From the IMG/VR virus record IMGVR_UViG_3300044608_001826, positions 23,476 through 87,475 of that record: 64,000 bases of DNA. The stretch is one strand, 5' to 3'. A model generated the notes under the pieces. That model was not told where the DNA came from, ran no database searches, and saw only the letters and a list, made by a program, of their open reading frames with translations. The position numbers were made by a program, and so were the translations under genes. Below, one piece after another: positions 1-64,000 of this stretch. Numbering within the stretch: position 1 is the first letter of the stretch; every line of letters starts with the position of its first letter. Source of the DNA: a virus.

Positions 1-798
1 TATTTCTCCCGTTACTCGTTTAGGTAGTTTTTCGCCATCCGGCAGGCGAGCGTTTAGTTCCAGTACGAATTTATGAGTTTTTTCTTCAACTTCTTTTTCT
101 ACTTTAATTTTTAAGTCCTTTAATTTTTGAATGTCAACATTAAATCCTGTGCGACACATCATGGCCACAGGACGTATGCACTGACTTTCTAAAGAGTAAA
201 TCGATAGCAGGTTCTCTTCTTTTAGTTCTTCGAGCTGCTGTCGGGCGATAAGAGGTAGGACTAAAACGTCCTTAGCGGAGTACTTAATCTGTTCTTCGTT
301 AAGTTCGTCTGCGCTCCAGTCAGACACTTGCTGCTCTTTATCTAGTTCGAGGCCCAGCCTTCTTTCAGCCACGGCTTTCAAACTGCAGGAAATATCTGCG
401 AAGTAAGGCTTTTTCGTCTTTGGGGCTATCTTTCTTTCTTTGAAACCTGCTCTCAGTACCTTCTCGGCAATAAACGTACAGAAAACACGGTTTTTATAAT
501 CGCAGTTTATGGAGTAAAGAAACTGCAGATCGAAGTTTGCGTTGTGGATTACTAATGTTTCTCTCGATTCTATGTAGGTTTTAATTGGTTTCGATGAGAT
601 TTTAAACATATCGAACACATAAACGATTTTATCTTCTTCACTTTCTTGCTCAGCAGAGCACATTTGGACTAAGCGAAGCTTGGCCACCCAACTGTCTAAA
701 CCAGTTGTTTCTGTGTCCAACGCTATTTTTTTAGAGTCCTCCAGGTCAAGTAAAGCTTGTTTTGCTTCAACGTCTGATGTGATGTACTTAACTTTCAT
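1..798 (-). CDS. DNA polymerase, family A, N-terminal part (3'-5' exonuclease domain); runs off the left edge
   Basis: The first 266 residues of a family A (Pol I/T7-type) replicative polymerase are in the window; the polymerase domain lies beyond base 1. The reading frame starts at an ATG at 798. The three DnaQ-like exonuclease motifs are intact: Exo I DTETTGL (residues 28-34, acidic pair D28/E30), Exo II HNANFD (85-90, D90) and Exo III YSAKD (173-177, Y173/D177). In this family the domain proofreads newly made DNA. The gene follows the terminator at 812-840, so it probably has its own promoter or relies on read-through from the upstream operon. The exonuclease assignment is firm; that a polymerase domain follows is inferred from the family layout. 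Confidence 0.9.
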   Translation of the reverse strand, partial: MKVKYITSDVEAKQALLDLEDSKKIALDTETTGLDSWVAKLRLVQMCSAEQESEEDKIVYVFDMFKISSKPIKTYIESRETLVIHNANFDLQFLYSINCDYKNRVFCTFIAEKVLRAGFKERKIAPKTKKPYFADISCSLKAVAERRLGLELDKEQQVSDWSADELNEEQIKYSAKDVLVLPLIARQQLEELKEENLLSIYSLESQCIRPVAMMCRTGFNVDIQKLKDLKIKVEKEVEEKTHKFVLELNARLPDGEKLPKRVTGEI

Positions 799-811
799 GA
801 GGTTTTTTGGG

Positions 812-840
812 AATAAAAGAGCCGCCTTTTCAGACGGCTC
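812..840 (-). terminator. Rho-independent terminator ending the MoxR/VWA operon
   Basis: On the minus strand GAGCCG and CGGCTC (819-824 with 835-840) form a hairpin followed by a T-rich tract read from 818 down to 813. It lies 29 bp past the stop codon at 869 and just before the polymerase start at 798. Confidence 0.75.
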
Positions 841-868
841 GGGAGGGCGTGTCTTTTCAGGAGCTAGT

Positions 869-1657
869 CTACGATGCTTGGCGCTGCCCGTGGAAGTTCA
901 TACGAATATAGTTATCGATATCCGCCCACGTCTCGTAGAGATCTTTACCTTTTTCTGTCGCTTTGAAGGAGTAGTACACACGCTGCATCTGCTCGGCATT
1001 CGGAGAGGTCTCGCGGTACGGAGAACCAGTAGAAAGCCTCCGCCGTGAGCGGACGAGACCCTCCTCAACGCAGTAAGCAAGCCCCTCCCGTAAACCTAAG
1101 TAGATCGGAGCCACGTGGAAGGTATGCCTGCGCTCAACCCCGTCACGGAGGAGGAGCGGCACCAAGGCACCTTCTTTAAACTCGAATCCTTTGAAGAACT
1201 TAGAGTTCTTTGCAACCGTAGGGTCGTTCCACATAAGGTTCGCAAAGAAGATCGCAGTTTCTCTCAGAGTCGACTCCTCCTTTGTTGACAACATCCTCAT
1301 AATCATCGCAGCTCCTATCATCGGGTAGGAGGAGGACATGTTTATATCACTAATAATATCTTCTACGCTTTTTGTTTCATCTTTATATGGAATGATGTTT
1401 ACTATTGTGTTTTTATTTTCTTTCTTCTTTGGAGCTTTATCCTTTGAAACGGATATCTTAAAAGCGAGAGAAGCAAGCTCTTGATTCTGGGTTTTTACAG
1501 CGAGATCAAAGAGTTTGCTACTGTTGAGTTCATCGACATTTACATAATCAGTAATGTCGATGTTGAGGGGTTTTTTGATCTTTGAGCTGGTCTGGATCAA
1601 AGCTTCCGCCTCTGCGTACAAGAGGGGTGAACCATGCAAAGAGAATTGAATGTCCAT
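869..1657 (-). CDS. Hypothetical protein, last gene of the MoxR/VWA operon
   Basis: A 262-residue protein that I do not recognise. The ATG at 1657 is chosen because extending the frame upstream would run into the preceding gene (stop at 1726) and give an unlikely basic N-terminus. A Lys-rich linker (KAPKKKENKN) separates an N-terminal part of about 110 residues from a mixed helical C-terminal part, which includes a run of basic residues (RSRRRL) near residue 220. It is followed by a clear terminator and is therefore the distal gene of the unit that starts at 6738. By position it could be a substrate or adaptor of the AAA+/VWA pair, but nothing in its own sequence shows that. Confidence 0.7.
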   Translation of the reverse strand: MDIQFSLHGSPLLYAEAEALIQTSSKIKKPLNIDITDYVNVDELNSSKLFDLAVKTQNQELASLAFKISVSKDKAPKKKENKNTIVNIIPYKDETKSVEDIISDINMSSSYPMIGAAMIMRMLSTKEESTLRETAIFFANLMWNDPTVAKNSKFFKGFEFKEGALVPLLLRDGVERRHTFHVAPIYLGLREGLAYCVEEGLVRSRRRLSTGSPYRETSPNAEQMQRVYYSFKATEKGKDLYETWADIDNYIRMNFHGQRQAS

Positions 1658-1725
1658 GTCAAAGGAAGGTCGGACTATGCAATGGTATCGAATAGACCCT
1701 GAAGAGCAGCCCCAATAATATTTAT

Positions 1726-2190
1726 TTAATATTTGGGTTCGAGCGAGGCTTCCCTGAATACGGCTTCGATGTTCTCGCTCCACTGCTTGATCTCGCAGGC
1801 TATGTCCAAGCTGAGGTCGCAAAAATCTTGTGCGTCCAATCGAATGTCCTTAGACAACATTCTTAAATCCTCTACGCCAAAATTTAAGTCTGTGTAAGTA
1901 GATATCGGTAAGGTTACGTCGTAAACAGCCCCCGTGGGGGAAGGAACCCCTTCAGTGTTTATATCTAATTGGGGCTTTAGCAGATTGAATGTCCCTAAGT
2001 TCTTTCTGTACTCAATTAGGCATCCATTGAAACGTTTGCAGCAAACAAACTCTTTCGGTTCATCTATATAATCTATCGCTATCTTTATGCAGGAGTGAAC
2101 CCAATTATATAAAATCTCCAAAGAGTTTTCAGTTAACTCATACTTTTGTAGGACATCCAGAATCGTCGCACTGCAGTCATCTTTTGACAT
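1726..2190 (-). CDS. Hypothetical protein in the MoxR/VWA operon
   Basis: A 154-residue acidic protein, unrecognised. The ATG at 2190 overlaps the TGA of the upstream gene by one base (TGATG), a normal translational-coupling junction, so I prefer it to an in-frame start 24 bp upstream that would overlap the neighbour. Four cysteines are scattered through it, including a CC pair, but with no zinc-finger spacing. It is mostly helical in appearance. Membership of the leftward operon is clear from the coupling. Confidence 0.7.
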   Translation of the reverse strand: MSKDDCSATILDVLQKYELTENSLEILYNWVHSCIKIAIDYIDEPKEFVCCKRFNGCLIEYRKNLGTFNLLKPQLDINTEGVPSPTGAVYDVTLPISTYTDLNFGVEDLRMLSKDIRLDAQDFCDLSLDIACEIKQWSENIEAVFREASLEPKY

Positions 2191-2393
2191 CAGAATTCTT
2201 GCAGCGCTTTCCAAACCATCTTCCCATCTATCCTTCCTACACAGATGAATAATTTATCCTCTGTTGTATTCCACCACAGTGCCCCGAGTCGAGCTTTATG
2301 AGGGAGATCAGGACCATCGTCAACCTTCTGATCATTACCTACGTAACGATCATGTACGGAGCGGATAACGTCTGCTGGGGAGTCAGGAGCCAT
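2190..2393 (-). CDS. Small protein with a tail-fibre-like W-N-T motif, in the MoxR/VWA operon
   Basis: 67 residues. The C-terminal half carries G-ALWWNTTEDKLFI-C and ends in VWKAL. The same pattern (a Gly, then LW or IW, an aspartate or asparagine-threonine turn, a strand, then W near the end) occurs in the two fibre-like proteins of this window at 54916-55566 and 63064-63969. I see the resemblance directly; its meaning is inference: this may be a small structural or adaptor module handled by the neighbouring ATPase system. It is coupled to the next gene by a TGATG overlap and lies 16 bp after the VWA gene. Confidence 0.7.
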   Translation of the reverse strand: MAPDSPADVIRSVHDRYVGNDQKVDDGPDLPHKARLGALWWNTTEDKLFICVGRIDGKMVWKALQEF

Positions 2394-2409
2394 CGTAGGA
2401 TCACCAATT

Positions 2410-3960
2410 TCAGTTTAAACATTTCTGAATAACATCAATGGTTTTATCTGCGTCGTTAATGTCTACACTGTAAACATCATCGCTGAAGGATCTGCACACG
2501 GGAGGTACTGTTGTATTTATACACACAGTGCTCCATTGAACTCCTTTGTTCTTTTTAAGATCATTGAGTTCTTTTATTCTACTCGTGTTGACTTCGCTTT
2601 CGCCGTCCGTAATCAAGAGGATGTCGGATTTTTCTAACAGGGTAGGCGACCTCAGAGCGTGGATAAGAACAGCGTTGAAGGATGTGCCGCCCCCAAGAGT
2701 CCACGTCCCAACAAAGTTTAAAAGCTCTGTATTCTTCTTGTCGTCTCCTTTTAGTTGAACTGATCCGTTTATCTGGGTGTCGAAGAGATGAATCTCAACG
2801 TCTCTCTTGTTTTTAGCTGCTTCCTCCGCAACCATGAACGCGATTGCTTTGCTCCACAGTTCCGGTTGACCGGACATAGAGCCTGATGTATCGATGTAAA
2901 CGATTATCGGACCTTTGCCGATATCCTTTCTATGTGCTGTGTAGTCTTTAGTAAGCAAGCTCTTCTGAGTGTACCTGAGAGCGAACAAAGCTTTACCTTC
3001 CGGACTTGAAGCCAGTGCCATCTCTGCTGGGAATGCTCGAACAATATCGTCACTAAAAGAGACTCCCTTAATCTCTTCGTAAGTTGAAGCTATTTTCTTA
3101 GCTCGCTTACGCTCCTGCCAGATCCTGCGAAGAGCTCCAAGCTTTTCGACTAGCTTGCGAAGCTCGCGATTCGAGCGCAGTTTTTTAGCCAGCTCCAGCT
3201 TCTCCTGAAGGTTTGTCGTGTGCTTCCCTTTTCCCGGAGTGTCACCGTGGAGAGCACTGAGAGCCTCCGAAATATCGTCATTAGCCTGCAGAGCTCGGTC
3301 AACAACCTTCTGCGTTTTACTCTGCATAGTTGGCTGTAGCTCTTGTAAAGCTTCTAAGATTTTCTGTCCCAACTTCTTACCTTGTTGCCTCGCCTTCTCA
3401 GCTTCTTCTTTATCGCCAGCTGCATTAGCTTCTGCGAATTTCTCTCTCAGTTTTTCGAGCTCGTCGCCAGATCCGGTGAGAAGCTTTACGTCAAACTTCG
3501 ACTGCTCTATTGCTTCTTCGATTACTTTCGATAACTCGTTCAGGATGTTGATGGCATTATTACCTGCATTAAATTGATTCCCAACACTGCGCTCAAGCAA
3601 AGCTGGCCATGCTGCTGCCTGAGAGAGGTGAGCCATTATGGAGTACCACAAGGAATTCTCCGGCTTGTACCCTTGCGGGACAGCGCTGGTGTCACCATCA
3701 CAGAAAGCCCTGAAGTAGTCTTCGAATGCACTTTCTGTGACTAACCACGCAACATCATCTGCGTTATAAAGACGTTCAAATAACTCTTTGCCGAAGCGTG
3801 AGAGTTGTTTGATGTTGTATTGCTCTACAAGGTAGGTGATCGAAGGACGCGAATCCCTGATGAAGTCGTCCCATAAGAAGTCCGCAAGGGCGGAGCAAGC
3901 GAGTGTGAGAGGCTGTTCGTTTACAAGGCGGACAAATTCAGTCTGTTTGTCTTGTGTCAT
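2410..3960 (-). CDS. VWA-domain protein, ViaA/CoxE-like partner of the AAA+ ATPase
   Basis: 516 residues. The N-terminal two thirds are helical, with a charged coiled-coil stretch around 140-290 rich in Glu, Lys and Ala; the C-terminal 170 residues are a von Willebrand factor A domain. The metal-binding MIDAS site looks complete: DTSGS (357-361), Thr in GGGTSF (about 425) and Asp in LITDGE (451). This layout, a long helical region plus a C-terminal VWA, is that of ViaA and of the CobT/CoxE-type proteins that work with MoxR-class ATPases to insert metals or remodel protein complexes. The ATPase is encoded two genes upstream on the same strand (4117), with only a 60-codon gene between. The protein's target in the phage cycle is unknown. 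Confidence 0.88.
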   Translation of the reverse strand: MTQDKQTEFVRLVNEQPLTLACSALADFLWDDFIRDSRPSITYLVEQYNIKQLSRFGKELFERLYNADDVAWLVTESAFEDYFRAFCDGDTSAVPQGYKPENSLWYSIMAHLSQAAAWPALLERSVGNQFNAGNNAINILNELSKVIEEAIEQSKFDVKLLTGSGDELEKLREKFAEANAAGDKEEAEKARQQGKKLGQKILEALQELQPTMQSKTQKVVDRALQANDDISEALSALHGDTPGKGKHTTNLQEKLELAKKLRSNRELRKLVEKLGALRRIWQERKRAKKIASTYEEIKGVSFSDDIVRAFPAEMALASSPEGKALFALRYTQKSLLTKDYTAHRKDIGKGPIIVYIDTSGSMSGQPELWSKAIAFMVAEEAAKNKRDVEIHLFDTQINGSVQLKGDDKKNTELLNFVGTWTLGGGTSFNAVLIHALRSPTLLEKSDILLITDGESEVNTSRIKELNDLKKNKGVQWSTVCINTTVPPVCRSFSDDVYSVDINDADKTIDVIQKCLN

Positions 3961-4120
3961 TTTGTTGCAGGAGTTTAAGTAATTGAACTTTTTTCTCCTC
4001 TACCAAGTGAGCAGAGGATACTGTAGCAGTTAACCCAGATACGTGCTGCACCTTGTAGCAATCGTTGCCGCACGTATCTACGTAGAAGTTTACATCAAAC
4101 TCTGTATCGTCTATGATCAC
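3938..4120 (-). CDS. Small protein between the AAA+ and VWA genes
   Basis: 60 residues, unrecognised. It overlaps the ATPase gene by 4 nt (ATGA) and the VWA gene by 23 nt, so all three are translationally linked. The N-terminal half reads like a small beta-rich module (DTEFDVNFYVDTCGNDCYKVQ), with two cysteines five residues apart. Confidence 0.6.
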   Translation of the reverse strand: MIIDDTEFDVNFYVDTCGNDCYKVQHVSGLTATVSSAHLVEEKKVQLLKLLQQNDTRQTD

Positions 4121-5304
4121 CCGCTGAGCTCACTAATCTCTTTCGCTAGTGTATCGCAGTTATTCTCTAAAGCTTGAATAAGCTTCATCCCATTGGATCG
4201 TGAGGTTATCGACATCCTGTAACGGCTGCTATCGATAATTTCATTGACTTTCTCTTTAACTGTCACCATATCCTTGTAGTACTTTTTCAAGAGCCCGACA
4301 AACTCATTGAGGTCACCTAAGCCCTTTCCCTGATACCTGTGGGAGTACGTAGTGAACTCCGACATGATCCCTGCAGCAGCTCGCTTAGCGTCGCTGAAAA
4401 TCTTATCTGCTGTCGGGATTTCTTGATCTAAGACTTCCTTAATAACACCTTGATCCTCTTCGTTTTGATAAACAATATGGACAAGGCTGTCGTGCATGTG
4501 CTCTGCATACAGTTCATCGTCGCCTTGAACTACTGCCCACGCTTTGAGGAACTTGAGAATCTGCACTCGCCGCCTGTCAGAAACAGTGATGTTTCTGCTG
4601 GCAAGAAGGTCCCATACTGAGCTGTACTTAGTGAGGAACTCTTCCCCAACCTGAACAGAGGCTACATGTTCTTGAAGTTCCTTTAACTCTGACAGAGTTA
4701 GGCAATCCGTAACGGTAGGGCGCTGCGTGATACCCAAAGCCCATTCGTCTAGCTTTCGCTTTGATACGGGCTTCCTAAGCAGATTCACCGTGGGGCGGAA
4801 CAGGAAACGATCCGCGAAAGCCTGCAAGGATTCCTCCTCCGGCCAGCTATTCGTCGCGGCGATTATTGACTCAATCGGCGTGGTGATTACGTCCTTGCCG
4901 TTATTGAAAGTTCGCTCATTAAGGAGAGTCAAGAGAGAGTTCAGGATTGCCGAGCTACCACGGAACAGCTCGTCTAGAAAAGCAATATGTGCGCTAGGCA
5001 AATAGCCATCCACATCACGAGTGTACTCATCGTTAAGCAGTTTCGTTACTGCTACTGGACCGAAAACCTCTGAGGGATCTGTTGTTGGTGTTAGAAGATA
5101 GCCGAAGTAGTTAGCGTCTACGATACCGTTACACACGCTTCGTACTAAGTCAGACTTACCTGTACCAGGAACCCCCAGAAGAAATGCGTTCTGTTTGCTA
5201 AGGATGCACGCAAGCAGCCCATCGATAACATGTTCCCGTTCTAGGGTCGCTGCGTTTAGATCGCTCCGAAAGTTTTGAAGTTTGGCGAAGAGAGTGTCGT
5301 TCAT
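4117..5304 (-). CDS. MoxR/RavA-like AAA+ ATPase
   Basis: About 395 residues from the ATG at 5304; a TTG at 5328 in the same frame would add eight residues but overlaps the preceding gene by 17 nt, and neither start has a convincing Shine-Dalgarno. Walker A is GVPGTGKSD (about residue 45), Walker B is IAFLDE followed by the MoxR-typical LFRGSSAILNSLLTLLNER, and sensor 1 is IIAATNSW. The fold belongs to the MoxR/RavA/CbbQ group, ATPases that act with VWA proteins as chaperones or metal-insertion machines. The 3' end overlaps the 60-codon gene by 4 nt. Role in infection is not evident from the sequence. Confidence 0.9.
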   Translation of the reverse strand: MNDTLFAKLQNFRSDLNAATLEREHVIDGLLACILSKQNAFLLGVPGTGKSDLVRSVCNGIVDANYFGYLLTPTTDPSEVFGPVAVTKLLNDEYTRDVDGYLPSAHIAFLDELFRGSSAILNSLLTLLNERTFNNGKDVITTPIESIIAATNSWPEEESLQAFADRFLFRPTVNLLRKPVSKRKLDEWALGITQRPTVTDCLTLSELKELQEHVASVQVGEEFLTKYSSVWDLLASRNITVSDRRRVQILKFLKAWAVVQGDDELYAEHMHDSLVHIVYQNEEDQGVIKEVLDQEIPTADKIFSDAKRAAAGIMSEFTTYSHRYQGKGLGDLNEFVGLLKKYYKDMVTVKEKVNEIIDSSRYRMSITSRSNGMKLIQALENNCDTLAKEISELSG

Positions 5305-5311
5305 TGGAAGG

Positions 5312-5530
5312 TCAGAAGGAGGATTCAAGAAGGGAATTTTTTCGTGGGAAAGGGACTGTTTCCTCAGTGATCCAGCACTGAGTGTTTAAGTAGCCGCTCA
5401 CAGTTTTAAGTCTGTTAGTTGCGGTATCAAAACTCGCAAACTGAACGGCTTTATCTACGGCGTACGTATACTTTTCTACGTCTTGTAGAAAACCTTTCTC
5501 GGATTTGATGACGAAAACAGTGCGGTCCAT
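5312..5530 (-). CDS. Small hypothetical protein in the MoxR/VWA operon
   Basis: 72 residues, unrecognised. Its ATG at 5530 overlaps the stop codon of the upstream gene, and its 3' end touches the start region of the AAA+ gene. The first 40 residues are mixed alpha/beta (MDRTVFVIKSEKGFLQDVEK); the C-terminus is Ser/Leu-rich. Confidence 0.65.
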   Translation of the reverse strand: MDRTVFVIKSEKGFLQDVEKYTYAVDKAVQFASFDTATNRLKTVSGYLNTQCWITEETVPFPRKNSLLESSF

Positions 5531-6738
5531 TAGAAGTCAGGTTCGTTAATGGGTTTGGTTTCGGTCTCGTCTTTTGTGACGCTTTCGATTAAGCCATCGA
5601 GATTCTCACTCATGGCACCGATTAGTTCCTTGCGTTGATTCATGAGCTTCTTAAGTTGTTTTGATCGTTGTGCGTAAATGTCTAGTTCAAGGTTTACGTC
5701 TTTTGTAAGGAGGTTTAAAGCATTAGCATTCTCAGCTGTCTTAATCCGTTCACACAGAGTCTTGTATGTCGAAGACAGTGCTAAGGATTGTTTAAGAGCT
5801 TCTAGTCCTTTTGTCGAGTCTCTGTTTTCACAGATCTCCTCAAGCTCCTTCCGAATCTCGTCTTGGACTTCGAAGAATCTCTCTGTAGCTTTCTGGCGAA
5901 CGCCTCTGTCGCTTGCTTGGATGTCCACTCCAGTTTGTAGAAGTGAATCCGCGAGTTCTGTCAGCTTCTCAAAGCCAGCAACACTGTTACTGATTAGCTT
6001 CAGTTTCTGCGCAGTGATCTGCCAACTACCTCTTTTCTTATCTCCTCCCGTTTGTTGCTTACCGATCTTTGTGATGTGACGAGAGTCGAGATCATCTAGA
6101 AGTTCTGAACTAAGCATCAAAGCTTTGTCAGCCGCATTATTCTGAGCAGCTTCGAGAACTTGCTGAGTATTGATCTGATTCTCATAAATGAGGAGGCTAT
6201 CCAAGTCCCCTTCAACCGGTTTTTCTACCCGCTCCATCGATACAGGGAGTGGACCGAGAACAGAAACTCGAATCGGAGCTTTGTACTCTTCCTTCGTGGG
6301 GAAGAACTTCATGTAAGCATCGAAAGCGAGTTTGAACTCTTGGTCGTCGCTAAACAAAGGGCGCAGGATACCTTCTGCTGTTTGCTCCCATGCTTGGTAC
6401 TCGTTTTCCCAGAGGTCTTTCAGTTTGTCGTTTGATTCCTTGGCTTTAGCTCGAATGTCTTTGATCAGCGCGTTAGCAGAATAAAAGTAGGTAGCAGTGA
6501 CAAAGTGAGCGTCACCACTATGAATGCAATAGCCGTCATAAAGTTCACGCTGCATAACGCGAAGGTTATCAAGCTCCGCTTTAAGTGCATTTGAGAGATT
6601 TGGGCGAAGGCTGACGGTGTTGTTCTTCTGAAGGGTTTCGATAACCGATTTAGGGAGTTTTAAGTCATCGAACTTAATCTGTACTGACTGACGTACGTCA
6701 GCGGAGATGGAGCAGGAAAGCAAATAATGTGAGGTCAT
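5530..6738 (-). CDS. Coiled-coil protein, DUF3150-like partner of the AAA+/VWA pair
   Basis: 402 residues, first gene of the leftward operon. It is almost entirely helical and charged, with a long coiled-coil-like region from about 230 to the C-terminus. A protein of this length and character beside a MoxR ATPase and a VWA protein matches the arrangement I know for DUF3150 proteins, but I assign the family by context and general character, not by a decisive motif. An N-terminal globular part (residues 1-120) holds aromatic-rich segments (YDGYCIHSGDAHFVTATYFYSA). It is preceded by a terminator at 6773-6803, so the operon promoter should lie between about 6739 and 6775. Confidence 0.65.
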   Translation of the reverse strand: MTSHYLLSCSISADVRQSVQIKFDDLKLPKSVIETLQKNNTVSLRPNLSNALKAELDNLRVMQRELYDGYCIHSGDAHFVTATYFYSANALIKDIRAKAKESNDKLKDLWENEYQAWEQTAEGILRPLFSDDQEFKLAFDAYMKFFPTKEEYKAPIRVSVLGPLPVSMERVEKPVEGDLDSLLIYENQINTQQVLEAAQNNAADKALMLSSELLDDLDSRHITKIGKQQTGGDKKRGSWQITAQKLKLISNSVAGFEKLTELADSLLQTGVDIQASDRGVRQKATERFFEVQDEIRKELEEICENRDSTKGLEALKQSLALSSTYKTLCERIKTAENANALNLLTKDVNLELDIYAQRSKQLKKLMNQRKELIGAMSENLDGLIESVTKDETETKPINEPDF

Positions 6739-6772
6739 TTGGGTTAGTTAAATGGCGAATGTGTTTGCGTGA

Positions 6773-6803
6773 AGAAAATCGCCTCTTCTTATTCAGAAGA
6801 GGC
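6773..6803 (-). terminator. Rho-independent terminator upstream of the MoxR/VWA operon
   Basis: GCCTCTTCT (6781-6789) and AGAAGAGGC (6795-6803) are a perfect 9-bp inverted repeat with a 5-nt loop; on the minus strand the stem is followed by GATTTT. It ends the transcript of the small membrane-protein gene at 6837-6998. Confidence 0.7.
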
Positions 6804-6836
6804 CCTCCATCACACCGGGTCATCCCCGTGGGAAGC

Positions 6837-6998
6837 TTAGCGCCCTTTACAAGAAATCGGAAGAGCTTCCGTTTCTTTACAGAGTGGTTTAGTATCGTAC
6901 GATACGGTTGGATCAATCCCTAGTGCTCCGCAGATGGCTACAGTGCACACAAATGAACCAAGAGCAAAACAGATTACTTTCTGTGTGAGTTCGTTCAT
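6837..6998 (-). CDS. Small single-span membrane protein
   Basis: 53 residues from the ATG at 6998. That start has the best Shine-Dalgarno of the region, AAGGAGGA 9 nt upstream, which overlaps the stop codon of the preceding gene; a longer frame reaching 7064 lies inside that gene and is rejected. Residues 9-29 (ICFALGSFVCTVAICGALGI) form a transmembrane segment or uncleaved signal, and two cysteines follow in the short polar tail. Envelope location is inferred. Confidence 0.7.
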   Translation of the reverse strand: MNELTQKVICFALGSFVCTVAICGALGIDPTVSYDTKPLCKETEALPISCKGR

Positions 6999-7012
6999 TT
7001 GCTCGATCCTCC

Positions 7013-7435
7013 TTACTTGATACGAGAGAAAGCGAGAACGATCTTGTCGGTGACTCGATCGCATTCACCTTTAGCTACCAGCTCTTCAACTTCGTGCTTA
7101 AGTTGCATCTTCGCGAGCTTAAGCTCACTCTCTAGTTTATTCACTTTGTCAGCTAGTTTCTCCAGCTTATTGTGTTGGGCAGGTTTCTTATGAATACGAA
7201 CAACGATGTTTGTATTAAATTGCGGAAATTTGAAACGGCTATCTGCTCCGGCGAACACGCTCAGGTCGAGCCCTTCAGTATCTGCGAGGGTAATGTCTCT
7301 CAGCAAATTATCTTTTGTCGCTTGGTAGGGAACGCCAAACGAACTATTGAGTTGTTGGCTTGCTTCGTCAAACTCATCGAAAGCTTCTGCCGCTTTCGTA
7401 GCTAGCGTGACAAGCTGCGTGGTTTTAATGGTCAT
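7013..7435 (-). CDS. Hypothetical coiled-coil protein
   Basis: 140 residues, unrecognised. The C-terminal half from about residue 85 (HNKLEKLADKVNKLESELKL) is a clear heptad coiled coil, so it is probably oligomeric. The leader is A/C-rich (core CACAAAC at 7454-7460). Its stop codon lies within the ribosome-binding region of the next gene, which indicates co-expression. Confidence 0.7.
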   Translation of the reverse strand: MTIKTTQLVTLATKAAEAFDEFDEASQQLNSSFGVPYQATKDNLLRDITLADTEGLDLSVFAGADSRFKFPQFNTNIVVRIHKKPAQHNKLEKLADKVNKLESELKLAKMQLKHEVEELVAKGECDRVTDKIVLAFSRIK

Positions 7436-7536
7436 CAGGAGTTTATGTGATGTGTTTGTGCGCCACGTTTGGTCGGGCCGGTGCCGCCCGTATGCTCAGT
7501 ATAGCACGCTGGGAGTTTTAAAGTGCTGTGTGACAG

Positions 7537-7613
7537 TCGGGACCGGAGGAATCAAACCCCGCTCGTACTGGTGAAAACTCCCATAAACACGCAGCAGCCA
7601 TCAGGCGTCCCGA
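7537..7613 (-). other. tRNA-like fold without a usable anticodon arm
   Basis: Read on the minus strand, the 77-nt segment starts TCGGGAC and ends GTCCCGA, a perfect 7-bp acceptor-like helix. Directly before its 3' strand is CGGGG-TTTGATTC-CTCCG, a T-arm-like hairpin. I cannot fold a standard D arm or a 7-nt anticodon loop between them. An overlapping inverted repeat (GGGAGTTTT 7511-7519 with AAAACTCCC 7574-7582) offers an alternative fold. The surrounding 7436-7632 stretch holds no gene. Confidence 0.3.
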
Positions 7614-7632
7614 TGTATTCGTTTTAGCTAAG

Positions 7633-7794
7633 TTACCTTTTCGGGTACAGAGCTACTTGATTGCTGGTTAGTTCAGGATGCTCCTTTAAAAGCATCGTTT
7701 TCGCTTCTGTCGTCGATTTTGCTTCGATTGAACCACTGTATGCCCAGTCTCCCCTCCGAATTTTCAGGAAAACGTCAAACTGTTGCTTGATCAT
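7633..7794 (-). CDS. Small hypothetical protein
   Basis: 53 residues from the ATG at 7794; a TTG at 7878 would extend it by 28 residues, but that extension has an unlikely composition. The sequence has a beta-strand, aspartate turn, Thr/Glu helix pattern (DVFLKIRRGDWAYSGSIEAK then TTEAKTMLLKEHPEL) seen in many small phage proteins that resemble a ferredoxin-like half. Function unknown. Confidence 0.6.
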   Translation of the reverse strand: MIKQQFDVFLKIRRGDWAYSGSIEAKSTTEAKTMLLKEHPELTSNQVALYPKR

Positions 7795-8102
7795 CCGACT
7801 TTGAGTGAGCTCTTTGAGGGTAGACGAGTCTGCGTTCAACACAATAGCGAATAACCGCCCCGCGTGGAACAACCCCAACTTAACTTGAGTTTTAGTAACA
7901 CAATCTTCATGTAGTTACATTTTGAAATAGCTTGGCGAACCCTGTTATTTAAAAAACTTTTTATAGTTAGTCTTTACTTAACGCGAATTTCTCCGTTTGT
8001 GTAACTATAAATAGTGTAGAACTAAAACATGAAGGGAAGTAAAAGAGGTGTTTGTGTAACAGGGTGAACTCCGTAGTCGTCTGTTCGTCCATTATTGTAT
8101 AA
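7795..8102. promoter_or_regulatory. AT-rich divergent intergenic region
   Basis: About 300 bp with no gene, between the leftward gene at 7794 and a short rightward reading frame at 8103. It contains TATAAATA at 8006-8013, which resembles the late-promoter -10 element of T4-like phages, and ATTGTATAAATG just before 8103. Which of these is used cannot be told from sequence. Confidence 0.4.
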
Positions 8103-8252
8103 ATGGCTACCGGAGTTCCTATGTCCCCTGTTTACTTGATTTACTTAGCCAATGTGCGTAAGGCTCTCTCGCGCAAGGTGGCGGAAGGCAACTACAGCTT
8201 CAAACAAGACATCCAATCAGATCGGAAAGTGAAGGCTCCTATCATCGCTTAA
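8103..8252 (+). CDS. Small rightward protein inside the leftward region
   Basis: 49 codons, ATG to TAA, basic (VRKALSRKVAEGNYSFK). It points against its neighbours and its last 11 bp overlap the end of the leftward gene at 8242. It has no clear Shine-Dalgarno. It is kept because it sits behind a promoter-like AT-rich stretch and has a normal residue mix, but it may not be translated. Confidence 0.4.
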   Translation: MATGVPMSPVYLIYLANVRKALSRKVAEGNYSFKQDIQSDRKVKAPIIA

Positions 8253-8427
8253 TCTTCGTAATTTCCTTCATCTCGGGGATCGCGTTGCAGGCTTGAGCTA
8301 AGCCTGCTTCGAATCCGCTTGCGAAGATGAACGCTTCCTTGTCACTCTTAAAGTTTCGATCTGTCTCGAACTTTAAGTCCTTACCGTCTGAGTCTCTGAC
8401 AGTTACTTTAACTGTGTAGTAGTTCAT
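8242..8427 (-). CDS. Small hypothetical protein
   Basis: 61 residues. The pattern of a beta hairpin (YTVKVTVRDSDGKDLKFETD) and then a helix containing FKSDKEAFIFASGFEAGLAQ resembles small phage early proteins with a one-hairpin, one-helix fold. The leader is A/C-rich (ATCACACACCATTCACACC) with no Shine-Dalgarno. Confidence 0.65.
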   Translation of the reverse strand: MNYYTVKVTVRDSDGKDLKFETDRNFKSDKEAFIFASGFEAGLAQACNAIPEMKEITKIKR

Positions 8428-8468
8428 GAGGTGTGAATGGTGTGTGATTTGCGCCTCGCGAAGCGAGC

Positions 8469-8684
8469 CTAGTTCGAATCCTTTTCGATGATCGCGACCA
8501 GATCGCGCCCGCGTGGGCTCAATCTAATGGTTTGGCCACAGTCCTTACGGTTACATCTGAGACCATTCCACCCAATCTCCTTCTTTGCTCTTCTCACAAC
8601 TGTATCTTCTTGGGCTTCGATGCAGAACTTCTCTGTCCATGTTTTCGCGGTGTCTGACACTTCGATGAAGTAATAGTTAGTCAT
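8469..8684 (-). CDS. Small hypothetical protein with cysteines
   Basis: 71 residues, start coupled to the upstream gene by an ATGA overlap. Three cysteines (C21, C44, C49) do not form a standard zinc-finger spacing. It opens with a strand (NYYFIEVSD) like its downstream neighbour at 8242-8427, so the two may be distant paralogues. Confidence 0.65.
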   Translation of the reverse strand: MTNYYFIEVSDTAKTWTEKFCIEAQEDTVVRRAKKEIGWNGLRCNRKDCGQTIRLSPRGRDLVAIIEKDSN

Positions 8685-8986
8685 ACGTTGTCGAGATAAA
8701 AAGTGTTTGCTTCACAAAGAACGAAAGAAAGCGAAAAATACGGAGGATCTGAGTCAATCGGTGGGTAATACCTCGCATGAAACCCCCCACTTCCCACAGA
8801 TACTTCCTTTACAGATTCTCTTAATAACACTCTTGCCATACTCTTTAGCTTGGCGATTGATGGGACTTCATAACCATTTCCTGTTGTTGTTTGCCATTGC
8901 CAATCGAGTGCAGTCATAGCAACATGCACACGGGTGAAGTCAAACTCCTCAATGATGTCATCAATTTGGGCCTCAAGATTGTCCAT
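8681..8986 (-). CDS. Hypothetical protein
   Basis: 101 residues from the ATG at 8986. An in-frame ATG 48 bp upstream is possible, but the DNA between them is the A/C-rich leader type of this region (AACACAAACA then GCAAACACC directly before the ATG), so I take it as untranslated. The protein has a central DWQWQTT stretch and a Gly-rich turn and looks like an early phage protein of unknown role. Its stop overlaps the next start by 4 nt. Confidence 0.6.
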   Translation of the reverse strand: MDNLEAQIDDIIEEFDFTRVHVAMTALDWQWQTTTGNGYEVPSIAKLKSMARVLLRESVKEVSVGSGGFHARYYPPIDSDPPYFSLSFVLCEANTFYLDNV

Positions 8987-9093
8987 GGTGTTTGCCGGTG
9001 GTAGATTGTTTGTGTTCCCGCTCTGTTTCGGCATCGGGCTGGGTTAGCTGCCTGCGCCGGGGACCCATTTGGCAAGCGCAAAAAGCTACAGCG

Positions 9094-9134
9094 CCTAAGC
9101 CTCTGTACGTTCTTGAGACGTTTTACGCTTAGGC
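9094..9134. other. Long hairpin beside the tRNA-like element
   Basis: GCCTAAGC (9094-9101) pairs with GCTTAGGC (9127-9134); the loop contains its own ACGT-TCTTGAG-ACGT hairpin. It ends six bases before the tRNA-like element at 9140. The wider stretch 8987-9139 holds no gene. Confidence 0.5.
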
Positions 9135-9139
9135 CATCT

Positions 9140-9209
9140 GGGGCGGTAGTCTATTGGTAAGGACAAGCGGACAACGCTTCGAAAGTCGGTTCGATTCCGA
9201 CACGCCTCC
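9140..9209 (+). tRNA. tRNA-like gene with a collapsed anticodon arm
   Basis: About 70 nt. The T arm is perfect (GTCGG-TTCGATT-CCGAC), the D arm is good (GTCT-ATTGGTAA-GGAC with the conserved GG), and GGGGCG pairs with CGCCTC as acceptor. The anticodon region folds only as AAGCG-GACAA-CGCTT, a 5-nt loop without the U33-anticodon pattern, so it cannot be assigned an amino acid. It lies on the opposite strand to its neighbours. It is either a decayed tRNA or a tRNA mimic. Confidence 0.45.
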
Positions 9210-9532
9210 TAACTTTGAAACGCAGGTAGCTCAGGCTGCGTGGAGATCTTTGTAACTTCGCCGGGCTCGAATGAGAGCCACCGAGTGTATTCAGATACAG
9301 TTACATTCACACGGACGCAGTGACGGTTTGTCCAACTAGCGAAGTCTTTGTGCAGTTGGTATAGTCCGCCCCAGTCGCAGCCTTCATCGAAGATTGCAAC
9401 GATGTGCCCATAGTTTCCTAGGCAAACAATAGCCCGCCGTGGGTTACCGTTTGCATCGTTTGATGAGCAAATGTGCAGAACATTGTTAACCCTACGCACG
9501 TTTGTGTCGTTGTAGTGAACAAAGTAAGTCAT
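9209..9532 (-). CDS. Hypothetical protein
   Basis: 107 residues, unrecognised, mixed alpha/beta with four cysteines and several histidines. The start follows the upstream stop by five bases with no Shine-Dalgarno. The stop codon touches the 3' end of the tRNA-like element on the other strand. Confidence 0.65.
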   Translation of the reverse strand: MTYFVHYNDTNVRRVNNVLHICSSNDANGNPRRAIVCLGNYGHIVAIFDEGCDWGGLYQLHKDFASWTNRHCVRVNVTVSEYTRWLSFEPGEVTKISTQPELPAFQS

Positions 9533-9537
9533 GGGTT

Positions 9538-9855
9538 TCAGTAAGAGATTGAGACGGTTCTGATGTCGTTTAGTGGGATGCCTAATTTGTAGGCAGCACC
9601 CGCAGACAGATCAATTGAGTTGCATTCGCATCTATCTGTGATTGGTACGGTAACTGCGCGGCCTTTGTAACTTACGCGAACACGTGTGCCGCAAGGTAAC
9701 CACGGATGAGCTGCACTTATGCCCCAGTGTTCGTAAGTCTGGCCGCAATAGGTGATTCGGTTGTGATACCACTCGTGGTAAACAGTAGCAGTCACAGGAC
9801 GACTAGCTACGGGCAGAGTAATCAACAAAGGAAACAGAAACAACAGTCTTTTCAT
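9538..9855 (-). CDS. Secreted RlpA-like double-psi beta-barrel protein
   Basis: 105 residues. Residues 1-18 are a signal peptide (KRLLFLFPLLITLPVAS), followed by an RlpA/expansin-like double-psi beta-barrel: the strand ATVYHEWYHNR, the LPCGTRVRVSYKGR core and the ITDRC turn are all present, and the DLSAGAAYKLG helix closes it. Proteins of this family bind or cleave peptidoglycan glycan strands (RlpA is a lytic transglycosylase of denuded glycan). Four cysteines suggest disulphides after export. A small secreted barrel in an early region would act on the host periplasm, for example in superinfection exclusion or lysis; that role is inference. The leader is AACACAAACA-type without Shine-Dalgarno. 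Confidence 0.8.
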   Translation of the reverse strand: MKRLLFLFPLLITLPVASRPVTATVYHEWYHNRITYCGQTYEHWGISAAHPWLPCGTRVRVSYKGRAVTVPITDRCECNSIDLSAGAAYKLGIPLNDIRTVSISY

Positions 9856-9901
9856 GTGATGTTTGTGTTAGATGGTGATTTGGCCCCGCGAAGCGGAGAG
9901 G

Positions 9902-10066
9902 TCAGTCTTCTTCCTCCTTTAGGTGCTCAAGAACACGCGCACACAATGTGTCGTCAGCGTGCAGCAAGAAGGCTTTAGTTATGTACGTACATTGTCCGTA
10001 CATCTCCGACAATTCCTTGATTTTGTCGTGCGCTGATTGCCCGTGGACAAGATCATAAATGCTCAT
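9902..10066 (-). CDS. Small acidic hypothetical protein
   Basis: 54 residues from the ATG at 10066, which overlaps the upstream stop codon by 4 nt (ATGA). It is helical with an acidic tail (EHLKEEED). A longer in-frame reading to 10144 lies within the neighbour and is not used. Confidence 0.6.
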   Translation of the reverse strand: MSIYDLVHGQSAHDKIKELSEMYGQCTYITKAFLLHADDTLCARVLEHLKEEED

Positions 10067-10425
10067 CGGTTGTACTCCTTGAGGATGTAATCGAATGATG
10101 TTGGGTCTTGAATTTCTTCGTCCATCAGCACCTGTGCGCACCAAGTTTTAACTCTTGGCCATGCTTTTGTGTCCGGTTTAGATCCTTTAAGTTCTTCAAA
10201 GAAGACCGGATCCCATGTCTTAACTAACCTCAGCGCTTCTTTATAAGGTCCCTTATAGATTTCTGCGATCAAACCAGAATCTAAATGTGTTATCGTCCAG
10301 CCTTTACGCTTACCGTTTGTATCTTCCGGTATGGGTTTATGTAACGCGAGGGCGTTACCTACCCACCTTGCTTCAACCTCCCGCGTGGCGGAATCTTTGA
10401 TCGTTACTGTGATCTTTCGTACCAT
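10063..10425 (-). CDS. Hypothetical protein
   Basis: 120 residues from the ATG at 10425 (a GTG three codons upstream is an alternative). It has an N-terminal beta-rich part (RKITVTIKDSATREVEARWVG) and a helical tail, and is unrecognised. It overlaps the preceding small gene by 22 nt and the next gene by 4 nt. Confidence 0.65.
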   Translation of the reverse strand: MVRKITVTIKDSATREVEARWVGNALALHKPIPEDTNGKRKGWTITHLDSGLIAEIYKGPYKEALRLVKTWDPVFFEELKGSKPDTKAWPRVKTWCAQVLMDEEIQDPTSFDYILKEYNR

Positions 10426-10583
10426 GCTTTGCACCCCCGACGAGTTACATAATGTATACCTGTTGGGTCTCTTGTGTTGTACTCTCTCGCTGCTGCGTAC
10501 GCTTCCTTGGAGTCTGTATATTCGTCGATCGTTACTACTGTTCGTGTTTCTGTCTTCTCCCTGCGTTGTATGTAGAAAGGCAT
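10404..10583 (-). CDS. Small early protein, paralogue of 11979-12146
   Basis: 59 residues: an RR pair in the first eight residues, TVDEYxSKEA-like core (VVTIDEYTDSKEAYAAAREY) and a C-terminal CKAW. The same pattern recurs in the 55-residue protein at 11979-12146, so they are duplicates. The leader CTAACAACA before the ATG is the local A/C-rich type. Function unknown. Confidence 0.6.
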   Translation of the reverse strand: MPFYIQRREKTETRTVVTIDEYTDSKEAYAAAREYNTRDPTGIHYVTRRGCKAWYERSQ

Positions 10584-10588
10584 TGTTG

Positions 10589-10936
10589 TTAGATTCGGGT
10601 GAATGTGTACTTGGTATTAGGTTCTAGTTCTTGCTCTGGTTGTTCGAACGAGACGCCATACCAACGGCGTTTCTTCTGGTAAATACCAGCTTTGCAGAAC
10701 TCGTGCAAGATAACATTGAGACGTGATTTAGTTGTTGGTGTGTTCCAGCCACAGTCACAAACTTCCACTGTGTTGTTGTCGATTTGTGCGATTGGGTTGC
10801 CGTACAGATAGACGTTAATTCGTTCGATTGGTTTGGCAGCGTGGGCAAAGTAAGTAACTTTGACCTCAGTGTTATCAAGCCGCCAATCTTTCTTGGCATG
10901 GATGGCTTGCAGCATTTGGCGTTCGATTGCTCGCAT
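10589..10936 (-). CDS. Conserved phage hypothetical protein
   Basis: 115 residues. The order MRAIERQMLQAI, NTEV-V, VYLYGNPIA, GW-TPTTKSRLN and a C-terminal RRWYG is one I recognise from small early proteins of many tailed phages, but no function is known for it. The leader AACACAAACACC abuts the ATG. Confidence 0.75.
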   Translation of the reverse strand: MRAIERQMLQAIHAKKDWRLDNTEVKVTYFAHAAKPIERINVYLYGNPIAQIDNNTVEVCDCGWNTPTTKSRLNVILHEFCKAGIYQKKRRWYGVSFEQPEQELEPNTKYTFTRI

Positions 10937-10946
10937 GGTGTTTGTG

Positions 10947-11144
10947 TTAGTTAAGTTCTTCGTTGTTGATTTGTTCGCGCAGGTCCGCGATTATGTCCTG
11001 CAATTTATAAGATTGTGAGGCAGTTGTTGCTACATCAAGTGCACACTCAAGGTTGTAAAGTGCGTCTTTAGCATCTTCGATTGTCAGGAAAGTGTCGGTG
11101 CAGTAAGTTACACCGTATTCATCACATTGTGTGAGCGTAATCAT
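10947..11144 (-). CDS. Small hypothetical protein
   Basis: 65 residues, start overlapping the upstream stop by one base (TGATG). It has a strand-turn start (MITLTQCDEYGVTYCTDTF) and a helical second half. Unrecognised. Confidence 0.6.
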   Translation of the reverse strand: MITLTQCDEYGVTYCTDTFLTIEDAKDALYNLECALDVATTASQSYKLQDIIADLREQINNEELN

Positions 11145-11365
11145 CAGAAAACACCTCGTGATTCGATGTGAGCTTGAATGTCAGAGTCCGAAGGTTCCCA
11201 CCCTTCGATGTATTCGAGTGCGGGGATGATGTTCTCTTCTATTTGATCAGCAATGTCGGAGGGAATCATCATGTCTCGCTGCAACAGTTGTTTGAACCGT
11301 GCGAGCGCGTGGTAAGACAAACTATGACAATCAAGGGAGTAGAGATCGTAAGGAAAGCGATTCAT
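11144..11365 (-). CDS. Small hypothetical protein
   Basis: 73 residues, helical, unrecognised (RFKQLLQRDMMIPSDIADQI). Two CACAAAC motifs lie in its leader (11375-11381 and 11385-11391), and no Shine-Dalgarno is present. Confidence 0.6.
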   Translation of the reverse strand: MNRFPYDLYSLDCHSLSYHALARFKQLLQRDMMIPSDIADQIEENIIPALEYIEGWEPSDSDIQAHIESRGVF

Positions 11366-11404
11366 TTGATGTAAGTTTGTGAGTGTTTGTGTGTAGCCTG
11401 TAGG

Positions 11405-11686
11405 CTACTCTTCCGGCCATTCGAATCCTTCAGGAACCTCCCAAAGGTCTCCGTCTTGGTGCAAGTACCAAGTTGTACCAGCTGCATCTGTGAATCTAGC
11501 ATTATCTAGAATGTTAGTCCATGCCTCCCAGTACCATTCGTGATCTGGCCCGGATTGGCAGATTTGCACATCCTCCATAGATACATTTGCCAGTTTGGCC
11601 CAGTCTTCATCCACATCTACGCAGAACATCTGAGGGATGTAGATACCGTTTGTGTCGGACAGAATCAGGTTGGGTCCTATCATCAT
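11405..11686 (-). CDS. Hypothetical protein, Trp-rich C-terminus
   Basis: 93 residues from the tandem ATGs at 11686/11683. A reading frame extends upstream to 11743, but that part covers an A/C-rich leader and a hairpin sequence (CCGCTTCGCGG), so I exclude it. The C-terminal half has five tryptophans and an acidic end. Unrecognised. Confidence 0.55.
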   Translation of the reverse strand: MMIGPNLILSDTNGIYIPQMFCVDVDEDWAKLANVSMEDVQICQSGPDHEWYWEAWTNILDNARFTDAAGTTWYLHQDGDLWEVPEGFEWPEE

Positions 11687-11743
11687 TCTGAAGGGATTGT
11701 AGGTGTTGTGTGAGGCGGCCCCGCGAAGCGGAGAGGGTATCAA

Positions 11744-11974
11744 TCAGCAGTCAGATTGTTTGTGCATGAATGATTCATGTGTACGTTGGATCTGTTTGTA
11801 CATAAGCGGATACGTATACGCTACGTATTCACACAGTTTGCACATAGCATCGATGTGCCTGCGCTCCCAACAATCAGAACTCTGCACAGAACTCTGATAC
11901 TTAATCGCTTCGATGATTGTGTGCGGTTGGAACAGATCGAGCGTGGACTCAGTTAAGCATTCCATGGTGTTCAT
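11744..11974 (-). CDS. Small hypothetical protein
   Basis: 76 residues, or 73 from a second ATG at 11965 that is preceded directly by AACACC. It is helical with C34, C45 and C48 in a loose cluster (CWERRHIDAMCKLCEYV). Unrecognised. Confidence 0.55.
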   Translation of the reverse strand: MNTMECLTESTLDLFQPHTIIEAIKYQSSVQSSDCWERRHIDAMCKLCEYVAYTYPLMYKQIQRTHESFMHKQSDC

Positions 11975-11978
11975 TTGA

Positions 11979-12146
11979 TTAAGGTTGGCGCCATGCTTTG
12001 CAGCATCGTGAGCTTATGTAGTACTCTGCCGAATAGTCTGCGATCTGGTATTCGTGCAGCGTAGTGTTAGCCTCCTTGCGAGACTCGAATTCATCCACAG
12101 TCTCTCGGTAGTTGTGGTTGATTGATCGGCGGTTTATGTAGTACAT
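11979..12146 (-). CDS. Small early protein, paralogue of 10404-10583
   Basis: 55 residues: RR near the start, ETVDEFESRKEA core, YYIS strand and C-terminal CCKAW. It aligns over its full length with the 59-residue protein at 10404-10583. Its ATG follows the upstream stop in the compact form TGATCATG. Confidence 0.6.
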   Translation of the reverse strand: MYYINRRSINHNYRETVDEFESRKEANTTLHEYQIADYSAEYYISSRCCKAWRQP

Positions 12147-12148
12147 GA

Positions 12149-12364
12149 TCAGTCGAAGTCAGTTAGTGAAACATTCGTAGGTCGTTCGATAACCTTGCTG
12201 CCTGTATCTTCAACCTGTGAAGTAACAACAATGCGACGACATAGTGAGTTGTATGCAGCAGGACATTCACGCATAAGATGTCTGCGCATTTCTGAAGTCA
12301 TGTAGTGATTAACTACCATGAGCAATTGATCTTTGTGATGCTCGCTAAAGTGTGCGTCGTACAT
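12149..12364 (-). CDS. Small hypothetical protein
   Basis: 71 residues, His-rich N-terminus (HFSEHHKDQ), helical. The junctions on both sides are of the same type, a stop codon, then TC, then ATG, which suggests one co-translated string from 12564 to 11979. Confidence 0.6.
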   Translation of the reverse strand: MYDAHFSEHHKDQLLMVVNHYMTSEMRRHLMRECPAAYNSLCRRIVVTSQVEDTGSKVIERPTNVSLTDFD

Positions 12365-12366
12365 GA

Positions 12367-12564
12367 TTAACGATTGGGGTTGCAGGTTGCAGGTGTTATG
12401 TTGACCGATGTTATGTTCCCTTCGATAGATAACAGCACATCGTCGATTGCTTTAATCACAGGGTGAGAGTCTTTGTACACCTGCGGATACTTATTAGCTA
12501 AGCGCATAACTTCTGCGCGGTAATCGACAAGCGCAGTGCGTACAATCGTTGATGAGATCTGCAT
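12367..12564 (-). CDS. Small hypothetical protein
   Basis: 65 residues, helical (VRTALVDYRAEVMRLANKYPQ), unrecognised. The leader is A/C-rich (CAACACACAATAACA) and has no Shine-Dalgarno. Confidence 0.6.
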   Translation of the reverse strand: MQISSTIVRTALVDYRAEVMRLANKYPQVYKDSHPVIKAIDDVLLSIEGNITSVNITPATCNPNR

Positions 12565-12579
12565 TGTTATTGTGTGTTG

Positions 12580-12789
12580 TTAGTTTGTGTTGGTGCCGAA
12601 CATTTGTTCGAACAATGAAGGCTCACACTCATACTTAATCTGTTCGCGAACACGGTTAAGTTCAGCGACCAAAGCATCATGCTTGCGCTTCATCTTGTCT
12701 AATTCATTCCAGCTGTGGAGAATGTCACGCTGTAGGGTGAACTTCTTGTTAATGAGATCATCCAAGAAGTCGAATGTTTCAGGGTTCAT
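12580..12789 (-). CDS. Small coiled-coil protein
   Basis: 69 residues, almost wholly helical with heptad repeats (FTLQRDILHSWNELDKMKRK then DALVAELNRVREQ). Probably oligomeric. Leader A/C-rich. Confidence 0.6.
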   Translation of the reverse strand: MNPETFDFLDDLINKKFTLQRDILHSWNELDKMKRKHDALVAELNRVREQIKYECEPSLFEQMFGTNTN

Positions 12790-12796
12790 GATGTAG

Positions 12797-13096
12797 TTAA
12801 ATGGTGTTAGTTTCGTGAAGATAAACGTAAACAGCGTGCCAAATCTCCATGGGAGAGTATTGACCTGGAGTAAAATCTATTCCGTCATTATTAATAGTTA
12901 AGCGCCCATAGTTACCGGGGACTAACTGTTCATTGTCTGTCTTCCATCGTGCAGAGAACTTACGATAAACACGACGACGTTGAGATTGTATCTTGTTGCC
13001 ATCTTCTCTCCACAATCTATGGGAACCGTAATCAATGAAGTTACGGCGAGACTGTGAGCGAACGTAAGACTTAAGGTCGGAGATTGTGAGATTCAT
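12797..13096 (-). CDS. Basic hypothetical protein
   Basis: 99 residues, strongly basic in residues 15-55 (SQSRRNF, SQRRRVYRKF), which would suit nucleic-acid binding; no fold is recognised. It is followed seven bases later by the next gene. Confidence 0.65.
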   Translation of the reverse strand: MNLTISDLKSYVRSQSRRNFIDYGSHRLWREDGNKIQSQRRRVYRKFSARWKTDNEQLVPGNYGRLTINNDGIDFTPGQYSPMEIWHAVYVYLHETNTI

Positions 13097-13128
13097 GATC
13101 AGATTGCGAGTGGATTGTGTATCTAATG

Positions 13129-13617
13129 TCAGGAGGAATAGCGGCCCACAACTACACGGTCGCAGTCACCTTCCACCAAACGGACAACTGTTCCGCTGAA
13201 GTATGAGTCAGAATTGTATCCTTCCCAGTGCTGAAGTTCGCTGGTGGATTCTACAGGTGTGCTAATGAAGTCGCACAGATGGTAGAACTCACCGCGATAC
13301 TTAAAGAACCCATAGTTATACTCAATGCTATCTGGGTGCATCCAATCGAATTGTTTGCGGATCTTATCTTGATCTGATTGGCTGAAGTCGCACAAGTGCA
13401 TCAGATCACGAGGCTGATTGTTTGTGATGATGTTCATAACATTCACCAGCAATAGAGCTGGCAGCTGACAACAAATGAGGGTGAATCCCTCAGTCTGAGT
13501 GATACTCAGAGGGAGAGAATCTACGATCAAACTAAACTGTAGACCATCCGGATCATGAATGATCTCATTTGGTCCCTTGTTAAACCTGTCGGAAGACAAG
13601 CTATAACTAATCTGCAA
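13129..13617 (-). CDS. Hypothetical protein, first gene of the leftward small-gene block
   Basis: 162 residues if the TTG at 13617 is the start; there is no in-frame ATG near the N-terminus. The start is uncertain. The sequence is mixed alpha/beta with C49, C83 and C112 and is unrecognised. It borders the large intergenic region, so its promoter should lie within 13618-13700. Confidence 0.6.
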   Translation of the reverse strand: MQISYSLSSDRFNKGPNEIIHDPDGLQFSLIVDSLPLSITQTEGFTLICCQLPALLLVNVMNIITNNQPRDLMHLCDFSQSDQDKIRKQFDWMHPDSIEYNYGFFKYRGEFYHLCDFISTPVESTSELQHWEGYNSDSYFSGTVVRLVEGDCDRVVVGRYSS

Positions 13618-13667
13618 CCACCCAGAGAAGAACTCTCCGGAAAAAGTTAAAACAAATTGTAGGGCAT

Positions 13668-13822
13668 GTAGTTAGTTACAGTGCACAGAATGATCATCGG
13701 CTGATAACAAGTCCCGCCATCGTACGGATCGGCGCCGACGTGGGGGGCAAGTGTCCAATGGCCAGAGTACCTGCATCAAACACAGGTACGCTGGACAGTA
13801 TCTGTACGCTGTAACTAACTAC
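13668..13822. repeat. Nested inverted repeats
   Basis: Outer arms GTAGTTAGTTACAG (13668-13681) and CTGTAACTAACTAC (13809-13822) are perfectly complementary. Between them are TGTCCA (13752-13757) with TGGACA (13792-13797), which enclose GTACCTG (13767-13773) with CAGGTAC (13783-13789). The inner two sets can form one extended hairpin. Confidence 0.8.
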
Positions 13823-13827
13823 AACCC

Positions 13828-13968
13828 GACAAGTTGGATTGTATTAAGGTGCAACCTGACAAGGGTTGCTGACATTTAGTGTCACTAAATTGCCTTAGTT
13901 ACAGACAAGATACCTACTGACAAGTCGCAGTATAGTTGCAGGGTGTGAGCGGACAAGGGTTGCTTGTC
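13828..13968. repeat. Cluster of GACAAG repeats (iteron-like)
   Basis: GACAAG occurs at 13828, 13858, 13904, 13919 and 13952, with the inverted copy CTTGTC at 13963. Two copies have the longer form GACAAGGGTTGCT. Spacing is irregular (30, 46, 15, 33 bp). Confidence 0.55.
13874..13890. promoter_or_regulatory. Perfect 17-bp palindrome (operator-like)
   Basis: ATTTAGTG-T-CACTAAAT is fully symmetric and lies between two GACAAG repeats. The size and symmetry are those of a dimeric repressor site. No binder can be named. Confidence 0.5.
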
Positions 13969-14766
13969 TGACCTATGGCCCACAGTTACAACTTGTGGGG
14001 GAACTTCCGCGCCCACTTCATTGCTTAAGTATTAAACAGCTGAACATAACTAAGGCGAGGCAATCGCCACACCAGGGAGTAAGAACTACTTTGCCCTTAG
14101 TTACACACAACTATTCTATTGTCAAGGTTCGTCAACCTTGAGACTTCTACAGTTCCGGCGCTCACGTTCGGTCACACCATGCCTGCCATTGCCTACACTT
14201 CAGGGGCTCCCTGGTGGGAGCTCCCTACCATCAGCGGCAGAGCGTGGGAGCCGTTCGGCCATCCCGGATCCGTATTCAGTTCTCAAGGTTCAACCGAAGC
14301 GCTTTGCTTCAGTGACCTAAAGGTATCCGGTAACCGGTTCGCCAGTCAACCTCTTCTGACCGGTTCACGGATTGGCACACAGCACACGATGCTCACCACG
14401 TCCGCAGAACCTAGAAGGAAACGCGAGCGCACGCGAATACTATAGGCAGCGCCCAGCCGTCAACTGGTTTCGCAAATTGAAATAATGTTACCTAGCCCGC
14501 ACACTTTGCAGACTTGATGATAGGATCTCCCTCTAATCCTAAAGGTAACTATACAAACTCACTGTGTATTATAAATACATAGGCTTGTTTGATATCTTTA
14601 TACAAACTAGGGGCACCCCACAACCCGGAACTTCCTGCCCGCAATCGCCTTTTTTTTATATATACACATGGGGCGGCGGGGGCCGCTAGAAGGTTAATAT
14701 TATTTTGCTGGGAAATTGAGGTAAAAATTTTTCGGCTGTTATTATGGTGCCAGAATTTTCGGCGCC

Positions 14767-15444
14767 ATGGCGACCTTAGTTGCAAATATCCCTCCCGTAA
14801 AAGTCTGGGTTCGGCGGGAATATCTTCGAGATTTACGTGACGGGCACGGTGAGTACACCCCAGGTTACTGGGTTACTTGCAAATCACTTACCGGACGGGC
14901 TCTTTACTTCGAGACGTACTTAACTGAGTACGGCGCTTTGTACGACAAGCTGCCGATCAGCGCGTTTCTAGCGTGGGAATCTGATTATCCCGATGCGCCT
15001 AGACCTCCCGAACCTGATTTAGAGCTGACAGACCTGCAGTTTTGGAACGGGTTTGATACGGGGCTTACCGTCATCGAGAAGAACTTGATCTACAACATGC
15101 GTTTTGAAGTCATGACACGCACTGCTGGTGTATTGGGGGGCACATACTTGTTCACAATCGACAATTACCATCCGCATAGGAACGAACCTGACCTTTATTT
15201 CGCTGAGGTTCCGGATGAGCACAAGTCGCACAATCTTGTTGTTTTGGACAACGGCCAAATTGGGGCTTATCCTAATAATCGCTGTCGAATGGTTGACCCA
15301 TCTTTAACCAATAACGACCTCAAAACACCCGATTTCAAGGTCTCTACGCGCTATTTCGACGTAGAAAACGCCCCGAAATGGGGTCGTTTGGGTGAATGTG
15401 ATGATTATTTTTGGAAAACACCCCAAGAGCAAAACCCCACCTAG
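14767..15444 (+). CDS. Hypothetical protein, first rightward gene
   Basis: 225 residues, mixed alpha/beta, rich in Tyr, Trp and Pro, with no recognised motif. The ATG at 14767 sits in GGCGCCATGG with no Shine-Dalgarno. The promoter is presumably in the preceding region (TATAAATA at 14570). Confidence 0.7.
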   Translation: MATLVANIPPVKVWVRREYLRDLRDGHGEYTPGYWVTCKSLTGRALYFETYLTEYGALYDKLPISAFLAWESDYPDAPRPPEPDLELTDLQFWNGFDTGLTVIEKNLIYNMRFEVMTRTAGVLGGTYLFTIDNYHPHRNEPDLYFAEVPDEHKSHNLVVLDNGQIGAYPNNRCRMVDPSLTNNDLKTPDFKVSTRYFDVENAPKWGRLGECDDYFWKTPQEQNPT

Positions 15445-15468
15445 GCTATACCTATCGGCTCAGGGCTT

Positions 15469-15786
15469 ATGTTGTCCGCAGATGTACGCCTTCGGGTCGA
15501 ATTTATCTGTCAACGTATCTCTAAAGGGCAAGAAGTTCAGCTAAACGACATGCAATGGGTCCAAAAATGGGCCAACTGCAATCACTCCGTGGACGCCATG
15601 CTGCGTAAAGCGCGTCGTACGGCGATCAACGGCGACCAGCCTGCAGACAGTTTGGACGGTTTTATGCAAAGTATGGATTTAGGGGAGCCAAATCCTTCTG
15701 ATCAGCTTCACGGAGCCCAAGATCCAACCACGTTGGCTGAATGGTTTAGTCAAAAACGTAAATGGTTTCGAGGATCTGTTGATTAA
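15469..15786 (+). CDS. Hypothetical protein
   Basis: 105 residues, helical and basic in the first half (MLRKARRTAING), unrecognised. It is 24 bp downstream of the previous gene and probably in the same transcript. Confidence 0.65.
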   Translation: MLSADVRLRVEFICQRISKGQEVQLNDMQWVQKWANCNHSVDAMLRKARRTAINGDQPADSLDGFMQSMDLGEPNPSDQLHGAQDPTTLAEWFSQKRKWFRGSVD

Positions 15787-15794
15787 TTTATTTT

Positions 15795-16121
15795 TTACTC
15801 AAATCGGACAAATAATTCGTTTGGGTGTTCTTCAAAAAATTCTAGTGTTGCTGGACATAGCCATCCTTTCATGGAATTTTCATAGGAATACCACGCTCCG
15901 CCGTGCTCCATCTCTATTTTTATAAGTTTTCCGTGTGAAAGAGGGAAGTCACGCGATGAAAAAATAATTCTATGCGACTCTTTTGAAGGGTCACTGAAGT
16001 TTTCAATAAAAAAATCAATGATTTCGGGGATTCCGCAAACAAAAGGTTCGTCCTCAAGTCCTCTGGAGAGATCTGTAAAGGCCCAGGTGTCGCAGTGACG
16101 GTAAATTTTGATTGACATCAT
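15795..16121 (-). CDS. DUF6717-like protein
   Basis: 108 residues from the ATG at 16121 (a second ATG follows at once). The N-terminal order, IYRHCDTWAFTD then LEDEPFVCGIPEIIDF, resembles the DUF6717 family of cyanobacteria and other bacteria as I know it; the function of that family is unknown. It is a single leftward gene among rightward ones, which suggests separate acquisition. Family assignment is from memory of the motif and is moderate. Confidence 0.6.
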   Translation of the reverse strand: MMSIKIYRHCDTWAFTDLSRGLEDEPFVCGIPEIIDFFIENFSDPSKESHRIIFSSRDFPLSHGKLIKIEMEHGGAWYSYENSMKGWLCPATLEFFEEHPNELFVRFE

Positions 16122-16133
16122 GGCGTTTGGCAT

Positions 16134-16241
16134 GTGATAAGACGTTTTTGTGATGACATACAGAGTATACAGTATCGCGGGTGCCCTTTACCCGGTCTTT
16201 CTTGTTTTTTGTTTTAAGATGTAGAGAGGGTTTCTAGCTGC
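16134..16241 (+). promoter_or_regulatory. Divergent promoter region with a leader hairpin
   Basis: Rightward promoter-like elements TTGTGA and GTATAC lie near 16150-16170. Downstream CGGGT and ACCCG form a hairpin followed by a T-rich tract (TCTTTCTTGTTTTTT), which could act as an attenuator before the gene at 16242. Confidence 0.4.
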
Positions 16242-18527
16242 ATGTACTCGTACGGATATAAAGTACCTGAATTACAAAATCGTGTTGCTCGTCAAAGACA
16301 GCCTATAGAGCCCGACGCCACCGTGGCAGACGCTGTTCCTACAGGAGCTGAGTCTGCTGTTTCTAATACTTCCTCAGAGAGTACCCCTTCTCCAGCTCCG
16401 CAGAGGTCATTAAGTCCTAGAGAGTTTTTTGAGTCTCAGATTCTTCCTCAAGTTAGAGCTGTTATAGGTGATTACGGTGTTCAGGATGCGTATACACAAA
16501 ATATAAGGGAGAATACGCGAATACGCGACTTACGGGATTCAGAAGAAACAGAAAGAAGAAACTTTGAGCGGCTTCGAGGAACTCCAGTCTCGGCACCTGT
16601 TCAACTTCCTCAGCTTATTTCCTTACAAGGGCTTGGTTCTGCACATACTCAACCCGGAATTCCTGGTCTCTTTGCTCAGGTTGAAGCCACTAATAAAGGA
16701 ATAGAAGGTTTACGCAAACAAAGAGTTGCTGATGCCTTTGGTGATTTGCTTACAAAATATCCCGAACTTAACCGAGTTCTGTATGCGGAACCTGCAGGAC
16801 AAGCTAAAGCTTTGCGTGTACGCAAGTCGGGTTTTGAGCCTTATTTAGATTATGTAGATAAAACACAGGTATTTTCTTCTCCTGAATCTCGTGCTGGTGT
16901 TTATAACGAAATTATCAATGATTACGCTTCTTTTGAAGATGATCCAGATAAACGTTCTTTACTCGGGGAAGCGCTTAGGGGCGCTGAACAAGATTATACG
17001 AGCGGTGACCCAGAACGCCAAGACAAAGCTCGACAATTCTTAAAGAGTATATTGAATGACCCTGCAACGCTTGAGCGCATAGAAACACCTTCATTTCGTG
17101 AAAACCGACCTGTTATTGGCGGCGGTGGCTATGAACCTGTAAAAGATAACCCTTTAGTAAAAAGAATAAATCAAAGAGCAAAAGATTTTAACCAGCTTTA
17201 CAGTCAATTAGATCTTCAAGATAGGCTTGATATAGCTAAGGTTTATCCTGGTCTTCAAGCTTCAAGGTATAAGGAAGGAGATCAAGCAGGTTTTTATCTG
17301 GACCCGGATACTAAAGAAGTTTCCATTGTCGATTTTGATGATCCCAATGCTTACGGGGTCGATGTAAGTATGTATGTTCCTGGGAGTGTATCGCTAGAAG
17401 AATTTGATAAAGACAGTATAGGTTCTGAAATATCTAAGAATGCTTTGCGTTTCTTAGCTGACTATCCCGTCGTCGCTCAGACAAACGTCAGCTTCTCCAC
17501 AAGGGAGCCTGGTTACGGTGATGTTGGTTATAGCGCTAAGTTATTACCTCCTGAGCTTGTTAATCCTGTAACGTCATTTGTTTCAGACACAGCCTTCCGT
17601 GGGCTTCGACCAGGAACACTTGTTACGAATAATCCGCTTAGCTCTAGCGATTTATATGATAAAAGGATTGAGGAAGGTAAATCAGAGGCTGAGAGCAACA
17701 CCCTACGCCGCTTACAACCTTTTATTGACTCAAGAAGCCCTCTCCCTAATCTGCGTGGATTAGCTTACACTTCAGCGGGTTTTGGCCCTGTAACCAAGAA
17801 TAATACACAAGTTTCTTATATAGACGATAAAGGTCAAGCTATACCAATTCAACTGGAACGTACTGAAGTTCCATTAAGAGGTATTGTTGCTGTTCCTGAT
17901 GCCGGAAGTGCGTCTGTATATTCCCCCGCGCTTCCTGCTTCTGTTACTCCTCGTTATTACGGGTTTGATCCTATTTCAGGCGCAGCTTTAGGTGGGGCTG
18001 AGGTATTGCGCAATCTTCGTCGCACCCCTTCCGCTCTTCTCCCCGGCGCTGCTGATTTAATCCCAAGTCCTGAAGCCATCCAAACAGGATACCAGCGTGG
18101 GCCAGCTGCTATGGGCAAACAAATGGCGCAGGAATTTGTACAGGGTTTACCCACTGCGGCAGGTGCTGCAATGTTGTTATCCACGCCAGCCGCTGCACCT
18201 TTTGCCCCTGGCATCGGTGCTGGTATGGTCGGAACGGCAGGAGCAAGAGCTCTAAATGAAGTTGTGCGTCAAGAAACCGGTGAAGGGGTCGTACCTAAGG
18301 TTCGTCAGTTCCTAGGTACAGCGCCTCGTACAGGTTTATCTGCAACTCGGCAGACTGCACCTAAACCGTTAGTGGCGCAAGTTAAACCTCTCAGCAACGC
18401 TCAGCGTGCAGAAATTCAGAGGCAACAAAATCGTAACGAGTTACAGCGTCGCATAGATTTATTCAAAGAACGAGTTAATCCTCGTCGCGGTGAATTTGGT
18501 TTAAGCGAGCTCTTATTCGGGCGTTAG
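16242..18527 (+). CDS. Large hypothetical protein, probable virion component
   Basis: 761 residues. The N-terminal 60 residues are low in complexity (Ser, Ala, Pro), the middle is soluble and charged, and residues 620-690 are Ala/Gly-rich and hydrophobic (AAGAAMLLSTPAAAPFAPG, then IGAGMVGTAG), followed by a basic coiled C-terminus. Long proteins with a Gly-zipper hydrophobic segment near the C-terminus are typical of internal or ejected virion proteins of short-tailed phages, and the protein at 50645-52396 has the same style. Virion location is inference; no family is recognised. Confidence 0.65.
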   Translation: MYSYGYKVPELQNRVARQRQPIEPDATVADAVPTGAESAVSNTSSESTPSPAPQRSLSPREFFESQILPQVRAVIGDYGVQDAYTQNIRENTRIRDLRDSEETERRNFERLRGTPVSAPVQLPQLISLQGLGSAHTQPGIPGLFAQVEATNKGIEGLRKQRVADAFGDLLTKYPELNRVLYAEPAGQAKALRVRKSGFEPYLDYVDKTQVFSSPESRAGVYNEIINDYASFEDDPDKRSLLGEALRGAEQDYTSGDPERQDKARQFLKSILNDPATLERIETPSFRENRPVIGGGGYEPVKDNPLVKRINQRAKDFNQLYSQLDLQDRLDIAKVYPGLQASRYKEGDQAGFYLDPDTKEVSIVDFDDPNAYGVDVSMYVPGSVSLEEFDKDSIGSEISKNALRFLADYPVVAQTNVSFSTREPGYGDVGYSAKLLPPELVNPVTSFVSDTAFRGLRPGTLVTNNPLSSSDLYDKRIEEGKSEAESNTLRRLQPFIDSRSPLPNLRGLAYTSAGFGPVTKNNTQVSYIDDKGQAIPIQLERTEVPLRGIVAVPDAGSASVYSPALPASVTPRYYGFDPISGAALGGAEVLRNLRRTPSALLPGAADLIPSPEAIQTGYQRGPAAMGKQMAQEFVQGLPTAAGAAMLLSTPAAAPFAPGIGAGMVGTAGARALNEVVRQETGEGVVPKVRQFLGTAPRTGLSATRQTAPKPLVAQVKPLSNAQRAEIQRQQNRNELQRRIDLFKERVNPRRGEFGLSELLFGR

Positions 18528-18548
18528 ACTTGTAAAAAAGCATAAACC

Positions 18549-19040
18549 GTGGCGACTTCTACCACTTTTATACCAACCGATTCAAGTTTGGTACGTCAGA
18601 AGGCTTTAGATCTTTTAGACAATTTCATACGTCGAGGGACGCTTCGGGGTTATGGTTTAGGAGATTCGGATCAACAACAGCGATTTGAGGAGTGGGTCGA
18701 GTCGCCTGACACTGAGCCTCGAATTTATGTAGATCCTAATAAGCTTGACCTAAGGGAATTTCGTAATCCCTACGCACCCGTAAGTCCCGATGAGTTTTTG
18801 GAGCGTGATCGCTTTTTACTTACAAATCCCCGTAGTCCTCTGACGCAATCTCGGGGCTCTGACCTTGCGCAAGGAATCCCCGTGGGAGAGGACCCTAACC
18901 TTCCAATGGATCAAGACCAATTTCGCGATTGGGTTAACAGGCAACGAGATCTTAGAGATCGGCCCATGAGAGATGCTCTTGCGCCTTACGGGGGAAGCAT
19001 ACTCGAATTGATACGTCGTAATAACTTACGCGGTGTGTAA
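18549..19040 (+). CDS. Hypothetical protein, possible virion component
   Basis: 163 residues from a GTG start 21 bp after the previous gene. It is rich in Arg, Asp and Pro (FRDWVNRQRDLRDRPMRDAL) with little hydrophobic core. It is probably co-expressed with the 761-residue protein. Unrecognised. Confidence 0.6.
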   Translation: MATSTTFIPTDSSLVRQKALDLLDNFIRRGTLRGYGLGDSDQQQRFEEWVESPDTEPRIYVDPNKLDLREFRNPYAPVSPDEFLERDRFLLTNPRSPLTQSRGSDLAQGIPVGEDPNLPMDQDQFRDWVNRQRDLRDRPMRDALAPYGGSILELIRRNNLRGV

Positions 19041-19124
19041 TAGAAATATTCTCAATAAATTAAAATTAAAAAGATTCTTAATCTTCGCTGTTACACAGTA
19101 AACAGTATAAATAAATACATTTTC

Positions 19125-19146
19125 TTAGCGTAAGAGTAATCGCTAA
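19125..19146 (+). promoter_or_regulatory. Hairpin touching the ribosome-binding site of the DUF4278-like gene
   Basis: TTAGCG (19125-19130) pairs with CGCTAA (19141-19146), and the right arm overlaps AAGGAA, the Shine-Dalgarno of the ATG at 19153. TATAAATA lies at about 19106. The fold could gate translation. Confidence 0.45.
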
Positions 19147-19152
19147 GGAACA

Positions 19153-19317
19153 ATGACTGCGATTACTTATCGCGGGGTAACTTACAACCGCGAAGAGCAT
19201 CACGAGAACTTCAAAGCGTGGTGGACCTTAGTCCATCGAGCTACGCTTTGGCTTCGTTACAGAGGGGTGGCGTACCGTCCCGCTGCAAATTGCTCGGACT
19301 ACCCCTCTGTGTTCTGA
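19153..19317 (+). CDS. DUF4278-like small protein
   Basis: 54 residues. It opens with TAITYRGVTYNR and has a second copy of the pattern, LRYRGVAYRP, near the C-terminus; the tandem YRG-Y motif is the signature of the cyanobacterial DUF4278 family. A good Shine-Dalgarno (AAGGAA) precedes the ATG. Function unknown; the family's near restriction to cyanobacteria supports a cyanobacterial host. Confidence 0.65.
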   Translation: MTAITYRGVTYNREEHHENFKAWWTLVHRATLWLRYRGVAYRPAANCSDYPSVF

Positions 19318-19366
19318 TTGAAAGGGCTCATTTAGTGCTATAGTAAGCACAGACTGAACTGAGCAC

Positions 19367-19678
19367 ATGAGCTCTTACTCCAGAACGAACCTCAACTCTG
19401 TCCACTTGATCCCTACCGTCGCCGTTTGGCAGGGTTGGAAGCTGATTTTGGCGTCCTGCGCTGCGGGTGTCGTCGGTATCGGCACGGTTTTGTTCCTGAA
19501 CGGGTTAAATATTGCGTTAGATAACAGTGCTTTGCGGAGTGAGAAGGTTCAGCGCCGGGTTCTCTTCTTTGAAACCTGCCTCGCCACGTGGGAATTGAAG
19601 GGAAAGCCCCGTAACCAGGGTCGTACGCACTGCAACGCTGCTGCTGTTCAGTACGTAAACAGCCTTCCCTTGAACTGA
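19367..19678 (+). CDS. Small membrane protein
   Basis: 103 residues with one transmembrane segment at about 30-52 (LASCAAGVVGIGTVLFLNGL). The remainder is polar and basic. Unrecognised; the location in the inner membrane is inferred. Confidence 0.6.
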   Translation: MSSYSRTNLNSVHLIPTVAVWQGWKLILASCAAGVVGIGTVLFLNGLNIALDNSALRSEKVQRRVLFFETCLATWELKGKPRNQGRTHCNAAAVQYVNSLPLN

Positions 19679-19732
19679 GACTCAGATAAAACGCAAAAAA
19701 CGGCTCAGGCCCCTTGTCTCCACTGCGTTTAT

Positions 19733-19960
19733 GTGCTTTATTGGGTCTGGCGTTCACGATTTCCTTTGGCCCGCCAGGTTCTACAGGCCGTTTGTCCGGT
19801 CTGTCACGCTCACTTCACATTAAAAGGCGCTCGCTTGCGAGTTTTTATGCAAACCAAAGCCAAAAAACCCGAACTTAAGGGTCCTTACTGCGGTTACCGC
19901 TGCTCCGCTAAAGCTAATATTTCGATTGCTAACGATCGGAGGCGCCTTCAGGTTGTCTGA
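19733..19960 (+). CDS. Small zinc-ribbon-like protein
   Basis: 75 residues from a GTG at 19733; no ATG is available in this frame before the cysteines. CPVCH (21-25) and CGYRC (53-57) form a two-pair cysteine pattern consistent with one zinc site. The start is uncertain. Confidence 0.55.
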   Translation: MLYWVWRSRFPLARQVLQAVCPVCHAHFTLKGARLRVFMQTKAKKPELKGPYCGYRCSAKANISIANDRRRLQVV

Positions 19961-20005
19961 TCGCCCCGTTTCGAGTAATCTCTAGCTGTCACCGACAGTT
20001 TTACT

Positions 20006-20081
20006 GCGCATCTAGCAATCTGGTGAATGCAGTCGACTCATAATCGACCTTAGGTGAGTTCAATTCTCACGATGCGCACCA
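20006..20081 (+). tRNA. tRNA with CAT anticodon (Met, or Ile if lysidine-modified)
   Basis: Acceptor GCGCATC/GATGCGC, D arm GCA/TGC, anticodon arm GTCGA-CTCATAA-TCGAC, variable loop of five, T arm GTGAG-TTCAATT-CTCAC, discriminator A and an encoded CCA (20079-20081). All arms pair perfectly. Confidence 0.92.
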
Positions 20082-20082
20082 A

Positions 20083-20155
20083 GGCCGTGTAGCCCAACGG
20101 CAGAGGCAAGCGACTTAAAATCGCTCAAGTGTGAGTTCGAATCTCACCACGGCTA
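20083..20155 (+). tRNA. tRNA-Leu (TAA anticodon) on a short-variable-loop body
   Basis: Acceptor GGCCGTG/CACGGCT (first pair G-T), D arm GCC/GGC, anticodon arm AGCGA-CTTAAAA-TCGCT, variable loop CAAGT, T arm GTGAG-TTCGAAT-CTCAC, discriminator A; 73 nt and no encoded CCA. Leucine tRNAs normally have a long variable arm; this one does not. Confidence 0.85.
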
Positions 20156-20171
20156 CTCACATCTATTTGTG

Positions 20172-20465
20172 ATGACAAAACCAAAAGCAAAACCTTTCGT
20201 TGTAGGGGATCGTGTAGCTGAGCGCCCCAAACAACGCACCCTTTTTTACAAAACGCCTGAGGGTCGCGAAAAAGTCGAGCGTGTACTTACGCAACGCGTG
20301 GGTACTGTTATTGGCCTAACGAACCAGAAAAATCGCAACGGAGCTGTCGTTCCCTACGTGACCGTTAAGTGGGACGACACTGAGTCGGTATCCACACATG
20401 CGAAGGCTCGGATTTGCTTTTTGGCGGATCTCGATAGACTGATTGAAGAGTTTAATCCTGTATGA
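20172..20465 (+). CDS. Small SH3-like hypothetical protein
   Basis: 97 residues from the ATG at 20172. The pattern FVVGDRVAERP ... GTVIGLTNQKN ... VPYVTVKWDDTES is that of a KOW/SH3-like small barrel. It is basic and possibly binds nucleic acid or protein. Co-translated with the next gene (ATGA). Confidence 0.65.
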   Translation: MTKPKAKPFVVGDRVAERPKQRTLFYKTPEGREKVERVLTQRVGTVIGLTNQKNRNGAVVPYVTVKWDDTESVSTHAKARICFLADLDRLIEEFNPV

Positions 20466-20638
20466 GCTCTGACAGTCATGTAATCCTTATATGCACTGAG
20501 GACGAGCTTAAGGCTCTGTTTGATTCGGGGGAGATCACGGATGAGACCGTGCCCTTGCCGCTCTCCTGTTTGTTTGATATACTTCTAGAGCATTACGGGT
20601 ACGACCCTCACTGGCCTGCCCCTAATGATGTATATTAA
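20462..20638 (+). CDS. Small acidic protein
   Basis: 58 residues, start overlapping the previous stop by 4 nt. Acidic (CTEDELKALFDSGEITDETV). Unrecognised. Confidence 0.55.
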   Translation: MSSDSHVILICTEDELKALFDSGEITDETVPLPLSCLFDILLEHYGYDPHWPAPNDVY

Positions 20639-20649
20639 TTTAACTTCTC

Positions 20650-21039
20650 ATGAGACAGAAACCCCTTGAGCCCCCACTTGAGCTCGTTCAGCAGTGGGGA
20701 AACTCCAGCCAAGCTTGGTTTGAGGAATCAAATGATCACTGGGACTACGAGCAGCACATCGCAAATCTCGCGGCTAAATGGGGCGCTGATCAAGAACTGA
20801 CAGCGTGTTGCGACTTTGCTCTAACAGCGAAAGTATGTGGGACTCAGTTTCAACGCCAGATGCTGGTTCGTCAGTTAAAGGAGAGGCGTAGGCCAGTTGA
20901 GGAGAGTATTAAGGAGAAAGCTTTTGACGCGCTGTACACCATAGCCGTGGGGGATAAAGAAGCTCGATGGAACTTTAAAGAAATTGAGACTATTCGGCAG
21001 GCGCTAGAGTTACTTCCTAACGATTCGCGGAGAGTGTGA
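20650..21039 (+). CDS. Paralogue family A (PPPELVQQW type)
   Basis: 129 residues, the most divergent member of a family with five copies in this window. The family layout is PPxELVxQW, AA-WGADQELxACC, a short variable part, a RRPxxxSxKExA motif and a C-terminal helix with IRxALExL. I associate it with Synechococcus and its phages; function unknown. This copy lacks the usual MTQxHP start and shares no leader with the others. Confidence 0.7.
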   Translation: MRQKPLEPPLELVQQWGNSSQAWFEESNDHWDYEQHIANLAAKWGADQELTACCDFALTAKVCGTQFQRQMLVRQLKERRRPVEESIKEKAFDALYTIAVGDKEARWNFKEIETIRQALELLPNDSRRV

Positions 21040-21248
21040 TGACACAGCAGCACCCCACCAGCATTCCGCCGGAGCTGGTGCGCCAGTGGCTGTTGGAGTA
21101 TTACGGTGGCGATCTTGGTGAAGTGAGCCTTGAGGAGATGTACCTTGCTAGGTGTGCCGCTCAATGGGGTTACGAGCAGCACGAAAGGGAGCTGCTCGAC
21201 GCTATGCACGCCGTAGTCCCGCAGCCTTACGAACCAAAAGCTGAGTAA
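21039..21248 (+). CDS. Paralogue family A, short copy
   Basis: 69 residues, beginning MTQQHPTSIPPELVRQW with CAAQWGYEQHERELLD; it ends before the RRPxxxSxKE part, so it is a truncated copy. Start overlaps the previous stop (TGATG). Confidence 0.65.
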   Translation: MTQQHPTSIPPELVRQWLLEYYGGDLGEVSLEEMYLARCAAQWGYEQHERELLDAMHAVVPQPYEPKAE

Positions 21249-21267
21249 CCATTACCACTAATCACCC

Positions 21268-21672
21268 ATGACACAAGAACACCCCATCAACCCACCGCCG
21301 GAGCTGGTGAAGCAGTGGCGAGAGCAGGCCCCGCGTTGCCGCGACGGTGGCATTGCCCGCGAAGACTGGCTGATGACCAGCGCCGCCCGATGGGGCGCCG
21401 AGCAAGAGCTGGAGGCGTGCTGTGAGTTTCTTGGTACAAACAAGGAGTGGAACACAGTCGGACTTCTACGTGAACTCCGCGCCGCCCGTCGCCCCAAGCC
21501 GTCGAGCTTGAAAGGACGGATAGCTGCAGAGATCGAAAACGGGACTGCCTGCGACAGGGAGTCAGAGCGAATTACTCATGACGTTATCCGTGAGGTGGCA
21601 GCGTGGATTGATTATTTGGGATACCCCTCGTGCGCTGCTGAACTCAGAAAAGAACTCCCTCAGTCTCGTTGA
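21268..21672 (+). CDS. Paralogue family A with a family C-like tail
   Basis: 134 residues. Residues 1-90 follow family A (INPPPELVKQW, SAARWGAEQELEACCEF, RAARRPKPSSLK). The tail (VIREVAAWIDYLGYPSCAAEL) instead resembles the C-terminus of the family C protein at 23999-24514 (IREVAMWMRENEVGYTAACWLEQE), so this copy looks like a recombinant. The leader CCACTAATCACCC precedes the ATG. Confidence 0.7.
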   Translation: MTQEHPINPPPELVKQWREQAPRCRDGGIAREDWLMTSAARWGAEQELEACCEFLGTNKEWNTVGLLRELRAARRPKPSSLKGRIAAEIENGTACDRESERITHDVIREVAAWIDYLGYPSCAAELRKELPQSR

Positions 21673-21698
21673 GAGCCCTCGTAGCGGAACCCACTTCC

Positions 21699-21842
21699 AT
21701 GTCTGATAAGGAAAAACTAATTTACTTCATCGAGCAGCTACGTGCAGACCCCGATGACCACAAAGATTATGAAAACACTTACGAAGATGGATGGATTGAC
21801 GCCTGCAACGCCATTTTGAACCAGCTTCACCAGCCCTCATAG
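21699..21842 (+). CDS. Small hypothetical protein
   Basis: 47 residues, acidic, unrecognised (EKLIYFIEQLRADPDDHKDY). It ends seven bases before the shared leader of the next gene. Confidence 0.5.
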   Translation: MSDKEKLIYFIEQLRADPDDHKDYENTYEDGWIDACNAILNQLHQPS

Positions 21843-21861
21843 TCGCTTCCACTAATCACCC

Positions 21862-22176
21862 ATGACATCAACACCAGATCTGACGACTGAAAACGACATC
21901 GCCTATGCCTTGTTTGATTCTGACGGGCAACTCCGGCCTGCTGCACGTCAGGTTTTGACCTCCTGCGGTTTCGTACCACCCGCCCCTGTTCCTATGAGCG
22001 AGCGTTTGCCGGGACCGGAGGATTGCGATGCAGAAGGCCGATGCTTTGTCTGGGACTGGCTAGCTACAGAGTGGAAGTTCCTGGAAAGGAGCGTATTTCA
22101 ACAGGGTTGGGAAAGTGCTTACTGGCTCCCCCACCACGCGTTGCCGGTGCCGCAGCAGGAGGCCGACCGTGGCTGA
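21862..22176 (+). CDS. DUF551-like protein
   Basis: 104 residues. The segment MSERLPGPEDCDAEGRC, a central WDW, and the late YWLPHHALPVP match the DUF551-type order (ERLP, W, WLP-H-LP) frequent in small phage proteins; function unknown. It carries the same CCACTAATCACCC leader as two family A genes although the protein is unrelated. Confidence 0.65.
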   Translation: MTSTPDLTTENDIAYALFDSDGQLRPAARQVLTSCGFVPPAPVPMSERLPGPEDCDAEGRCFVWDWLATEWKFLERSVFQQGWESAYWLPHHALPVPQQEADRG

Positions 22177-22411
22177 CCTCTCCTCCGCCGCGCAGGCAGT
22201 GGTCTGGGAATTCAACCAAGCAGCCAGCGGCAAGCCTGATGACTGGCACTACCTGCCTGCTATCGCCGCCGCCCTGCGAGCTGCTGCAGATCAAGTGGTG
22301 CCGGATGAGCCGCTTTACGGGGGTGATCAGCGCTGGATGTTTGAGCGCGATGCCCGTCAGGCTTGTCGCAAGAAACTCCTCGCAATCGCTGATGAGCTTG
22401 AAGCCCAGTAG
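22169..22411 (+). CDS. Paralogue family B (LSxAAQAV type)
   Basis: 80 residues from a GTG that overlaps the previous stop. Family pattern: LSSAAQAV at the N-terminus, AAALRAAADQVVP in the middle, KLLAIADELEA at the C-terminus. Two further copies are at 24888-25136 and 25640-25837. All helical; function unknown. Confidence 0.7.
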   Translation: MADLSSAAQAVVWEFNQAASGKPDDWHYLPAIAAALRAAADQVVPDEPLYGGDQRWMFERDARQACRKKLLAIADELEAQ

Positions 22412-22487
22412 TCACCTTCGCTAAAATGCTTAGCGATAGAACCTGGACCTCTGTTACATCCCCGAGGCGTATTACGTTCAGGTCATC

Positions 22488-22565
22488 CACCCGGTCCGAG
22501 CTAATTGGATAGGACGGTCACCTGCCGCTGCAGGGACGGTGCGGGTTCGAATCCCGTCCGGGTGC
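22488..22565 (+). tRNA. tRNA-like gene (Arg-like body) with a collapsed anticodon arm
   Basis: Acceptor CACCCGG/CCGGGTG (7 bp), D-loop with AATTGGATA between GTCC/GGAC-like arms, and a good T arm GCGGG-TTCGAAT-CCCGT. The middle folds only as CCTGC-CGCT-GCAGG, a 4-nt loop with no U33 or anticodon. No amino acid can be assigned. The gap 22412-22652 holds nothing else apart from a GGTACC inverted repeat near 22580-22610. Confidence 0.45.
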
Positions 22566-22652
22566 TCAAATTGTGAAGAAGGTACCACACGGTAGTTTTT
22601 CTGGTACCATGGTGCGGCGGAACAAGCCGCTAAGGCCAATTCACTTAGTTAC

Positions 22653-22814
22653 ATGTCCAAATCTACTGAAACCAAAAAGCAAGCCGCCAAAGCTCTGATC
22701 GAGCTCGTGGTAGCTGCATCAAGCACCACCACTTTTGAAGATTGCTTCGATTTTATGGACCGTCGCATCGAGCAAGCCGCTGCCGAAGTGATGGAGGCGA
22801 TTTTCGATGACTGA
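22653..22814 (+). CDS. Small helical protein
   Basis: 53 residues, Ala-rich helix (KKQAAKALIELVVAASS) with an acidic end. TTAGTTACATG at the start resembles the TTAGTTACA motif of the 13.6-14.1 kb control region. Unrecognised. Confidence 0.5.
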   Translation: MSKSTETKKQAAKALIELVVAASSTTTFEDCFDFMDRRIEQAAAEVMEAIFDD

Positions 22815-22852
22815 TCTAGAGATCATCGAACTTAACACTAAGGAAACAACTC

Positions 22853-23068
22853 ATGAGGCTCCTTAGTCAAAACGTCGACTGGAAGGATTACCCCGAGTCT
22901 TTCTGGGACCACGGTGCTCAGTATGTAATCAGCCAAGGGTACGATGTTGATCTTGACGTCGACTCCTTAATGATCTTGCTGTGGCGCATGGATCAGCGAA
23001 TAACCCAGTTGGAGACAGCGATTAGCGCGTGTAATTGCGACAAAACCTCTACATCTGCAGACAAATGA
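22853..23068 (+). CDS. Small hypothetical protein
   Basis: 71 residues, helical C-terminal half (LLWRMDQRITQLETAI) ending in ACNCDKT. Coupled to the next gene by ATGA. Confidence 0.6.
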   Translation: MRLLSQNVDWKDYPESFWDHGAQYVISQGYDVDLDVDSLMILLWRMDQRITQLETAISACNCDKTSTSADK

Positions 23069-23352
23069 CGTGTAATTGTGACACCGCCCGCAGCCTGATA
23101 AACCGCCTGGCGGATTCCCTTCAGGAGTTCATCGACTACGAACCCGTGGGGTACGTCGAGTTCGAACAGGATTTGATCGACGAAGCCCGTGAGTTTGTTA
23201 AAGGTACAGAACCTCCTGAGCAAATAAGCGAGGAGGAAAATGAGAGACGATTTAAAGCGTGTATGGAGCAGATACGCAGTCTCACCCGCGAAAATTTTGT
23301 AGAACTGATGGGTGAGGAATTTCTTGAGGAGTTTCGGCGTGTTTCCCATTAA
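23065..23352 (+). CDS. Acidic hypothetical protein
   Basis: 95 residues from the ATG at 23065, which overlaps the previous stop. It begins MTCNCD, echoing the CNCD at the end of the preceding protein, so the junction may stem from a duplication. Strongly acidic and helical. Confidence 0.6.
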   Translation: MTCNCDTARSLINRLADSLQEFIDYEPVGYVEFEQDLIDEAREFVKGTEPPEQISEEENERRFKACMEQIRSLTRENFVELMGEEFLEEFRRVSH

Positions 23353-23390
23353 TTTATAGATACTCAGTAAGCCTGATTACTCTTTTTCTC

Positions 23391-23624
23391 ATGGAACCCA
23401 GCAAAAAAGTTTTTCTGGTCACTCTCCAATATCGTGCTTATGTTTTGGCCGAGGATGACTACGACGCTGAGGATCTGGCTCACTCTATTGCCAAGGAAGA
23501 GCGCCCCGTGGTTGAAGTCGAAGAAGTTCGATCAAACGTTCTGTCGTGGCCGCTGCACGCTTGCGTCTACCACGCGGAACAACTGGATCGCGACATTACA
23601 GTTCACGATATTTTTCCCGCGTAG
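23391..23624 (+). CDS. Small hypothetical protein
   Basis: 77 residues with a strand-helix-strand order (KKVFLVTLQYRAYVLAEDDY then DAEDLAHSIA) typical of small ferredoxin-like phage proteins. Function unknown. Confidence 0.55.
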   Translation: MEPSKKVFLVTLQYRAYVLAEDDYDAEDLAHSIAKEERPVVEVEEVRSNVLSWPLHACVYHAEQLDRDITVHDIFPA

Positions 23625-23646
23625 TAGTCACGACCACTAATCACCC

Positions 23647-24006
23647 ATGACACAACAACATTCCATCACCCCACCGCCGGAGCTAGTGCAGCAGTGGCTG
23701 GAAGAGCTGTACGGCGGCCCAGTTTCTGTGATTAGCCCATTTGATCAGCGCGTCCTTATAGCTGCCGCCCAATGGGGTGCAGACCGCCAACTTGAAGCAG
23801 ACGCGCAGTGGTTAGACCAAAATTCCTTGGATGCGCCACATTTGACAATCACTCCGACTGGTAAGGGTTTGGTAGAAGCAATGCGCTCCAAGGCGCCGAG
23901 CTTGAAGGAGCAGGCGCTAGATCTTCTGGATAAAGCAGAGGATCCTTCTTGGGACATCAATGATTTTTCCATCATCCGCCGCGCATTGGAGCAACTCGAT
24001 GACTGA
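23647..24006 (+). CDS. Paralogue family A, complete copy
   Basis: 119 residues: MTQQHSITPPPELVQQW, AAAQWGADRQLEADAQW, KAPSLKEQALDLLD and IIRRALEQLDD, all family elements in order. The CCACTAATCACCC leader is present. The 3' end overlaps the next start by 8 nt (ATGACTGA). Confidence 0.75.
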   Translation: MTQQHSITPPPELVQQWLEELYGGPVSVISPFDQRVLIAAAQWGADRQLEADAQWLDQNSLDAPHLTITPTGKGLVEAMRSKAPSLKEQALDLLDKAEDPSWDINDFSIIRRALEQLDD

Positions 24007-24514
24007 CTACAAAGCAACCCCCGAGCAGTGGGCACAGTGTGAAGACTGGGTTAGAAGTTCTGTTGTGGGTGCCAGTGATGCTTGTATCCTTGAACTCCGC
24101 GCCAGGGTCGAGACACTGGAAGCTGCAGCTCACAAGCACATCGTCGAAACCAGCGACAACATCTTGAAATTGGCCAGTCGGATCGAATCACTGGAAGCCG
24201 CCGAACGTGAAACATCAAAGGTTTACCAAATTAGTAAACCGTTAAAACTCACTTCAAAACAACAAGATCAGTTAAACGCATTGCTGCGGCCCAACTCCAG
24301 CTCCACCCCTAATTCTTCCCAAATTGGTAGGTCACTGGTGAAGCGTGTGGCACTCGCCATTAGCGGGATTGAGTATGGCTTGGAAACAAATGAAGAAGCT
24401 GTCAACTGGTCACCTGAAGCTCGCGCCGCGATTCGTGAGGTGGCAATGTGGATGCGTGAAAACGAAGTCGGCTATACAGCCGCTTGCTGGCTGGAACAAG
24501 AGGTAAACCTATGA
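23999..24514 (+). CDS. Paralogue family C (PEQW / IREVA type)
   Basis: 171 residues. The N-terminus MTDYKATPEQWAQCEDW with ILELRARVETLE forms a coiled-coil start; the C-terminal part EARAAIREVAMWMRENE ends in WLEQE. I know this two-part protein from Synechococcus and cyanophages; its function is unknown. The IREVA tail is shared with the recombinant copy at 21268-21672. Confidence 0.7.
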   Translation: MTDYKATPEQWAQCEDWVRSSVVGASDACILELRARVETLEAAAHKHIVETSDNILKLASRIESLEAAERETSKVYQISKPLKLTSKQQDQLNALLRPNSSSTPNSSQIGRSLVKRVALAISGIEYGLETNEEAVNWSPEARAAIREVAMWMRENEVGYTAACWLEQEVNL

Positions 24515-24693
24515 CTGACTACAAGTTTGTGCCACTGGACACGCTGGAGAATCGCCTTGGCGATGCTTTGGGCTTGGCAATCAGCATAATCCGCAAGCCT
24601 GAGACTATCGACAACAAAACCATGGCTCAGATCGAAGCACCGTTCAAGGAGTGGTGCGACGGTCTTGTTGATGGAGGACTGCTTGATGACTGA
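24511..24693 (+). CDS. Small protein sharing the MTDYK start
   Basis: 60 residues, beginning MTDYKFVPLDTLENRLGDAL; it shares only the first five residues with the preceding family C protein. Coupled by ATGA. The following 24694-24887 holds no gene; only imperfect repeats of TATTA are seen there. Confidence 0.6.
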   Translation: MTDYKFVPLDTLENRLGDALGLAISIIRKPETIDNKTMAQIEAPFKEWCDGLVDGGLLDD

Positions 24694-24887
24694 CTTCTGA
24701 CTCATTGGTAAAAGCATTAAAAAGCGGCAGGATGTCACCCCCACCGCCCTTGCAACTGGATCTCACCCCAGTCGCTTTGCTGCTTTCTGATCAGCTCCAG
24801 CACTGTAGCACACGGCAGGTATTAGCATGTATTACCTGAAAACAGGAATCAGCTAATACTTGCCCCTCACGACCCGCCTCAACTTTT

Positions 24888-25136
24888 ATGTCTGAACTCT
24901 CCCCCGTCGCGCAGGCGGTGTTGGATGCTCTCTACATGGAAGAGCTGAATGGACCGCAGCAACTTATGGCACGCGCCCATGCCGCCGCCGCCCTGCGAGC
25001 TGCTGCGGATCAGGTGGTGCCGCCCGCCCTTGAAGAAGAATGGCGCGACAGGAATCAAGCATTACCGCTGACAAAGATGGTTGAGATCCGTCTAAAACTC
25101 CTCGCCATCGCCGCCGAGCTGGAAGGTGGGCAATGA
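24888..25136 (+). CDS. Paralogue family B
   Basis: 82 residues with LSPVAQAVLDAL, AAAALRAAADQVVPP and RLKLLAIAAELEG, all family B elements. Overlaps the next gene by 4 nt. Confidence 0.7.
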   Translation: MSELSPVAQAVLDALYMEELNGPQQLMARAHAAAALRAAADQVVPPALEEEWRDRNQALPLTKMVEIRLKLLAIAAELEGGQ

Positions 25137-25324
25137 AACTCGAACACAAGCGAGCCCTCCGCTGCTTCATCCTTGAGAAACTCGAAGAGGTGACCTGTGT
25201 GGACCTTGCATACGTAGCCTCAGATGCTAACTGCACCCCGTTTGAAATGGCTGAGCAGTTCGACATTGAGTTCGAACGAATCGCGAAACTATTCAACTAC
25301 CCAAACTACTCCGACGACGAATGA
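25133..25324 (+). CDS. Small hypothetical protein
   Basis: 63 residues, helical, acidic end. Coupled on both sides by ATGA. The EMAEQFDIEFERIAKLFNY segment could be a small helix-turn-helix, but this is weak. Confidence 0.6.
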   Translation: MKLEHKRALRCFILEKLEEVTCVDLAYVASDANCTPFEMAEQFDIEFERIAKLFNYPNYSDDE

Positions 25325-25647
25325 CTGAGAACCACCCGATCACACCGCCGCCAGACAAAATCCACAACTGGCTCCAGTCAGAAAAGATTGGCTGCACCAT
25401 CGAGCAAATTATTACTGCGGCTGCCCAATGGGGTGCCGACCAGGAGCTTTTGGCTTGTGGCAACTACCTCAAACAGTGCGCTGCATGGGAAGAAGAGGAT
25501 GTAACCGAGTTCTATAACTATCGCCGCCCCAAGCCGCCGAGCTTGAAGGAGCAGGCGTTAAAGGCGTTACAAGCACTGCAACAGCGGACAACAGACCCCA
25601 ACATCGTCGAACCACTTCGCCGCGCACTGGAGCAGCTCGATGACTGA
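25321..25647 (+). CDS. Paralogue family A, complete copy
   Basis: 108 residues: HPITPPPDKIHNWL, TAAAQWGADQELLACGNYL, RRPKPPSLKEQALKAL and PLRRALEQLDD. Overlaps the next gene by 8 nt in the same ATGACTGA arrangement used at 23999-24006. Confidence 0.75.
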   Translation: MTENHPITPPPDKIHNWLQSEKIGCTIEQIITAAAQWGADQELLACGNYLKQCAAWEEEDVTEFYNYRRPKPPSLKEQALKALQALQQRTTDPNIVEPLRRALEQLDD

Positions 25648-25837
25648 ACTCTCTCCCGCCGCGCAGGCTGTACTGACCGCTTTTAGCAAGTACCCCTTGC
25701 ACGGCGATCACATAGCCAACACCCTGATGCACGGGGCTCTTCCCGCTGCTTTGCGAGCTGCTGCAGATCAACTTGATCACCCCACTTCAGCTCACACGCT
25801 CTACGCTTTTGCTGACGAGCTCGAAGCCCAACAGTGA
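25640..25837 (+). CDS. Paralogue family B, short copy
   Basis: 65 residues: LSPAAQAVLTAF, PAALRAAADQLD, YAFADELEAQ. Overlaps the next gene (GTGA). Confidence 0.7.
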   Translation: MTELSPAAQAVLTAFSKYPLHGDHIANTLMHGALPAALRAAADQLDHPTSAHTLYAFADELEAQQ

Positions 25838-25995
25838 ATCCCATAAAAGTCCTTAGTCATCCCACCGATGACGAGTTGCGTCAATTTGCCTCAGAGTATT
25901 TCCACGTTTCACCGTGGATGCGGATCCACCCTGGTATTATTCCTTTTGCCCGCGCTGTCCTTGAGCGCTGGTATCCCACATCAACATCAGACTAA
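25834..25995 (+). CDS. Small hypothetical protein
   Basis: 53 residues from a GTG overlapping the previous stop. The pattern HPTDDELRQFASEYFHVSPW followed by an RIHPGIIPFARAVLERW segment is unrecognised but well composed. Confidence 0.5.
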   Translation: MNPIKVLSHPTDDELRQFASEYFHVSPWMRIHPGIIPFARAVLERWYPTSTSD

Positions 25996-25998
25996 TTA

Positions 25999-26175
25999 AT
26001 GGCGGACATTTCAAAATGCGCTAATTACGCTAACTGTTCTCTACATGAGTCCTGTTACCGCTTTACAGCGGCTGAATCTCGATGGCAAAGTTATATGTGG
26101 CCCCTAGAGACAGGTCCAAAGTGCGATTATTATTGGCCTACTGAGGAGAAAGTGTCAGAAAGTGACAAAAAATAA
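25999..26175 (+). CDS. Small Cys-rich phage protein
   Basis: 58 residues with C7, C13, C19 and C42 (CANYANCSLHESCYRFTA, then GPKCDYYWP). This CxxxxxCxxxxxC plus late C order occurs in small proteins of several phages and probably binds a metal. It starts four bases after the preceding stop. Confidence 0.6.
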   Translation: MADISKCANYANCSLHESCYRFTAAESRWQSYMWPLETGPKCDYYWPTEEKVSESDKK

Positions 26176-26365
26176 TGATCAACGTATTAAACCGTATCTT
26201 TTTGTATCTTTTCAACGTAAAGACACAAAGCAGTACGGATCGCAGGTTTTTAGCCAGTGGGCTAAAGGATTGGAATTTGCCCGTTGGGTAGCAGACTCAC
26301 CTGAACACGACCTTCTTTCTTTAAGACAGACCTCAAACTCAACCAATGTTTCACAAAAATCCTAG
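26162..26365 (+). CDS. Small basic hypothetical protein
   Basis: 67 residues from a GTG that overlaps the previous gene by 14 nt; no ATG is available in this frame. It ends inside the start of the zinc-ribbon gene. Unrecognised. Confidence 0.45.
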   Translation: MTKNNDQRIKPYLFVSFQRKDTKQYGSQVFSQWAKGLEFARWVADSPEHDLLSLRQTSNSTNVSQKS

Positions 26366-26699
26366 ATATTTAAGCGAGTGCCCTAAATGCAAAACAAAAA
26401 CTTGTGAGACAATCGAATCGAGAAAAGAGTCGTTAGGTCAACGACGACGTAAAGAGTGCACAACCTGTGGACACAGACTGACTACTTACGAAGTTAGCGA
26501 GGAGTTTTTTAAAGAATCTCAAAAACTAAAGTCAAATTTGGGGAAAATTAGAAGTTTATTAGAGGTTGATTCAACCCCAATAACTGGTGACACTTGTGAA
26601 CAATGTGAGCATATGGATGATGGTATTTGTTCCTTTAGTTTTCCTGACGCAGGAGGATACTTTGCCTCAGAATGCAACCTCTTTTCTAAAGTGAAGTAA
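26346..26699 (+). CDS. NrdR-like zinc-ribbon protein
   Basis: 117 residues. Residues 12-50 match the NrdR zinc ribbon: CPKCKTKTCETIESRK, then RRRKECTTCGHRLTTYEV. In bacteria NrdR represses ribonucleotide reductase genes through this ribbon plus an ATP-cone. The ATP-cone is missing here; instead there is a second cysteine cluster (CEQCEHMDDGIC ... C). It could be a phage DNA-binding regulator built on the NrdR ribbon, or an antagonist at NrdR sites; both are inference. Confidence 0.7.
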   Translation: MFHKNPRYLSECPKCKTKTCETIESRKESLGQRRRKECTTCGHRLTTYEVSEEFFKESQKLKSNLGKIRSLLEVDSTPITGDTCEQCEHMDDGICSFSFPDAGGYFASECNLFSKVK

Positions 26700-26847
26700 G
26701 AGCTATTGGGGTTGCCCCTTATGCCCTTGTTAGGTGCGATCCCGATTTCGGAAGATCCCTTAGGCTATTTTGTATTATTTATAATCTTAAGCTCGCCCTT
26801 AATCGGGTTGCTTGTCGTCGTCGCACAAGACTACGAGGAAAACCACC

Positions 26848-27105
26848 GTGGCAAGTGAACTTCTGCAAAGGTGTGTTCTACACTACGGCACAACCAAGGG
26901 CACCGCGTATCATAAGATGTCTTCGGTTCTCCTCTATCTAGCGGAACAGCTTGAGGAGGATGCCATCTCTTTTAACCGCAATGGCCAGCCTCATAAGATT
27001 TTGGATGGAACGAGTTTTAGGAATCGACTTCTAGAAGCAGCTACGTACGCCCACGTCGCACCAGTGACGAATCACGCCAGCGACGATAAACAAGTTTGTG
27101 ACTAA
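26848..27105 (+). CDS. Hypothetical protein
   Basis: 85 residues from the GTG at 26848, chosen because GAGGA lies 7 nt upstream; a TTG at 26812 would extend it. Mostly helical (YHKMSSVLLYLAEQLEEDAI). Its last 75 bp overlap a leftward gene. Confidence 0.6.
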   Translation: MASELLQRCVLHYGTTKGTAYHKMSSVLLYLAEQLEEDAISFNRNGQPHKILDGTSFRNRLLEAATYAHVAPVTNHASDDKQVCD

Positions 27106-27228
27106 GTAGCTAGCCAAGATTAAAGTTCGAATGTAAGCCACTTTGTCAGCCTCCTTGTCGTGGGGAGAAGCCTTCTCTCCGAGTGCTTTAGCCCACAAGC
27201 GGAAAGCCCTTTGCCTATTTCTGTACAT
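27031..27228 (-). CDS. Small membrane protein, antisense overlap
   Basis: 65 residues. A basic N-terminal amphipathic part (RQRAFRLWAKALGEKASPHD) precedes a transmembrane helix (IRTLILASYLVTNLFIVAGV). This order is plausible for a small phage membrane protein. It lies opposite the end of the gene at 26848-27105 and the gap after it, so either reading of the 75-bp overlap is possible. Confidence 0.5.
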   Translation of the reverse strand: MYRNRQRAFRLWAKALGEKASPHDKEADKVAYIRTLILASYLVTNLFIVAGVIRHWCDVGVRSCF

Positions 27229-27285
27229 TTAACTTTCTAGAAATCCTTGCAGGTTTCTTTGTGTCACTATAGTATAAGTTTTTCG

Positions 27286-27735
27286 ATGAACATGGTCTGG
27301 GATCACCGCTTTTTAGATCTCGCAAAACACATCTCAAGCTGGAGTAAGGACCCCTCTACGCAAGTAGGTGCTGTCTGTGTGCGGGATCGGCGCATCCTGG
27401 CGACGGGTTACAACGGGTTCCCACGCGGCGTGGCAGATCTACCAGGGCGCCTAACGAACCGCGACGAAAAGCTCCTGCGCACAGTCCATGCTGAGATGAA
27501 TATCGTTGCGCAGGCTGCTCGAAACGGGATCAGCTTGGATAAATCGACTGTTTACGTTTGGCCTTTTATGCCTTGCAGCTCTTGCTGCACGTCGTTAATC
27601 CAAGCGGGCGTCAAGCGCGTCGTGGCTCCAGATTTTCCAATCCCTGACCGATGGCAGGCGAGTTTCACCACGGCTCAGACCATGTTCGTTGAGGCGGGCG
27701 TTGAGCTCACTCTTTTAGATACTTCTCATTCGTAG
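27286..27735 (+). CDS. Deoxycytidylate (dCMP) deaminase
   Basis: 149 residues from the ATG at 27286. Zinc-site motifs of the cytidine/deoxycytidylate deaminase superfamily are intact: HAEMN (H68, catalytic E70) and PCSSC (C97, C100). It converts dCMP to dUMP, feeding dTMP synthesis for phage DNA. The core SKDPSTQVGAV and TGYNGFP are typical of dCMP deaminases. The 3' end overlaps the convergent methyltransferase gene by 29 bp. The nucleotide-pool role follows from the family. Confidence 0.92.
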   Translation: MNMVWDHRFLDLAKHISSWSKDPSTQVGAVCVRDRRILATGYNGFPRGVADLPGRLTNRDEKLLRTVHAEMNIVAQAARNGISLDKSTVYVWPFMPCSSCCTSLIQAGVKRVVAPDFPIPDRWQASFTTAQTMFVEAGVELTLLDTSHS

Positions 27736-28432
27736 CTACGAACATGTTTGCGAACGGACGGAGCTCCGCGATCTGGTAATTTAAGTTAGTTAAATGTTTG
27801 AAAAGGCGATTCTTTTCTTCTCTGAACCACTCATCTTCGTTTGCTTCGAAAATAATGGGCGGGAAGTTGCTTCGTTCGAGTGTGTTGTGGGCGCCGTGAA
27901 GTGCTTTTAGTTCGTTACCTTCGATATCCATTTTTATGAGTCCTACATTGTTTAAGTGGTAGCGGTCAATCGTTGTTGTTTTGACTTTTTCGTGAGCTAA
28001 AACTTGTTGATCTCTTTGAGGAACTCGTAAAGTCGATCCTCCACCGTCTTCCGAGACCACGTGGAGGGTCATTGTTTGGTTCGCTTCGACCATATTCGTC
28101 ACCGCTTTGTTGTGCGGCACGATATTTTTGATTTCGTTTATAAAAATATTTCCACAAAGCTGGTAAAACGTACGACGCTGGGCTTCAAAAGCATGAATTT
28201 CTTCAAAATAAGGCGCTAACAGCGTGGAGTACGCCCCCATGTGAGCGCCGCAATCGATCATTTTTTTGGTTTTATCGCCAAATCGCTCGATTGCCCATTT
28301 AATAATGGGCTCTTCGGGGATGCCAACCTGGAACATTTGGCACCTTCCGGACGCGTCATCGTGCATCAGGAAGGATTCGGACGGAACAGGAACGATTGTG
28401 CGTGACTGAGGTCCCCAGAGAAACGTTCCCAT
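27707..28432 (-). CDS. FkbM-family SAM methyltransferase
   Basis: 241 residues from the ATG at 28432. Motif I is DCGAHMGAYS, motif II region has EAQRRTF, and the FkbM signature LIKMDIEGNELKALHGA is present. FkbM enzymes O-methylate sugars or small molecules. It lies head to head with a glycosyltransferase-like gene (44 bp apart), so sugar methylation is the likely role. Confidence 0.85.
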   Translation of the reverse strand: MGTFLWGPQSRTIVPVPSESFLMHDDASGRCQMFQVGIPEEPIIKWAIERFGDKTKKMIDCGAHMGAYSTLLAPYFEEIHAFEAQRRTFYQLCGNIFINEIKNIVPHNKAVTNMVEANQTMTLHVVSEDGGGSTLRVPQRDQQVLAHEKVKTTTIDRYHLNNVGLIKMDIEGNELKALHGAHNTLERSNFPPIIFEANEDEWFREEKNRLFKHLTNLNYQIAELRPFANMFVATNEKYLKE

Positions 28433-28475
28433 GTCCAAATTTTGAGTGCTACTATGCTACCAGCTTTTGTCGGTT

Positions 28476-29243
28476 ATGAGTATTCCCGTTATTGGTACTG
28501 CATGTGTTAACGCTCCTTATTGGGTTTATCGTCTTCTATATAGTATTGACTACCCTGTTGACAACTTTGTAGTTTTTAACAATAACGGTAGGGGTCAAAT
28601 CACAGAAGAACTGGATCTTTTAACTAAGCTTCCGCACAAGCACGTCAAGAAAGTTACGGTTTGTCACCTCCCGGCGAACTTGGGGTGCTCAGGAGCGTGG
28701 AATTTAATCATTAAAAGCTATATGAATTCCCCCTCGTGGTTGATTGTTAATCACGACATCATGTTTACTCCAGGCTTTTTAAGTCAAATGGTTAAGCACG
28801 CCGAGGATGCGGAAACAGGTATTGTCCATGGCGAGAACGGAAGTTGGGATGTTTTTCTGATCAAAGATTGGGTCGTACAACAATTCGGCTTGTTCGATGA
28901 GAATCTCTATCCGGCGTATTGCGAGGACATGGACTACGGGATGCGGTTTAAGCATCGGGAGCTTAAAAGGCATATGTCGGTAGGCGTTCCCTACTACCAC
29001 GGAGAGAAGAGTGGTAATTACGACGACGGAAGCCAGACTTGGCGAAGTGAACCGGAGCTTGCTCATTCGATTCATATTGCTCACGAACTAAACAAACAAT
29101 ACCTGCACGCTAAGTGGAATCCCGCTTGGCAGTCCCACGTGGAGGGAGAAGTTTACAAACATCCGTTTAACAATTCTAATATCCCCCTTAACTACACAAC
29201 GTACGATCTTCACTTTGTGAGGATGAAGAACCTCGGATTTTAA
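28476..29243 (+). CDS. Glycosyltransferase family 2-like protein
   Basis: 255 residues from the ATG at 28476. GT-A fold features: IPVIGTACVNAPYWVYRLL at the start, FNNNGRG, NLGCSGAWNL, the nucleotide-sugar site SWLIVNHDIMFTPGFL, and later CEDMDYGMR as the acceptor-side acidic motif. It probably transfers a sugar to a protein or glycan. A divergent promoter region shared with the FkbM gene is likely. Confidence 0.8.
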   Translation: MSIPVIGTACVNAPYWVYRLLYSIDYPVDNFVVFNNNGRGQITEELDLLTKLPHKHVKKVTVCHLPANLGCSGAWNLIIKSYMNSPSWLIVNHDIMFTPGFLSQMVKHAEDAETGIVHGENGSWDVFLIKDWVVQQFGLFDENLYPAYCEDMDYGMRFKHRELKRHMSVGVPYYHGEKSGNYDDGSQTWRSEPELAHSIHIAHELNKQYLHAKWNPAWQSHVEGEVYKHPFNNSNIPLNYTTYDLHFVRMKNLGF

Positions 29244-29326
29244 ATATTTAAATATCTGAGAGTCTATAAGTGTTTCATTTAGCTAAGGCTAAACTGTAAA
29301 AATTACCGGTGTGCTCAGACAGGTCT

Positions 29327-29611
29327 ATGCCCTTCTACTCTTCTTACACTTCCTGTCGTCGGCTTGTTAATAAGCTGAAGCACATTCTGGACGCACGTGG
29401 GATGTCCTCTTTCATGCTTAGTCGTGTGACTGAGTTGTCCCCCACGACAACACGGAAGATTTACTACGACTCAGAATATATACCTTCTCCTGATGTTCTT
29501 GAGCGTATCTGTATTTCGCTAGATATCCAACCGGGCGATATTCTGCAAATTACGCCTAAACTAGAGACATCAGTAGCGGTGTGTTCCGGTGTTTTCTCCC
29601 CAGGATTATGA
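29327..29611 (+). CDS. Cro/XRE-type helix-turn-helix regulator
   Basis: 94 residues from the ATG at 29327. Residues 12-75 form an XRE-type HTH: VNKLKHILDARGM, SSFMLSRVTELSPTTTRKIY (recognition helix) and VLERICISLDIQPGDIL. It is placed directly before a run of virion genes, so control of the late region is plausible. A TTTAGC-TAAG-GCTAAA hairpin (29278-29293) lies in its leader. The end overlaps the next gene by 23 nt. Confidence 0.75.
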   Translation: MPFYSSYTSCRRLVNKLKHILDARGMSSFMLSRVTELSPTTTRKIYYDSEYIPSPDVLERICISLDIQPGDILQITPKLETSVAVCSGVFSPGL

Positions 29612-30092
29612 ATTTGCAGCCCGCGTTCTGGGGTTACCTGTTCCTGTAACTTCTGCAGAGAAAGCTGTTGCTGCTCCTATGGTTGCTTCCGTTCTGCGGA
29701 ACTTCCACCGGGCTGCTCCTCCCATGCCGGGGCATGAAGCTGATGGCATGTATACAAATGCTACACGTTCGCTTAACGCTCAACCTAAGGTTAGCCAACC
29801 GGAAGCACGCAATCAGTTAGAGCATCGTTTACGCGCTGGCGTGGTATCCGCTGATGATGGTGCTGAGCTTGAGGATCTGCTCGCACTTGTTATTGGTGAC
29901 GACTATTTAATGAGTGCTTTTATTCAGTTCTTACAGAATATGGGTATTCAGAGCTTGGAATCCGGTGAGTTCCTTAGTCAACAGCGTCCTCTTGAGTACG
30001 ATCTTCCTAACTACGGCGGTCAGTATTCTGTTCTGAACGCTCCTTCGAACTCTCAAGTTCCTGCCTCTGTTCAGTATCAGGAGCTCGGTTGA
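29589..30092 (+). CDS. Hypothetical virion-associated protein
   Basis: 167 residues from a GTG. Pro/Ala-rich N-terminal half, acidic helical centre (DDGAELEDLLALVIGDDY), Tyr/Gln-rich tail. First of a run of six co-directional genes ending before the glycan insert. Unrecognised. Confidence 0.6.
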   Translation: MFSPQDYEFAARVLGLPVPVTSAEKAVAAPMVASVLRNFHRAAPPMPGHEADGMYTNATRSLNAQPKVSQPEARNQLEHRLRAGVVSADDGAELEDLLALVIGDDYLMSAFIQFLQNMGIQSLESGEFLSQQRPLEYDLPNYGGQYSVLNAPSNSQVPASVQYQELG

Positions 30093-30095
30093 TCC

Positions 30096-30329
30096 ATGAT
30101 GGAGCGCGAACGCCAACTCCGCGAACGTGATGTTCGTAAGGACGCACCGGAGATAGATCCGACGACATTCTTGTCGATGTATCTGGAATCTAATTTTCCT
30201 CAGACCGCTACGCATCCTTCCAAGGATCAAGCCGAGCGTGGGATAATTCCTAAGGATGAATTAGATGATGTAAGATACAACAAGAAGCCGTTATCCGGCA
30301 CTTCTTTTGACAACCCGGCTAGAAGCTAA
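30096..30329 (+). CDS. Small hypothetical protein
   Basis: 77 residues, charged (ERERQLRERDVRKDAPEIDP), unrecognised. It is coupled to the next gene by TAATG. Confidence 0.6.
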   Translation: MMERERQLRERDVRKDAPEIDPTTFLSMYLESNFPQTATHPSKDQAERGIIPKDELDDVRYNKKPLSGTSFDNPARS

Positions 30330-31156
30330 TGGCGATTAGAGGTGTTGCTGGGGTTAGTAATTTAAGTAAGGTCTACTCTGACCTGTTAAATGCCTTTGGC
30401 GGAGACACCGCAAAGGTTAGTGCCGTTTTAAATAATCCTCAGGTTTTTCAGGGTTTAGTTGACGCGGGCGTTATTACTACGACGGGGCTCGGTGCTGCTG
30501 CTACTGCCGCTACCGTTGCTGCTCCTGTCGCTGCTGCCGCCGCTGCTCCTGCCGTTGCTGCAACTGCTGCTGGTGGAGGGGGGTTACTCGGATCTGCCCT
30601 CGGCGGTGGAGCTAAGTTAGCTGGTGCACTTGGACTTGAGGTTGCTGCAGAGAAGATCGCGGGTGGCCTGCTCGGCGGTACTCAGCCCACCCAGTATCCT
30701 ACGGGTGTTCCTTCCGGAGCTAGTAAGTACTTCTTTAGCCCCGAGTTAGGTCTGTCCTACCAGCAGTACTACGAGAGTGTTATTCCACGGGTTCGGGCGT
30801 TAAACGCAATCTCTGAACGGTTCGGTCTTGGACCTATTGCTGAGGAGCCGGTTGACCCCCAATCCTTTGCAACGTTCCAAGCACAACTGAGCGAGAAGCA
30901 AGCTGAAAGTCTCTCCAATCGTCGGATTCGGGAGATCATGGCTGAGAAGCAATTCGATTATCTGTCGAATGCTCTTCAGGCTCAATCCGCTGTTCGTCAA
31001 CAGCAGGTTAAATCCCTTGGTGATATTCAGCGCCAACGTGTTGAGTCTGGCTACACTGCAGCTCAGGGGATTATGGAATCTGCTCTCCAGAACGTTCTTG
31101 CCCGAGAACGTTTTGAGAACAACTCAGCCATTTCTGAGTTAGCTAAACCAGTCTGA
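30329..31156 (+). CDS. Probable virion protein with Ala/Gly-rich hydrophobic segment
   Basis: 275 residues. Residues 50-120 are an Ala/Gly/Val stretch (ATAATVAAPVAAAAAAP, then GGGLLGSALGGGAK) that could insert in membranes; the C-terminal 110 residues are a charged helix rich in Gln and Arg. The architecture resembles ejected internal proteins. No family recognised. Confidence 0.6.
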   Translation: MAIRGVAGVSNLSKVYSDLLNAFGGDTAKVSAVLNNPQVFQGLVDAGVITTTGLGAAATAATVAAPVAAAAAAPAVAATAAGGGGLLGSALGGGAKLAGALGLEVAAEKIAGGLLGGTQPTQYPTGVPSGASKYFFSPELGLSYQQYYESVIPRVRALNAISERFGLGPIAEEPVDPQSFATFQAQLSEKQAESLSNRRIREIMAEKQFDYLSNALQAQSAVRQQQVKSLGDIQRQRVESGYTAAQGIMESALQNVLARERFENNSAISELAKPV

Positions 31157-31168
31157 GGAGAAACAAAC

Positions 31169-31942
31169 ATGGCTAACCCTTTATACGAAGCTGGTCGAGC
31201 TCTTTATTCCGTTCCGGTTCTTGGGCAGGTAGCTGCGGCGATTAATCCGCTCGGTGCTATCGCTCACACTGCTGCCACTAACCTTATTCCCGGTTATGCC
31301 CCCATCGTGGGCGAAGAGGAAGAGGTCGGCGGACAGAAAAAATACTACGCTGGAGAGCGTTATGGATATCAAAGCCCTGAGTCTTACAGGAAAATCTTTG
31401 GTGCGTTCCCTAAGTCCGTCCGGACGCAGCTCGAAGATCAGCAACGCGCTCGGGCTGCTGCAGGCGGGGAGTCAAGGAGCAGCCGTGGTGACACAGATTG
31501 GGAGCAAACTCCAACTTCTCCTCAAGACTCTACGCCGCCTCCTCCCCCTGTCTTGCCTGAACCAGCAGGCACCGAAAAAATCCCGCAGAAAGAAGATCAG
31601 ACGCCGCAGGATATCCTGAGTCGTTTAGATAAGTACCTGAGCCCTGAGTTTCAGCAACAGCTTCGGGAGCAGGAAACTGAGCAGTTTATTCGGCGGTCTC
31701 TGCTGACAAGCGCTCTTGCTTATCGGCAGACTCTTGCAAACACTCGTCGGCAAGAGGCTTTGGAGAAAATGCGTGTCTGGCGGGATGTCCAAGCCGCTCA
31801 GATTGAAGCTAACTCTCGCGCTATGGGTGCTCTCGCTTCCACAGCGTGGGCAGCTGTAACTCCTAATGCAAATACAATGACCGCATTAGGTCAGCAGTAC
31901 CAAGCCACTATGGCTCCTTTTCAGACTTTTAACCCGAAATAA
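31169..31942 (+). CDS. Probable virion protein
   Basis: 257 residues. A hydrophobic N-terminus (LGQVAAAINPLGAIAHTAAT), a Pro-rich linker (TPPPPPVLPEPA) and a helical C-terminal part. Strong Shine-Dalgarno GAGGAG. Four bases before the next gene. Unrecognised. Confidence 0.65.
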   Translation: MANPLYEAGRALYSVPVLGQVAAAINPLGAIAHTAATNLIPGYAPIVGEEEEVGGQKKYYAGERYGYQSPESYRKIFGAFPKSVRTQLEDQQRARAAAGGESRSSRGDTDWEQTPTSPQDSTPPPPPVLPEPAGTEKIPQKEDQTPQDILSRLDKYLSPEFQQQLREQETEQFIRRSLLTSALAYRQTLANTRRQEALEKMRVWRDVQAAQIEANSRAMGALASTAWAAVTPNANTMTALGQQYQATMAPFQTFNPK

Positions 31943-31945
31943 GTC

Positions 31946-32848
31946 ATGGCATTCCCCATTTTAGGAGCTATTGGTGCTGCGGGAACTCTTGCTGGCGGAG
32001 TTGGCTCTTTAATCGGCGCAACCCGTGATCCCAGTGCGCCGCAACAGATGGGGTTGGATCCTGGCATGGCCGCCCTATACACTGCCCAACTCGCTCCTGG
32101 TAATACTCGACTCACTGCCGCTGCTCAGGAGCTTGCTGCCGCAACAGGTTTATACGGTGGCACTGAAACGATTCTCAGTAAAATCCTCGGTCAGTCCGCT
32201 TACGATCGATTCAAAATAGCTGCCCAAAAAGATCAGCTTTCTGCGAATCTTGCTGCTGCAATTCCTGCTCAGTATGCTTCGGAGACCATTGCAAATTTAG
32301 GACTTCAACAGAAGTCAAACCTCGCGATGCAGCTCTTAGGAGCGCAGACCGCAGCTGATCTTACGAAGGCTTACGCGGCCACGCAGAGTCAGATCCAAGA
32401 TCGCGTTCTACAGGGTGAGACATCTCTGTTGACTCCCGCTGTAGAGATGTCCGCAAAGATGAACCAAGATGCTGCAGCCAACCGTAACCTATTGGCTCAG
32501 AGTATCGCAAGTTCAAACTTAGATATTCGTAAAGCGCAACAAAATACGTTTAACGAGTTGGCGTTGCAACGCAGCAAAATCGGCGGAGAAAGTAAGCTTC
32601 AGCGAGAGCAATTCGGCGGACAACTTGCCGCTGATGAACAGCTTACTCGCGGTAAACTTGCATTGACTCAGCAAGAAACAGAAGGCAGACGAGTTCTCCA
32701 GCGTGAAAAAGTTGGCGGGGAACTTGCTCTGTCACAACAAAGCTACGAAAGTCAGTCTGCTCTGGCTCGTCAGCGTTTTGCCCAGGAGATGGCAGCACGT
32801 CAGTATGGTGCTGGAATGGCTATGGCCGGGGTTGGAGCTTTTGCGTGA
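31946..32848 (+). CDS. Probable virion protein with heptad-like Gln/Arg repeats
   Basis: 300 residues. A Gly-rich hydrophobic N-terminus (ILGAIGAAGTLAGGVGSLI), then long helical stretches. From about 215 to 275 there are approximate repeats of the form (Q)R-KxGGExxLxxQ. A Gly-zipper segment at one end plus a long helix is the style of internal or ejection proteins. Overlaps the next gene by GTGA. Confidence 0.65.
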   Translation: MAFPILGAIGAAGTLAGGVGSLIGATRDPSAPQQMGLDPGMAALYTAQLAPGNTRLTAAAQELAAATGLYGGTETILSKILGQSAYDRFKIAAQKDQLSANLAAAIPAQYASETIANLGLQQKSNLAMQLLGAQTAADLTKAYAATQSQIQDRVLQGETSLLTPAVEMSAKMNQDAAANRNLLAQSIASSNLDIRKAQQNTFNELALQRSKIGGESKLQREQFGGQLAADEQLTRGKLALTQQETEGRRVLQREKVGGELALSQQSYESQSALARQRFAQEMAARQYGAGMAMAGVGAFA

Positions 32849-33375
32849 TCAAGTCTCAAATTGGGGATTCAACTACAGTCGCTAGTTGGCTGGGTTCTTT
32901 AGATAAGTCACAAAAGGACGCTTTTGTCCATTACGCAAAGAACTCCACGAGTGATATCGAAGCTTACTTGTATGCTCGGTTTTTAACTCCGGGTTACCAA
33001 GGAAGCATCTCTGATCTCACCGCGTGGATCCAAGAGAAGTATCCCAAGAACGATCTTCGTCGTCTTCTTTTAATTGAGATCGACGGGCTTCATGACGATA
33101 TTAAAAACGTTAGGGATATGACCCAGACGGGTATGCTAGATCATGCCACGGCGGCGACAAAAATTTCCGCCTTGCAGAAAGAGTTACGCTCTCACATCCA
33201 GGCAGTTCGATCCATTACCGATGGTCTAGATCGGCGCGGGTTGCTCTTGGCGGGGGCTGACCGTTGTATCCGTGAGTTAATTCAAACTCTGGACGGTCAG
33301 CCTACGCTTCAAAACTTCATTGAAGAAGCTTCGATTCTGGTGTGGAGCACCATCGAGCGCGAAGAGAAAGCCTGA
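32845..33375 (+). CDS. Hypothetical protein; small terminase subunit candidate
   Basis: 176 residues from a GTG. Helical throughout, with a coiled middle (KISALQKELRSHIQAVRSI). It is the last rightward gene before the terminase large subunit once two leftward glycan genes are discounted, and the N-terminal part could house a helix-turn-helix. That position is the usual place of a small terminase subunit, but I see no decisive motif. Confidence 0.5.
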   Translation: MIKSQIGDSTTVASWLGSLDKSQKDAFVHYAKNSTSDIEAYLYARFLTPGYQGSISDLTAWIQEKYPKNDLRRLLLIEIDGLHDDIKNVRDMTQTGMLDHATAATKISALQKELRSHIQAVRSITDGLDRRGLLLAGADRCIRELIQTLDGQPTLQNFIEEASILVWSTIEREEKA

Positions 33376-34458
33376 TCAGGCGCTCATCGGTTCAAGCAAG
33401 CGCATGATCGATTCGAGCGGGCAGCGGAAGATACCCATAAACGCATCGTTAACACCCAAACTCATAACCAACTCAGTGTTTTCTATGTAAGCCCCGAAGG
33501 GGAGAAGCACTGCAGGCTGGTTAGATACGGGATTACCGGCGTAATCTGTCCAGTGAATAAGGCGATCGTTCAGGGACCCTGAGAACAAGGGCCTCTTGAT
33601 CACGTGGGTTACCTTCGTAAACTTCTTATCAATCATGTAAGCACTAAGGTGATACTGCAGGTACGTAAAGCCCTGCGGTGTAGACACCATATGCTTCCAA
33701 TGGTAGAAGATTAGGTAGGCATACCCCAGATCAATAGGTGCTAGTGAGTTAAACGTTGGGGTGCCAAATGTTACTTCATCTAAAGCACTCGTATCGATTG
33801 TGATCTTTTCGCTCTTCTCGCATTCAAAGACCAGGGGCCTTGTCGAATACAGACAGCGAAGTTCGTCTTTGTGCGTAAAGAAGCACCAGTTTTTCTCAGC
33901 TTCTTTCTTCTCTAGGTTTTTGCCGATGGGCGGGATAGCAGCGCTTACTGCATCACCCTTCTCATCGACGTGGCAAACAACAATCTTAGGAACGTCGAAG
34001 AGTTTTGCGCCCCCTTTGTTGTACTGACTTGCGTACGTAGAGCCAACAAACTGAACGTAGAGTTCGCTGTCCGGACCTACGAATAAGCGAGGATCTTCGT
34101 AGCTCAATCGATGTTTGTTTGGCCTAAGTGGCTTAGTCCCCAAGATCGTTTTGTCGTCATGAAGAAGACCGATCTGGATATTTGTCGGTGTGTTATTTAG
34201 ATAAAAGTAATTGTTGTCGTATCGAAAGCCGAATGGCTCTGGCTGTGATCGCCACGCGATGTAGGTTTTGTCTTTGTGCTTGACGATAGAAGGACTGAAG
34301 TTAGCTACAGATCCTGTAGGAAGTCCATGCAAAATCCGAGTGAATTTGCCGCCAAGTTTTTCAGCTTGTGTATATACGTCTGGTATATCCTCCTGAGGAG
34401 TTTTTACAGGGAACACCACGTCAGAGTACGCGTGGTAAAAGCGGTTAGTTACTTGCAT
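33376..34458 (-). CDS. GH130/GH43-like five-bladed beta-propeller protein
   Basis: 360 residues. Blade motifs of GH130-type enzymes can be read: NFSPSIVKHKDKTYIAWRS, YEDPRLFVG (the EDPR motif), NWCFFTHKD, and the late LLPFGAYIEN. GH130 enzymes are phosphorylases or hydrolases of mannosides. Convergent with 32845-33375 (no gap) and four bases from the adjacent glycosyltransferase, so the two form a leftward pair. The assignment to GH130 is by motif order and is moderate. Confidence 0.6.
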   Translation of the reverse strand: MQVTNRFYHAYSDVVFPVKTPQEDIPDVYTQAEKLGGKFTRILHGLPTGSVANFSPSIVKHKDKTYIAWRSQPEPFGFRYDNNYFYLNNTPTNIQIGLLHDDKTILGTKPLRPNKHRLSYEDPRLFVGPDSELYVQFVGSTYASQYNKGGAKLFDVPKIVVCHVDEKGDAVSAAIPPIGKNLEKKEAEKNWCFFTHKDELRCLYSTRPLVFECEKSEKITIDTSALDEVTFGTPTFNSLAPIDLGYAYLIFYHWKHMVSTPQGFTYLQYHLSAYMIDKKFTKVTHVIKRPLFSGSLNDRLIHWTDYAGNPVSNQPAVLLPFGAYIENTELVMSLGVNDAFMGIFRCPLESIMRLLEPMSA

Positions 34459-34462
34459 CGGA

Positions 34463-35635
34463 TCACTTCAGGAGGTCTTTGACAGCTTGACTAAAACCGG
34501 CGGACACATTTTCCCAGCGGTACTCGGGTCGTTGGGTCACGGCATAGCAGCACCCTGCAATCTCTTCGTAGAGATCCTTGTCGTTGTACAAGTCGTTGAG
34601 GTTTTTGACTGTGTTATCGATGTCAACCAAACCGCGTACGACGCCCAGGTCTTTGTCGGTCACCCAGGCAGCGATATCAGTTAGAAGTGCGGCTTCGTTC
34701 CAAATGTCTGCGCACGCCGTGTGGTCAGGAACAACCTGCGGTTTACGGCAGCTCGCGTGTTCAAAAGAAACGAGACCCCAGCCTTCACCATCTGCCGTGT
34801 TAATACCCACGTCGCAAGCGTTGTAGACCAGATTTAGTAGTTCGTCTGGAGGGGCATCTGTGTAGTTAATGTTATTAGATGTCAGTGCTAAACGTTGAGT
34901 GTCGTCGAGACCATGCCGTTGCATCTCGCGTTTGAAGAGCGGCAGGACATCCCAGCCCATATCTTTAACCCCCATGTGGAGGTACAACATGGTGTCGGGT
35001 TTATCGACAGCAAATTTCGCAAAAGCTTGGATCGTCAAATCGATCCGTTTGCGAGGTTGATTACGGTTGGCGTTTAGAACGATGAACTTATCTTTAGGAA
35101 GTCCGAGTTTTTCGCGAGCTTCATCACGAGGCATCGGCGCAAACTTAGACGTATCCACGCCGTGCGGAAGGACGCCCAACCGTGTGGCTTGAATCCCGTG
35201 CTCAAGGATTCGGTTTGCGCAGTTGACGGTGAAAGTGATTGCCATATCCCAGTGAGGGATATTCCGAAGCATGTCGGGGTAGTACCCTTCGCTGTCGATT
35301 GGGAAGTACGCAATAAATTTAAATTTGTGCGTTGCCTTTAGGAACTGGCAGCGCTCCCAGACTTGGTTGCAGATCCAAATGTCCTGCAGACAGATAAAAA
35401 CGTCGGGTTTTACTTTCTCGATAATCTCGGGGATTCGGGGGATACCGAACCGATCTCCGCAGTGGATCGTGGAGGCAGGGTAGACCTTAAATGGGTAATC
35501 GTGCGGATCTCCTGTAGCGTTGATACCAATAACGGTAACTTCGTGCTCTTTGGAGAGATGGTCTAAGATACTATGTGTAACTCTAGCGAATCCTGTGTTA
35601 CAGCAGGCATCTCCATACCAGAGAATTTTTGCCAT
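34463..35635 (-). CDS. GT4-like glycosyltransferase (GT-B fold)
   Basis: 390 residues. The N-terminal domain starts KILWYGDACCNTGFARVTHS with the Gly-loop of GT-B enzymes. The C-terminal domain has LPHGVDTSKFAPM, VLNANRNQPRKRIDL, and the nucleotide-sugar region INTADGEGWGLVSFEHASC, the GT4 E-x7-E-like pattern. It would transfer a sugar from a nucleotide donor. Its promoter lies in the short gap shared with the terminase. Confidence 0.88.
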   Translation of the reverse strand: MAKILWYGDACCNTGFARVTHSILDHLSKEHEVTVIGINATGDPHDYPFKVYPASTIHCGDRFGIPRIPEIIEKVKPDVFICLQDIWICNQVWERCQFLKATHKFKFIAYFPIDSEGYYPDMLRNIPHWDMAITFTVNCANRILEHGIQATRLGVLPHGVDTSKFAPMPRDEAREKLGLPKDKFIVLNANRNQPRKRIDLTIQAFAKFAVDKPDTMLYLHMGVKDMGWDVLPLFKREMQRHGLDDTQRLALTSNNINYTDAPPDELLNLVYNACDVGINTADGEGWGLVSFEHASCRKPQVVPDHTACADIWNEAALLTDIAAWVTDKDLGVVRGLVDIDNTVKNLNDLYNDKDLYEEIAGCCYAVTQRPEYRWENVSAGFSQAVKDLLK

Positions 35636-35689
35636 CCGTGCGATTAGAGTTGATTGCTAGTAATATAACTGCACTGTCAACTTACTGAC

Positions 35690-37210
35690 ATGCCGAGTCG
35701 GGAAACATTTGCGTATAGGCGTGCTGCTCAATTGCGTGCACTTAAGGCGTCTGAGGAGAACGATACCAACGTTAATACTATATACAGCAAGGCAGCGGAC
35801 GATTTCCACACGTTTTGTACACTGCTAGATAAGCCTCCAGCGAAGCACATGCTGGAGTGGCATCGGCACTTGATCACAGGGGAGTCAAATAAATACCTAT
35901 TAGATATCGCTGGGCCAAACCTTGATATTCTGGCTCCTCGGGGTAGCGCTAAGTCCACGGCGCTCAACATGTTTACCGCGTGGATTATTGGGCGCCACAC
36001 GACGGCTAGGTTACCCCTACAAATTATTTACGTTTCGTACAACATCGCGACCGCTATACCTAAGAGTCGCATTATCCGTCAGATCATCGATTCGTCGGAA
36101 TTCCGCAAGGTGTTCCCACGGGTGCGGTTGCGGGCGGGTATGCAGTCTGATATTGGTTGGTCTATCGACTTCGATTTTGCGGGCATTCCCCGCGTGGGCG
36201 ATGAGGAATTCACCCTACGTGCTGCAGGTCTGCGAGGTTCGATTACGTCGAAACGTGCGCACCTCGTGATTGTGGATGACCCTATTAAGTCGAGTGCGGA
36301 TATTCGAAATCCCGCTATTAGGGATGAGATGAACAATAACTGGTCCTCGGTTATCGCGCCGATTATCTTCGAAGGTGGTCGATCCATCTGTCTGGGTACT
36401 CGATTCCACCCGCTGGACATTCATAAGACGATGTTCGTGCCGGAAAAGGGGTGGAAGCAAGTAACGCAAGAAGCTATTACGTACGACTCTCACGGCAATC
36501 CGGTCAGCTATTGGCCAGAGCAGTGGTCGACAGAGTATTTGCTTCAACAGAAAGAGCTGGATCCGGTTGCGTTCGCGTTCCAGTACCAGCAGCAACCTGT
36601 TATGACATCTGATCTGGTTGTGTCGCCAGATCTCCTTATTAAGGGTGAAGTCGTTACTGAGTTCGATACGCTCGCCGTGGGCATCGACTTATCGGCTAGT
36701 AAGAACGAAACGAGCGACTACACCGCGTTCGTTTTGGGTGGGCGCTTAAAGGACAAGTACTACATCATCGATTCACATCAGTGCCGCTCGATTGGCAACT
36801 TGGAGAAGATCGATATGTTGTGCGATATGTTGCTGGAATGGGGGATTCTGACGCAGCACGATAATCAGTTCCTGCCGACGTATTCGACTGTGACCCTCGT
36901 GGTGGAATCTGTTGCGTACCAAGCATCGCTAGCGGCAGATCTTCGACGGGTCTTGGTGAATGAGCGTGAACTCGGGAACCTCCATATCCACGAGGTCAAG
37001 GGTTTCAGGGGGGATAAGGTTGCTCGTTTTAGGGGGACGTTGGGTTTGTTGGAAAACAAGAAGATTATCTTTAATAAGTACCGGAAGTTTGACGCATTAT
37101 TTGAGCAGCTGATCAACGTTGGCTCTACAGCGCACGATGATTTGTTAGACGCATATACTTGGCTTATTCAGTTCCTACAGCGACGCGGGGAGTTTACTAT
37201 CGAATATTGA
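35690..37210 (+). CDS. Terminase large subunit
   Basis: 506 residues. ATPase: Walker A LAPRGSAKST (81-90), Walker B LVIVDDP (191-197), motif III-like ICLGTRFHP (232-240). Nuclease: AVGIDLSASKNETSDYTAF (first acidic residue D332), a central VVESVAY, and HDDLLDAYTW (482-491) as the last acidic motif. It cuts concatemeric DNA and pumps it through the portal. It is flanked on both sides by glycan genes, unusual for a terminase. The ATG at 35690 follows a short divergent region. Confidence 0.95.
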   Translation: MPSRETFAYRRAAQLRALKASEENDTNVNTIYSKAADDFHTFCTLLDKPPAKHMLEWHRHLITGESNKYLLDIAGPNLDILAPRGSAKSTALNMFTAWIIGRHTTARLPLQIIYVSYNIATAIPKSRIIRQIIDSSEFRKVFPRVRLRAGMQSDIGWSIDFDFAGIPRVGDEEFTLRAAGLRGSITSKRAHLVIVDDPIKSSADIRNPAIRDEMNNNWSSVIAPIIFEGGRSICLGTRFHPLDIHKTMFVPEKGWKQVTQEAITYDSHGNPVSYWPEQWSTEYLLQQKELDPVAFAFQYQQQPVMTSDLVVSPDLLIKGEVVTEFDTLAVGIDLSASKNETSDYTAFVLGGRLKDKYYIIDSHQCRSIGNLEKIDMLCDMLLEWGILTQHDNQFLPTYSTVTLVVESVAYQASLAADLRRVLVNERELGNLHIHEVKGFRGDKVARFRGTLGLLENKKIIFNKYRKFDALFEQLINVGSTAHDDLLDAYTWLIQFLQRRGEFTIEY

Positions 37211-37278
37211 GAAGAGTATTTCTGCCACTGTGGCGGCACTAGAGTGCAAAAAGTCTCTCGGCTCGTCCGAGCTTTATC
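37211..37278 (+). terminator. Possible weak terminator after the terminase gene
   Basis: GCCAC-T-GTGGC is a short palindrome, and CTCGG-CTCGT-CCGAG followed by CTTTAT is a small hairpin with few T residues. Weak evidence. Confidence 0.35.
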
Positions 37279-38151
37279 ATGTCTAAAAAGATTTGGGTTG
37301 CCATAACCGCGCATGATCCGCTGCGACGGATTGATCCTCTTATTAATGTCTTAACCGAATATTCTCGATTTTTTCACGAAGTCTCTGTTAATATTTATGT
37401 TAACTACGAAGCTCAAGAGGACGTTTCCACGCTGGAATCGCTCTTCGAGCAGTTCGATACGTTAGAAATAAACGTAAAAGTCGCGTCTCCGGAGTACAAA
37501 AATTGGTATCTAACTTGGGCACATAAGCACGATTTGATGGCGGCGGTTCTTAACCGCGCCGCAGATTTTTATATTTACCAGGAAAATGATATCTATATAA
37601 CTAGCGAAAACTTTAATTATTATCGTAAGTGGAAACCAGTTTTAAGTAAGTATGGATTAGAGCCAGGTTTTGGGCTTTATGAAGAGTATGACAATAAGCG
37701 TGTTTTAATCGGTAATTACAATCAATGGTCTCTAACGAAGGAAACCCCGAACGTTTGGCATCACTATGGATTTAAAGTCCCCAAAATCCTCGTGGTGGAT
37801 CATGAGATTGACTTCTTCGTCCAACTCGGAAGTCCTTATTACTGCGGGATGATTCTGGATCAAGTGGATGCTGAGATCTATATTCGATCAGACAGCTGCC
37901 ATCCAGAACGGAGCTATCCGAAAACGGGAATTCGTAACTGGCCTATTGCAGATAGAAGCTCAATGGGACTCGCTTTTGAGCGACTCCCTAGTGGTTATGA
38001 ACATCGTCGTTGTGTTCCTGTCCATAGGAAAAACGGAGTTTATGAGATTCTTCCTTATGGTTTGATTAAACATGATGACAATAAATACTCCAAGAATTTA
38101 AAGAAACAACATGGAAATCTTTTAGACTTAAAGGAGATGCTCATCCTTTAA
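37279..38151 (+). CDS. GT-A glycosyltransferase-like protein
   Basis: 290 residues. Starts KKIWVAITAHDPLRRIDPLI; the donor site is FYIYQENDIYITSENFNYY (ExD in place of DxD). The rest is Tyr/Trp-rich with conserved-looking HDDN near the end. The layout fits GT-A enzymes found in large viruses. T-rich codon use differs from the terminase next door, which suggests a separate origin. Confidence 0.75.
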   Translation: MSKKIWVAITAHDPLRRIDPLINVLTEYSRFFHEVSVNIYVNYEAQEDVSTLESLFEQFDTLEINVKVASPEYKNWYLTWAHKHDLMAAVLNRAADFYIYQENDIYITSENFNYYRKWKPVLSKYGLEPGFGLYEEYDNKRVLIGNYNQWSLTKETPNVWHHYGFKVPKILVVDHEIDFFVQLGSPYYCGMILDQVDAEIYIRSDSCHPERSYPKTGIRNWPIADRSSMGLAFERLPSGYEHRRCVPVHRKNGVYEILPYGLIKHDDNKYSKNLKKQHGNLLDLKEMLIL

Positions 38152-38157
38152 TCCGTC

Positions 38158-38307
38158 ATGGCCGCACGTGGTGCTGAATATGTGCACGTGTGCTATATTC
38201 TGTCCGGAAAAAATTATTGTCAGACTCTTCACCGATCTGACGCGTATCGACTGAGGAATTTCTTAGTACAGCATGGCGGAACAATCTACTGGTTTAACCC
38301 TGGGTGA
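38158..38307 (+). CDS. Small hypothetical protein overlapping the DUF3310 gene
   Basis: 49 residues; strand-helix order (VHVCYILSGKNYCQTLHRSD, then AYRLRNFLVQHGGTIYWF) that is well composed for a small phage protein. Its 3' 35 bp overlap the next gene in another frame. No strong Shine-Dalgarno. Confidence 0.5.
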   Translation: MAARGAEYVHVCYILSGKNYCQTLHRSDAYRLRNFLVQHGGTIYWFNPG

Positions 38308-38515
38308 GCCTGATCCCATTCGACCTAATTATTACGAAAAGAATGGTTTACAGTGCTATGATGCGCAGTTAGCTTCCGTAGGCAAATCAAAATTTCAAGG
38401 TTATCTTGAGTGTTGCATCTATAAGTATTTGTGGCGGTGGGAAGACAAAAACGGAAAGCAAGATCTCGAAAAAGCTGCCGAATATCTGAGTAAACTAATA
38501 GAAACCCTCGATTGA
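38273..38515 (+). CDS. DUF3310 protein
   Basis: 80 residues: RPNYYEKNGLQCYDAQLASV, FQGYLECCIYKYLWRWEDK, NGKQDLEKAAEYLSKLIE. The helical pair with KYxWRxxxKxGxxDLxKAxxYLxxLIE is the DUF3310 signature, common in phages; its biochemical role is not established. Confidence 0.85.
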   Translation: MAEQSTGLTLGEPDPIRPNYYEKNGLQCYDAQLASVGKSKFQGYLECCIYKYLWRWEDKNGKQDLEKAAEYLSKLIETLD

Positions 38516-38516
38516 T

Positions 38517-38804
38517 ATGGACGTTAGAGCGTTTGGTTCCGTTTACGCGCAAACTGGCGCACTTCCCTACACCAGTGGGTATTTTATTAACCCCGCAAGT
38601 GGTACTAAAAACTTCCCCGCTTGCCGGGCAATTTATATTCCAGCTAAACCAAACAAAGATCCTGGGATCGTTGTAGGGGAGTTAGCAGATATGAGGGGGC
38701 AGGTAATCGTTGTCGAAAACATAGCAGGAGATCAGATTTATCCGGTCTCTATGACAATGGTTAGCGGGTCATCCACCGTCGCAGGCATTATTGCTCTCTA
38801 CTGA
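38517..38804 (+). CDS. Small beta-rich virion protein candidate
   Basis: 95 residues, rich in Gly, Val, Ile and Ala with alternating strands (RAIYIPAKPNK, GQVIVVENIAG, YPVSMTMVSGSSTVAGIIAL). The composition suits a capsid decoration or head protein. Coupled to the next gene by TGATG. Confidence 0.6.
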   Translation: MDVRAFGSVYAQTGALPYTSGYFINPASGTKNFPACRAIYIPAKPNKDPGIVVGELADMRGQVIVVENIAGDQIYPVSMTMVSGSSTVAGIIALY

Positions 38805-39031
38805 TGTCTGAAATCGCTAAAAAAAGAGACCCCGAGAAGTGGGCACGGGCAAAAGCTAAAGCCCGCGCAAAACTCGGTGGTCACAGTGCCCGAGCGATGC
38901 AGCTCGCGACTAAGTACTATAAAGATATGGGAGGAACTTACGCGGGTAAGAAATCTTCCTCTAACCGTCTCTCACGTTGGGGCAAGGAAGACTGGCAAAC
39001 GCGTGAAGAGTACGAAAAAAACAAGGACTAA
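38804..39031 (+). CDS. Small basic protein, DUF5872-like
   Basis: 75 residues: DPEKWARAKAKARAKLGGHSARAMQLATKYYKDMGGTYAGK, ending in SRWGKEDWQTREE. The order KWxxAKAxARxK, A-KYYK-GG-Y-G-K, W-KEDW resembles DUF5872-type phage proteins. Lys/Arg-rich; nucleic-acid or capsid binding is possible. Confidence 0.6.
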   Translation: MSEIAKKRDPEKWARAKAKARAKLGGHSARAMQLATKYYKDMGGTYAGKKSSSNRLSRWGKEDWQTREEYEKNKD

Positions 39032-39036
39032 AACCC

Positions 39037-39255
39037 ATGAACGCTGAAGATCTTATCTCCGGGTTAACGGGGTACCTTTCATCCAAGTCTGGCTTCGGGT
39101 CTAATCTGCCTGAATACAAAGATATTTATAGTGAGTTAGGTAAGTCCCGTCAGTATGACATCCTGACGGCTCTCGCTGACCCTATGAAGAGCAACCTTCT
39201 GCGTCAGGCCGCAATCTTACGCGGTATTACTCCCGAAGATATCACCATTGGCTGA
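39037..39255 (+). CDS. Small hypothetical protein
   Basis: 72 residues, unrecognised (ADPMKSNLLRQAAILRGI). Overlaps the next gene by 8 nt (TTGGCTGA). Confidence 0.6.
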   Translation: MNAEDLISGLTGYLSSKSGFGSNLPEYKDIYSELGKSRQYDILTALADPMKSNLLRQAAILRGITPEDITIG

Positions 39256-39469
39256 CCTCGCTCGCGAAAAAGGACGTACCGAAAGGTATTTACCACGTCG
39301 AGCGTGGGCGTCCTTATCCCCTGAAGAACGGAAAGCGACTGATGATGCTAAGAAAGAGGCAACTAAAGGGGACAAACCTGTAAATACTCGCGTTCCCAAT
39401 ACGGAAAAAGCTCAACGTGCTCGCCGTAAGGCTTCTGAATACCTAAAAAGGAGCAAAAATAATGGCTAG
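39248..39469 (+). CDS. Small basic virion-module protein
   Basis: 73 residues from a TTG. RYLPRRAWASLSPEERKAT followed by VNTRVPNTEKAQRARRKASE is a pattern I associate with small phage proteins near the portal; function unknown. Overlaps the next gene by 8 nt. Confidence 0.6.
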   Translation: MADLAREKGRTERYLPRRAWASLSPEERKATDDAKKEATKGDKPVNTRVPNTEKAQRARRKASEYLKRSKNNG

Positions 39470-39785
39470 TTTCGATCCTTCATCTAGTCTTGCTCGCTCT
39501 TTAGCTCGTCGTTTTAACACGGAAGAGGGTGAAGCGCTCTCGGAAACGGAAAAGGATCAATCTGGGATTGGAAAAATCTCGGATTTCTCCCGGATGGATG
39601 AAAGCACATTCCGTGGAGTGGTCCCACCTACGCTCAACACTGCTTCTGAGCCCTCATTTACTCCTTATGATGTAGAGAGCACAAAAGAAGATTTACTGGA
39701 GGAAGCTCGTGCTCGCAAAACAGCTACGGAAACCCCTCTGATTATTCGTGCGGGAGGGGGTAGAAACCCTGCAGTAAAGGCTTAG
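39462..39785 (+). CDS. Hypothetical protein
   Basis: 107 residues, largely disordered-looking (Ser, Glu, Thr), with a positively charged tail (IIRAGGGRNP). Unrecognised. Confidence 0.6.
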   Translation: MASFDPSSSLARSLARRFNTEEGEALSETEKDQSGIGKISDFSRMDESTFRGVVPPTLNTASEPSFTPYDVESTKEDLLEEARARKTATETPLIIRAGGGRNPAVKA

Positions 39786-39811
39786 TATGCTGACAGCCTT
39801 TTTATCACCAC

Positions 39812-40651
39812 ATGCTTTTTGACTGCTTTTTATACTTTGATGAAAAAGAGCTTCTAGAGCTTCGAATCAACATTTTAAAAGATATTGTAGATGGTTTTAT
39901 TATTACAGATGGTAACAGAACGTTTAAAGGTGATCCTAAACCCTTTACGTGCGTTGAAACGCTGAAGGAATTAGGGATTTCCGACGAGAATATCCAGGTT
40001 CTCCACGTAGAACTTCCTTCTAAGGAGGAGATCGCGAATCCTTGGGCTCGTGAATATGCTCAGCGAGATGCTCTAGGCGTCGGGATGCGCATGTGTCCCC
40101 CAGATTCCGTCTTTTTCTTTAGTGATGTAGACGAAATCCCTCGTCCGGAGTCTCTTCTGCAGGCCGTGGACCTCGCAAAAGCGGATTCCAAGCGTTGCGT
40201 TCGTTTGTCGATGCCCATGTTCTATGGGCGAGGTGATCTACGTGTTCGTGATCCGAAAGGAGATGGTACAAAAGCCCCAGATAACTGGACTTGTGGCACC
40301 ATCGTGCTTCATGAGCATCTAGAAATGACTCCTTCCCAGATTCGAATGAACCCCAACGATCTTGTCGTTGGTGATTGCGACGCTGGTTGGCATTTTTCTT
40401 GGATGGGCGACTCTGAGCGCATGAAGCGTAAGGTAACTTCCTTCTCCCATTGCTTTGACGATGTTCCTAATGCCGTAGCACCTTGCGATAGTGCAGATAT
40501 GCTTCAGCATTTAGATAACTACAAGGCACAAGCCGGTGGAACTGACCCATTGGGGCGGACTGATCACATTTTGGAGCCCTATCCGCATGAACTTTTACCG
40601 CCGGAACTGTTTAAACTGGATAGAGTAAGGAACTACCTGTTGCCTGCTTAA
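39812..40651 (+). CDS. GT17-family glycosyltransferase
   Basis: 279 residues. GT17 (beta-1,4-N-acetylglucosaminyltransferase type) signatures: MLFDCFLYFDEKELLELRIN, VDGFIITDGNRTFKGDPKP, REYAQRDALG, FFFSDVDEIPRPE (metal/donor site) and GWHFSWMGD. Transfers a sugar, probably to a glycan. It interrupts the portal module. A TTTCCAGC/GCTGGAAA hairpin (40663-40670 with 40688-40695) follows it. Confidence 0.88.
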   Translation: MLFDCFLYFDEKELLELRINILKDIVDGFIITDGNRTFKGDPKPFTCVETLKELGISDENIQVLHVELPSKEEIANPWAREYAQRDALGVGMRMCPPDSVFFFSDVDEIPRPESLLQAVDLAKADSKRCVRLSMPMFYGRGDLRVRDPKGDGTKAPDNWTCGTIVLHEHLEMTPSQIRMNPNDLVVGDCDAGWHFSWMGDSERMKRKVTSFSHCFDDVPNAVAPCDSADMLQHLDNYKAQAGGTDPLGRTDHILEPYPHELLPPELFKLDRVRNYLLPA

Positions 40652-40753
40652 AATTCGTCGTTTTTCCAGCTATATCTTTTTTGATTTGCTGGAAATTCGC
40701 GTTAAGTGATTGCCCAGCAGGATTTTTTTACCAGACAACGGGGAAACGGCCAC

Positions 40754-42979
40754 ATGGCGGACAATCTGAGCCTTCGACAGCGGTTCACCGAGATTCTTGA
40801 AGCCTCGCGGACTCAGGATCGGAGCAGGCAGTCCGCCACGATGGTGGTTTTAAGTCATCTGCAGCAAATGACGCTGTTGATGATTAAGAAAGGTTTATTT
40901 TTCTACTGTGAGCAAGATACTTTTCAGGGTCGTACCAAGTTTTTAGATAATTTAATTTCTTTAAATAAGTTAGATATTCGTTTTCCCTCGATTATTCGTA
41001 ATTTCTTAATCGACGGGTGTGGGCTCTTCTATTTTCGACCAGACCCGAAGTTAAAGTACCAAATTTATTTCTTTCCTAAGAGCCAGTACCGTGTTTATCA
41101 CGATGTAAACGGAGATATCGAAGAAGTCGTAATTCTCTACAGTTATAAGGTTAGAAATTCGACTTTAGGTTTGCCTGCTGAGACCTACGGGCAAAACAAA
41201 CGTTATGTTCGTATCTCTATAACTGCGGATCTTATTAAAGAGTTCGAATCTAATAGTGAACTCAGTTTTGAGCTCGATCCTGGGCAGGTTCTAACTCCTC
41301 AAAATAGTCGGCCTAACGATCTAGGTTTTATTCCGGCTGTTGAGGTTCTCAACAAACCCAATTCCAGTGGGACAGAGGGTGAGGGAGAGTTTGACTCCTT
41401 TATGGAGCAAATCGTTCTCCACGACAGCCTCGTTAAGAACATCGCTAAGAACATTGAATTTTTTGGTAACCCCACTCTGATTAGTTCGCGTCCTCGTAGC
41501 GATCTGGTCGAAGCTTCGGACGCGGATCGTACTTTCCGTCCGACAATCAGCAGTCAAAGCGGATTCGCCGGACGCGATACTCCTTCGACTCGGGTTTCGG
41601 AGCCTTTCGGTTCCTCGGCAATGATTGGTGGTTTACGCGTACCACGCGTTATCGCCAATATCGAACCCTCGGACCGTGTGGGCTATATGACGCCCGACCC
41701 GGTGAACGGGGACATGAATCGTTACGCTTTGTTACTGCGTGAAGAGATTCGAACTGCTTTAGGGGGTGTTGACGAAATTTCTATCTCGGCTGGCGCTACA
41801 GCTACTGAGATTAAAGGCTTGATGGGTCGTGCTCAGGCCACGGCTTTACGTAAGAACAAGAGTTTCCTTACGTATGGTTTCTGCCGACTCTTGGAGATGA
41901 TTATTTATCACCAAGAACAAGTCTTCCGCGAGAGCTTTATCGCTGTCACGGGCATGACTGCCCCTAATCCCCCTAAGGAGCAAACAGAGGAAGCCCTTAC
42001 TCGATATCAGAAGCGAGTAGCTAAGTATGAATCTGACATTGATGCAGCTATTAATAAAGCACTAACTGAGAACAAGGTTCCTTCGGGTGTCTACGGTCTA
42101 CCTCCTGATGGAGATCGCGATGTTTCTTATCGCTTCCAAGGGGATGTTTATGAGGATACCGCTTACGACATCAACCAAAAGTCGATCGTCGTCAGGAACC
42201 TTCAAGAACTAGGTGTGGACAGCGTTGAGGCGCTCAAATACCTGTTCCCTGATAAGACAGATTCTGAACGAGCGGAAATGCTCAAAGGTTTTCCGTTCAG
42301 AATGATCCAACAAACTCAGGGCGCATTTCAACAATTTCTATTATTATTTAATCAGATGTTGCAAGTGCCACATCCTCTCATGCCGAATCAACCGCTTGCG
42401 GCTGATCCTCGGCTAAACATCACGCCCCTGTTATACAGGACGTTTGATCACCTCGCGCAAGAACTGACTTACTCGGGCAGCTATGAGCCAGCAGATCCCA
42501 GCTTCGATCCCGAGCCCGGTATCCCCGGCGGTAGCGGCCCCGCAGGCGGCGCCCTCGGCGGATTCGGGTTCAACAACCTACCCGCAATGGGTAGCAACTA
42601 CCCAGGGGGCGCCTTCGGCAACTATGCCCCAAGCGCCGTCGCAGGTAACACAGGCTACGGTCCCTTCTACCAACAGCCAGTACAACCAGTTTCAGTCGGC
42701 ATCCTCCCCGTCGAATCCGTGGGAGGCGGCTATGGGCAGCCTGGAGCGGGTAGTCTCCCGGCTCTCCCCGTCCCCCAGCCAGACAGCATCGTATCCGCAG
42801 TACCAAACGTCGGTACCGGATACTCAACTGTACAGTCAGAGTTCACAGGCCCAACCGTATCTTTACCAGGCACCCCAGGCTCAGCCGACCTCGTACAGCA
42901 ACGGGTCTACGACCCAAACTTCTTATCCGACTTCTACGGAAGCACCGGAACTAAGCGCCGAAACAGCCGCCGTCGTTAA
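40754..42979 (+). CDS. Portal protein
   Basis: 741 residues from the ATG at 40754. The middle has the helical and barrel segments of portal proteins (QMTLLMIKKGLFFYCEQDTF, IRNFLIDGCGLFYFRPDPK, EEIRTALGGVDEISISAGA, EIKGLMGRAQATALRKNKSF). It forms the ring at one capsid vertex for DNA passage and works with the terminase. The last 165 residues are a low-complexity Gly/Pro/Asn tail ending in RRNSRRR; that tail is encoded by DNA that also encodes the next protein in a second frame. Confidence 0.85.
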   Translation: MADNLSLRQRFTEILEASRTQDRSRQSATMVVLSHLQQMTLLMIKKGLFFYCEQDTFQGRTKFLDNLISLNKLDIRFPSIIRNFLIDGCGLFYFRPDPKLKYQIYFFPKSQYRVYHDVNGDIEEVVILYSYKVRNSTLGLPAETYGQNKRYVRISITADLIKEFESNSELSFELDPGQVLTPQNSRPNDLGFIPAVEVLNKPNSSGTEGEGEFDSFMEQIVLHDSLVKNIAKNIEFFGNPTLISSRPRSDLVEASDADRTFRPTISSQSGFAGRDTPSTRVSEPFGSSAMIGGLRVPRVIANIEPSDRVGYMTPDPVNGDMNRYALLLREEIRTALGGVDEISISAGATATEIKGLMGRAQATALRKNKSFLTYGFCRLLEMIIYHQEQVFRESFIAVTGMTAPNPPKEQTEEALTRYQKRVAKYESDIDAAINKALTENKVPSGVYGLPPDGDRDVSYRFQGDVYEDTAYDINQKSIVVRNLQELGVDSVEALKYLFPDKTDSERAEMLKGFPFRMIQQTQGAFQQFLLLFNQMLQVPHPLMPNQPLAADPRLNITPLLYRTFDHLAQELTYSGSYEPADPSFDPEPGIPGGSGPAGGALGGFGFNNLPAMGSNYPGGAFGNYAPSAVAGNTGYGPFYQQPVQPVSVGILPVESVGGGYGQPGAGSLPALPVPQPDSIVSAVPNVGTGYSTVQSEFTGPTVSLPGTPGSADLVQQRVYDPNFLSDFYGSTGTKRRNSRRR

Positions 42980-43412
42980 TCACTTCGGCCTGGAAGCTCC
43001 TGGCATCCTCAATCAGTACGCAGTTACTCTTGAGGATGCTCTGATGTCTCAGCAGCAAACTCTCGATTCCGTTGCGAATCGTGCCGCTGTGATGGAGCAT
43101 ATTCTGACGGATCCCGAGCAACTGGCTGATTACACGGACCGTTTCTTCACTGAGGTCTACCCCGTGGAAACCGTGTACGATCAAGCCGCTTCTTCCTACC
43201 CGGAGGATAACGGTTACGGCTACGAGCCTCGTTACGATCAAATGCCTGCTGTACCTGCTGGCGCTATTCAGAATGCCCCCACGAACACTGAGCTTCAGTG
43301 GGAGGGTTTCTCTGAGACCATGAACCGTAGTCCCGAGCAAGCTTGGCGCTACCTGTCTCAGATGAATCCTGAAGCTTTCCGCAGCAAGCTCCTGTTTATG
43401 GATGCAAGCTGA
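42483..43412 (+). CDS. Scaffold-like protein, overlapping the portal gene by 497 bp
   Basis: 309 residues. The first 165 are low complexity (Ser, Pro, Gln, Ala, Tyr) and lie over the portal tail in the +1 frame. The rest is acidic and helical (ELSAETAAVVNHFGLEAPGI ... SPEQAWRYLSQMNPEAF), the character of scaffolding proteins, and its place between portal and capsid is the scaffold position. No Shine-Dalgarno is visible at 42483, so a later start or a frameshift from the portal frame is possible. Followed by a terminator. Confidence 0.65.
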   Translation: MSQQIPASIPSPVSPAVAAPQAAPSADSGSTTYPQWVATTQGAPSATMPQAPSQVTQATVPSTNSQYNQFQSASSPSNPWEAAMGSLERVVSRLSPSPSQTASYPQYQTSVPDTQLYSQSSQAQPYLYQAPQAQPTSYSNGSTTQTSYPTSTEAPELSAETAAVVNHFGLEAPGILNQYAVTLEDALMSQQQTLDSVANRAAVMEHILTDPEQLADYTDRFFTEVYPVETVYDQAASSYPEDNGYGYEPRYDQMPAVPAGAIQNAPTNTELQWEGFSETMNRSPEQAWRYLSQMNPEAFRSKLLFMDAS

Positions 43413-43440
43413 GGTATCCTTTAGTAGTAGGTGATGGGGA

Positions 43441-43467
43441 CTCCGCTCATAACGGGCGGAGTTTTTC
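43441..43467 (+). terminator. Rho-independent terminator
   Basis: ACTCCGC (43441-43447) pairs with GCGGAGT (43457-43463), then TTTTT. It ends the portal-scaffold transcript 29 bp after the stop codon. Confidence 0.8.
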
Positions 43468-43470
43468 TTT

Positions 43471-44139
43471 ATGAATGCGCGTCACATTATTTCTGGTTTT
43501 TTCTGTTCGGTAGACGACGATCCGGCAGCACAGGCTTTTTCCGACTACTCCACGGTTATCGACGCCTTGAAGTATGCGGCTTTTAACGAGATACACCCGG
43601 ATTTTGAGTTTGCTAACGCTTTTCCGGGAGATCACTACCGACTCTTATCTGGTTTAATCTCGACTATCAATCCCGAGATTATGCTTGATATCGGGACGTA
43701 CAGAGGCTGCTCGTCCCGAGTGATGGTGGACAACAGTTCAGAAAATTCTTGTGTTTACACTTTTGACATCACAGGATGGCAGGAGTTTGATTGGACGGTC
43801 TTAACTGAGGACGATTTTGAGTCAAAGCGTTTAACACAGTTACTTGAGGATCTCTCTGATTTTTCTATCTTTACAAAGTATCTTAATTTGTTTGAGTGCG
43901 CGGATTTTATTATGTTGGACGGACCTAAGGATGGTCCGTTTGAAGAAACGCTTCTGGGTTATCTAAGTGCTAAAGAGTTACCAAATAAAACCCGTTGGCT
44001 TTTTATAGACGATATACGTTTTGAAAATATGTATAAATTATGGCGCTCGATAGCTTCCCCTAAAATTGATTTAAGTTCCTTTGGGCATTTTTCTGGGAGT
44101 GGACTTGTTAATATTCAAGAAGGGTTGAAGTTAATCTAG
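43471..44139 (+). CDS. Class I SAM methyltransferase-like protein
   Basis: 222 residues. Motif I MLDIGTYRGCSS, then VYTFDITG, ADFIMLDGPKDGP and RWLFIDDIRF: the order of Methyltransf_24-type enzymes (DG and DD acidic ends). Acceptor unknown; it may serve the glycan genes of this region. T-rich codon use. No gap to the next gene (TAGTG). Confidence 0.75.
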   Translation: MNARHIISGFFCSVDDDPAAQAFSDYSTVIDALKYAAFNEIHPDFEFANAFPGDHYRLLSGLISTINPEIMLDIGTYRGCSSRVMVDNSSENSCVYTFDITGWQEFDWTVLTEDDFESKRLTQLLEDLSDFSIFTKYLNLFECADFIMLDGPKDGPFEETLLGYLSAKELPNKTRWLFIDDIRFENMYKLWRSIASPKIDLSSFGHFSGSGLVNIQEGLKLI

Positions 44140-44306
44140 TGCCTTTCAAATCCGAAGCTCAACGACGTAAGTTTTATGCGATGGCTGAGCGTGGCGAGAT
44201 CTCAAAAGGCAAAGTAAAGGAGTACGAAGAAAAAACCAAAGGCGATCTCCCTGAGCGTATCCACCGAGCTAAGGCTAAGGCTCAAAAATTTTCAAAGAGC
44301 AAGTAA
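44139..44306 (+). CDS. Small basic virion-module protein
   Basis: 55 residues from a GTG overlapping the previous stop: MPFKSEAQRRKFYAMAERGE, then KVKEYEEKTKGDLPER. The opening FKSEAQRRKFYAMA occurs in small phage proteins near portals and capsids; function unknown. Confidence 0.7.
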   Translation: MPFKSEAQRRKFYAMAERGEISKGKVKEYEEKTKGDLPERIHRAKAKAQKFSKSK

Positions 44307-44337
44307 ACTGACAACATCAACTTAATCAGTCCTCATC

Positions 44338-44532
44338 ATGCCTAATTCTCTCGGTCGTCGATACGCTTCTAACGGCGGTGGCTCTGGGTCTAATAACGCA
44401 GAGATCGAACGTCTTAAGAAAGAGCTCGAAGAACTTAAAGCCGCTTACGTTCAGGACATGACGAGTATTAGCAACGATATGCAGACCCTAAACGCCAAGG
44501 TTGAGCCCTCTGGGACTGTAGAAGCGAGCTGA
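44338..44532 (+). CDS. Small coiled-coil protein
   Basis: 64 residues: Gly/Ser-rich start, then a short coiled coil (AEIERLKKELEELKAAY). Unrecognised. Confidence 0.6.
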   Translation: MPNSLGRRYASNGGGSGSNNAEIERLKKELEELKAAYVQDMTSISNDMQTLNAKVEPSGTVEAS

Positions 44533-44576
44533 TTTTTAATAAAACTTATACTGAGGGTATCTATTAAGGTGCCCTC

Positions 44577-45326
44577 GTGGTTTACGCGCCTCTAAGTAAT
44601 TATAAATATGATGATGGATATCACCGCATTCAAAGTGGTCCTGTTCACCCTACTTATATTGTTGTAAGTTCAGGGATACAGGATACCGGTGCCGATTACG
44701 GCATTATCACTCCTGGCCCCCCTAACAGCGGGTTGTACACGACAACCGCGTGGAGACAGGTACCCCAAGCCGTATCAGGATATTGGGTTGACTACGAAAA
44801 CAACGACTATCTCCCTAGCGGTTCTTTAAGCGCATACACCGGATATAGAAGTTTATATACAACCACAATTGCTAACGCAAAGGTCGTTACTTCCACGGGG
44901 CCTGAGTTTGGCATACGTAATGCCGGTACTTATAGGTACTACAACGGCATCGCTCCTTCAAACCAGGCGTACACGCCTTACGACACACCAGCAAGTAATA
45001 CTTCTGCGGAAGGAAGAACTGGAGGAGGGGTAACTCATAGAAGTTACGAAGGGAGCTTATTAATTAATGTTCTCGGTTCTCAGGGGACAGCGGATCGATC
45101 CCAGTGGAGGTACCAACCTCCTGTCTACTGTCAGACATTTACCGAGACCGTTCGTAGCGAAACTCCCGGCCTGATGTCTACAGCATTACGTTTTGTTTAC
45201 CGGGGGAAATCGACTCGATACGCTTATAACTATGGCAGCGTTTACTACCAAGCTCCTGAAGGAGTACGGAGTATGGTTAGGGTCTTTAGTCCTACTGTCA
45301 ACTCAAGCAACCAAAAATCTATTTAA
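44577..45326 (+). CDS. Beta-rich virion protein candidate
   Basis: 249 residues from a GTG, rich in Tyr, Gly, Ser and Thr with no charged helices. The composition suits a capsid-associated, head-fibre or tail protein. Directly precedes the capsid leader. Unrecognised. Confidence 0.65.
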   Translation: MVYAPLSNYKYDDGYHRIQSGPVHPTYIVVSSGIQDTGADYGIITPGPPNSGLYTTTAWRQVPQAVSGYWVDYENNDYLPSGSLSAYTGYRSLYTTTIANAKVVTSTGPEFGIRNAGTYRYYNGIAPSNQAYTPYDTPASNTSAEGRTGGGVTHRSYEGSLLINVLGSQGTADRSQWRYQPPVYCQTFTETVRSETPGLMSTALRFVYRGKSTRYAYNYGSVYYQAPEGVRSMVRVFSPTVNSSNQKSI

Positions 45327-45336
45327 CGCTATAAAT

Positions 45337-45406
45337 GCGACAACCTCTAGCTTCTATCGTAGTTTTTATAGGTAAACTACGTATGTAGTTCTTCGGAGGT
45401 TGGCGC
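45337..45406 (+). promoter_or_regulatory. Structured leader that can bury the capsid gene's ribosome-binding site
   Basis: CAACCTC (45341-45347) pairs with GAGGTTG (45396-45402) and the flanking GCG (45337-45339) with CGC (45404-45406), one A-G mismatch in between. The paired strand contains GGAGG, the Shine-Dalgarno. Inside is a second hairpin, GTAGTTT (45359-45365) with AAACTAC (45374-45380). Confidence 0.65.
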
Positions 45407-45407
45407 T

Positions 45408-47518
45408 TTGTTCGTCGACAATGATTTTCCGAAGCTGCTCGGTGCAGAGCTCTACCGTCCGCATCCCGCGTACGTTGTAGAGATGGCTGCAGAGCCGGTT
45501 GTAGTGCACGACTTGGACTCATGAGTCTAGAGTCCCTTTAGGTGAAAGCCTTTAGGTTAAACTCCGTGAATTGCTGGAACGCCGGACCCGAAAGGGAGGC
45601 CAATCAGCAGCCAAGCCAATCAGAAATGGTTGGAAGGTTCAACGACTAACACTGCTCAAATGCTCTCTCGTAGCGATCGCTCCTTTTTAAAAGGAGTTTG
45701 TTTGGGTGATGGCCATTTACGGCAGGTGACTACTTACCCTAGTCTCCACATCGCTCACTCAAGAAAACAGTTTGAGTTCCTTCGCTGGAAAGTGGGGCGC
45801 TTAAACCGAATTCTGGGTATTAAACAACCCATAAAGGATCGCGAGTCTGATTGCCAGACCGGAACTTTTCCTTCCTGTCAATGGTGGTCCAATCAGAACG
45901 AGCTGTTACTACCTATTTATAGGGAACTGTATCCTCAGGGGAAAAAAGTTTTTACAGCTACTTTCCTCAGGGATATCGGTTTAGAAGGACTCGCCGTTCT
46001 CTACATGGACGACGGAAGCCTACACCTGAGAAAGCGTGGTGAATCCACGCAGACAGGAGAACCCTATATTAGGGAACGCATTGTAGAGCTGGCTTTATAC
46101 GTCCCTTATGATACTGCTTTAACGGTATCAGATTGGATAGAAAGTCTTACAGGAGCTTCTTTAACTCCTCGCGTGCCCTCTGCTAAAAAGAGTCCAAATT
46201 TATGGAATCTTCGCGCTAATGGGACAAACGCTAGGCATTTTGTAGAAGCACTTAAGCCTTACGGGTGTAAAGCTATGCAATACAAATTTGACCTTCGTTA
46301 TGACACTCGAACTAACCGAGGAAAGTCAAAATGGAGCGAGGCTGAACGCAACAATTTTGTTGTAGAAGCCGATAAGGTGACACGAGTGCGGAGCACCCAA
46401 ACAGGGGAAAACCCCGCTGTGGGTGATGATATAGTCTACTCATCAACGCCCTTAAGTTGATGTTACGTGAGGATAAAGAGCCTCTCGGTGCTTATTAAAG
46501 CATTACAGGTAGCAAACAACCCGGCCAGACCGTCCAGCTTGATCGTTATCGCTTCTGGGGTAACCCCGGCAGCAAGGAATCCCGTGAGCGTACTGCTGAG
46601 CAGACCATTGGTACTGCCAACAGCCGCAACATTGTGAAGGACAAAGTGCTCGTGACCCTTCGCGAGTACACCGGTCCTGCAGACCCGACTGATCCCACTC
46701 AGCCCAGCACCTTCAAGATTGCTCGCGAGACTCTGATCACCGCGCAGCGTCTTCTGCTGGATACCGGCAACCTGACTGCCTTCCACCAGTCGATTGGTTC
46801 GCTGACTCTGCTCGACGACTATCGTCGTTGGCGTGACCGGGTGTTCATCAATGAACTCCTGAAAGCTGTTTCTAAGGGTCAGGCTTCTGACTCCCAAGGT
46901 GGTTACTACTACCCTGGCGACCTTGCTGTTGGTGCTCTGACCTACAGCAACGCCGAGCAAGCTAAGTTCGACGTTAAGGACGACCTGCTGCGCGTGGTGA
47001 AGAGCCTGCGTAAGCGTAACGTTCCTACCTACCAGGACGGTTTCTATCGCTGCGTTTGCGATCCTACCTTCCTGATGCACCTGCGCCAGAACAGCGACTT
47101 CCGTGAAGTTGCTCGTTATCCCGGCAACGGTCAAATCAACCCCCTCATGTCCTCGATGCAGCCCAACGCTGCTCTGTACATGGGTCAGGGCTTCGGTCAA
47201 GCCACCTTCGTGGCTGGTGAGCCGATCATGCCCACCGGTTTCGTTTTTGAGGGCGTGCGATTCTTCGAATCCACCAACATGCCTTCGCAAAGCGCTACCG
47301 CTACCATTGGCGGCACCTCGTCTTCGTACGAAACCGCTATCGGTATGTTCTTCGGTCCCCAGAGCGTAGGCGTCGGTATCGGCGGCAACAACGCTCAGGT
47401 GCTGCTGAACAACAATGACGACTTCAGCCGTTTCATCATGATGATTTGGAGCCTGTACGCAGGTTTCGAACTTCTGAACGCTGATTTCGCCACCATCGCT
47501 TACTCCTTTAACGCCTGA
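45408..47518 (+). CDS. Major capsid protein, N4-gp56-like, split by a group I intron (exons 45408-45514 and 46513-47518)
   Basis: Joining the two exons gives 370 residues. Exon 1 (TTG at 45408, GGAGG 8 nt upstream) encodes FVDNDFPKLLGAELYRPHP ... VVVHD; exon 2 continues FKQPGQTVQLDRYRFWG and ends FATIAYSFNA. The core (RWRDRVFINELLKAV, DGFYRCVCDPTFLMHLRQN) fits the N4-gp56 family of major capsid proteins; that family call is moderate, the capsid role is strong from position (after portal and scaffold), length and codon use. Exon 2 is rich in C-ending codons, unlike its neighbours, as expected for a very highly expressed gene. Without splicing, exon 1 reads into a stop at 45528. Confidence 0.82.
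45515..46512 (+). other. Group I self-splicing intron (998 nt) in the capsid gene
   Basis: All four conserved core elements can be read: P near 45569 (AATTGCTGGAAC), Q AATCAGCAGCCAAGCC (45602-45617), R GTTCAACGACTA (45637-45648) and S GATATAGTCTA (46428-46438). P pairs with Q (P4) and R with S (P7, GACTA/TAGTC). The 5' exon end GACTT pairs with intron GAGTC (45523-45527), leaving the required U-G wobble at the splice point after 45514. The intron ends in G at 46512, which restores the capsid frame. The endonuclease ORF is inserted between R and S. Confidence 0.85.
45660..46460 (+). CDS. LAGLIDADG homing endonuclease (intron-encoded)
   Basis: 266 residues from the ATG at 45660. Two LAGLIDADG helices are present: FLKGVCLGDG (9-18) and GLAVLYMDDG (110-119), each with its metal-binding acidic residue. 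Such enzymes cut intronless capsid alleles and spread the intron. The last codons cover the S element of the intron, so the end of the gene is also a ribozyme part. Confidence 0.9.
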   Translation: MLSRSDRSFLKGVCLGDGHLRQVTTYPSLHIAHSRKQFEFLRWKVGRLNRILGIKQPIKDRESDCQTGTFPSCQWWSNQNELLLPIYRELYPQGKKVFTATFLRDIGLEGLAVLYMDDGSLHLRKRGESTQTGEPYIRERIVELALYVPYDTALTVSDWIESLTGASLTPRVPSAKKSPNLWNLRANGTNARHFVEALKPYGCKAMQYKFDLRYDTRTNRGKSKWSEAERNNFVVEADKVTRVRSTQTGENPAVGDDIVYSSTPLS

Positions 47519-47535
47519 TAAGGAGGTAACTAACG

Positions 47536-48399
47536 ATGGCAATTAATCCTCAGCAGATTGCAGTTTCCAAGATCTACCCTGGAAACTACACCAACGTTCT
47601 GCGCTACTGGCATTCCACCAGCAGCTTTAGCTTCCTGAACGAGAACGGTACTTCCGAGACCTACAGCAACCAGCCTATTGGCGGTCCTGTCGGCGTGGTG
47701 TTCCGTCCCGGCTGGATTGCTCAGCAAGCTGTTGGTTACGTTGACCTGTCTTACCAGGGCAGCTCCAGCACCAACCAGCTGGATTACTACACCCAACCTT
47801 GGGCTTCTGGCCAGAATGGCACCAACCAGCCCTTCAAGGCTGGCGACGTGATCATTCCGTCCCCCGACGCTTACAAGGATGTTCGCGCCGATATCACCGA
47901 TGGCATCACCGTGCCTTCTGGTGCATATGTGTATCGCGTGTCCGTCCGTCTTGACGGCGGCGACGTGATTTCCAGCGGTATCGCTGGTGCACAGACCGCT
48001 CCCGCTCTCGGCGTGGGTCCCGCCCTGTCTTCGGGTCTGACCACCGCTCCCAGCCCCAGCGGTTTCTTCGCCAACCTCGTCGGTTCGAGCAGCCGCATCG
48101 AGAACGGCACGTTCGCTTCCAGCAATGCCTGGAATGCTGCGAACATGCACGTGGTGACTGCAGACACCAAGTACCGTCTGTACAGCACCGCTACCGTCCC
48201 TGGTTCCGGCCTGGGTCTCGGTTCTGGTGTGTACGATCCCCGCGCTCAAGCCAACAAACTGTCTGGCAAGAACAAAGCGCTGGGTATCTGTGAGGTCTGC
48301 TGGCTTGTGCCCGACGAAGCGCCCAAGCGCGACGATCTGGCTCTTCAGCCCGCCGGTCTTGTGGAGTCGAGCGTGTATACCTCGACTGTTCCTCAGTGA
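47536..48399 (+). CDS. Abundant virion protein after the capsid gene (decoration or minor capsid candidate)
   Basis: 287 residues, rich in Ser, Gly, Thr, Val and Ala with few charged residues. It has the strongest Shine-Dalgarno of the window (AAGGAGGT) and the same C-ending codon bias as the capsid gene, so it is probably made in large amounts. A strong terminator follows. Family not recognised. Confidence 0.75.
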   Translation: MAINPQQIAVSKIYPGNYTNVLRYWHSTSSFSFLNENGTSETYSNQPIGGPVGVVFRPGWIAQQAVGYVDLSYQGSSSTNQLDYYTQPWASGQNGTNQPFKAGDVIIPSPDAYKDVRADITDGITVPSGAYVYRVSVRLDGGDVISSGIAGAQTAPALGVGPALSSGLTTAPSPSGFFANLVGSSSRIENGTFASSNAWNAANMHVVTADTKYRLYSTATVPGSGLGLGSGVYDPRAQANKLSGKNKALGICEVCWLVPDEAPKRDDLALQPAGLVESSVYTSTVPQ

Positions 48400-48423
48400 T
48401 GACCTTCTTATAGGTCTTTTAAG

Positions 48424-48448
48424 AGCCCCCTTAAAGGGGGCTTTTTTA
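48424..48448 (+). terminator. Rho-independent terminator ending the capsid transcript
   Basis: AGCCCCC (48424-48430), loop TTAAA, GGGGGCT (48436-48442), then six T. A textbook terminator, placed 25 bp after the stop codon and touching the end of the convergent gene. Confidence 0.92.
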
Positions 48449-48940
48449 TTGGGGTTTTTGTGCGGCTTTTCTAAGCATCTCCTCTTTTATTTCCTGCGCT
48501 CTTTGCTCGGGATCCATACTGTAAGAACCTTGTAAATCTGGGTTTAATTTGTCAACTACTTCCAGCGCCCATGCCTCTGGGTTTAGGTAATCCAGAAACC
48601 CAGCTAAGCGAGCTGCTGACTGGGGGGAGCCTAAGACTGAACTTTTTATGAGAGGATTTGGATGAGACACCACCATCGCTCGCTGCGTGGGAGTCTTCGC
48701 TCCTTCTACTCGTTGTTTCTGGACTGCACCTACGGTTCTTGTTGCCCACGGTGCAATCGTTAGTAAGTCTGCTGGTTGAGCTACTGATGCAGCTAATCCC
48801 GCACTCGCTTTTGCTGCCGCTCGTCTTGCGGAGGACATAGGGTCTAACCCTGCACCTCTCCCAGCACCGTATTCGCTGGCGAAGTTTACAACATCTCCAA
48901 CAAACGGTACCGCTTTTAACCAGCTTGGTAACGGTGCCAT
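48446..48940 (-). CDS. Hypothetical protein, leftward
   Basis: 164 residues. Hydrophobic N-terminus (LPSWLKAVPFVGDVVNFASE) with Ala-rich helices; composition resembles the Gly/Ala-rich virion proteins of this phage. It is a single leftward gene between capsid and the HhH gene. Unrecognised. Confidence 0.6.
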   Translation of the reverse strand: MAPLPSWLKAVPFVGDVVNFASEYGAGRGAGLDPMSSARRAAAKASAGLAASVAQPADLLTIAPWATRTVGAVQKQRVEGAKTPTQRAMVVSHPNPLIKSSVLGSPQSAARLAGFLDYLNPEAWALEVVDKLNPDLQGSYSMDPEQRAQEIKEEMLRKAAQKPQ

Positions 48941-49005
48941 TTTTCTGGATTACTACCACCCTTTTCGTATCTTAGACTAAGATACCGCCAGACACTGTTT
49001 ACATA

Positions 49006-49440
49006 ATGACTGTCGCCTCTATGAAGGAGTACACCTACACCCCTAATGGCGTAAAGATTGAAGTTCTCAGCACTCACGATGAGGGCGAGTACTTTATGGT
49101 TCGTTCTTTAACAACAGGTAAGGTCTTCTTCGCACACAAGAATCAAGTAGCAGAAGAGGTTAAAGAGCCTGAAGCCGACCCTAAGAACGTGAAACAACGG
49201 CGTGGGCGACAGTTAGTTAAGCCTGAGGTTGAGGCTTTCGCTCGTATCAACATTAATTCTGCAACTCCCCAGCTTCTGACTCAAGTTCTTAAAGGCGTTG
49301 GCCTTAAGACAGCTACTGAGATAAAAGAATTACAACAAGGAATGCCCGGAGAACGCTTCACCAAGCTGGATCAATTAAGGGCTATTACCCGTGTCAATTG
49401 GGATGAAGTCTTAGCTGATGATAAAGTTTACGTAGAGTAA
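49006..49440 (+). CDS. Helix-hairpin-helix protein (ComEA-like C-terminus)
   Basis: 144 residues. The N-terminal 50 residues look like a small beta module; the C-terminal 60 hold ININSATPQLLTQVLKGVGL and KTATEIKELQQ, then RFTKLDQL, the HhH pair of ComEA type, which binds DNA non-specifically. Placed among head genes, it might be a DNA-contacting neck or head-completion protein; that is inference. Confidence 0.72.
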   Translation: MTVASMKEYTYTPNGVKIEVLSTHDEGEYFMVRSLTTGKVFFAHKNQVAEEVKEPEADPKNVKQRRGRQLVKPEVEAFARININSATPQLLTQVLKGVGLKTATEIKELQQGMPGERFTKLDQLRAITRVNWDEVLADDKVYVE

Positions 49441-49441
49441 T

Positions 49442-49942
49442 TTAAATCCAATCCCAAGTTTCACCGTTTTTTATGGCGTAGATATTTCGTCTGTCTACGC
49501 CATATTTTTTAGCTAGTCTCGTAATTAAACCTCTACACGGTGTGCTTAAGGCTATTTTTATATTTTTTACATCTTCTTCACTTAATTTATTGTTTGGGTG
49601 TTTTTCTCCTCTAATACCTTTATTTTTATACTTATTTCTATTTAATTGTTGTTCTTTTTTTGTGGCCCATCGGCAATTTTCTGGAGAATACCCTTTGTTA
49701 TTATCTATTCGATCTAGTGAGTGAGCTTTGGACGGTTTAGGACCCATATCCGCAATAAAGTTTTGAAACCCTTCGGAAGTCTTACCTCCATTTCTGCGAT
49801 TAATTAACCATCTATCGCATACGGTTATTCCTCTGTTTCCGTATTTTGCGTAAGCCCTGTGAGACTTGCAATAACAACGCGTAAGCATAGATCTGTATGT
49901 ATTTTGAAGAGGATGCTCTGCCCATAATCGCGGTTGAGTCAT
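49442..49942 (-). CDS. Free-standing HNH homing endonuclease
   Basis: 166 residues from the ATG at 49942. NTYRSMLTRCY, YGNRGITVCDRW, HSLDRIDNNKGYSPENCRW form the HNH core with its zinc-less R-x-N ending typical of phage HNH endonucleases. The C-terminal part (LSEEDVKNIKIAL, LAKKYGVDRRNIYAIK) is a NUMOD-like DNA-binding helix-turn-helix. It lies against the direction of the surrounding structural genes, two bases after a stop codon, as inserted mobile endonucleases do. Confidence 0.88.
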   Translation of the reverse strand: MTQPRLWAEHPLQNTYRSMLTRCYCKSHRAYAKYGNRGITVCDRWLINRRNGGKTSEGFQNFIADMGPKPSKAHSLDRIDNNKGYSPENCRWATKKEQQLNRNKYKNKGIRGEKHPNNKLSEEDVKNIKIALSTPCRGLITRLAKKYGVDRRNIYAIKNGETWDWI

Positions 49943-49988
49943 GTCTCGTTTTTCAGGGATTAGACTATAGCATAAAGGCCCCTTAATC

Positions 49989-50609
49989 ATGGCTCAGCTT
50001 ACAACGCAAGAGTTAGAACAAATACAAAGTTACCTAGCTCAACAAGGTGTTGTATTTCAACCTGATGTTACTGATGCCACTAAAAGAGAAATAATTTATG
50101 CGACTATTAATCAACTAACGCGTAACCCAGCGCAAACGTTTGGTTACCGTCTTGATGATTTTAACTTTAGTCGCGTAGCATATCACTTAGGTTACAATAT
50201 TGCCACGGTTCCTGCGGGTGATTATGCCCGCTTGATGGAAGCGTGCAATAGCGTTCCTAGCGAGTACTACTACGACAAAATCGTTCAACAGATCGAACGT
50301 TGCGAAGATGCTGAGCGTTTAACTGAGCTTGCTACGGGTCGAGCAACCAGTCGTCAAGAGACGATCTTGGGTGACGTTAGCCGCTCGATCAACATTCAAG
50401 ATAAACGGGAGACCGCCCGAATCTGGCGGGAGAACTACCTGTATGAGTGTGATCGATTAGCTCACATGCTGTATGTTCCTAACTACCGAGACCCCGTGGC
50501 AGCACGTTATCGGTTCGAACGTAGTGGCGGTGAGTTTATCCAAGCTCTGCCTGGACCGCCTGATGTTTCCCGGTCTGACCGTCTTTATTTCTACGCGAAT
50601 TGGCGATAA
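49989..50609 (+). CDS. Probable head-tail connector protein
   Basis: 206 residues, acidic and helical with many Tyr and Arg (YNIATVPAGDYARLMEACNS, RRDW-less). Its length and place after the capsid genes fit a head completion or adaptor protein. No family recognised; the role is by position only. Confidence 0.55.
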   Translation: MAQLTTQELEQIQSYLAQQGVVFQPDVTDATKREIIYATINQLTRNPAQTFGYRLDDFNFSRVAYHLGYNIATVPAGDYARLMEACNSVPSEYYYDKIVQQIERCEDAERLTELATGRATSRQETILGDVSRSINIQDKRETARIWRENYLYECDRLAHMLYVPNYRDPVAARYRFERSGGEFIQALPGPPDVSRSDRLYFYANWR

Positions 50610-50644
50610 CGGCTATAGTTGTATAAGAAATACATACAGTACCG

Positions 50645-52396
50645 GTGCCAAATCCCCTTCAGGCCCTGAGTAATCTGGGGCGTAGCACTCAAGATATCGG
50701 TGAAGCTGCTAAGTTTTTTTACGGTGCAGCTAAATCCGGTCTTTTAGGTGACGATTTAGCCCGTTACATCAATTTAGGTCTGCGGAAAGCCCCTCAAGCG
50801 GGTCCGATCCCGACTAAGCCTGAGACAGCTGAGCAGCTTTTATTGACGACGCGTCGGGCTAAGGGTACGCCGGGTGCAGGTCAGATTCAAGGTCGTATTC
50901 CCAGCACTGTTAAAACTACAACTCCTCGGGAAGTTGTTCGTGCTTCCGTCTCCCCCCGTATTGAAGACGTTCGGCGGACTGAGCAAGCGCTCCGTCAAGT
51001 TCGCCCCGTTGAAGTAGCTCCCGGCCAACTCAATATCTTTGAAAGTGCTCGCGTTCCCGAGCGTTTCTCTACCGCTACGGCTCCTGGCTCGGCAGAAGAC
51101 TTACTTAAGAACGAGAATTTACTACGGGTTAAAGACCCTGGGACTTATCAAGCCCTCTCTGGTCTTGCTGAACGTGCCTCCCGGACTTTAGGTCAGCCTG
51201 TTTCTGTTGAGGATCTTATGGCTCCTGATTGGAGCCAACGAATCGCTCGGTTAGAACCCGGCGCCATGGTTCGCTCCCCCGGCGGTGCTGCCACTCCCCC
51301 GCGTGGGCCTGGCGGTGAACTTGCTATCCCTAGTCCCGGCGGCGCCGTTCAGCAAAGTCCTGGCGGTCGTATTGCGCAAGAGCCTGAGATTATCGCGGCA
51401 GACATCCGGGAGATCCGTACCTCCCCACGGTCCATGCCGGGCGGGAGTTTTTCACAAGAGGACGCTGCTCGGGCAGCTGCCGGATTACCGTCACGTTCCA
51501 TTTCGATTGATACTGTCCCCGAAGAGCTGAGCCGCGCTAACCCTCTTATTGAGGCTTTACGTAACGCAAAAGGCGGTCTTCAGACGATGGATCTGAAGCG
51601 GGCTTTGGCTATCGGCGGCCTCGCTGGTTTAGGTATTGGCGCTGCAGCCTCCCGTTTTGGTGGTGATCAGGGCAGCGATCAGATCTCCGGTGCTCCTACT
51701 GGTTCCCCCACGGCGGCTGCCGACGCAACTTCTGTGGCCGCTCCTCCTGCGTCCCCTGGCGGTCAGACACCTGGCACATTGAGTGTTCCCGGCGGTAGCT
51801 TTGTTCAAGCCGGTGGTGGAGCAACTCCTCCCGCAGGGCCTGTCCCCGGCATGGCTGGTGCTGGGCAAGTTGTTATCCGCACGGATGATTCCGCTAGCGA
51901 ACTGCGTCAAGCCGTTCAGCGAGTCAAGGCTCAGAGCCCGATGGCGTTTACTCCTGACTCTCCTCAGAACTACAAGAAAATTGCTGAGTATTACGGTGCG
52001 CGTCAAAAGTATGCGGGTCAACCGGAAGTTGCAGCCTCCGTTCAGCGGCAGCTGGTCGAGCGTGGTTCTTTAGGAACTCCCGGTCTGAAAGAATGGGCGG
52101 CTAAAAATCCCGTCCTCGCTTACGAACTGATGCAGAAGGAAATGGGTTCTCGCCCGGTTCCCAGTATGCAGATGGCTCCTATGAACCAAGGCGTTTCTCT
52201 GGGTAGCGAGCTTGGAACCAACAACGCTAATAACGCTGTTGGTTACGCCGATAATGCTTCTGCTAGTGCTGTTTACGGCAGTCAGGGGGCATCGGATTTA
52301 GCAGATGCTGCTAAACCAATCGCAAAACCTCAGCTTCTTTCTCCGCAAGAGTATGAAGCTGTACGTTTAGGTTACCTTGCCGGTTTTATCCGATAA
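50645..52396 (+). CDS. Large low-complexity virion protein
   Basis: 583 residues from a GTG. It starts with PNPLQALSNLGRSTQDIGEA and has long Pro/Gly/Ala/Ser-rich parts (residues 150-250 and 360-430), separated by a Gly-zipper hydrophobic stretch (LAIGGLAGLGIGAAASR, about 325). It ends in AVRLGYLAGFIR. The mixed character again fits an ejected internal protein. Unrecognised. Confidence 0.65.
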   Translation: MPNPLQALSNLGRSTQDIGEAAKFFYGAAKSGLLGDDLARYINLGLRKAPQAGPIPTKPETAEQLLLTTRRAKGTPGAGQIQGRIPSTVKTTTPREVVRASVSPRIEDVRRTEQALRQVRPVEVAPGQLNIFESARVPERFSTATAPGSAEDLLKNENLLRVKDPGTYQALSGLAERASRTLGQPVSVEDLMAPDWSQRIARLEPGAMVRSPGGAATPPRGPGGELAIPSPGGAVQQSPGGRIAQEPEIIAADIREIRTSPRSMPGGSFSQEDAARAAAGLPSRSISIDTVPEELSRANPLIEALRNAKGGLQTMDLKRALAIGGLAGLGIGAAASRFGGDQGSDQISGAPTGSPTAAADATSVAAPPASPGGQTPGTLSVPGGSFVQAGGGATPPAGPVPGMAGAGQVVIRTDDSASELRQAVQRVKAQSPMAFTPDSPQNYKKIAEYYGARQKYAGQPEVAASVQRQLVERGSLGTPGLKEWAAKNPVLAYELMQKEMGSRPVPSMQMAPMNQGVSLGSELGTNNANNAVGYADNASASAVYGSQGASDLADAAKPIAKPQLLSPQEYEAVRLGYLAGFIR

Positions 52397-52419
52397 ACTA
52401 TAACTATTAGGGGTTTCCG

Positions 52420-52809
52420 ATGTCTGATTACTGGCAGCCTACTGGTATGGACTGGAATCAAACTATGACTCCAGCCGTCGACTATAGCAATATTCCTTCG
52501 GTTAATTTAGGAGGAATTAACGCTCTGAGTGCTGCTACCCAACCTCCACAATCGTCATCGTTTGATTGGATTAGTGGAATTAAAGCGATTGGGGGCTTAG
52601 CTCAGGATATCGGAAAGGGTATTTATCTCGCTAAAGGGTATCAGCCTGGACCTTTTATGGATTCCAGCGGATTTTCAGGTGAAACGGACCGACAAACGCA
52701 AGAGTCGGATATCGAAGACTTCATTGCAGATCTCCTAAATAAAGCTAAGGAGAAACGCGATCAAAGCTTTGAGATCACCCCTTTACGGGGTTCCCAGTCT
52801 GTAGTGTAA
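52420..52809 (+). CDS. Hypothetical virion-module protein
   Basis: 129 residues, Trp/Pro/Gln-rich start (DYWQPTGMDWNQTM), acidic helical end. Unrecognised. Confidence 0.6.
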   Translation: MSDYWQPTGMDWNQTMTPAVDYSNIPSVNLGGINALSAATQPPQSSSFDWISGIKAIGGLAQDIGKGIYLAKGYQPGPFMDSSGFSGETDRQTQESDIEDFIADLLNKAKEKRDQSFEITPLRGSQSVV

Positions 52810-52822
52810 TCAGGTATCTGCC

Positions 52823-53377
52823 ATGGCTTCGACTTCTACAAACAAGCAACCTTGCTTAATTGATCGCCCTTTTCTCCGTGGGGCTCGAATCACAAGTGCG
52901 ACTCAAACTTGCGACCCAACTAACCCGAACTTAACTGATCTTATTCAGTTAGTTCGCGTTGGTGACCTTCCGTCTGAAGACGCAGCTTTAGTCGAAGACA
53001 TCACCATCATCAGTAATGAGGACTACCCCAACAATGGGGGTAATCGAACAGCTGATATCGGTCTCTATGTTTATGCTCCGAATCAGTCGGCGCCTTCTAC
53101 TTCTTCGGCCTTGATGGTGGGTCGTTTTGAAGTCGGTTTAAGCGGAGATACCTTTGGTTACCCTCTGCCCGTCCAGTTGTTTGCCGTTAACGCCCCTGTT
53201 CCTCAGGTTGGCGATACCGCGATTATCGCTCCGATTCAGATCGGTAAGGGTGAGGGTCTCTACTTAGAGAAAGGTTACATCCTTTGTGCTGGGTACATTG
53301 GTAATGGCCCCACGTCTGTTTCTGGTGGCTTGAGTCCTTCCGGTATTACTATCTGGGCGCAAGGCGGTTTCTACTAA
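52823..53377 (+). CDS. Beta-rich virion protein candidate
   Basis: 184 residues, Gly/Pro/Asn-rich with alternating strands and no long helices; its content suits a tail or head surface protein. Ten bases before the next gene. Unrecognised. Confidence 0.6.
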   Translation: MASTSTNKQPCLIDRPFLRGARITSATQTCDPTNPNLTDLIQLVRVGDLPSEDAALVEDITIISNEDYPNNGGNRTADIGLYVYAPNQSAPSTSSALMVGRFEVGLSGDTFGYPLPVQLFAVNAPVPQVGDTAIIAPIQIGKGEGLYLEKGYILCAGYIGNGPTSVSGGLSPSGITIWAQGGFY

Positions 53378-53386
53378 ATCCGTATA

Positions 53387-54919
53387 ATGTCCCGCCGAAA
53401 AGGGTCGGATAACTTTAACTTCAAGTCTTTTAAGGGCTCTGAACCGGTTAAAGACTTTAGTAAAGTTTTTGGGACGGACAATAAGGCTCAGCTTTTACAG
53501 CCCCTGCCGTTTAAACGTAGGTTTAGACCTGCTACAGGGACTAAGGATTTCAGTGTCCAGAGTGACTACGATTACGCGTCTCTCTGGGTTAGATGGAGAC
53601 GTGGTTATGAGCTTGCGATGTACTCGCAGCAAGCTTACGACGGTCTCGTTTATAGCTTTAAATATTACTTAACGGGGTCTCCTCCCTTTGGGGTCTTTCT
53701 GCCTGGGATTGCTTTCATGTATCCCAGTACTCGCGCAGATATGCGCATGTGGATGGTCGGTATAAGACCTCGTGACTCTTTTAAGTTTATCGACTTTGGT
53801 TACGCTGTAGAGTCTGTTACAGATTATAACGCTACTACGTACGCCGTAAAATTAAATACTCGTTTTGGCGCCCCTGTTTCTTTCTTTAAGGGAGAAGTTT
53901 TATCTAATAGGTATAACCCTGACGGTACTGAGAAGGCTTATGGGTTTAATAACTACACTGTTACAGGCGTGGGTATTAATGGAGTTCCTGTAAACCCTAG
54001 TTATCTACCTATATTTAATACGCTATTTCTGTCACATTCAGATGCTAATAGTTGGGCGGTAGTTGATGCAAATACAATGGCTGTTCCTGCAACAGGACCC
54101 CCTGCTGTAGGTGAATATTTAGCTACTGAGATGCGATCTCAGTGTACCTGTCCTGATTTCTTAGCTCGTGAAGGTTTTAATCTGTACGACGCTACTATTC
54201 GTCGCAAATATCCTTTTACACGCGTTCAAAATTTAGACCCCGGCTTTTACGACGCTGGACCTGACTTAGCGGATCGCTTAATTCCTGCTTCGGATGCTCC
54301 CGGTTTCGCGAGAAGTTTTGGTTTTATTTATCTAAATGAGATCTACAACATACCTAAAGTTAGTGAAAGTTCTTACTCAGATCCTAACGTTTACTATTAT
54401 CAACCTCGCTGGTGCAAGCACATATACGCTGCTATGTGGGACTTGCAGCTTAGATATAACCAAACAGAAACAACATCTCCTTGGCTTCCGCAGCCTACGG
54501 ATGAACCTTTAAACGAGTATTACCGTGAAAAATTCGAAATTGATTTAAGTAAACAAACGGATTTTTATAGACGAGAGCGAAATCTCGTGTGGTGGCAACG
54601 GTACAGCCCGACGAAAGACGACATGCCCACGCACATGATGTACCCAGATATGTACAACATGATGTCGAAGAGCTTGAACGCAGGGGGTTTGGATTCGGCG
54701 TCTACGCTGCAGGCGTCTAACTTCGAGATGTATACGATTTCCGAATTTAATCCTTTTGCACCCATAACACCCTCCCAGCAACAGGTCTACGACGGCGGCA
54801 CATATGCAAATGGTGTCCTAGTATCTCAACCAACGAACACTTTTATTGGCGGTACTTACGCTAATGGTGTTCTCACTGCTCCTGACGGTTTTCCCATCAA
54901 TGGTGGGACCTACACATGA
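53387..54919 (+). CDS. Large virion protein with a SWIM-type metal site
   Basis: 510 residues, Tyr/Asn/Pro-rich. CTCPDF (C253, C255) and, 88 residues on, CKHIY (C343, H345) form the CxC ... CxH pattern of SWIM zinc domains. The C-terminus carries repeats of GGTYANGV(L) (three near-copies), typical of fibrous tips. I infer a tail or neck protein of the virion. Its stop overlaps the next start by 4 nt. Confidence 0.75.
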   Translation: MSRRKGSDNFNFKSFKGSEPVKDFSKVFGTDNKAQLLQPLPFKRRFRPATGTKDFSVQSDYDYASLWVRWRRGYELAMYSQQAYDGLVYSFKYYLTGSPPFGVFLPGIAFMYPSTRADMRMWMVGIRPRDSFKFIDFGYAVESVTDYNATTYAVKLNTRFGAPVSFFKGEVLSNRYNPDGTEKAYGFNNYTVTGVGINGVPVNPSYLPIFNTLFLSHSDANSWAVVDANTMAVPATGPPAVGEYLATEMRSQCTCPDFLAREGFNLYDATIRRKYPFTRVQNLDPGFYDAGPDLADRLIPASDAPGFARSFGFIYLNEIYNIPKVSESSYSDPNVYYYQPRWCKHIYAAMWDLQLRYNQTETTSPWLPQPTDEPLNEYYREKFEIDLSKQTDFYRRERNLVWWQRYSPTKDDMPTHMMYPDMYNMMSKSLNAGGLDSASTLQASNFEMYTISEFNPFAPITPSQQQVYDGGTYANGVLVSQPTNTFIGGTYANGVLTAPDGFPINGGTYT

Positions 54920-55566
54920 CTTCTACACCTGTTGTTCTACTACTCAAAAGGTCTGGTATTTCTTCGGACCGTCCTAGCGGTATCGTCGTTCAAAATGGCG
55001 AGCTCGCGATCAGCACTGGTGCTGCGGATCCTGGCTTGTATTTCGAAGACACAGCAGGCAGCATTCGTAAGATTGGCCCTTCCGCTTACGGAACTAGCGC
55101 ACCGAACTCTGTCCCTGCGGGTTCTACTGGTAACTCCGTTGGAGAACTGTGGACCGATAGTAGTGCTGGAAGCTACTACCTAAAAGTCTGGACTGGCGGC
55201 GCTTGGCAGAAGGTATATTCTGGTTTCGCTGATTCAGCTACTACGGCTAACTCAGCCGCTACTGCAGGTAGCTCTATTTTTGCTGTTTTAGCTTCGGGGT
55301 CCGTACTTGCGTCTGGGTCTCTTATATCGTCTGGATCTCTTATATCGTCGGGATCTCTTATATCGTCTGGCTCGTTAATCTCGTCTGGTTCTTTAATTGC
55401 ATCTGGAGCTATAGCGGCTTCTGGGGCTATCGAAGTCAGCCGGATTTCTCTCAGTGGTCTCCCAGTAGCTGGTGTTTCAGGTTCGCTCTATTACCAGATT
55501 CAGTCTTCGGGGATCTACCCAGCAGGGCTTTATATCTGGGTTCAAGACACGTGGACTTCCGTTTAA
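54916..55566 (+). CDS. Tail-fibre-like protein with hexapeptide repeats
   Basis: 216 residues. Residues 1-100 contain a GELWTDSSAGSYYLKVW module, related to that in 63064-63969. Residues 126-173 are eight hexapeptides of the type (A/S)SGS(L/V)I, followed by a compact C-terminus (ISLSGLPVAGVSGSLYYQI). Repeated six-residue units build beta-helix or triple-stranded fibres. Host binding is inferred. Confidence 0.78.
   Translation: MTSTPVVLLLKRSGISSDRPSGIVVQNGELAISTGAADPGLYFEDTAGSIRKIGPSAYGTSAPNSVPAGSTGNSVGELWTDSSAGSYYLKVWTGGAWQKVYSGFADSATTANSAATAGSSIFAVLASGSVLASGSLISSGSLISSGSLISSGSLISSGSLIASGAIAASGAIEVSRISLSGLPVAGVSGSLYYQIQSSGIYPAGLYIWVQDTWTSV
55291..55434 (+). repeat. Eight tandem 18-bp repeats in a tail-fibre gene
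   Basis: Eight in-frame units of 18 bp, codons for ASGSVL, ASGSLI, four SSGSLI, ASGAIA, ASGAIE. The central units (TCTGGATCTCTTATATCG and close variants) are nearly identical in DNA, so the copy number can change by slippage in steps of six residues. Confidence 0.85.
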
Positions 55567-56099
55567 CCCCTAAGAGTTGCCTTAATGAACCACGCTGCTT
55601 TAAACATCTGACCCACAAAATCCGCTAAGTAGTTTTCGATGTCGAGAGCTTTTACTTCCTTAGCCGTGGCGGCTACATCCTTAGCCATGAATGCCGCCGT
55701 TTCTAGGTTTTTTAAATAAGTCGTTAACATATCTTTCCCTTCATAAGATTTAACGTTATCGAACTTTTTACATGCGCTTTCTAATCCTTTAGCGCACATT
55801 GGTAGTAAGTAGTCCATTGATCGAACAAATTCCCCGATTGCATCGAATTGTTCGATGTGGTTTTCGTATTGATCTTTTAAAAAATTATGTATGGCTAAGA
55901 ATGTAGGACCTTCAAAGTTTAGATGGATTAGATGTGACTGTACATAAAGCTGATTAACATAAGAGCCCAAGGTAACGAGCTGCATGATTAACTCATCAGC
56001 TGTTGCCTCAGGCTCTTTGTCCTCTCGTTCTTCAATTACCATGATCCCTTTTGCTTCGGGGATCATTTCGGCTGTTTCGAAGAACTGAGAGTAAGTCAT
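55563..56099 (-). CDS. Dps-like ferritin
   Basis: 178 residues. The four-helix Dps core is readable: LYVQSHLIHLNFEGPTFLAI, HNFLKDQYENHIEQFDAIGE, and a later LKSY-like KSYEGKD plus YLADFVGQMFKAAWFI. The inter-subunit ferroxidase residues are conserved: H59, H71, D86 and E90. Dps proteins bind DNA and oxidise Fe2+ with H2O2, limiting radical damage. N-terminal lysines for DNA binding are not obvious here. A phage copy could protect phage DNA from oxidative stress, or condense host DNA. One base downstream of an HTH gene, in an operon behind a palindromic operator (56437-56459). Confidence 0.85.
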   Translation of the reverse strand: MTYSQFFETAEMIPEAKGIMVIEEREDKEPEATADELIMQLVTLGSYVNQLYVQSHLIHLNFEGPTFLAIHNFLKDQYENHIEQFDAIGEFVRSMDYLLPMCAKGLESACKKFDNVKSYEGKDMLTTYLKNLETAAFMAKDVAATAKEVKALDIENYLADFVGQMFKAAWFIKATLRG

Positions 56100-56100
56100 T

Positions 56101-56370
56101 TTAGAAGTCGCAAGCCGTGGCTACTGCGGCACTTTCGTCTTTAGTTACTTTAGCTGCAGAGGAGCTTTGAAGATACTCTTCGAGTGCGCTTTTGTTGACG
56201 CGATACAGAGATTTTGCGCCGTTCGGTTGAAGATTCACGTAAACGGTTTTGGGCCAGCCGCCAGGTTGGTTAGCTTCAGATAACGCAATGCGCTTACGAA
56301 CAAAACCAGAGCTGCAGTTAAGAAGTTCTGCAGTCTCGGCAATAGTGAGGAGGGTTTTACCGTCCGACAT
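56101..56370 (-). CDS. Excisionase/MerR-type HTH protein, operon partner of the Dps gene
   Basis: 89 residues. KTLLTIAETAELLNCSSGFVRKRIALSE is a winged-helix/MerR-like DNA-binding part (residues 5-33), followed by a wing with YVNLQPNGAKSLYRVNKSAL. One base separates it from the Dps gene, which implies joint expression. It is a candidate for the protein that binds the palindromes at 56437 and 62173; that is inference. Confidence 0.78.
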   Translation of the reverse strand: MSDGKTLLTIAETAELLNCSSGFVRKRIALSEANQPGGWPKTVYVNLQPNGAKSLYRVNKSALEEYLQSSSAAKVTKDESAAVATACDF

Positions 56371-56436
56371 TACGTATGCGGAGAAAAAGTAACGGACGTA
56401 TGTTAGCTCTATTTGCTCCGTGTGCAGTGAGACTCT

Positions 56437-56459
56437 TCTAAGAAAAGGTTTTCTTAAGA
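56437..56459. promoter_or_regulatory. Palindromic operator A (shared with 62173-62196)
   Basis: AAGAAAA-GG-TTTTCTT (56440-56455) is a perfect inverted repeat, flanked by TCT on the left and AAGA on the right. It sits between the leftward HTH-Dps operon and the rightward gene at 56499, where it could block both promoters. Rightward TATTATGT lies at about 56472. Confidence 0.65.
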
Positions 56460-56498
56460 TTTGTATGACCTATTATGTAGACAGCATTTTTTAGTTTT

Positions 56499-56747
56499 AT
56501 GACCATCCGCATTGCCGGGGAAGCCTTCAGTGCATATAACAAGCCAAAACGTGACGTACAGAGTGGTAAGGAGTATTCTGTAGCCGCTAAAGAAAACGGT
56601 AAGGTTAAGTTGGTTCGTTTTGGGGATCCTAATATGGCGAATCGTAGCGATGAGCCAGATCGTAAAGCAGCCTTCAGATCACGTCATAGCTGTGATGAAC
56701 CTAAGAGCAAATTGACTCCTGGGTATTGGAGCTGCCGAGCATGGTAG
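56499..56747 (+). CDS. Conserved small phage protein (head-module type)
   Basis: 82 residues. KLVRFGDPNMANRSDEPDRK, then AFRSRHSCDEPKSKLTPGYW-SCRAW: the RFGDPNM, RxRHxCD and YWSCxxW elements form a small conserved phage protein, frequently near head genes. Function unknown; probably a small zinc or RNA-binding fold. Confidence 0.75.
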   Translation: MTIRIAGEAFSAYNKPKRDVQSGKEYSVAAKENGKVKLVRFGDPNMANRSDEPDRKAAFRSRHSCDEPKSKLTPGYWSCRAW

Positions 56748-56789
56748 TACATAAACATTAAAGTAATCTGTGATTCCACCTTTTCCTCT

Positions 56790-56819
56790 TTTCTTCAAGT
56801 AGAGCTACACTTGAAGAAA
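56790..56819 (+). promoter_or_regulatory. Hairpin beside a ribosome-binding site
   Basis: TTTCTTCAAGT (56790-56800) and ACTTGAAGAAA (56809-56819) are a perfect 11-bp inverted repeat. The right arm abuts AAAGGGGA, the Shine-Dalgarno of the ATG at 56832. It could act as a translational switch or an operator. Confidence 0.55.
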
Positions 56820-56831
56820 GGGGATCTCGTC

Positions 56832-57086
56832 ATGGCCTCGCGCAAATCTGATGACTACCAGGGAATCATCTGCGGTCTAACCATGGAGGATGAGTTTACC
56901 CTCACCCGAATTCGCACTAAGGCCCATTCACTTAAAAGTAAAGAGCGAGACCAGTATCTCTGGACGACTGTCTTCAAGCTTATATGCCGTGAGAGAGCTT
57001 ATAAAACAGTTATGGCTGATGTAGGGATTTCAGTTGACACTAACATGAAATTATTTGATGACGAAGACTTGACCGCTGTGGAGTGA
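56832..57086 (+). CDS. Hypothetical protein
   Basis: 84 residues from the ATG at 56832, preferred over a TTG at 56811 because the TTG lies inside a hairpin and the ATG has GGGGA 8 nt upstream. Basic and helical, with an acidic end. Unrecognised. Confidence 0.6.
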   Translation: MASRKSDDYQGIICGLTMEDEFTLTRIRTKAHSLKSKERDQYLWTTVFKLICRERAYKTVMADVGISVDTNMKLFDDEDLTAVE

Positions 57087-57134
57087 ATCTTATCTTAAAC
57101 TTAGTCAATATAGTCCCAGCACTAAGGTAATACA

Positions 57135-58460
57135 TTGGACTACCGGGAGATAGCTCGACAAAAAGCCCTCAAATATGGCTTACTCCCGGAAGTTTTTGAG
57201 CGTCAGATTGGTGCTGAGTCCGGTTTCAATCCAAAAGCTGTCTCTAGCGCGGGTGCTTTAGGTATTGCGCAAATAATGCCTTCCACGGCGAAGGGCTGGG
57301 GTGTCGATCCGAGAGATCCTGTTGCAGCGTTGGATGCTGCGGCAAAAAATATGTCCTCTTACATTAGGACTTATGGAGGGTTCTCTACGAATGATCCTTA
57401 TAAAGTTCGATCTGCTTACGAGAAGGCTCTACAGGCTTATAACGCTGGTCCCGGTTCTGTAGGCAAGTACTTACCCGCAGAGACTAAAAACTACATTAGT
57501 AAAATCGTAGGCCCAGATAAATTTAGCTTCACTCAAGCACTGCAAAATGCTGCTTTTACTGAGCCTACATCTTCCTCTTTACCAGCGAGTTCGACTGTAG
57601 AACCTGTTTCTTTGCCTAGATACGATATTAAGAAAGCAGTAGAGGGTATTGTAGGTAACTTTATCTCTAAGGGTCTACAACCAGATAATCAAAGCCAGGA
57701 TCTTTCATCTCAGTACTTAGCGAAAGCTTCTGAATTAGACGAGCTTGGTACCCCTGAGGCGATGGAGTTGGCCGAAGCTTACCGCTTGAAGGCTATTGAG
57801 TCCACAGCCACCGTGGGGGGCTCGACTCCCGATGTCGCTTCTTTATACTCAGGAATACTGGGAGAAAAACTAAAACAGATCGCTTACGATCAAGATGCTG
57901 CTAACCAAGAAGAAGCTTTAAATAAAGTATTACAAGCTTCGGCGCAGTCTCCTACCGCTCAGAGTCCTACGGGGAATGTTCCAACAGCAGGTGGAGGTTT
58001 TGCTTTAAAGGGCGCAACTATAACATCTCCAGTAGATACATCAGGTGAACCCGGTTTTGACTTTGTTATCCCAGGAGGGAGGGGCGCCGCTTTTGCTTTA
58101 CCTTTTACTGGGCAAGTAGTTGGTGTTGAAAAAAATCAGAACTGGGAAACTCACTTGGAAAAAGGCGCAGGCAAGCGTGGGTACGGAAATTGGGTAGACG
58201 TTAGAGCTATCGATCCAGTTACGAAGAAAGCTTTTGATGTTCGGTTTGCTCACTTTGATAAAGTAAACCCTAACCTCAAAGTAGGACAAACGATTACTGC
58301 TGGAACTCCGATAGGTCTACAAGGACGTACGGGTTCGACCACGGGGCATCATGTTTCCGCAGACTTTTATAATGCCGGTTCTACAACTGCAAGTAAGGAA
58401 ATACTTGGAATACGTGATCGAATTCGAGATAGACTGGCTAAAGGGTTACCAGTGTTTTAA
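57135..58460 (+). CDS. Virion lysin: SLT transglycosylase with a C-terminal M23-like domain
   Basis: 441 residues from a TTG with AAGGT upstream. Residues 1-110 are a soluble lytic transglycosylase domain: catalytic Glu in QIGAESGFNPKAVSSAGALGIAQIMPSTAKG and the ALQAYNAGPG motif. Residues 300-425 resemble an M23 peptidase (GFDFVIPG, RFAHFDKV, GQTITAGTPIGLQGRTG, GHHVSADF), but the first zinc ligand (H in HxxxD) is replaced by E and the HxH motif is not intact, so peptidase activity is doubtful. Part of the virion, it would open the cell wall during DNA entry. Confidence 0.88.
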   Translation: MDYREIARQKALKYGLLPEVFERQIGAESGFNPKAVSSAGALGIAQIMPSTAKGWGVDPRDPVAALDAAAKNMSSYIRTYGGFSTNDPYKVRSAYEKALQAYNAGPGSVGKYLPAETKNYISKIVGPDKFSFTQALQNAAFTEPTSSSLPASSTVEPVSLPRYDIKKAVEGIVGNFISKGLQPDNQSQDLSSQYLAKASELDELGTPEAMELAEAYRLKAIESTATVGGSTPDVASLYSGILGEKLKQIAYDQDAANQEEALNKVLQASAQSPTAQSPTGNVPTAGGGFALKGATITSPVDTSGEPGFDFVIPGGRGAAFALPFTGQVVGVEKNQNWETHLEKGAGKRGYGNWVDVRAIDPVTKKAFDVRFAHFDKVNPNLKVGQTITAGTPIGLQGRTGSTTGHHVSADFYNAGSTTASKEILGIRDRIRDRLAKGLPVF

Positions 58461-58462
58461 TT

Positions 58463-59113
58463 ATGGGCGGTGGATCTGCTAGTGCTCCCAGCACACCAAA
58501 TTACGCTGGCCAGGCTCGGGATATCGTAAATAAAGTTCGTCAGGATCAAAAACAAATTAATAATTACTTTAAAAATAGAACGGATAAGTATTTGAATATG
58601 ATGGCCGATGCTCAAGGCCGTGTGGATCGAGCGTTCGGTACTACTGGTGCGGATTATGTATCTTCAATAAATAAGTCCTATTACGGTAATATGGAAGACG
58701 TTTCAGATAAGTATAAAAATATGCTAACGCAGGAACCTACTTTATTAAATACTCAAGCATTTGGTGATTTCTCTAACGTACTTAGACAAGGTTCTCAAGA
58801 GTACGGACAGGCCGTAACTTCCGCAAGTCGGCTTGCTGGGGATCGTTTATACGGCACTCTCGGAGCTCCCGCTGCAATTGCCGAAAACTTAGCGACCAGT
58901 CCTTCTGCAAATAATCTTATAGATCAAACTTTTATGGATTACGCTAAACAGCCTCCCACCGTGGGGAACGTTATGCAGGAGATGTCGCCTTATTACACGT
59001 TTAATCCCGATATGACTCCCTACGACATAGCTTCCTTTAATGTCAAAAAGTACAAAGCTGACACTACCCCTTACGACGTAAAGAGCTACCGAATAGCTTC
59101 TATTAATGTCTGA
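58463..59113 (+). CDS. Probable internal virion protein
   Basis: 216 residues. Coiled helical body (IVNKVRQDQKQINNYFKNRT, DKYLNMMADAQGRVD) and a C-terminus with two repeats of (T)PYDxxS(F/Y). Directly behind the virion lysin and with the same style as the 31-33 kb proteins. Unrecognised. Confidence 0.62.
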   Translation: MGGGSASAPSTPNYAGQARDIVNKVRQDQKQINNYFKNRTDKYLNMMADAQGRVDRAFGTTGADYVSSINKSYYGNMEDVSDKYKNMLTQEPTLLNTQAFGDFSNVLRQGSQEYGQAVTSASRLAGDRLYGTLGAPAAIAENLATSPSANNLIDQTFMDYAKQPPTVGNVMQEMSPYYTFNPDMTPYDIASFNVKKYKADTTPYDVKSYRIASINV

Positions 59114-59399
59114 TAACCTAAAGCCATCTTTCCATGAGCGTAAGGTGAGTTTCCACGGTGAAGCTCCCTTCGCTAAACATGACTACCGATATCGGAGCCG
59201 AGATGTCATTCGTCTCGCGGGTAAGATTTGGGGAGAGAGCCCCAACGAAAGAACAAGGCGTTTGAGCCGAGAACACTTGTTCCGCAAAATGAGGGAAACT
59301 CCCATAGGTCCCGGTTTTGGTTTACGTGATAATTTCGGACCTGATGATAATTATGCAACCGTGGAGTTTATTGATAGTACACCCTACCAACAGTATTAA
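59106..59399 (+). CDS. Basic hypothetical protein
   Basis: 97 residues, rich in Arg, His and Phe, with an N-terminal SFHERKVSFHGEAPFAKHDYR pattern. Overlaps the previous gene by 8 nt and converges with the Dam-like gene with a 32-bp overlap. Unrecognised. Confidence 0.6.
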   Translation: MSDNLKPSFHERKVSFHGEAPFAKHDYRYRSRDVIRLAGKIWGESPNERTRRLSREHLFRKMRETPIGPGFGLRDNFGPDDNYATVEFIDSTPYQQY

Positions 59400-59949
59400 A
59401 TAAATCCATAAAGTCTGCTATTCGCTTTTCAGTATTAAGTGGATGGGGGATGTAAAAAACAAACCCTAAACATCGACTGTTTTTTAGAACTGACTGTCCT
59501 TCTTGGTCTAAATACAACTTTGGGTGATCTTTAAGAACACACAAGGGAAAGTCAATATTTAATTTTTGAGTTGTTAGTAAGGCAACTTCTGATGATGTTA
59601 AAAATATAATTCCTTCGTCAAATTCTCCGTTTCTATATTTACGTACAGCCTCCTCTAACCAAACTCTTTGAGCCGATTTTTTGAAGTACTTAGGTTGAGA
59701 GAATAAAATCGGGGACTTAGGTTGTTCAACTGCATTAAGAAAATTTCTTGGAGGGTATAAATAAACGTTTGGAGCTTTCCACTTTTGTTTTAACCCGTTG
59801 TGTTCAGGAGTGAAGTATTTATAAGCTCCAACAACTTCATTTGCTAAATCGCTGGAGGCGGGATCTAACGCAATTTCCCCGTTGAAAAACCCCGCCACCG
59901 TGGCGATTAAGTCAGGCGGAGATATGAAGTCATAGGTACTTAGCGGCAT
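59368..59949 (-). CDS. Dam-like (N6-adenine methyltransferase family) protein, altered catalytic motif
   Basis: 193 residues. YDFISPPDLIATVAGFFNGE, IALDPASSDLANEVVGAYKY, HNGLKQKWKAPNVYLYPPRN follow the phage Dam-type order (TPP-like start, DP-x-S, DGL-x-x-W, catalytic NPPY). The catalytic motif reads YPPR instead of NPPY or DPPY, so methylation activity is doubtful. It could be a decayed copy or a DNA-binding derivative. Confidence 0.62.
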   Translation of the reverse strand: MPLSTYDFISPPDLIATVAGFFNGEIALDPASSDLANEVVGAYKYFTPEHNGLKQKWKAPNVYLYPPRNFLNAVEQPKSPILFSQPKYFKKSAQRVWLEEAVRKYRNGEFDEGIIFLTSSEVALLTTQKLNIDFPLCVLKDHPKLYLDQEGQSVLKNSRCLGFVFYIPHPLNTEKRIADFMDLFNTVGRVYYQ

Positions 59950-60349
59950 CGAGAGCTTCTTTTAATCTTTCTTCAGTTTGATTTATATCAATGACGTGTA
60001 CACTCATAGACTCTTCTGTAACCATAATCACGATGGGTTTTTCTGTTCCGGATTCTTTAACGACAATGCTTTGAACTTTCTCAAAAAACTTCTTAAGGTC
60101 ATTATCCATCGCTTCTTCCGCGAGAATTAGATCTCGCTGTATCTCCCTTAGGGGCATATATAAACTTTTCTCGGGGGAATGGGGATTAAAAACAAGAGCC
60201 CCTGCCCCTTCCGCAGTTTTAAACTCATTATACAATGTTACGATATCACCTATAATCATTTTCACTGTACTTAAGGCAACCCTGTTTTTTACTTCATCCC
60301 GTCCAAAAAGAACGTTAGACAGCTTTTGAACGGCTTCACTGTGACTCAT
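59930..60349 (-). CDS. Hypothetical protein
   Basis: 139 residues, mostly helical (NDLKKFFEKVQSIVVKES), with beta segments PIVIMVTEESMSVHVIDI. Unrecognised. Overlaps both neighbours by 14-20 nt. Confidence 0.62.
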   Translation of the reverse strand: MSHSEAVQKLSNVLFGRDEVKNRVALSTVKMIIGDIVTLYNEFKTAEGAGALVFNPHSPEKSLYMPLREIQRDLILAEEAMDNDLKKFFEKVQSIVVKESGTEKPIVIMVTEESMSVHVIDINQTEERLKEALDAAKYL

Positions 60350-60653
60350 TTTGATACCCGTTGAAAGAATTCCAGGCGTCCCGTAGCACTTTAGCTAAAT
60401 CGAACAGAAATGCACTGGTATTGTTTTCCGTAGGGTCGAGTCGGCAGTAGTGGCGTCCTTCAACTAAACCAGAGCTGCCTTTGGAGACAATCCCTTGGTG
60501 GATAAGTTTATCTACCGTAACTAAAGGTACTCCTAGGCGGGCTGCAACCACTTTTTTGCTTACGAACGCCGTGGTGATGTCGCTAGAACTAGCGTTAGCT
60601 AGGATCTGCAAACTTGCGTCGATGCTTCTTAAAGTGTCAACAATGTCTTTCAT
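60336..60653 (-). CDS. HTH-like DNA-binding protein
   Basis: 105 residues from the ATG at 60653. FVSKKVVAARLGVPLVTVDKLIHQGIVSKG is an excisionase/MerR-type HTH with wing (RHYCRLDP). A 50-residue N-terminal helix precedes it. The leader carries a hairpin (60713-60741). Candidate regulator of this island. Confidence 0.65.
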   Translation of the reverse strand: MKDIVDTLRSIDASLQILANASSSDITTAFVSKKVVAARLGVPLVTVDKLIHQGIVSKGSSGLVEGRHYCRLDPTENNTSAFLFDLAKVLRDAWNSFNGYQNESQ

Positions 60654-60712
60654 GATGAAGATTTGGGGAGGCCGCCCCGGCACTCAGTACTAAGCACAGG
60701 GGTTCGTTTACA

Positions 60713-60741
60713 GTCCGTAGGAAATGGTGAAAACTACGGAC
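60713..60741 (-). promoter_or_regulatory. Leader hairpin upstream of the HTH gene
   Basis: GTCCGTAG (60713-60720) and CTACGGAC (60734-60741) are a perfect 8-bp inverted repeat with a 13-nt loop. It lies between the terminator at 60753 and the gene start at 60653. Could be an operator. Confidence 0.5.
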
Positions 60742-60747
60742 ACCTCC

Positions 60748-60786
60748 CAAAATACCGGGCAAAGACCATTCTTACAATGCCCGGTA
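60748..60786 (-). terminator. Rho-independent-like terminator
   Basis: TACCGGGCA (60753-60761) and TGCCCGGTA (60778-60786) form a 9-bp stem with a 16-nt loop, followed on the minus strand by TTTT. It lies 25 bp past the stop at 60811. Confidence 0.6.
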
Positions 60787-60810
60787 GCCATAGTTTACAC
60801 AGGACTTTTA

Positions 60811-61242
60811 CTAAGCAGCGATAAGTTTTAACATTTGAGTCACAAAGTCCTCAGGTTCGTCGACGAGAATCTCAATGACTCGATTGAGTCTTGCGTTGAC
60901 GCTTTGCTCTTTACTGTTTTCCTCTTTTTCGTTAAGAAGAAGCCAATAGGTATAAGCGTTTAACAAGTAAGTGTGAGTTTGTTTTGCTCTAAGGGCTTGA
61001 GTTTTCCAACGATCAAACTCAAAACTCGTGGAGTGACGGCTACTACCTGTTTTTAATTCCAGCTCTCTGACTTGAATTTGAAGATCGATATCTTTTAAGG
61101 TGTACTCAATAGCTGAGATTTTGGCTTTACACTCTGGAATTGAGTTTGGTTCGGGATTATCTGAGTAGATCCAAGAAGGAAGGTTTTCAATAATGTAATC
61201 CTTAGACCACAGGGGGAGTTTTTGTTCCTGCTGATCAGTCAT
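60811..61242 (-). CDS. Hypothetical protein
   Basis: 143 residues, helical with a coiled centre (AIEYTLKDIDLQIQVRELEL), Trp near the start. Overlaps the upstream gene by 4 nt. Unrecognised. Confidence 0.65.
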   Translation of the reverse strand: MTDQQEQKLPLWSKDYIIENLPSWIYSDNPEPNSIPECKAKISAIEYTLKDIDLQIQVRELELKTGSSRHSTSFEFDRWKTQALRAKQTHTYLLNAYTYWLLLNEKEENSKEQSVNARLNRVIEILVDEPEDFVTQMLKLIAA

Positions 61243-61571
61243 AAATCTAAAAGGGATCGGATAAGGGTGTTTATGTCGCCGTTTATGACGTAAAGAACGT
61301 GAGATTCGAAAGAGATCTTTTTTACAACGTTATATTTTTGTAATTGTTTTAGATCTCTTAAAAGTTTCTGTTTTGAGAAACCAATTTCACTTAAAAGTTC
61401 TTTAGTCGATAACGGCTGCCGAAAGTTTAGCAGATGAAGCAGTTCCGCGTGAAACCTTATGCAGGCAGAGATTTTTTTAGATTCGTGATCGTTTTTAACG
61501 ATACTGAATGGTTGTATTTTATTTTTAGCATTTCCTGCACTACCCGTGGGCTCACATTCTTGGAAAACCAT
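61239..61571 (-). CDS. Winged-helix regulator-like protein
   Basis: 110 residues from an ATG at 61571 with AAGGA 10 nt upstream. LSTKELLSEIGFSKQKLLRDLKQLQKYNVVKKIS (about 54-87) is a winged helix-turn-helix of ArsR/MarR type with the wing ESHVLYVIN. The first 115 bp lie over the end of the upstream gene in another frame, an uncommonly long overlap. Candidate transcriptional regulator. Confidence 0.65.
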   Translation of the reverse strand: MVFQECEPTGSAGNAKNKIQPFSIVKNDHESKKISACIRFHAELLHLLNFRQPLSTKELLSEIGFSKQKLLRDLKQLQKYNVVKKISFESHVLYVINGDINTLIRSLLDL

Positions 61572-62119
61572 AGTTGAACGTCCTTTTTCATGTCAGGTGT
61601 CACTTTTGCAGCTGCGCTCGCGGCTACCATCATATGGTACGGGTTGATGCAGCTCTCGTCGCCGCAAGCACACAATATCTTCTGATGTTTACCTAGTGTT
61701 ACATCAAAGAATTTAGTGTACACAAATCTTCTAGGTCTCATAATTTTTTTATCCTCTTTATCTAGTAAACGTTGATTTAGCCCCGGAAAGTGCAGATGGC
61801 TCTCCTTTGAAATATTTTTCTTGTTCTGGTTGAACCAAACACTAATCTTATCTGAGGTTGACGTAGCGTTCTTATTTTCGTCTACGCAAATCTCACACGC
61901 AAAAGAACCCGAAGCTGGGTGAATCTTGGTAAAATCGTGTTTATCTAAAACGTATGGTTTAGATCTACCGCAATTACAGGTTAATTCCACCGCGTGGTGA
62001 CCTGACCTTACGTAAAAAGACCCTAAATGGGTAACTTCAAGCTCTTCATCATTAAATTCTGTAAGAATCTTGGGTTCTAGGAGCCCGAAGAGGGCGATGA
62101 GAGGCGTTACGGAGCTCAT
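61457..62119 (-). CDS. HNH-like zinc protein with a C-terminal helix-turn-helix
   Basis: 220 residues. A cysteine-rich centre has CNCGRSKPYVLDKHDFTK with a CEIC pair, then FVYTKFFD ... CACGDESCINPYHMM, which resembles the zinc-binding loop of HNH-type homing enzymes (CxNPxH). The C-terminal 60 residues (SKNVSPRVVQEMLKIKYNHS, SLKTITNLKK) form a resolvase-like HTH. Homing endonuclease or regulator; I cannot choose. Reads away from operator B. Confidence 0.55.
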   Translation of the reverse strand: MSSVTPLIALFGLLEPKILTEFNDEELEVTHLGSFYVRSGHHAVELTCNCGRSKPYVLDKHDFTKIHPASGSFACEICVDENKNATSTSDKISVWFNQNKKNISKESHLHFPGLNQRLLDKEDKKIMRPRRFVYTKFFDVTLGKHQKILCACGDESCINPYHMMVAASAAAKVTPDMKKDVQLWFSKNVSPRVVQEMLKIKYNHSVSLKTITNLKKSLPA

Positions 62120-62483
62120 CTAACGCATCTAGTGCTCTGGTGCTCACACAAGGATAGCATGGTCGACCCGGTTCTAAGAAAAATTTTTTCTTCAGACCAA
62201 TTTACTTAACGCCATTTTCCTTAGAACTCAGTTTTTTACGGGGTTAATGGTCGCATATCTGTAAATAGTGCTAAATCGCAGCTTAATTGCGTGCTCATTG
62301 TATTTATAAATTAATTTTAAATTAGCTAACTAGATGCGATCAAGGAAATTCGTGTTAAGCAAACGGTTTAGAGCGACAGTTTTGGAGAACGGCGCGCACG
62401 AACTTGAGCGTGGTACCACATACTTCAATAAACCTTAAGGTTTTGTGTTATTCTGAGACCAACTACGGACTCCTAGGCCCCCA
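62120..62483. promoter_or_regulatory. Divergent control region
   Basis: About 360 bp without a gene, between leftward and rightward genes. It contains operator B (62173-62196), a partial operator half (TTTTCCTTAGA near 62214), TTGTATTTATAAAT near 62298 and a short GTGTTATTCTGA stretch before 62484. Confidence 0.55.
62173..62196. promoter_or_regulatory. Palindromic operator B (same as 56437-56459)
   Basis: TCTAAGAAAAA followed by TTTTTTCTT and CAGA: same TCTAAGAAAA ... TTTTCTT arms as operator A, one base longer in the centre. Confidence 0.65.
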
Positions 62484-62648
62484 ATGACTTCTGTAGCCAC
62501 TAACACCGAGAATTTCGTCGAAAGCCCTGAGACCAGTTTCTGGCAACAATGCCGTAAACGCGCTGAGGAGCTTGGAATCCCTGCATGGCGGCTAGCAGAA
62601 GAGGGATTCCAACATGCGGAGGTTGACAGGCGGTCTCCTTCAAGCTAG
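62484..62648 (+). CDS. Small hypothetical protein
   Basis: 54 residues; helical core (FWQQCRKRAEELGIPAWRLA) that could be one half of a helix-turn-helix. Precedes the sigma-like gene by 38 bp. Confidence 0.5.
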   Translation: MTSVATNTENFVESPETSFWQQCRKRAEELGIPAWRLAEEGFQHAEVDRRSPSS

Positions 62649-62686
62649 GTTTACGAGACACCTTTATTTGAAATCTTTAAAAGAAC

Positions 62687-63022
62687 ATGAAAGCTGTAAC
62701 AGAGGCGGATCGGGCTCGCTTTTGTGAAATTTACGATCTCTATCTAGATGGTTTGAGTTTGAGAGAAATTTCTCAGAAGGTCGGTATATCTCATGAGGGT
62801 GTTCGGCAGCTTCTTCGTAGGGCGTCTACAGCGGAAGAATATAAAGTTATCAAAGCGGCCTCGGATCGGCGCCGGATGCGGACTTGGCAGACTACAGAGG
62901 CAATGGCGTTACTCGATGCAGGTAATAGCTGCGCCAAAGTCGCTGGTATTTTAAAAATTTCGGTCAGCGCCGTTAAACGTTTATCGACGCAGTACAATAA
63001 AATTAAGCGGTCTAGAACTTAA
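62687..63022 (+). CDS. Sigma-region-4-like HTH protein
   Basis: 111 residues. Residues 18-45 (LYLDGLSLREISQKVGIS then HEGVRQLLRRA) match the -35-binding HTH of sigma-70 region 4; a second HTH (DAGNSCAKVAGILKISVSAV, then KRLSTQYNK) follows near 75-105. It lacks a region 2, so it is not a full sigma factor; it may be a phage co-regulator that directs RNA polymerase to phage promoters (the TATAAATA sites are candidates). Right of operator B. Confidence 0.72.
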   Translation: MKAVTEADRARFCEIYDLYLDGLSLREISQKVGISHEGVRQLLRRASTAEEYKVIKAASDRRRMRTWQTTEAMALLDAGNSCAKVAGILKISVSAVKRLSTQYNKIKRSRT

Positions 63023-63063
63023 ATCCAGCTAAACTTAATAATACGGGGGAGATTGCGTTCTAA

Positions 63064-63969
63064 ATGGCCGAAATAAACGTACCTCCTTGCCCAACACACG
63101 GAGCACTGCCAAAACCCCTTCATACAGAGAACTTTAGGGGTGCAGTCGACGCTATTATACAGATTATAGATACCGTCAGCGGCGTGGGAACTGTAAGTTA
63201 CTCTAAGTGCCCCTACGGTTATGAAGCTAATTTTAATGGTTTAGTTCGCGCTTTAGAGGATTTAAATACCTCTATTAGCGGTATCGCTGGCGGCGGCGCA
63301 GATATTCAAGCTGGATCAGGTATTTACTTTACTGCGAGCGGTGACGCTACTGTAATTAATGCGTCTGTAACTTCTGCATCCGGTATTGTTTATACTGCAG
63401 GTTCTGGTATTTATTTAAATGGTTCCGAGTTTAATATAAACTTCAATCAGGTTTTCCAAGGTTCAGTTTCTGGGCATATTCTTGGCGCTGGAGATAATAC
63501 TGTTTATTACAGCGGAAATACTGTAACTGTAAGCGGCAGTGGCGTTGGGGCTGTTGACACTGGCCTGACCGTTACGGTTTCCGGAGCACCCGCAGAGCCT
63601 TACAACGCTGGCTCGCTTTGGTTCGACACGAATCAGGGTCGCCTGTTTGTCTACGCAAGCGGGAACGGGGTCTCATCGCCCGCGTGGTATCAAACGAACG
63701 CTGAAGCGATTGTTCTTAAAGGGGATATACCTCCATCTGGCGCTGGGGTTGATGCACCTCCTCGTGACGGTTCCATTTGGTTCAGCACTCTGGTTGGGAA
63801 CCTTTTTGTTTACGATGCTGTCACAAGCGGCTGGTACGAAACCGGTAGCTCACGTAGTGTCGCTTATAGCCCTGTAGCCCCCGCACCGACTACACAGGGC
63901 GCTGGCTGGTATGACTCAACTAATCAGCATCTGCGTATTTGGGACGGCACGGCCTGGGTTCAGGTCTAA
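63064..63969 (+). CDS. Tail-fibre-like protein with three W-motif repeats
   Basis: 301 residues, Gly/Ser/Val/Thr-rich and beta-rich. The C-terminal 115 residues hold three related repeats: GSLWFDTNQGRLFVY, GSIWFSTLVGNLFVY and AGWYDSTNQHLRIWDGTAW. The same module is in 54916-55566 and in the small protein at 2190-2393. The middle contains ASGIVYTAGSGIYLNGSEF-type strand repeats. A virion fibre or receptor-binding protein is the likely role. Confidence 0.78.
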   Translation: MAEINVPPCPTHGALPKPLHTENFRGAVDAIIQIIDTVSGVGTVSYSKCPYGYEANFNGLVRALEDLNTSISGIAGGGADIQAGSGIYFTASGDATVINASVTSASGIVYTAGSGIYLNGSEFNINFNQVFQGSVSGHILGAGDNTVYYSGNTVTVSGSGVGAVDTGLTVTVSGAPAEPYNAGSLWFDTNQGRLFVYASGNGVSSPAWYQTNAEAIVLKGDIPPSGAGVDAPPRDGSIWFSTLVGNLFVYDAVTSGWYETGSSRSVAYSPVAPAPTTQGAGWYDSTNQHLRIWDGTAWVQV

Positions 63970-64000
63970 TATCTGAAAGCCCAACCAAATCAACATGGCC

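Follow-up and report, generated by a model that had tools for sequence, protein, structure and literature searches.

A group I intron with a LAGLIDADG endonuclease gene in a cyanophage capsid gene that carries introns at 17 or more positions among relatives

The window analysed here is a stretch of 64,000 nucleotides (positions 23,476 to 87,475) of the IMG/VR virus record IMGVR_UViG_3300044608_001826, which has 87,475 bases and comes from an S-EIV1-like cyanophage. The capsid gene of this phage lies in two exons, separated by the only group I match of the record. The features of the locus are as follows.

45395-45399: SD-like GGAGG upstream of capsid exon 1
45408-45514, + strand: capsid exon 1, TTG start, 35 codons and 2 nt (tblastn and spliced alignment to intronless relatives)
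45515-46509, + strand: group I intron of 995 nt at CDS nt 107, interrupting the Phe36 codon in phase 2 (RF00028; sole in-frame U/G cut restoring the protein of the relatives)
45522-45524, + strand: in-frame stop TGA on the unspliced RNA
45660-46460, + strand: LAGLIDADG homing endonuclease gene, 266 aa from ATG (PF03161, E 1.9e-12; phrog_11023, E 6.2e-15)
46509, + strand: terminal (omega) G of the intron
46510-47518, + strand: capsid exon 2, ending in TGA (phrog_1357, E 4.7e-22; 66.7% identity to S-EIV1)

The exons were assigned to the major head protein family phrog_1357 (E 4.7e-22 and 1.3e-22); a Pfam search gave no match for the capsid protein. The question of an HK97 fold was approached with an AlphaFold2 model of the capsid of an intronless relative, which reached a mean pLDDT of 31.5 from a shallow alignment and was too poor for use. 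The start point is common to the relatives, which have ATG, GTG or TTG at the same position. With the TTG start included, the restored frame has 371 codons, and not 370 as in the initial annotation of this DNA. The nearest isolate for exon 2 is Synechococcus phage S-EIV1. Its capsid gene (L081:3890-5017, KJ410740.1) starts with GTG and is free of introns; in GenBank it appears to be mis-annotated, its beginning being covered by an antisense hypothetical ORF and its sense annotation being limited to the last part. A 58% identical capsid relative was found on a 792-kb contig of Nodosilinea nodulosa PCC 7104 (L397), perhaps in a prophage of an S-EIV1-like lineage. The window also has a free-standing HNH endonuclease gene close to the capsid genes (49442-49990, - strand; phrog_374, E 2.9e-39) and a pair of adjacent tRNA genes at 20006-20155.

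Positions 45400-46700 were searched with cmscan. The sole Rfam match was the group I intron model RF00028, at 45509-46462 on the + strand (model positions 1-253, 49.9 bits, E 2.2e-11). The score is 0.1 bit under the gathering cutoff of 50, and a default Rfam scan of the whole window at cutoff missed the capsid intron. Many relatives, with introns at the same and at other sites, scored 51.7-101.6 bits. Routine annotation is affected at both levels, as the default cutoff misses the intron and the ORF caller gives just a truncated capsid ORF starting at GTG 46634.

For comparison, 80 IMG/VR relatives of the capsid locus were retrieved. The relatives used in the main comparison are all metagenome contigs, and the isolate S-EIV1 is without an intron at the site of the window (capsid nt 107, hereafter site 107). 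About 60 intronless relatives have an uninterrupted capsid frame. Two codons, nearly always Phe-Ser, separate HD from KQPG in every intronless relative examined. The same interval measures 1001 nt in the intron-bearing relatives of the type found in the window, and the intron is therefore 995 nt long (45515-46509). Enumeration of the neighbourhood gave 19 in-frame cuts that obey the rule of an exon-end U and an intron-terminal G, and only one of them, 45515-46509, restores the protein of the family. An identical 995-nt answer was returned for many distinct contigs with this type of intron by a spliced-alignment program applying the U/G rule. The predicted spliced junction joins GACTT to TAGCAAAC, with 995 nt removed. 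Automatic splice calls that lacked core motifs, mostly at contig ends, were discarded (L036, L042, L056, L070, L173, L259, L283, L284, L314 and L396).

The initial annotation had already recognized capsid exons flanking a group I intron on this strand, which the Rfam match bears out, and had correctly set the 5' splice site at 45514/45515. Its principle that the splice sites are predictable was sound. The 3' site that it predicted, 46512, was one codon off: the resulting 998-nt intron deletes a Ser codon retained by the intronless relatives, and its statement that no other nearby cut fits is contradicted by the 19 cuts enumerated above. Translation of the insert within the capsid protein, as an intein or an in-frame insertion, is ruled out by the in-frame stop at 45522. 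It also conflicts with the group I core and with the protein of the relatives, which has no insertion at the intron point; its probability is negligible.

The RNA structure was analysed on 15 aligned intron cores, eight at site 107 and seven at site 109. In the window the elements are as follows.

45510-45514, + strand: 5' exon half of P1, GACUU, its last U in the U.G pair (RNAalifold, pair counts)
45516-45527, + strand: P1 extension hairpin, GACU/AGUC (compensatory changes)
45530-45534, + strand: internal guide sequence GAGUC, paired with exon GACUU (U45514.G45530)
45562-45568, + strand: P3 5' strand, paired with 46387-46393
45571-45576, + strand: P4 5' strand, paired with 45605-45610
45616-45633, + strand: P6 hairpin
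45644-45648, + strand: P7 5' strand GACUA, paired with UAGUC 46432-46436
46394-46425, + strand: P8
46432-46436, + strand: P7 3' strand UAGUC
46441-46462, + strand: P9 (compensatory changes)
46466-46487, + strand: P9.1 (compensatory changes)
46489-46502, + strand: P9.2 (compensatory changes)

Pairing was maintained in 98.9% of cells over 78 pairs, including the P3/P7 pseudoknot, compared with 33-45% in slid controls; the pseudoknot pairs are kept in 15/15 alleles. Double (compensatory) changes were found at 26 of the 78 pairs. Shuffling gave a mean of 11.9 and reached the observed number in 0/500 shuffles, a count that is not a probability since the 15 alleles are related; the argument rests on the double changes, together with the drop in slid controls. 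The guide at 45530-45534 (GAGTC in DNA) is invariant among site-107 alleles and was paired with the exon by RNAalifold. Another GAGTC, at 45523-45527, had been taken as the guide in the initial annotation. That copy varies among alleles (AAGTC, ACGTC, GGGTC, GTGTC) and belongs to the P1 extension; the U-G pair proposed at the 5' site is real, with G45530 as the partner of U45514, and the P4 and P7 pairings proposed there also exist. Alleles at site 109 pair exon UUCU with GGAA; exon and guide have therefore changed together. A short P10 is a candidate pairing, between AG 46511-46512 and CU 45527-45528.

The ORF inside the intron belongs to LAGLIDADG_2 (PF03161). It lies between the 5' strand of P7 and the 3' strand of P3, its 3' end overlaps the ribozyme core, and an alternative upstream start at TTG 45630 is possible. 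Both LAGLIDADG motifs are intact with their acidic residues (LKGVCLGDG and LAVLYMDDG), as they are in nearly all alleles. The median dN/dS among alleles is ~0.08, which indicates purifying selection on the endonuclease. No relatives of this endonuclease were found in 84,980 cellular genomes. The insert could in principle be a decayed remnant, unable to splice, on a contig from a defective phage, and the 96-aa truncated ORF of L023 shows that endonuclease decay can occur. However, all helices are maintained by compensatory changes, the endonuclease of the window is intact and the same 995-nt intron is present in many distinct contigs, so that a remnant is very improbable. With the Rfam match, the intronless relatives, the covariation and the endonuclease, a group I intron in the capsid gene is strongly supported.

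Mobility was examined on a maximum likelihood tree of the distal part of the capsid gene (nt 300-1113). The presence of the intron at site 107 requires six changes on this tree, at least four of which are forced by well-supported branches. The sisters L021 (with intron) and L024 (without) differ at 49 positions, and 35/49 lie within the initial 180 nt that surround the intron. At nt 107-150 the identity of site-107 alleles was 0.117 higher than their distal divergence predicts; at nt 180-300 the excess was 0.006. This excess was equalled by 0 (nt 107-150) and 28% (nt 180-300) of 2000 random subsets of intronless phages, the phages drawn on not being mutually independent. Because presence on the capsid tree is patchy and the flanks show co-conversion, the pattern being that of homing, the element appears to home in nature.

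The reading that we favour, at a probability of about 0.94, is that of a mobile group I intron carrying a LAGLIDADG endonuclease, which would self-splice and home in the capsid gene and which is one of several lineages settled at 17 or more positions of that gene across the phage group. In the transcript, exon GACUU would pair with guide GAGUC, and the intron would excise itself at 45514/45515 and 46509/46510 to leave the restored frame. The endonuclease would presumably cleave capsid genes that lack the intron, close to where it is inserted. Repair would then copy the intron into relatives together with ~100-200 nt of flanking exon, in keeping with the observed tracts and patchiness.

The initial annotation had held that splicing is required for a virion to form. 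This is a reasonable deduction, as translation of the unspliced RNA would end at TGA 45522-45524 after 38 codons. It had gone on to suggest that the intron links capsid production to the state of the cell, and nothing in our results supports such a link. As a regulatory switch, slow or conditional splicing would tie capsid synthesis to cell state; capsid synthesis would wait for splicing, and the idea of introns as sensors has been discussed for phage introns generally (PMC11878797). However, near-identical phages exist with and without the intron, no conserved element was seen beyond the usual ribozyme helices, and intron presence tracks homing. We therefore regard a switch as improbable. What the co-conversion tracts, and the patchy distribution among near-identical phages, do fit is a mobile element of a selfish or competitive kind.

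Validated group I introns were found at 17 sites of the capsid gene of the relatives (nt of the nearest intronless reference: 8, 12, 18, 19, 51, 92, 107, 109, 144, 257, 397, 418, 432, 651, 696, 720 and 849). In a sample selected on an exon DNA pattern, without regard to intron content, 13/108 distinct complete genes, with only identical sequences collapsed, carried at least one intron. The L188 gene (3637-6302), whose first exon is 12 nt long, has six, at sites 12, 107, 257, 432, 651 and 720, and all six match Rfam (51.7-101.5 bits). Five introns were found in L322 and four in L138. These multi-intron genes were assembled from metagenomes; the four introns common to L138 and L322 are seen in two contigs, and L188 is one contig. 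The intron sites fall at conserved codons (mean consensus 0.926 vs 0.828, P 0.0005). Almost all RF00028 matches in intron-bearing records lie within the capsid gene or at its edge (65/67); the only ones found outside it are upstream, at L383:1917-2430.

Sense LAGLIDADG endonucleases were found at sites 107, 109 and 144, and antisense phrog_4645 endonucleases with LAGLIDADG-like motifs at sites 92 and 418 (L010:1358-2188, - strand, and L158:4133-4915), in a LittleE-like orientation. An antisense HNH endonuclease (L101:2701-3306) lies in an 810-nt intron at site 12, four codons past the capsid start. Several multi-intron genes have some introns without endonuclease. At L064:1640-3010, two group I introns, at site 92 without and at site 109 with an endonuclease, are separated by an exon of 17 nt.

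On the intron tree, the type of the window (100/98) is nested among site-109 introns, those of site 92 group as sisters with those of site 418 (97/91), and three origins are required for site 107. The tree, some of whose deep branches are weak and long, suggests that introns have moved from one site to another within the gene. The site-107 intron of L188 is 0.74 identical to the site-432 intron of the same gene and at most 0.57 to other site-107 introns; within-gene duplication is possible, with moderate support on the tree. A tentative extension, to which we give somewhat less than even odds, is that the capsid gene is an intron hot spot whose lineages have repeatedly been re-sited by reverse splicing or retargeted endonucleases, exon and guide co-evolving. 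The site-107 intron of the window would have arisen by a 2-nt shift of a site-109 intron, those at 92 and 418 would be sister lineages, site 107 would have been colonised independently about three times, and the accumulation of up to six introns per gene might be driven by competition between phages over the capsid. Whether group I introns come to occupy new sites by reverse splicing, boundary shift or new endonucleases is a long-standing question, for which phages have offered few natural data. Hundreds of related capsid genes, with 0-6 introns at 17 positions and some near-identical but for the intron, form a natural series, and the exon/guide covariation at sites 2 nt apart makes the question of site change directly testable.

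Capsid introns themselves are already known, and the new part is the scale: 17 sites, and up to six introns in one capsid gene. A spliced intron in the major capsid gene is established for mycobacteriophage LittleE (PMC3706429), and the same paper also cites Tuc2009. The LittleE intron is self-splicing and most likely group I, self-splicing being predicted for the present one; both have a LAGLIDADG endonuclease, an exon-end U and an intron-end G. The LittleE endonuclease is antisense, as are those at sites 92 and 418 of the present family, and RT-PCR with N-terminal sequencing demonstrated that the LittleE intron is spliced, whereas the enzyme of the cyanophage window is in sense and splicing is deduced. 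Phage genes with several group I introns each are described from Bastillevirinae and Twort; they are polymerase, terminase and similar genes. That source (PMC11878797, citing Twort) gives three per gene as the most found, against up to six in the ~1.1 kb capsid gene here. A literature search, with many subscription papers outside its reach, found no report of four or more in one phage gene. In the huge 'Jug' phages, too, essential genes are divided by numerous group I introns, but these are spread over many genes, with terL in two to three pieces (PMC12363816), whereas nearly all matches here are in one gene. The I-PfoP3I intron of the freshwater cyanophage Pf-WMP3 also bears an endonuclease; it is located in the DNA polymerase gene and encodes an HNH enzyme, unlike the capsid gene and LAGLIDADG enzyme found here (PMC3428280).

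The intron endonuclease gp210 of PhiPA3 is aimed at an essential gene of relatives (PMC11620839). By analogy with PhiPA3 against PhiKZ, the present enzyme might serve mainly to cut the capsid gene when an intronless phage co-infects, which would block assembly of the latter, a role that would add to homing and is compatible with it. The target is an essential late gene, and several unrelated endonucleases (LAGLIDADG in sense and antisense, HNH) occur in it. Several multi-intron genes, however, have introns devoid of endonuclease. In PhiPA3 competition was shown, and gp210 is an HNH nicking enzyme. We think such a use as a weapon less likely than not. A minor observation concerns the intron-bearing capsid gene of L042, where a small deletion and frameshift lie in the 5' exon near 2035 (GCGGAG|TAGTCC), either a real mutation or an assembly error.
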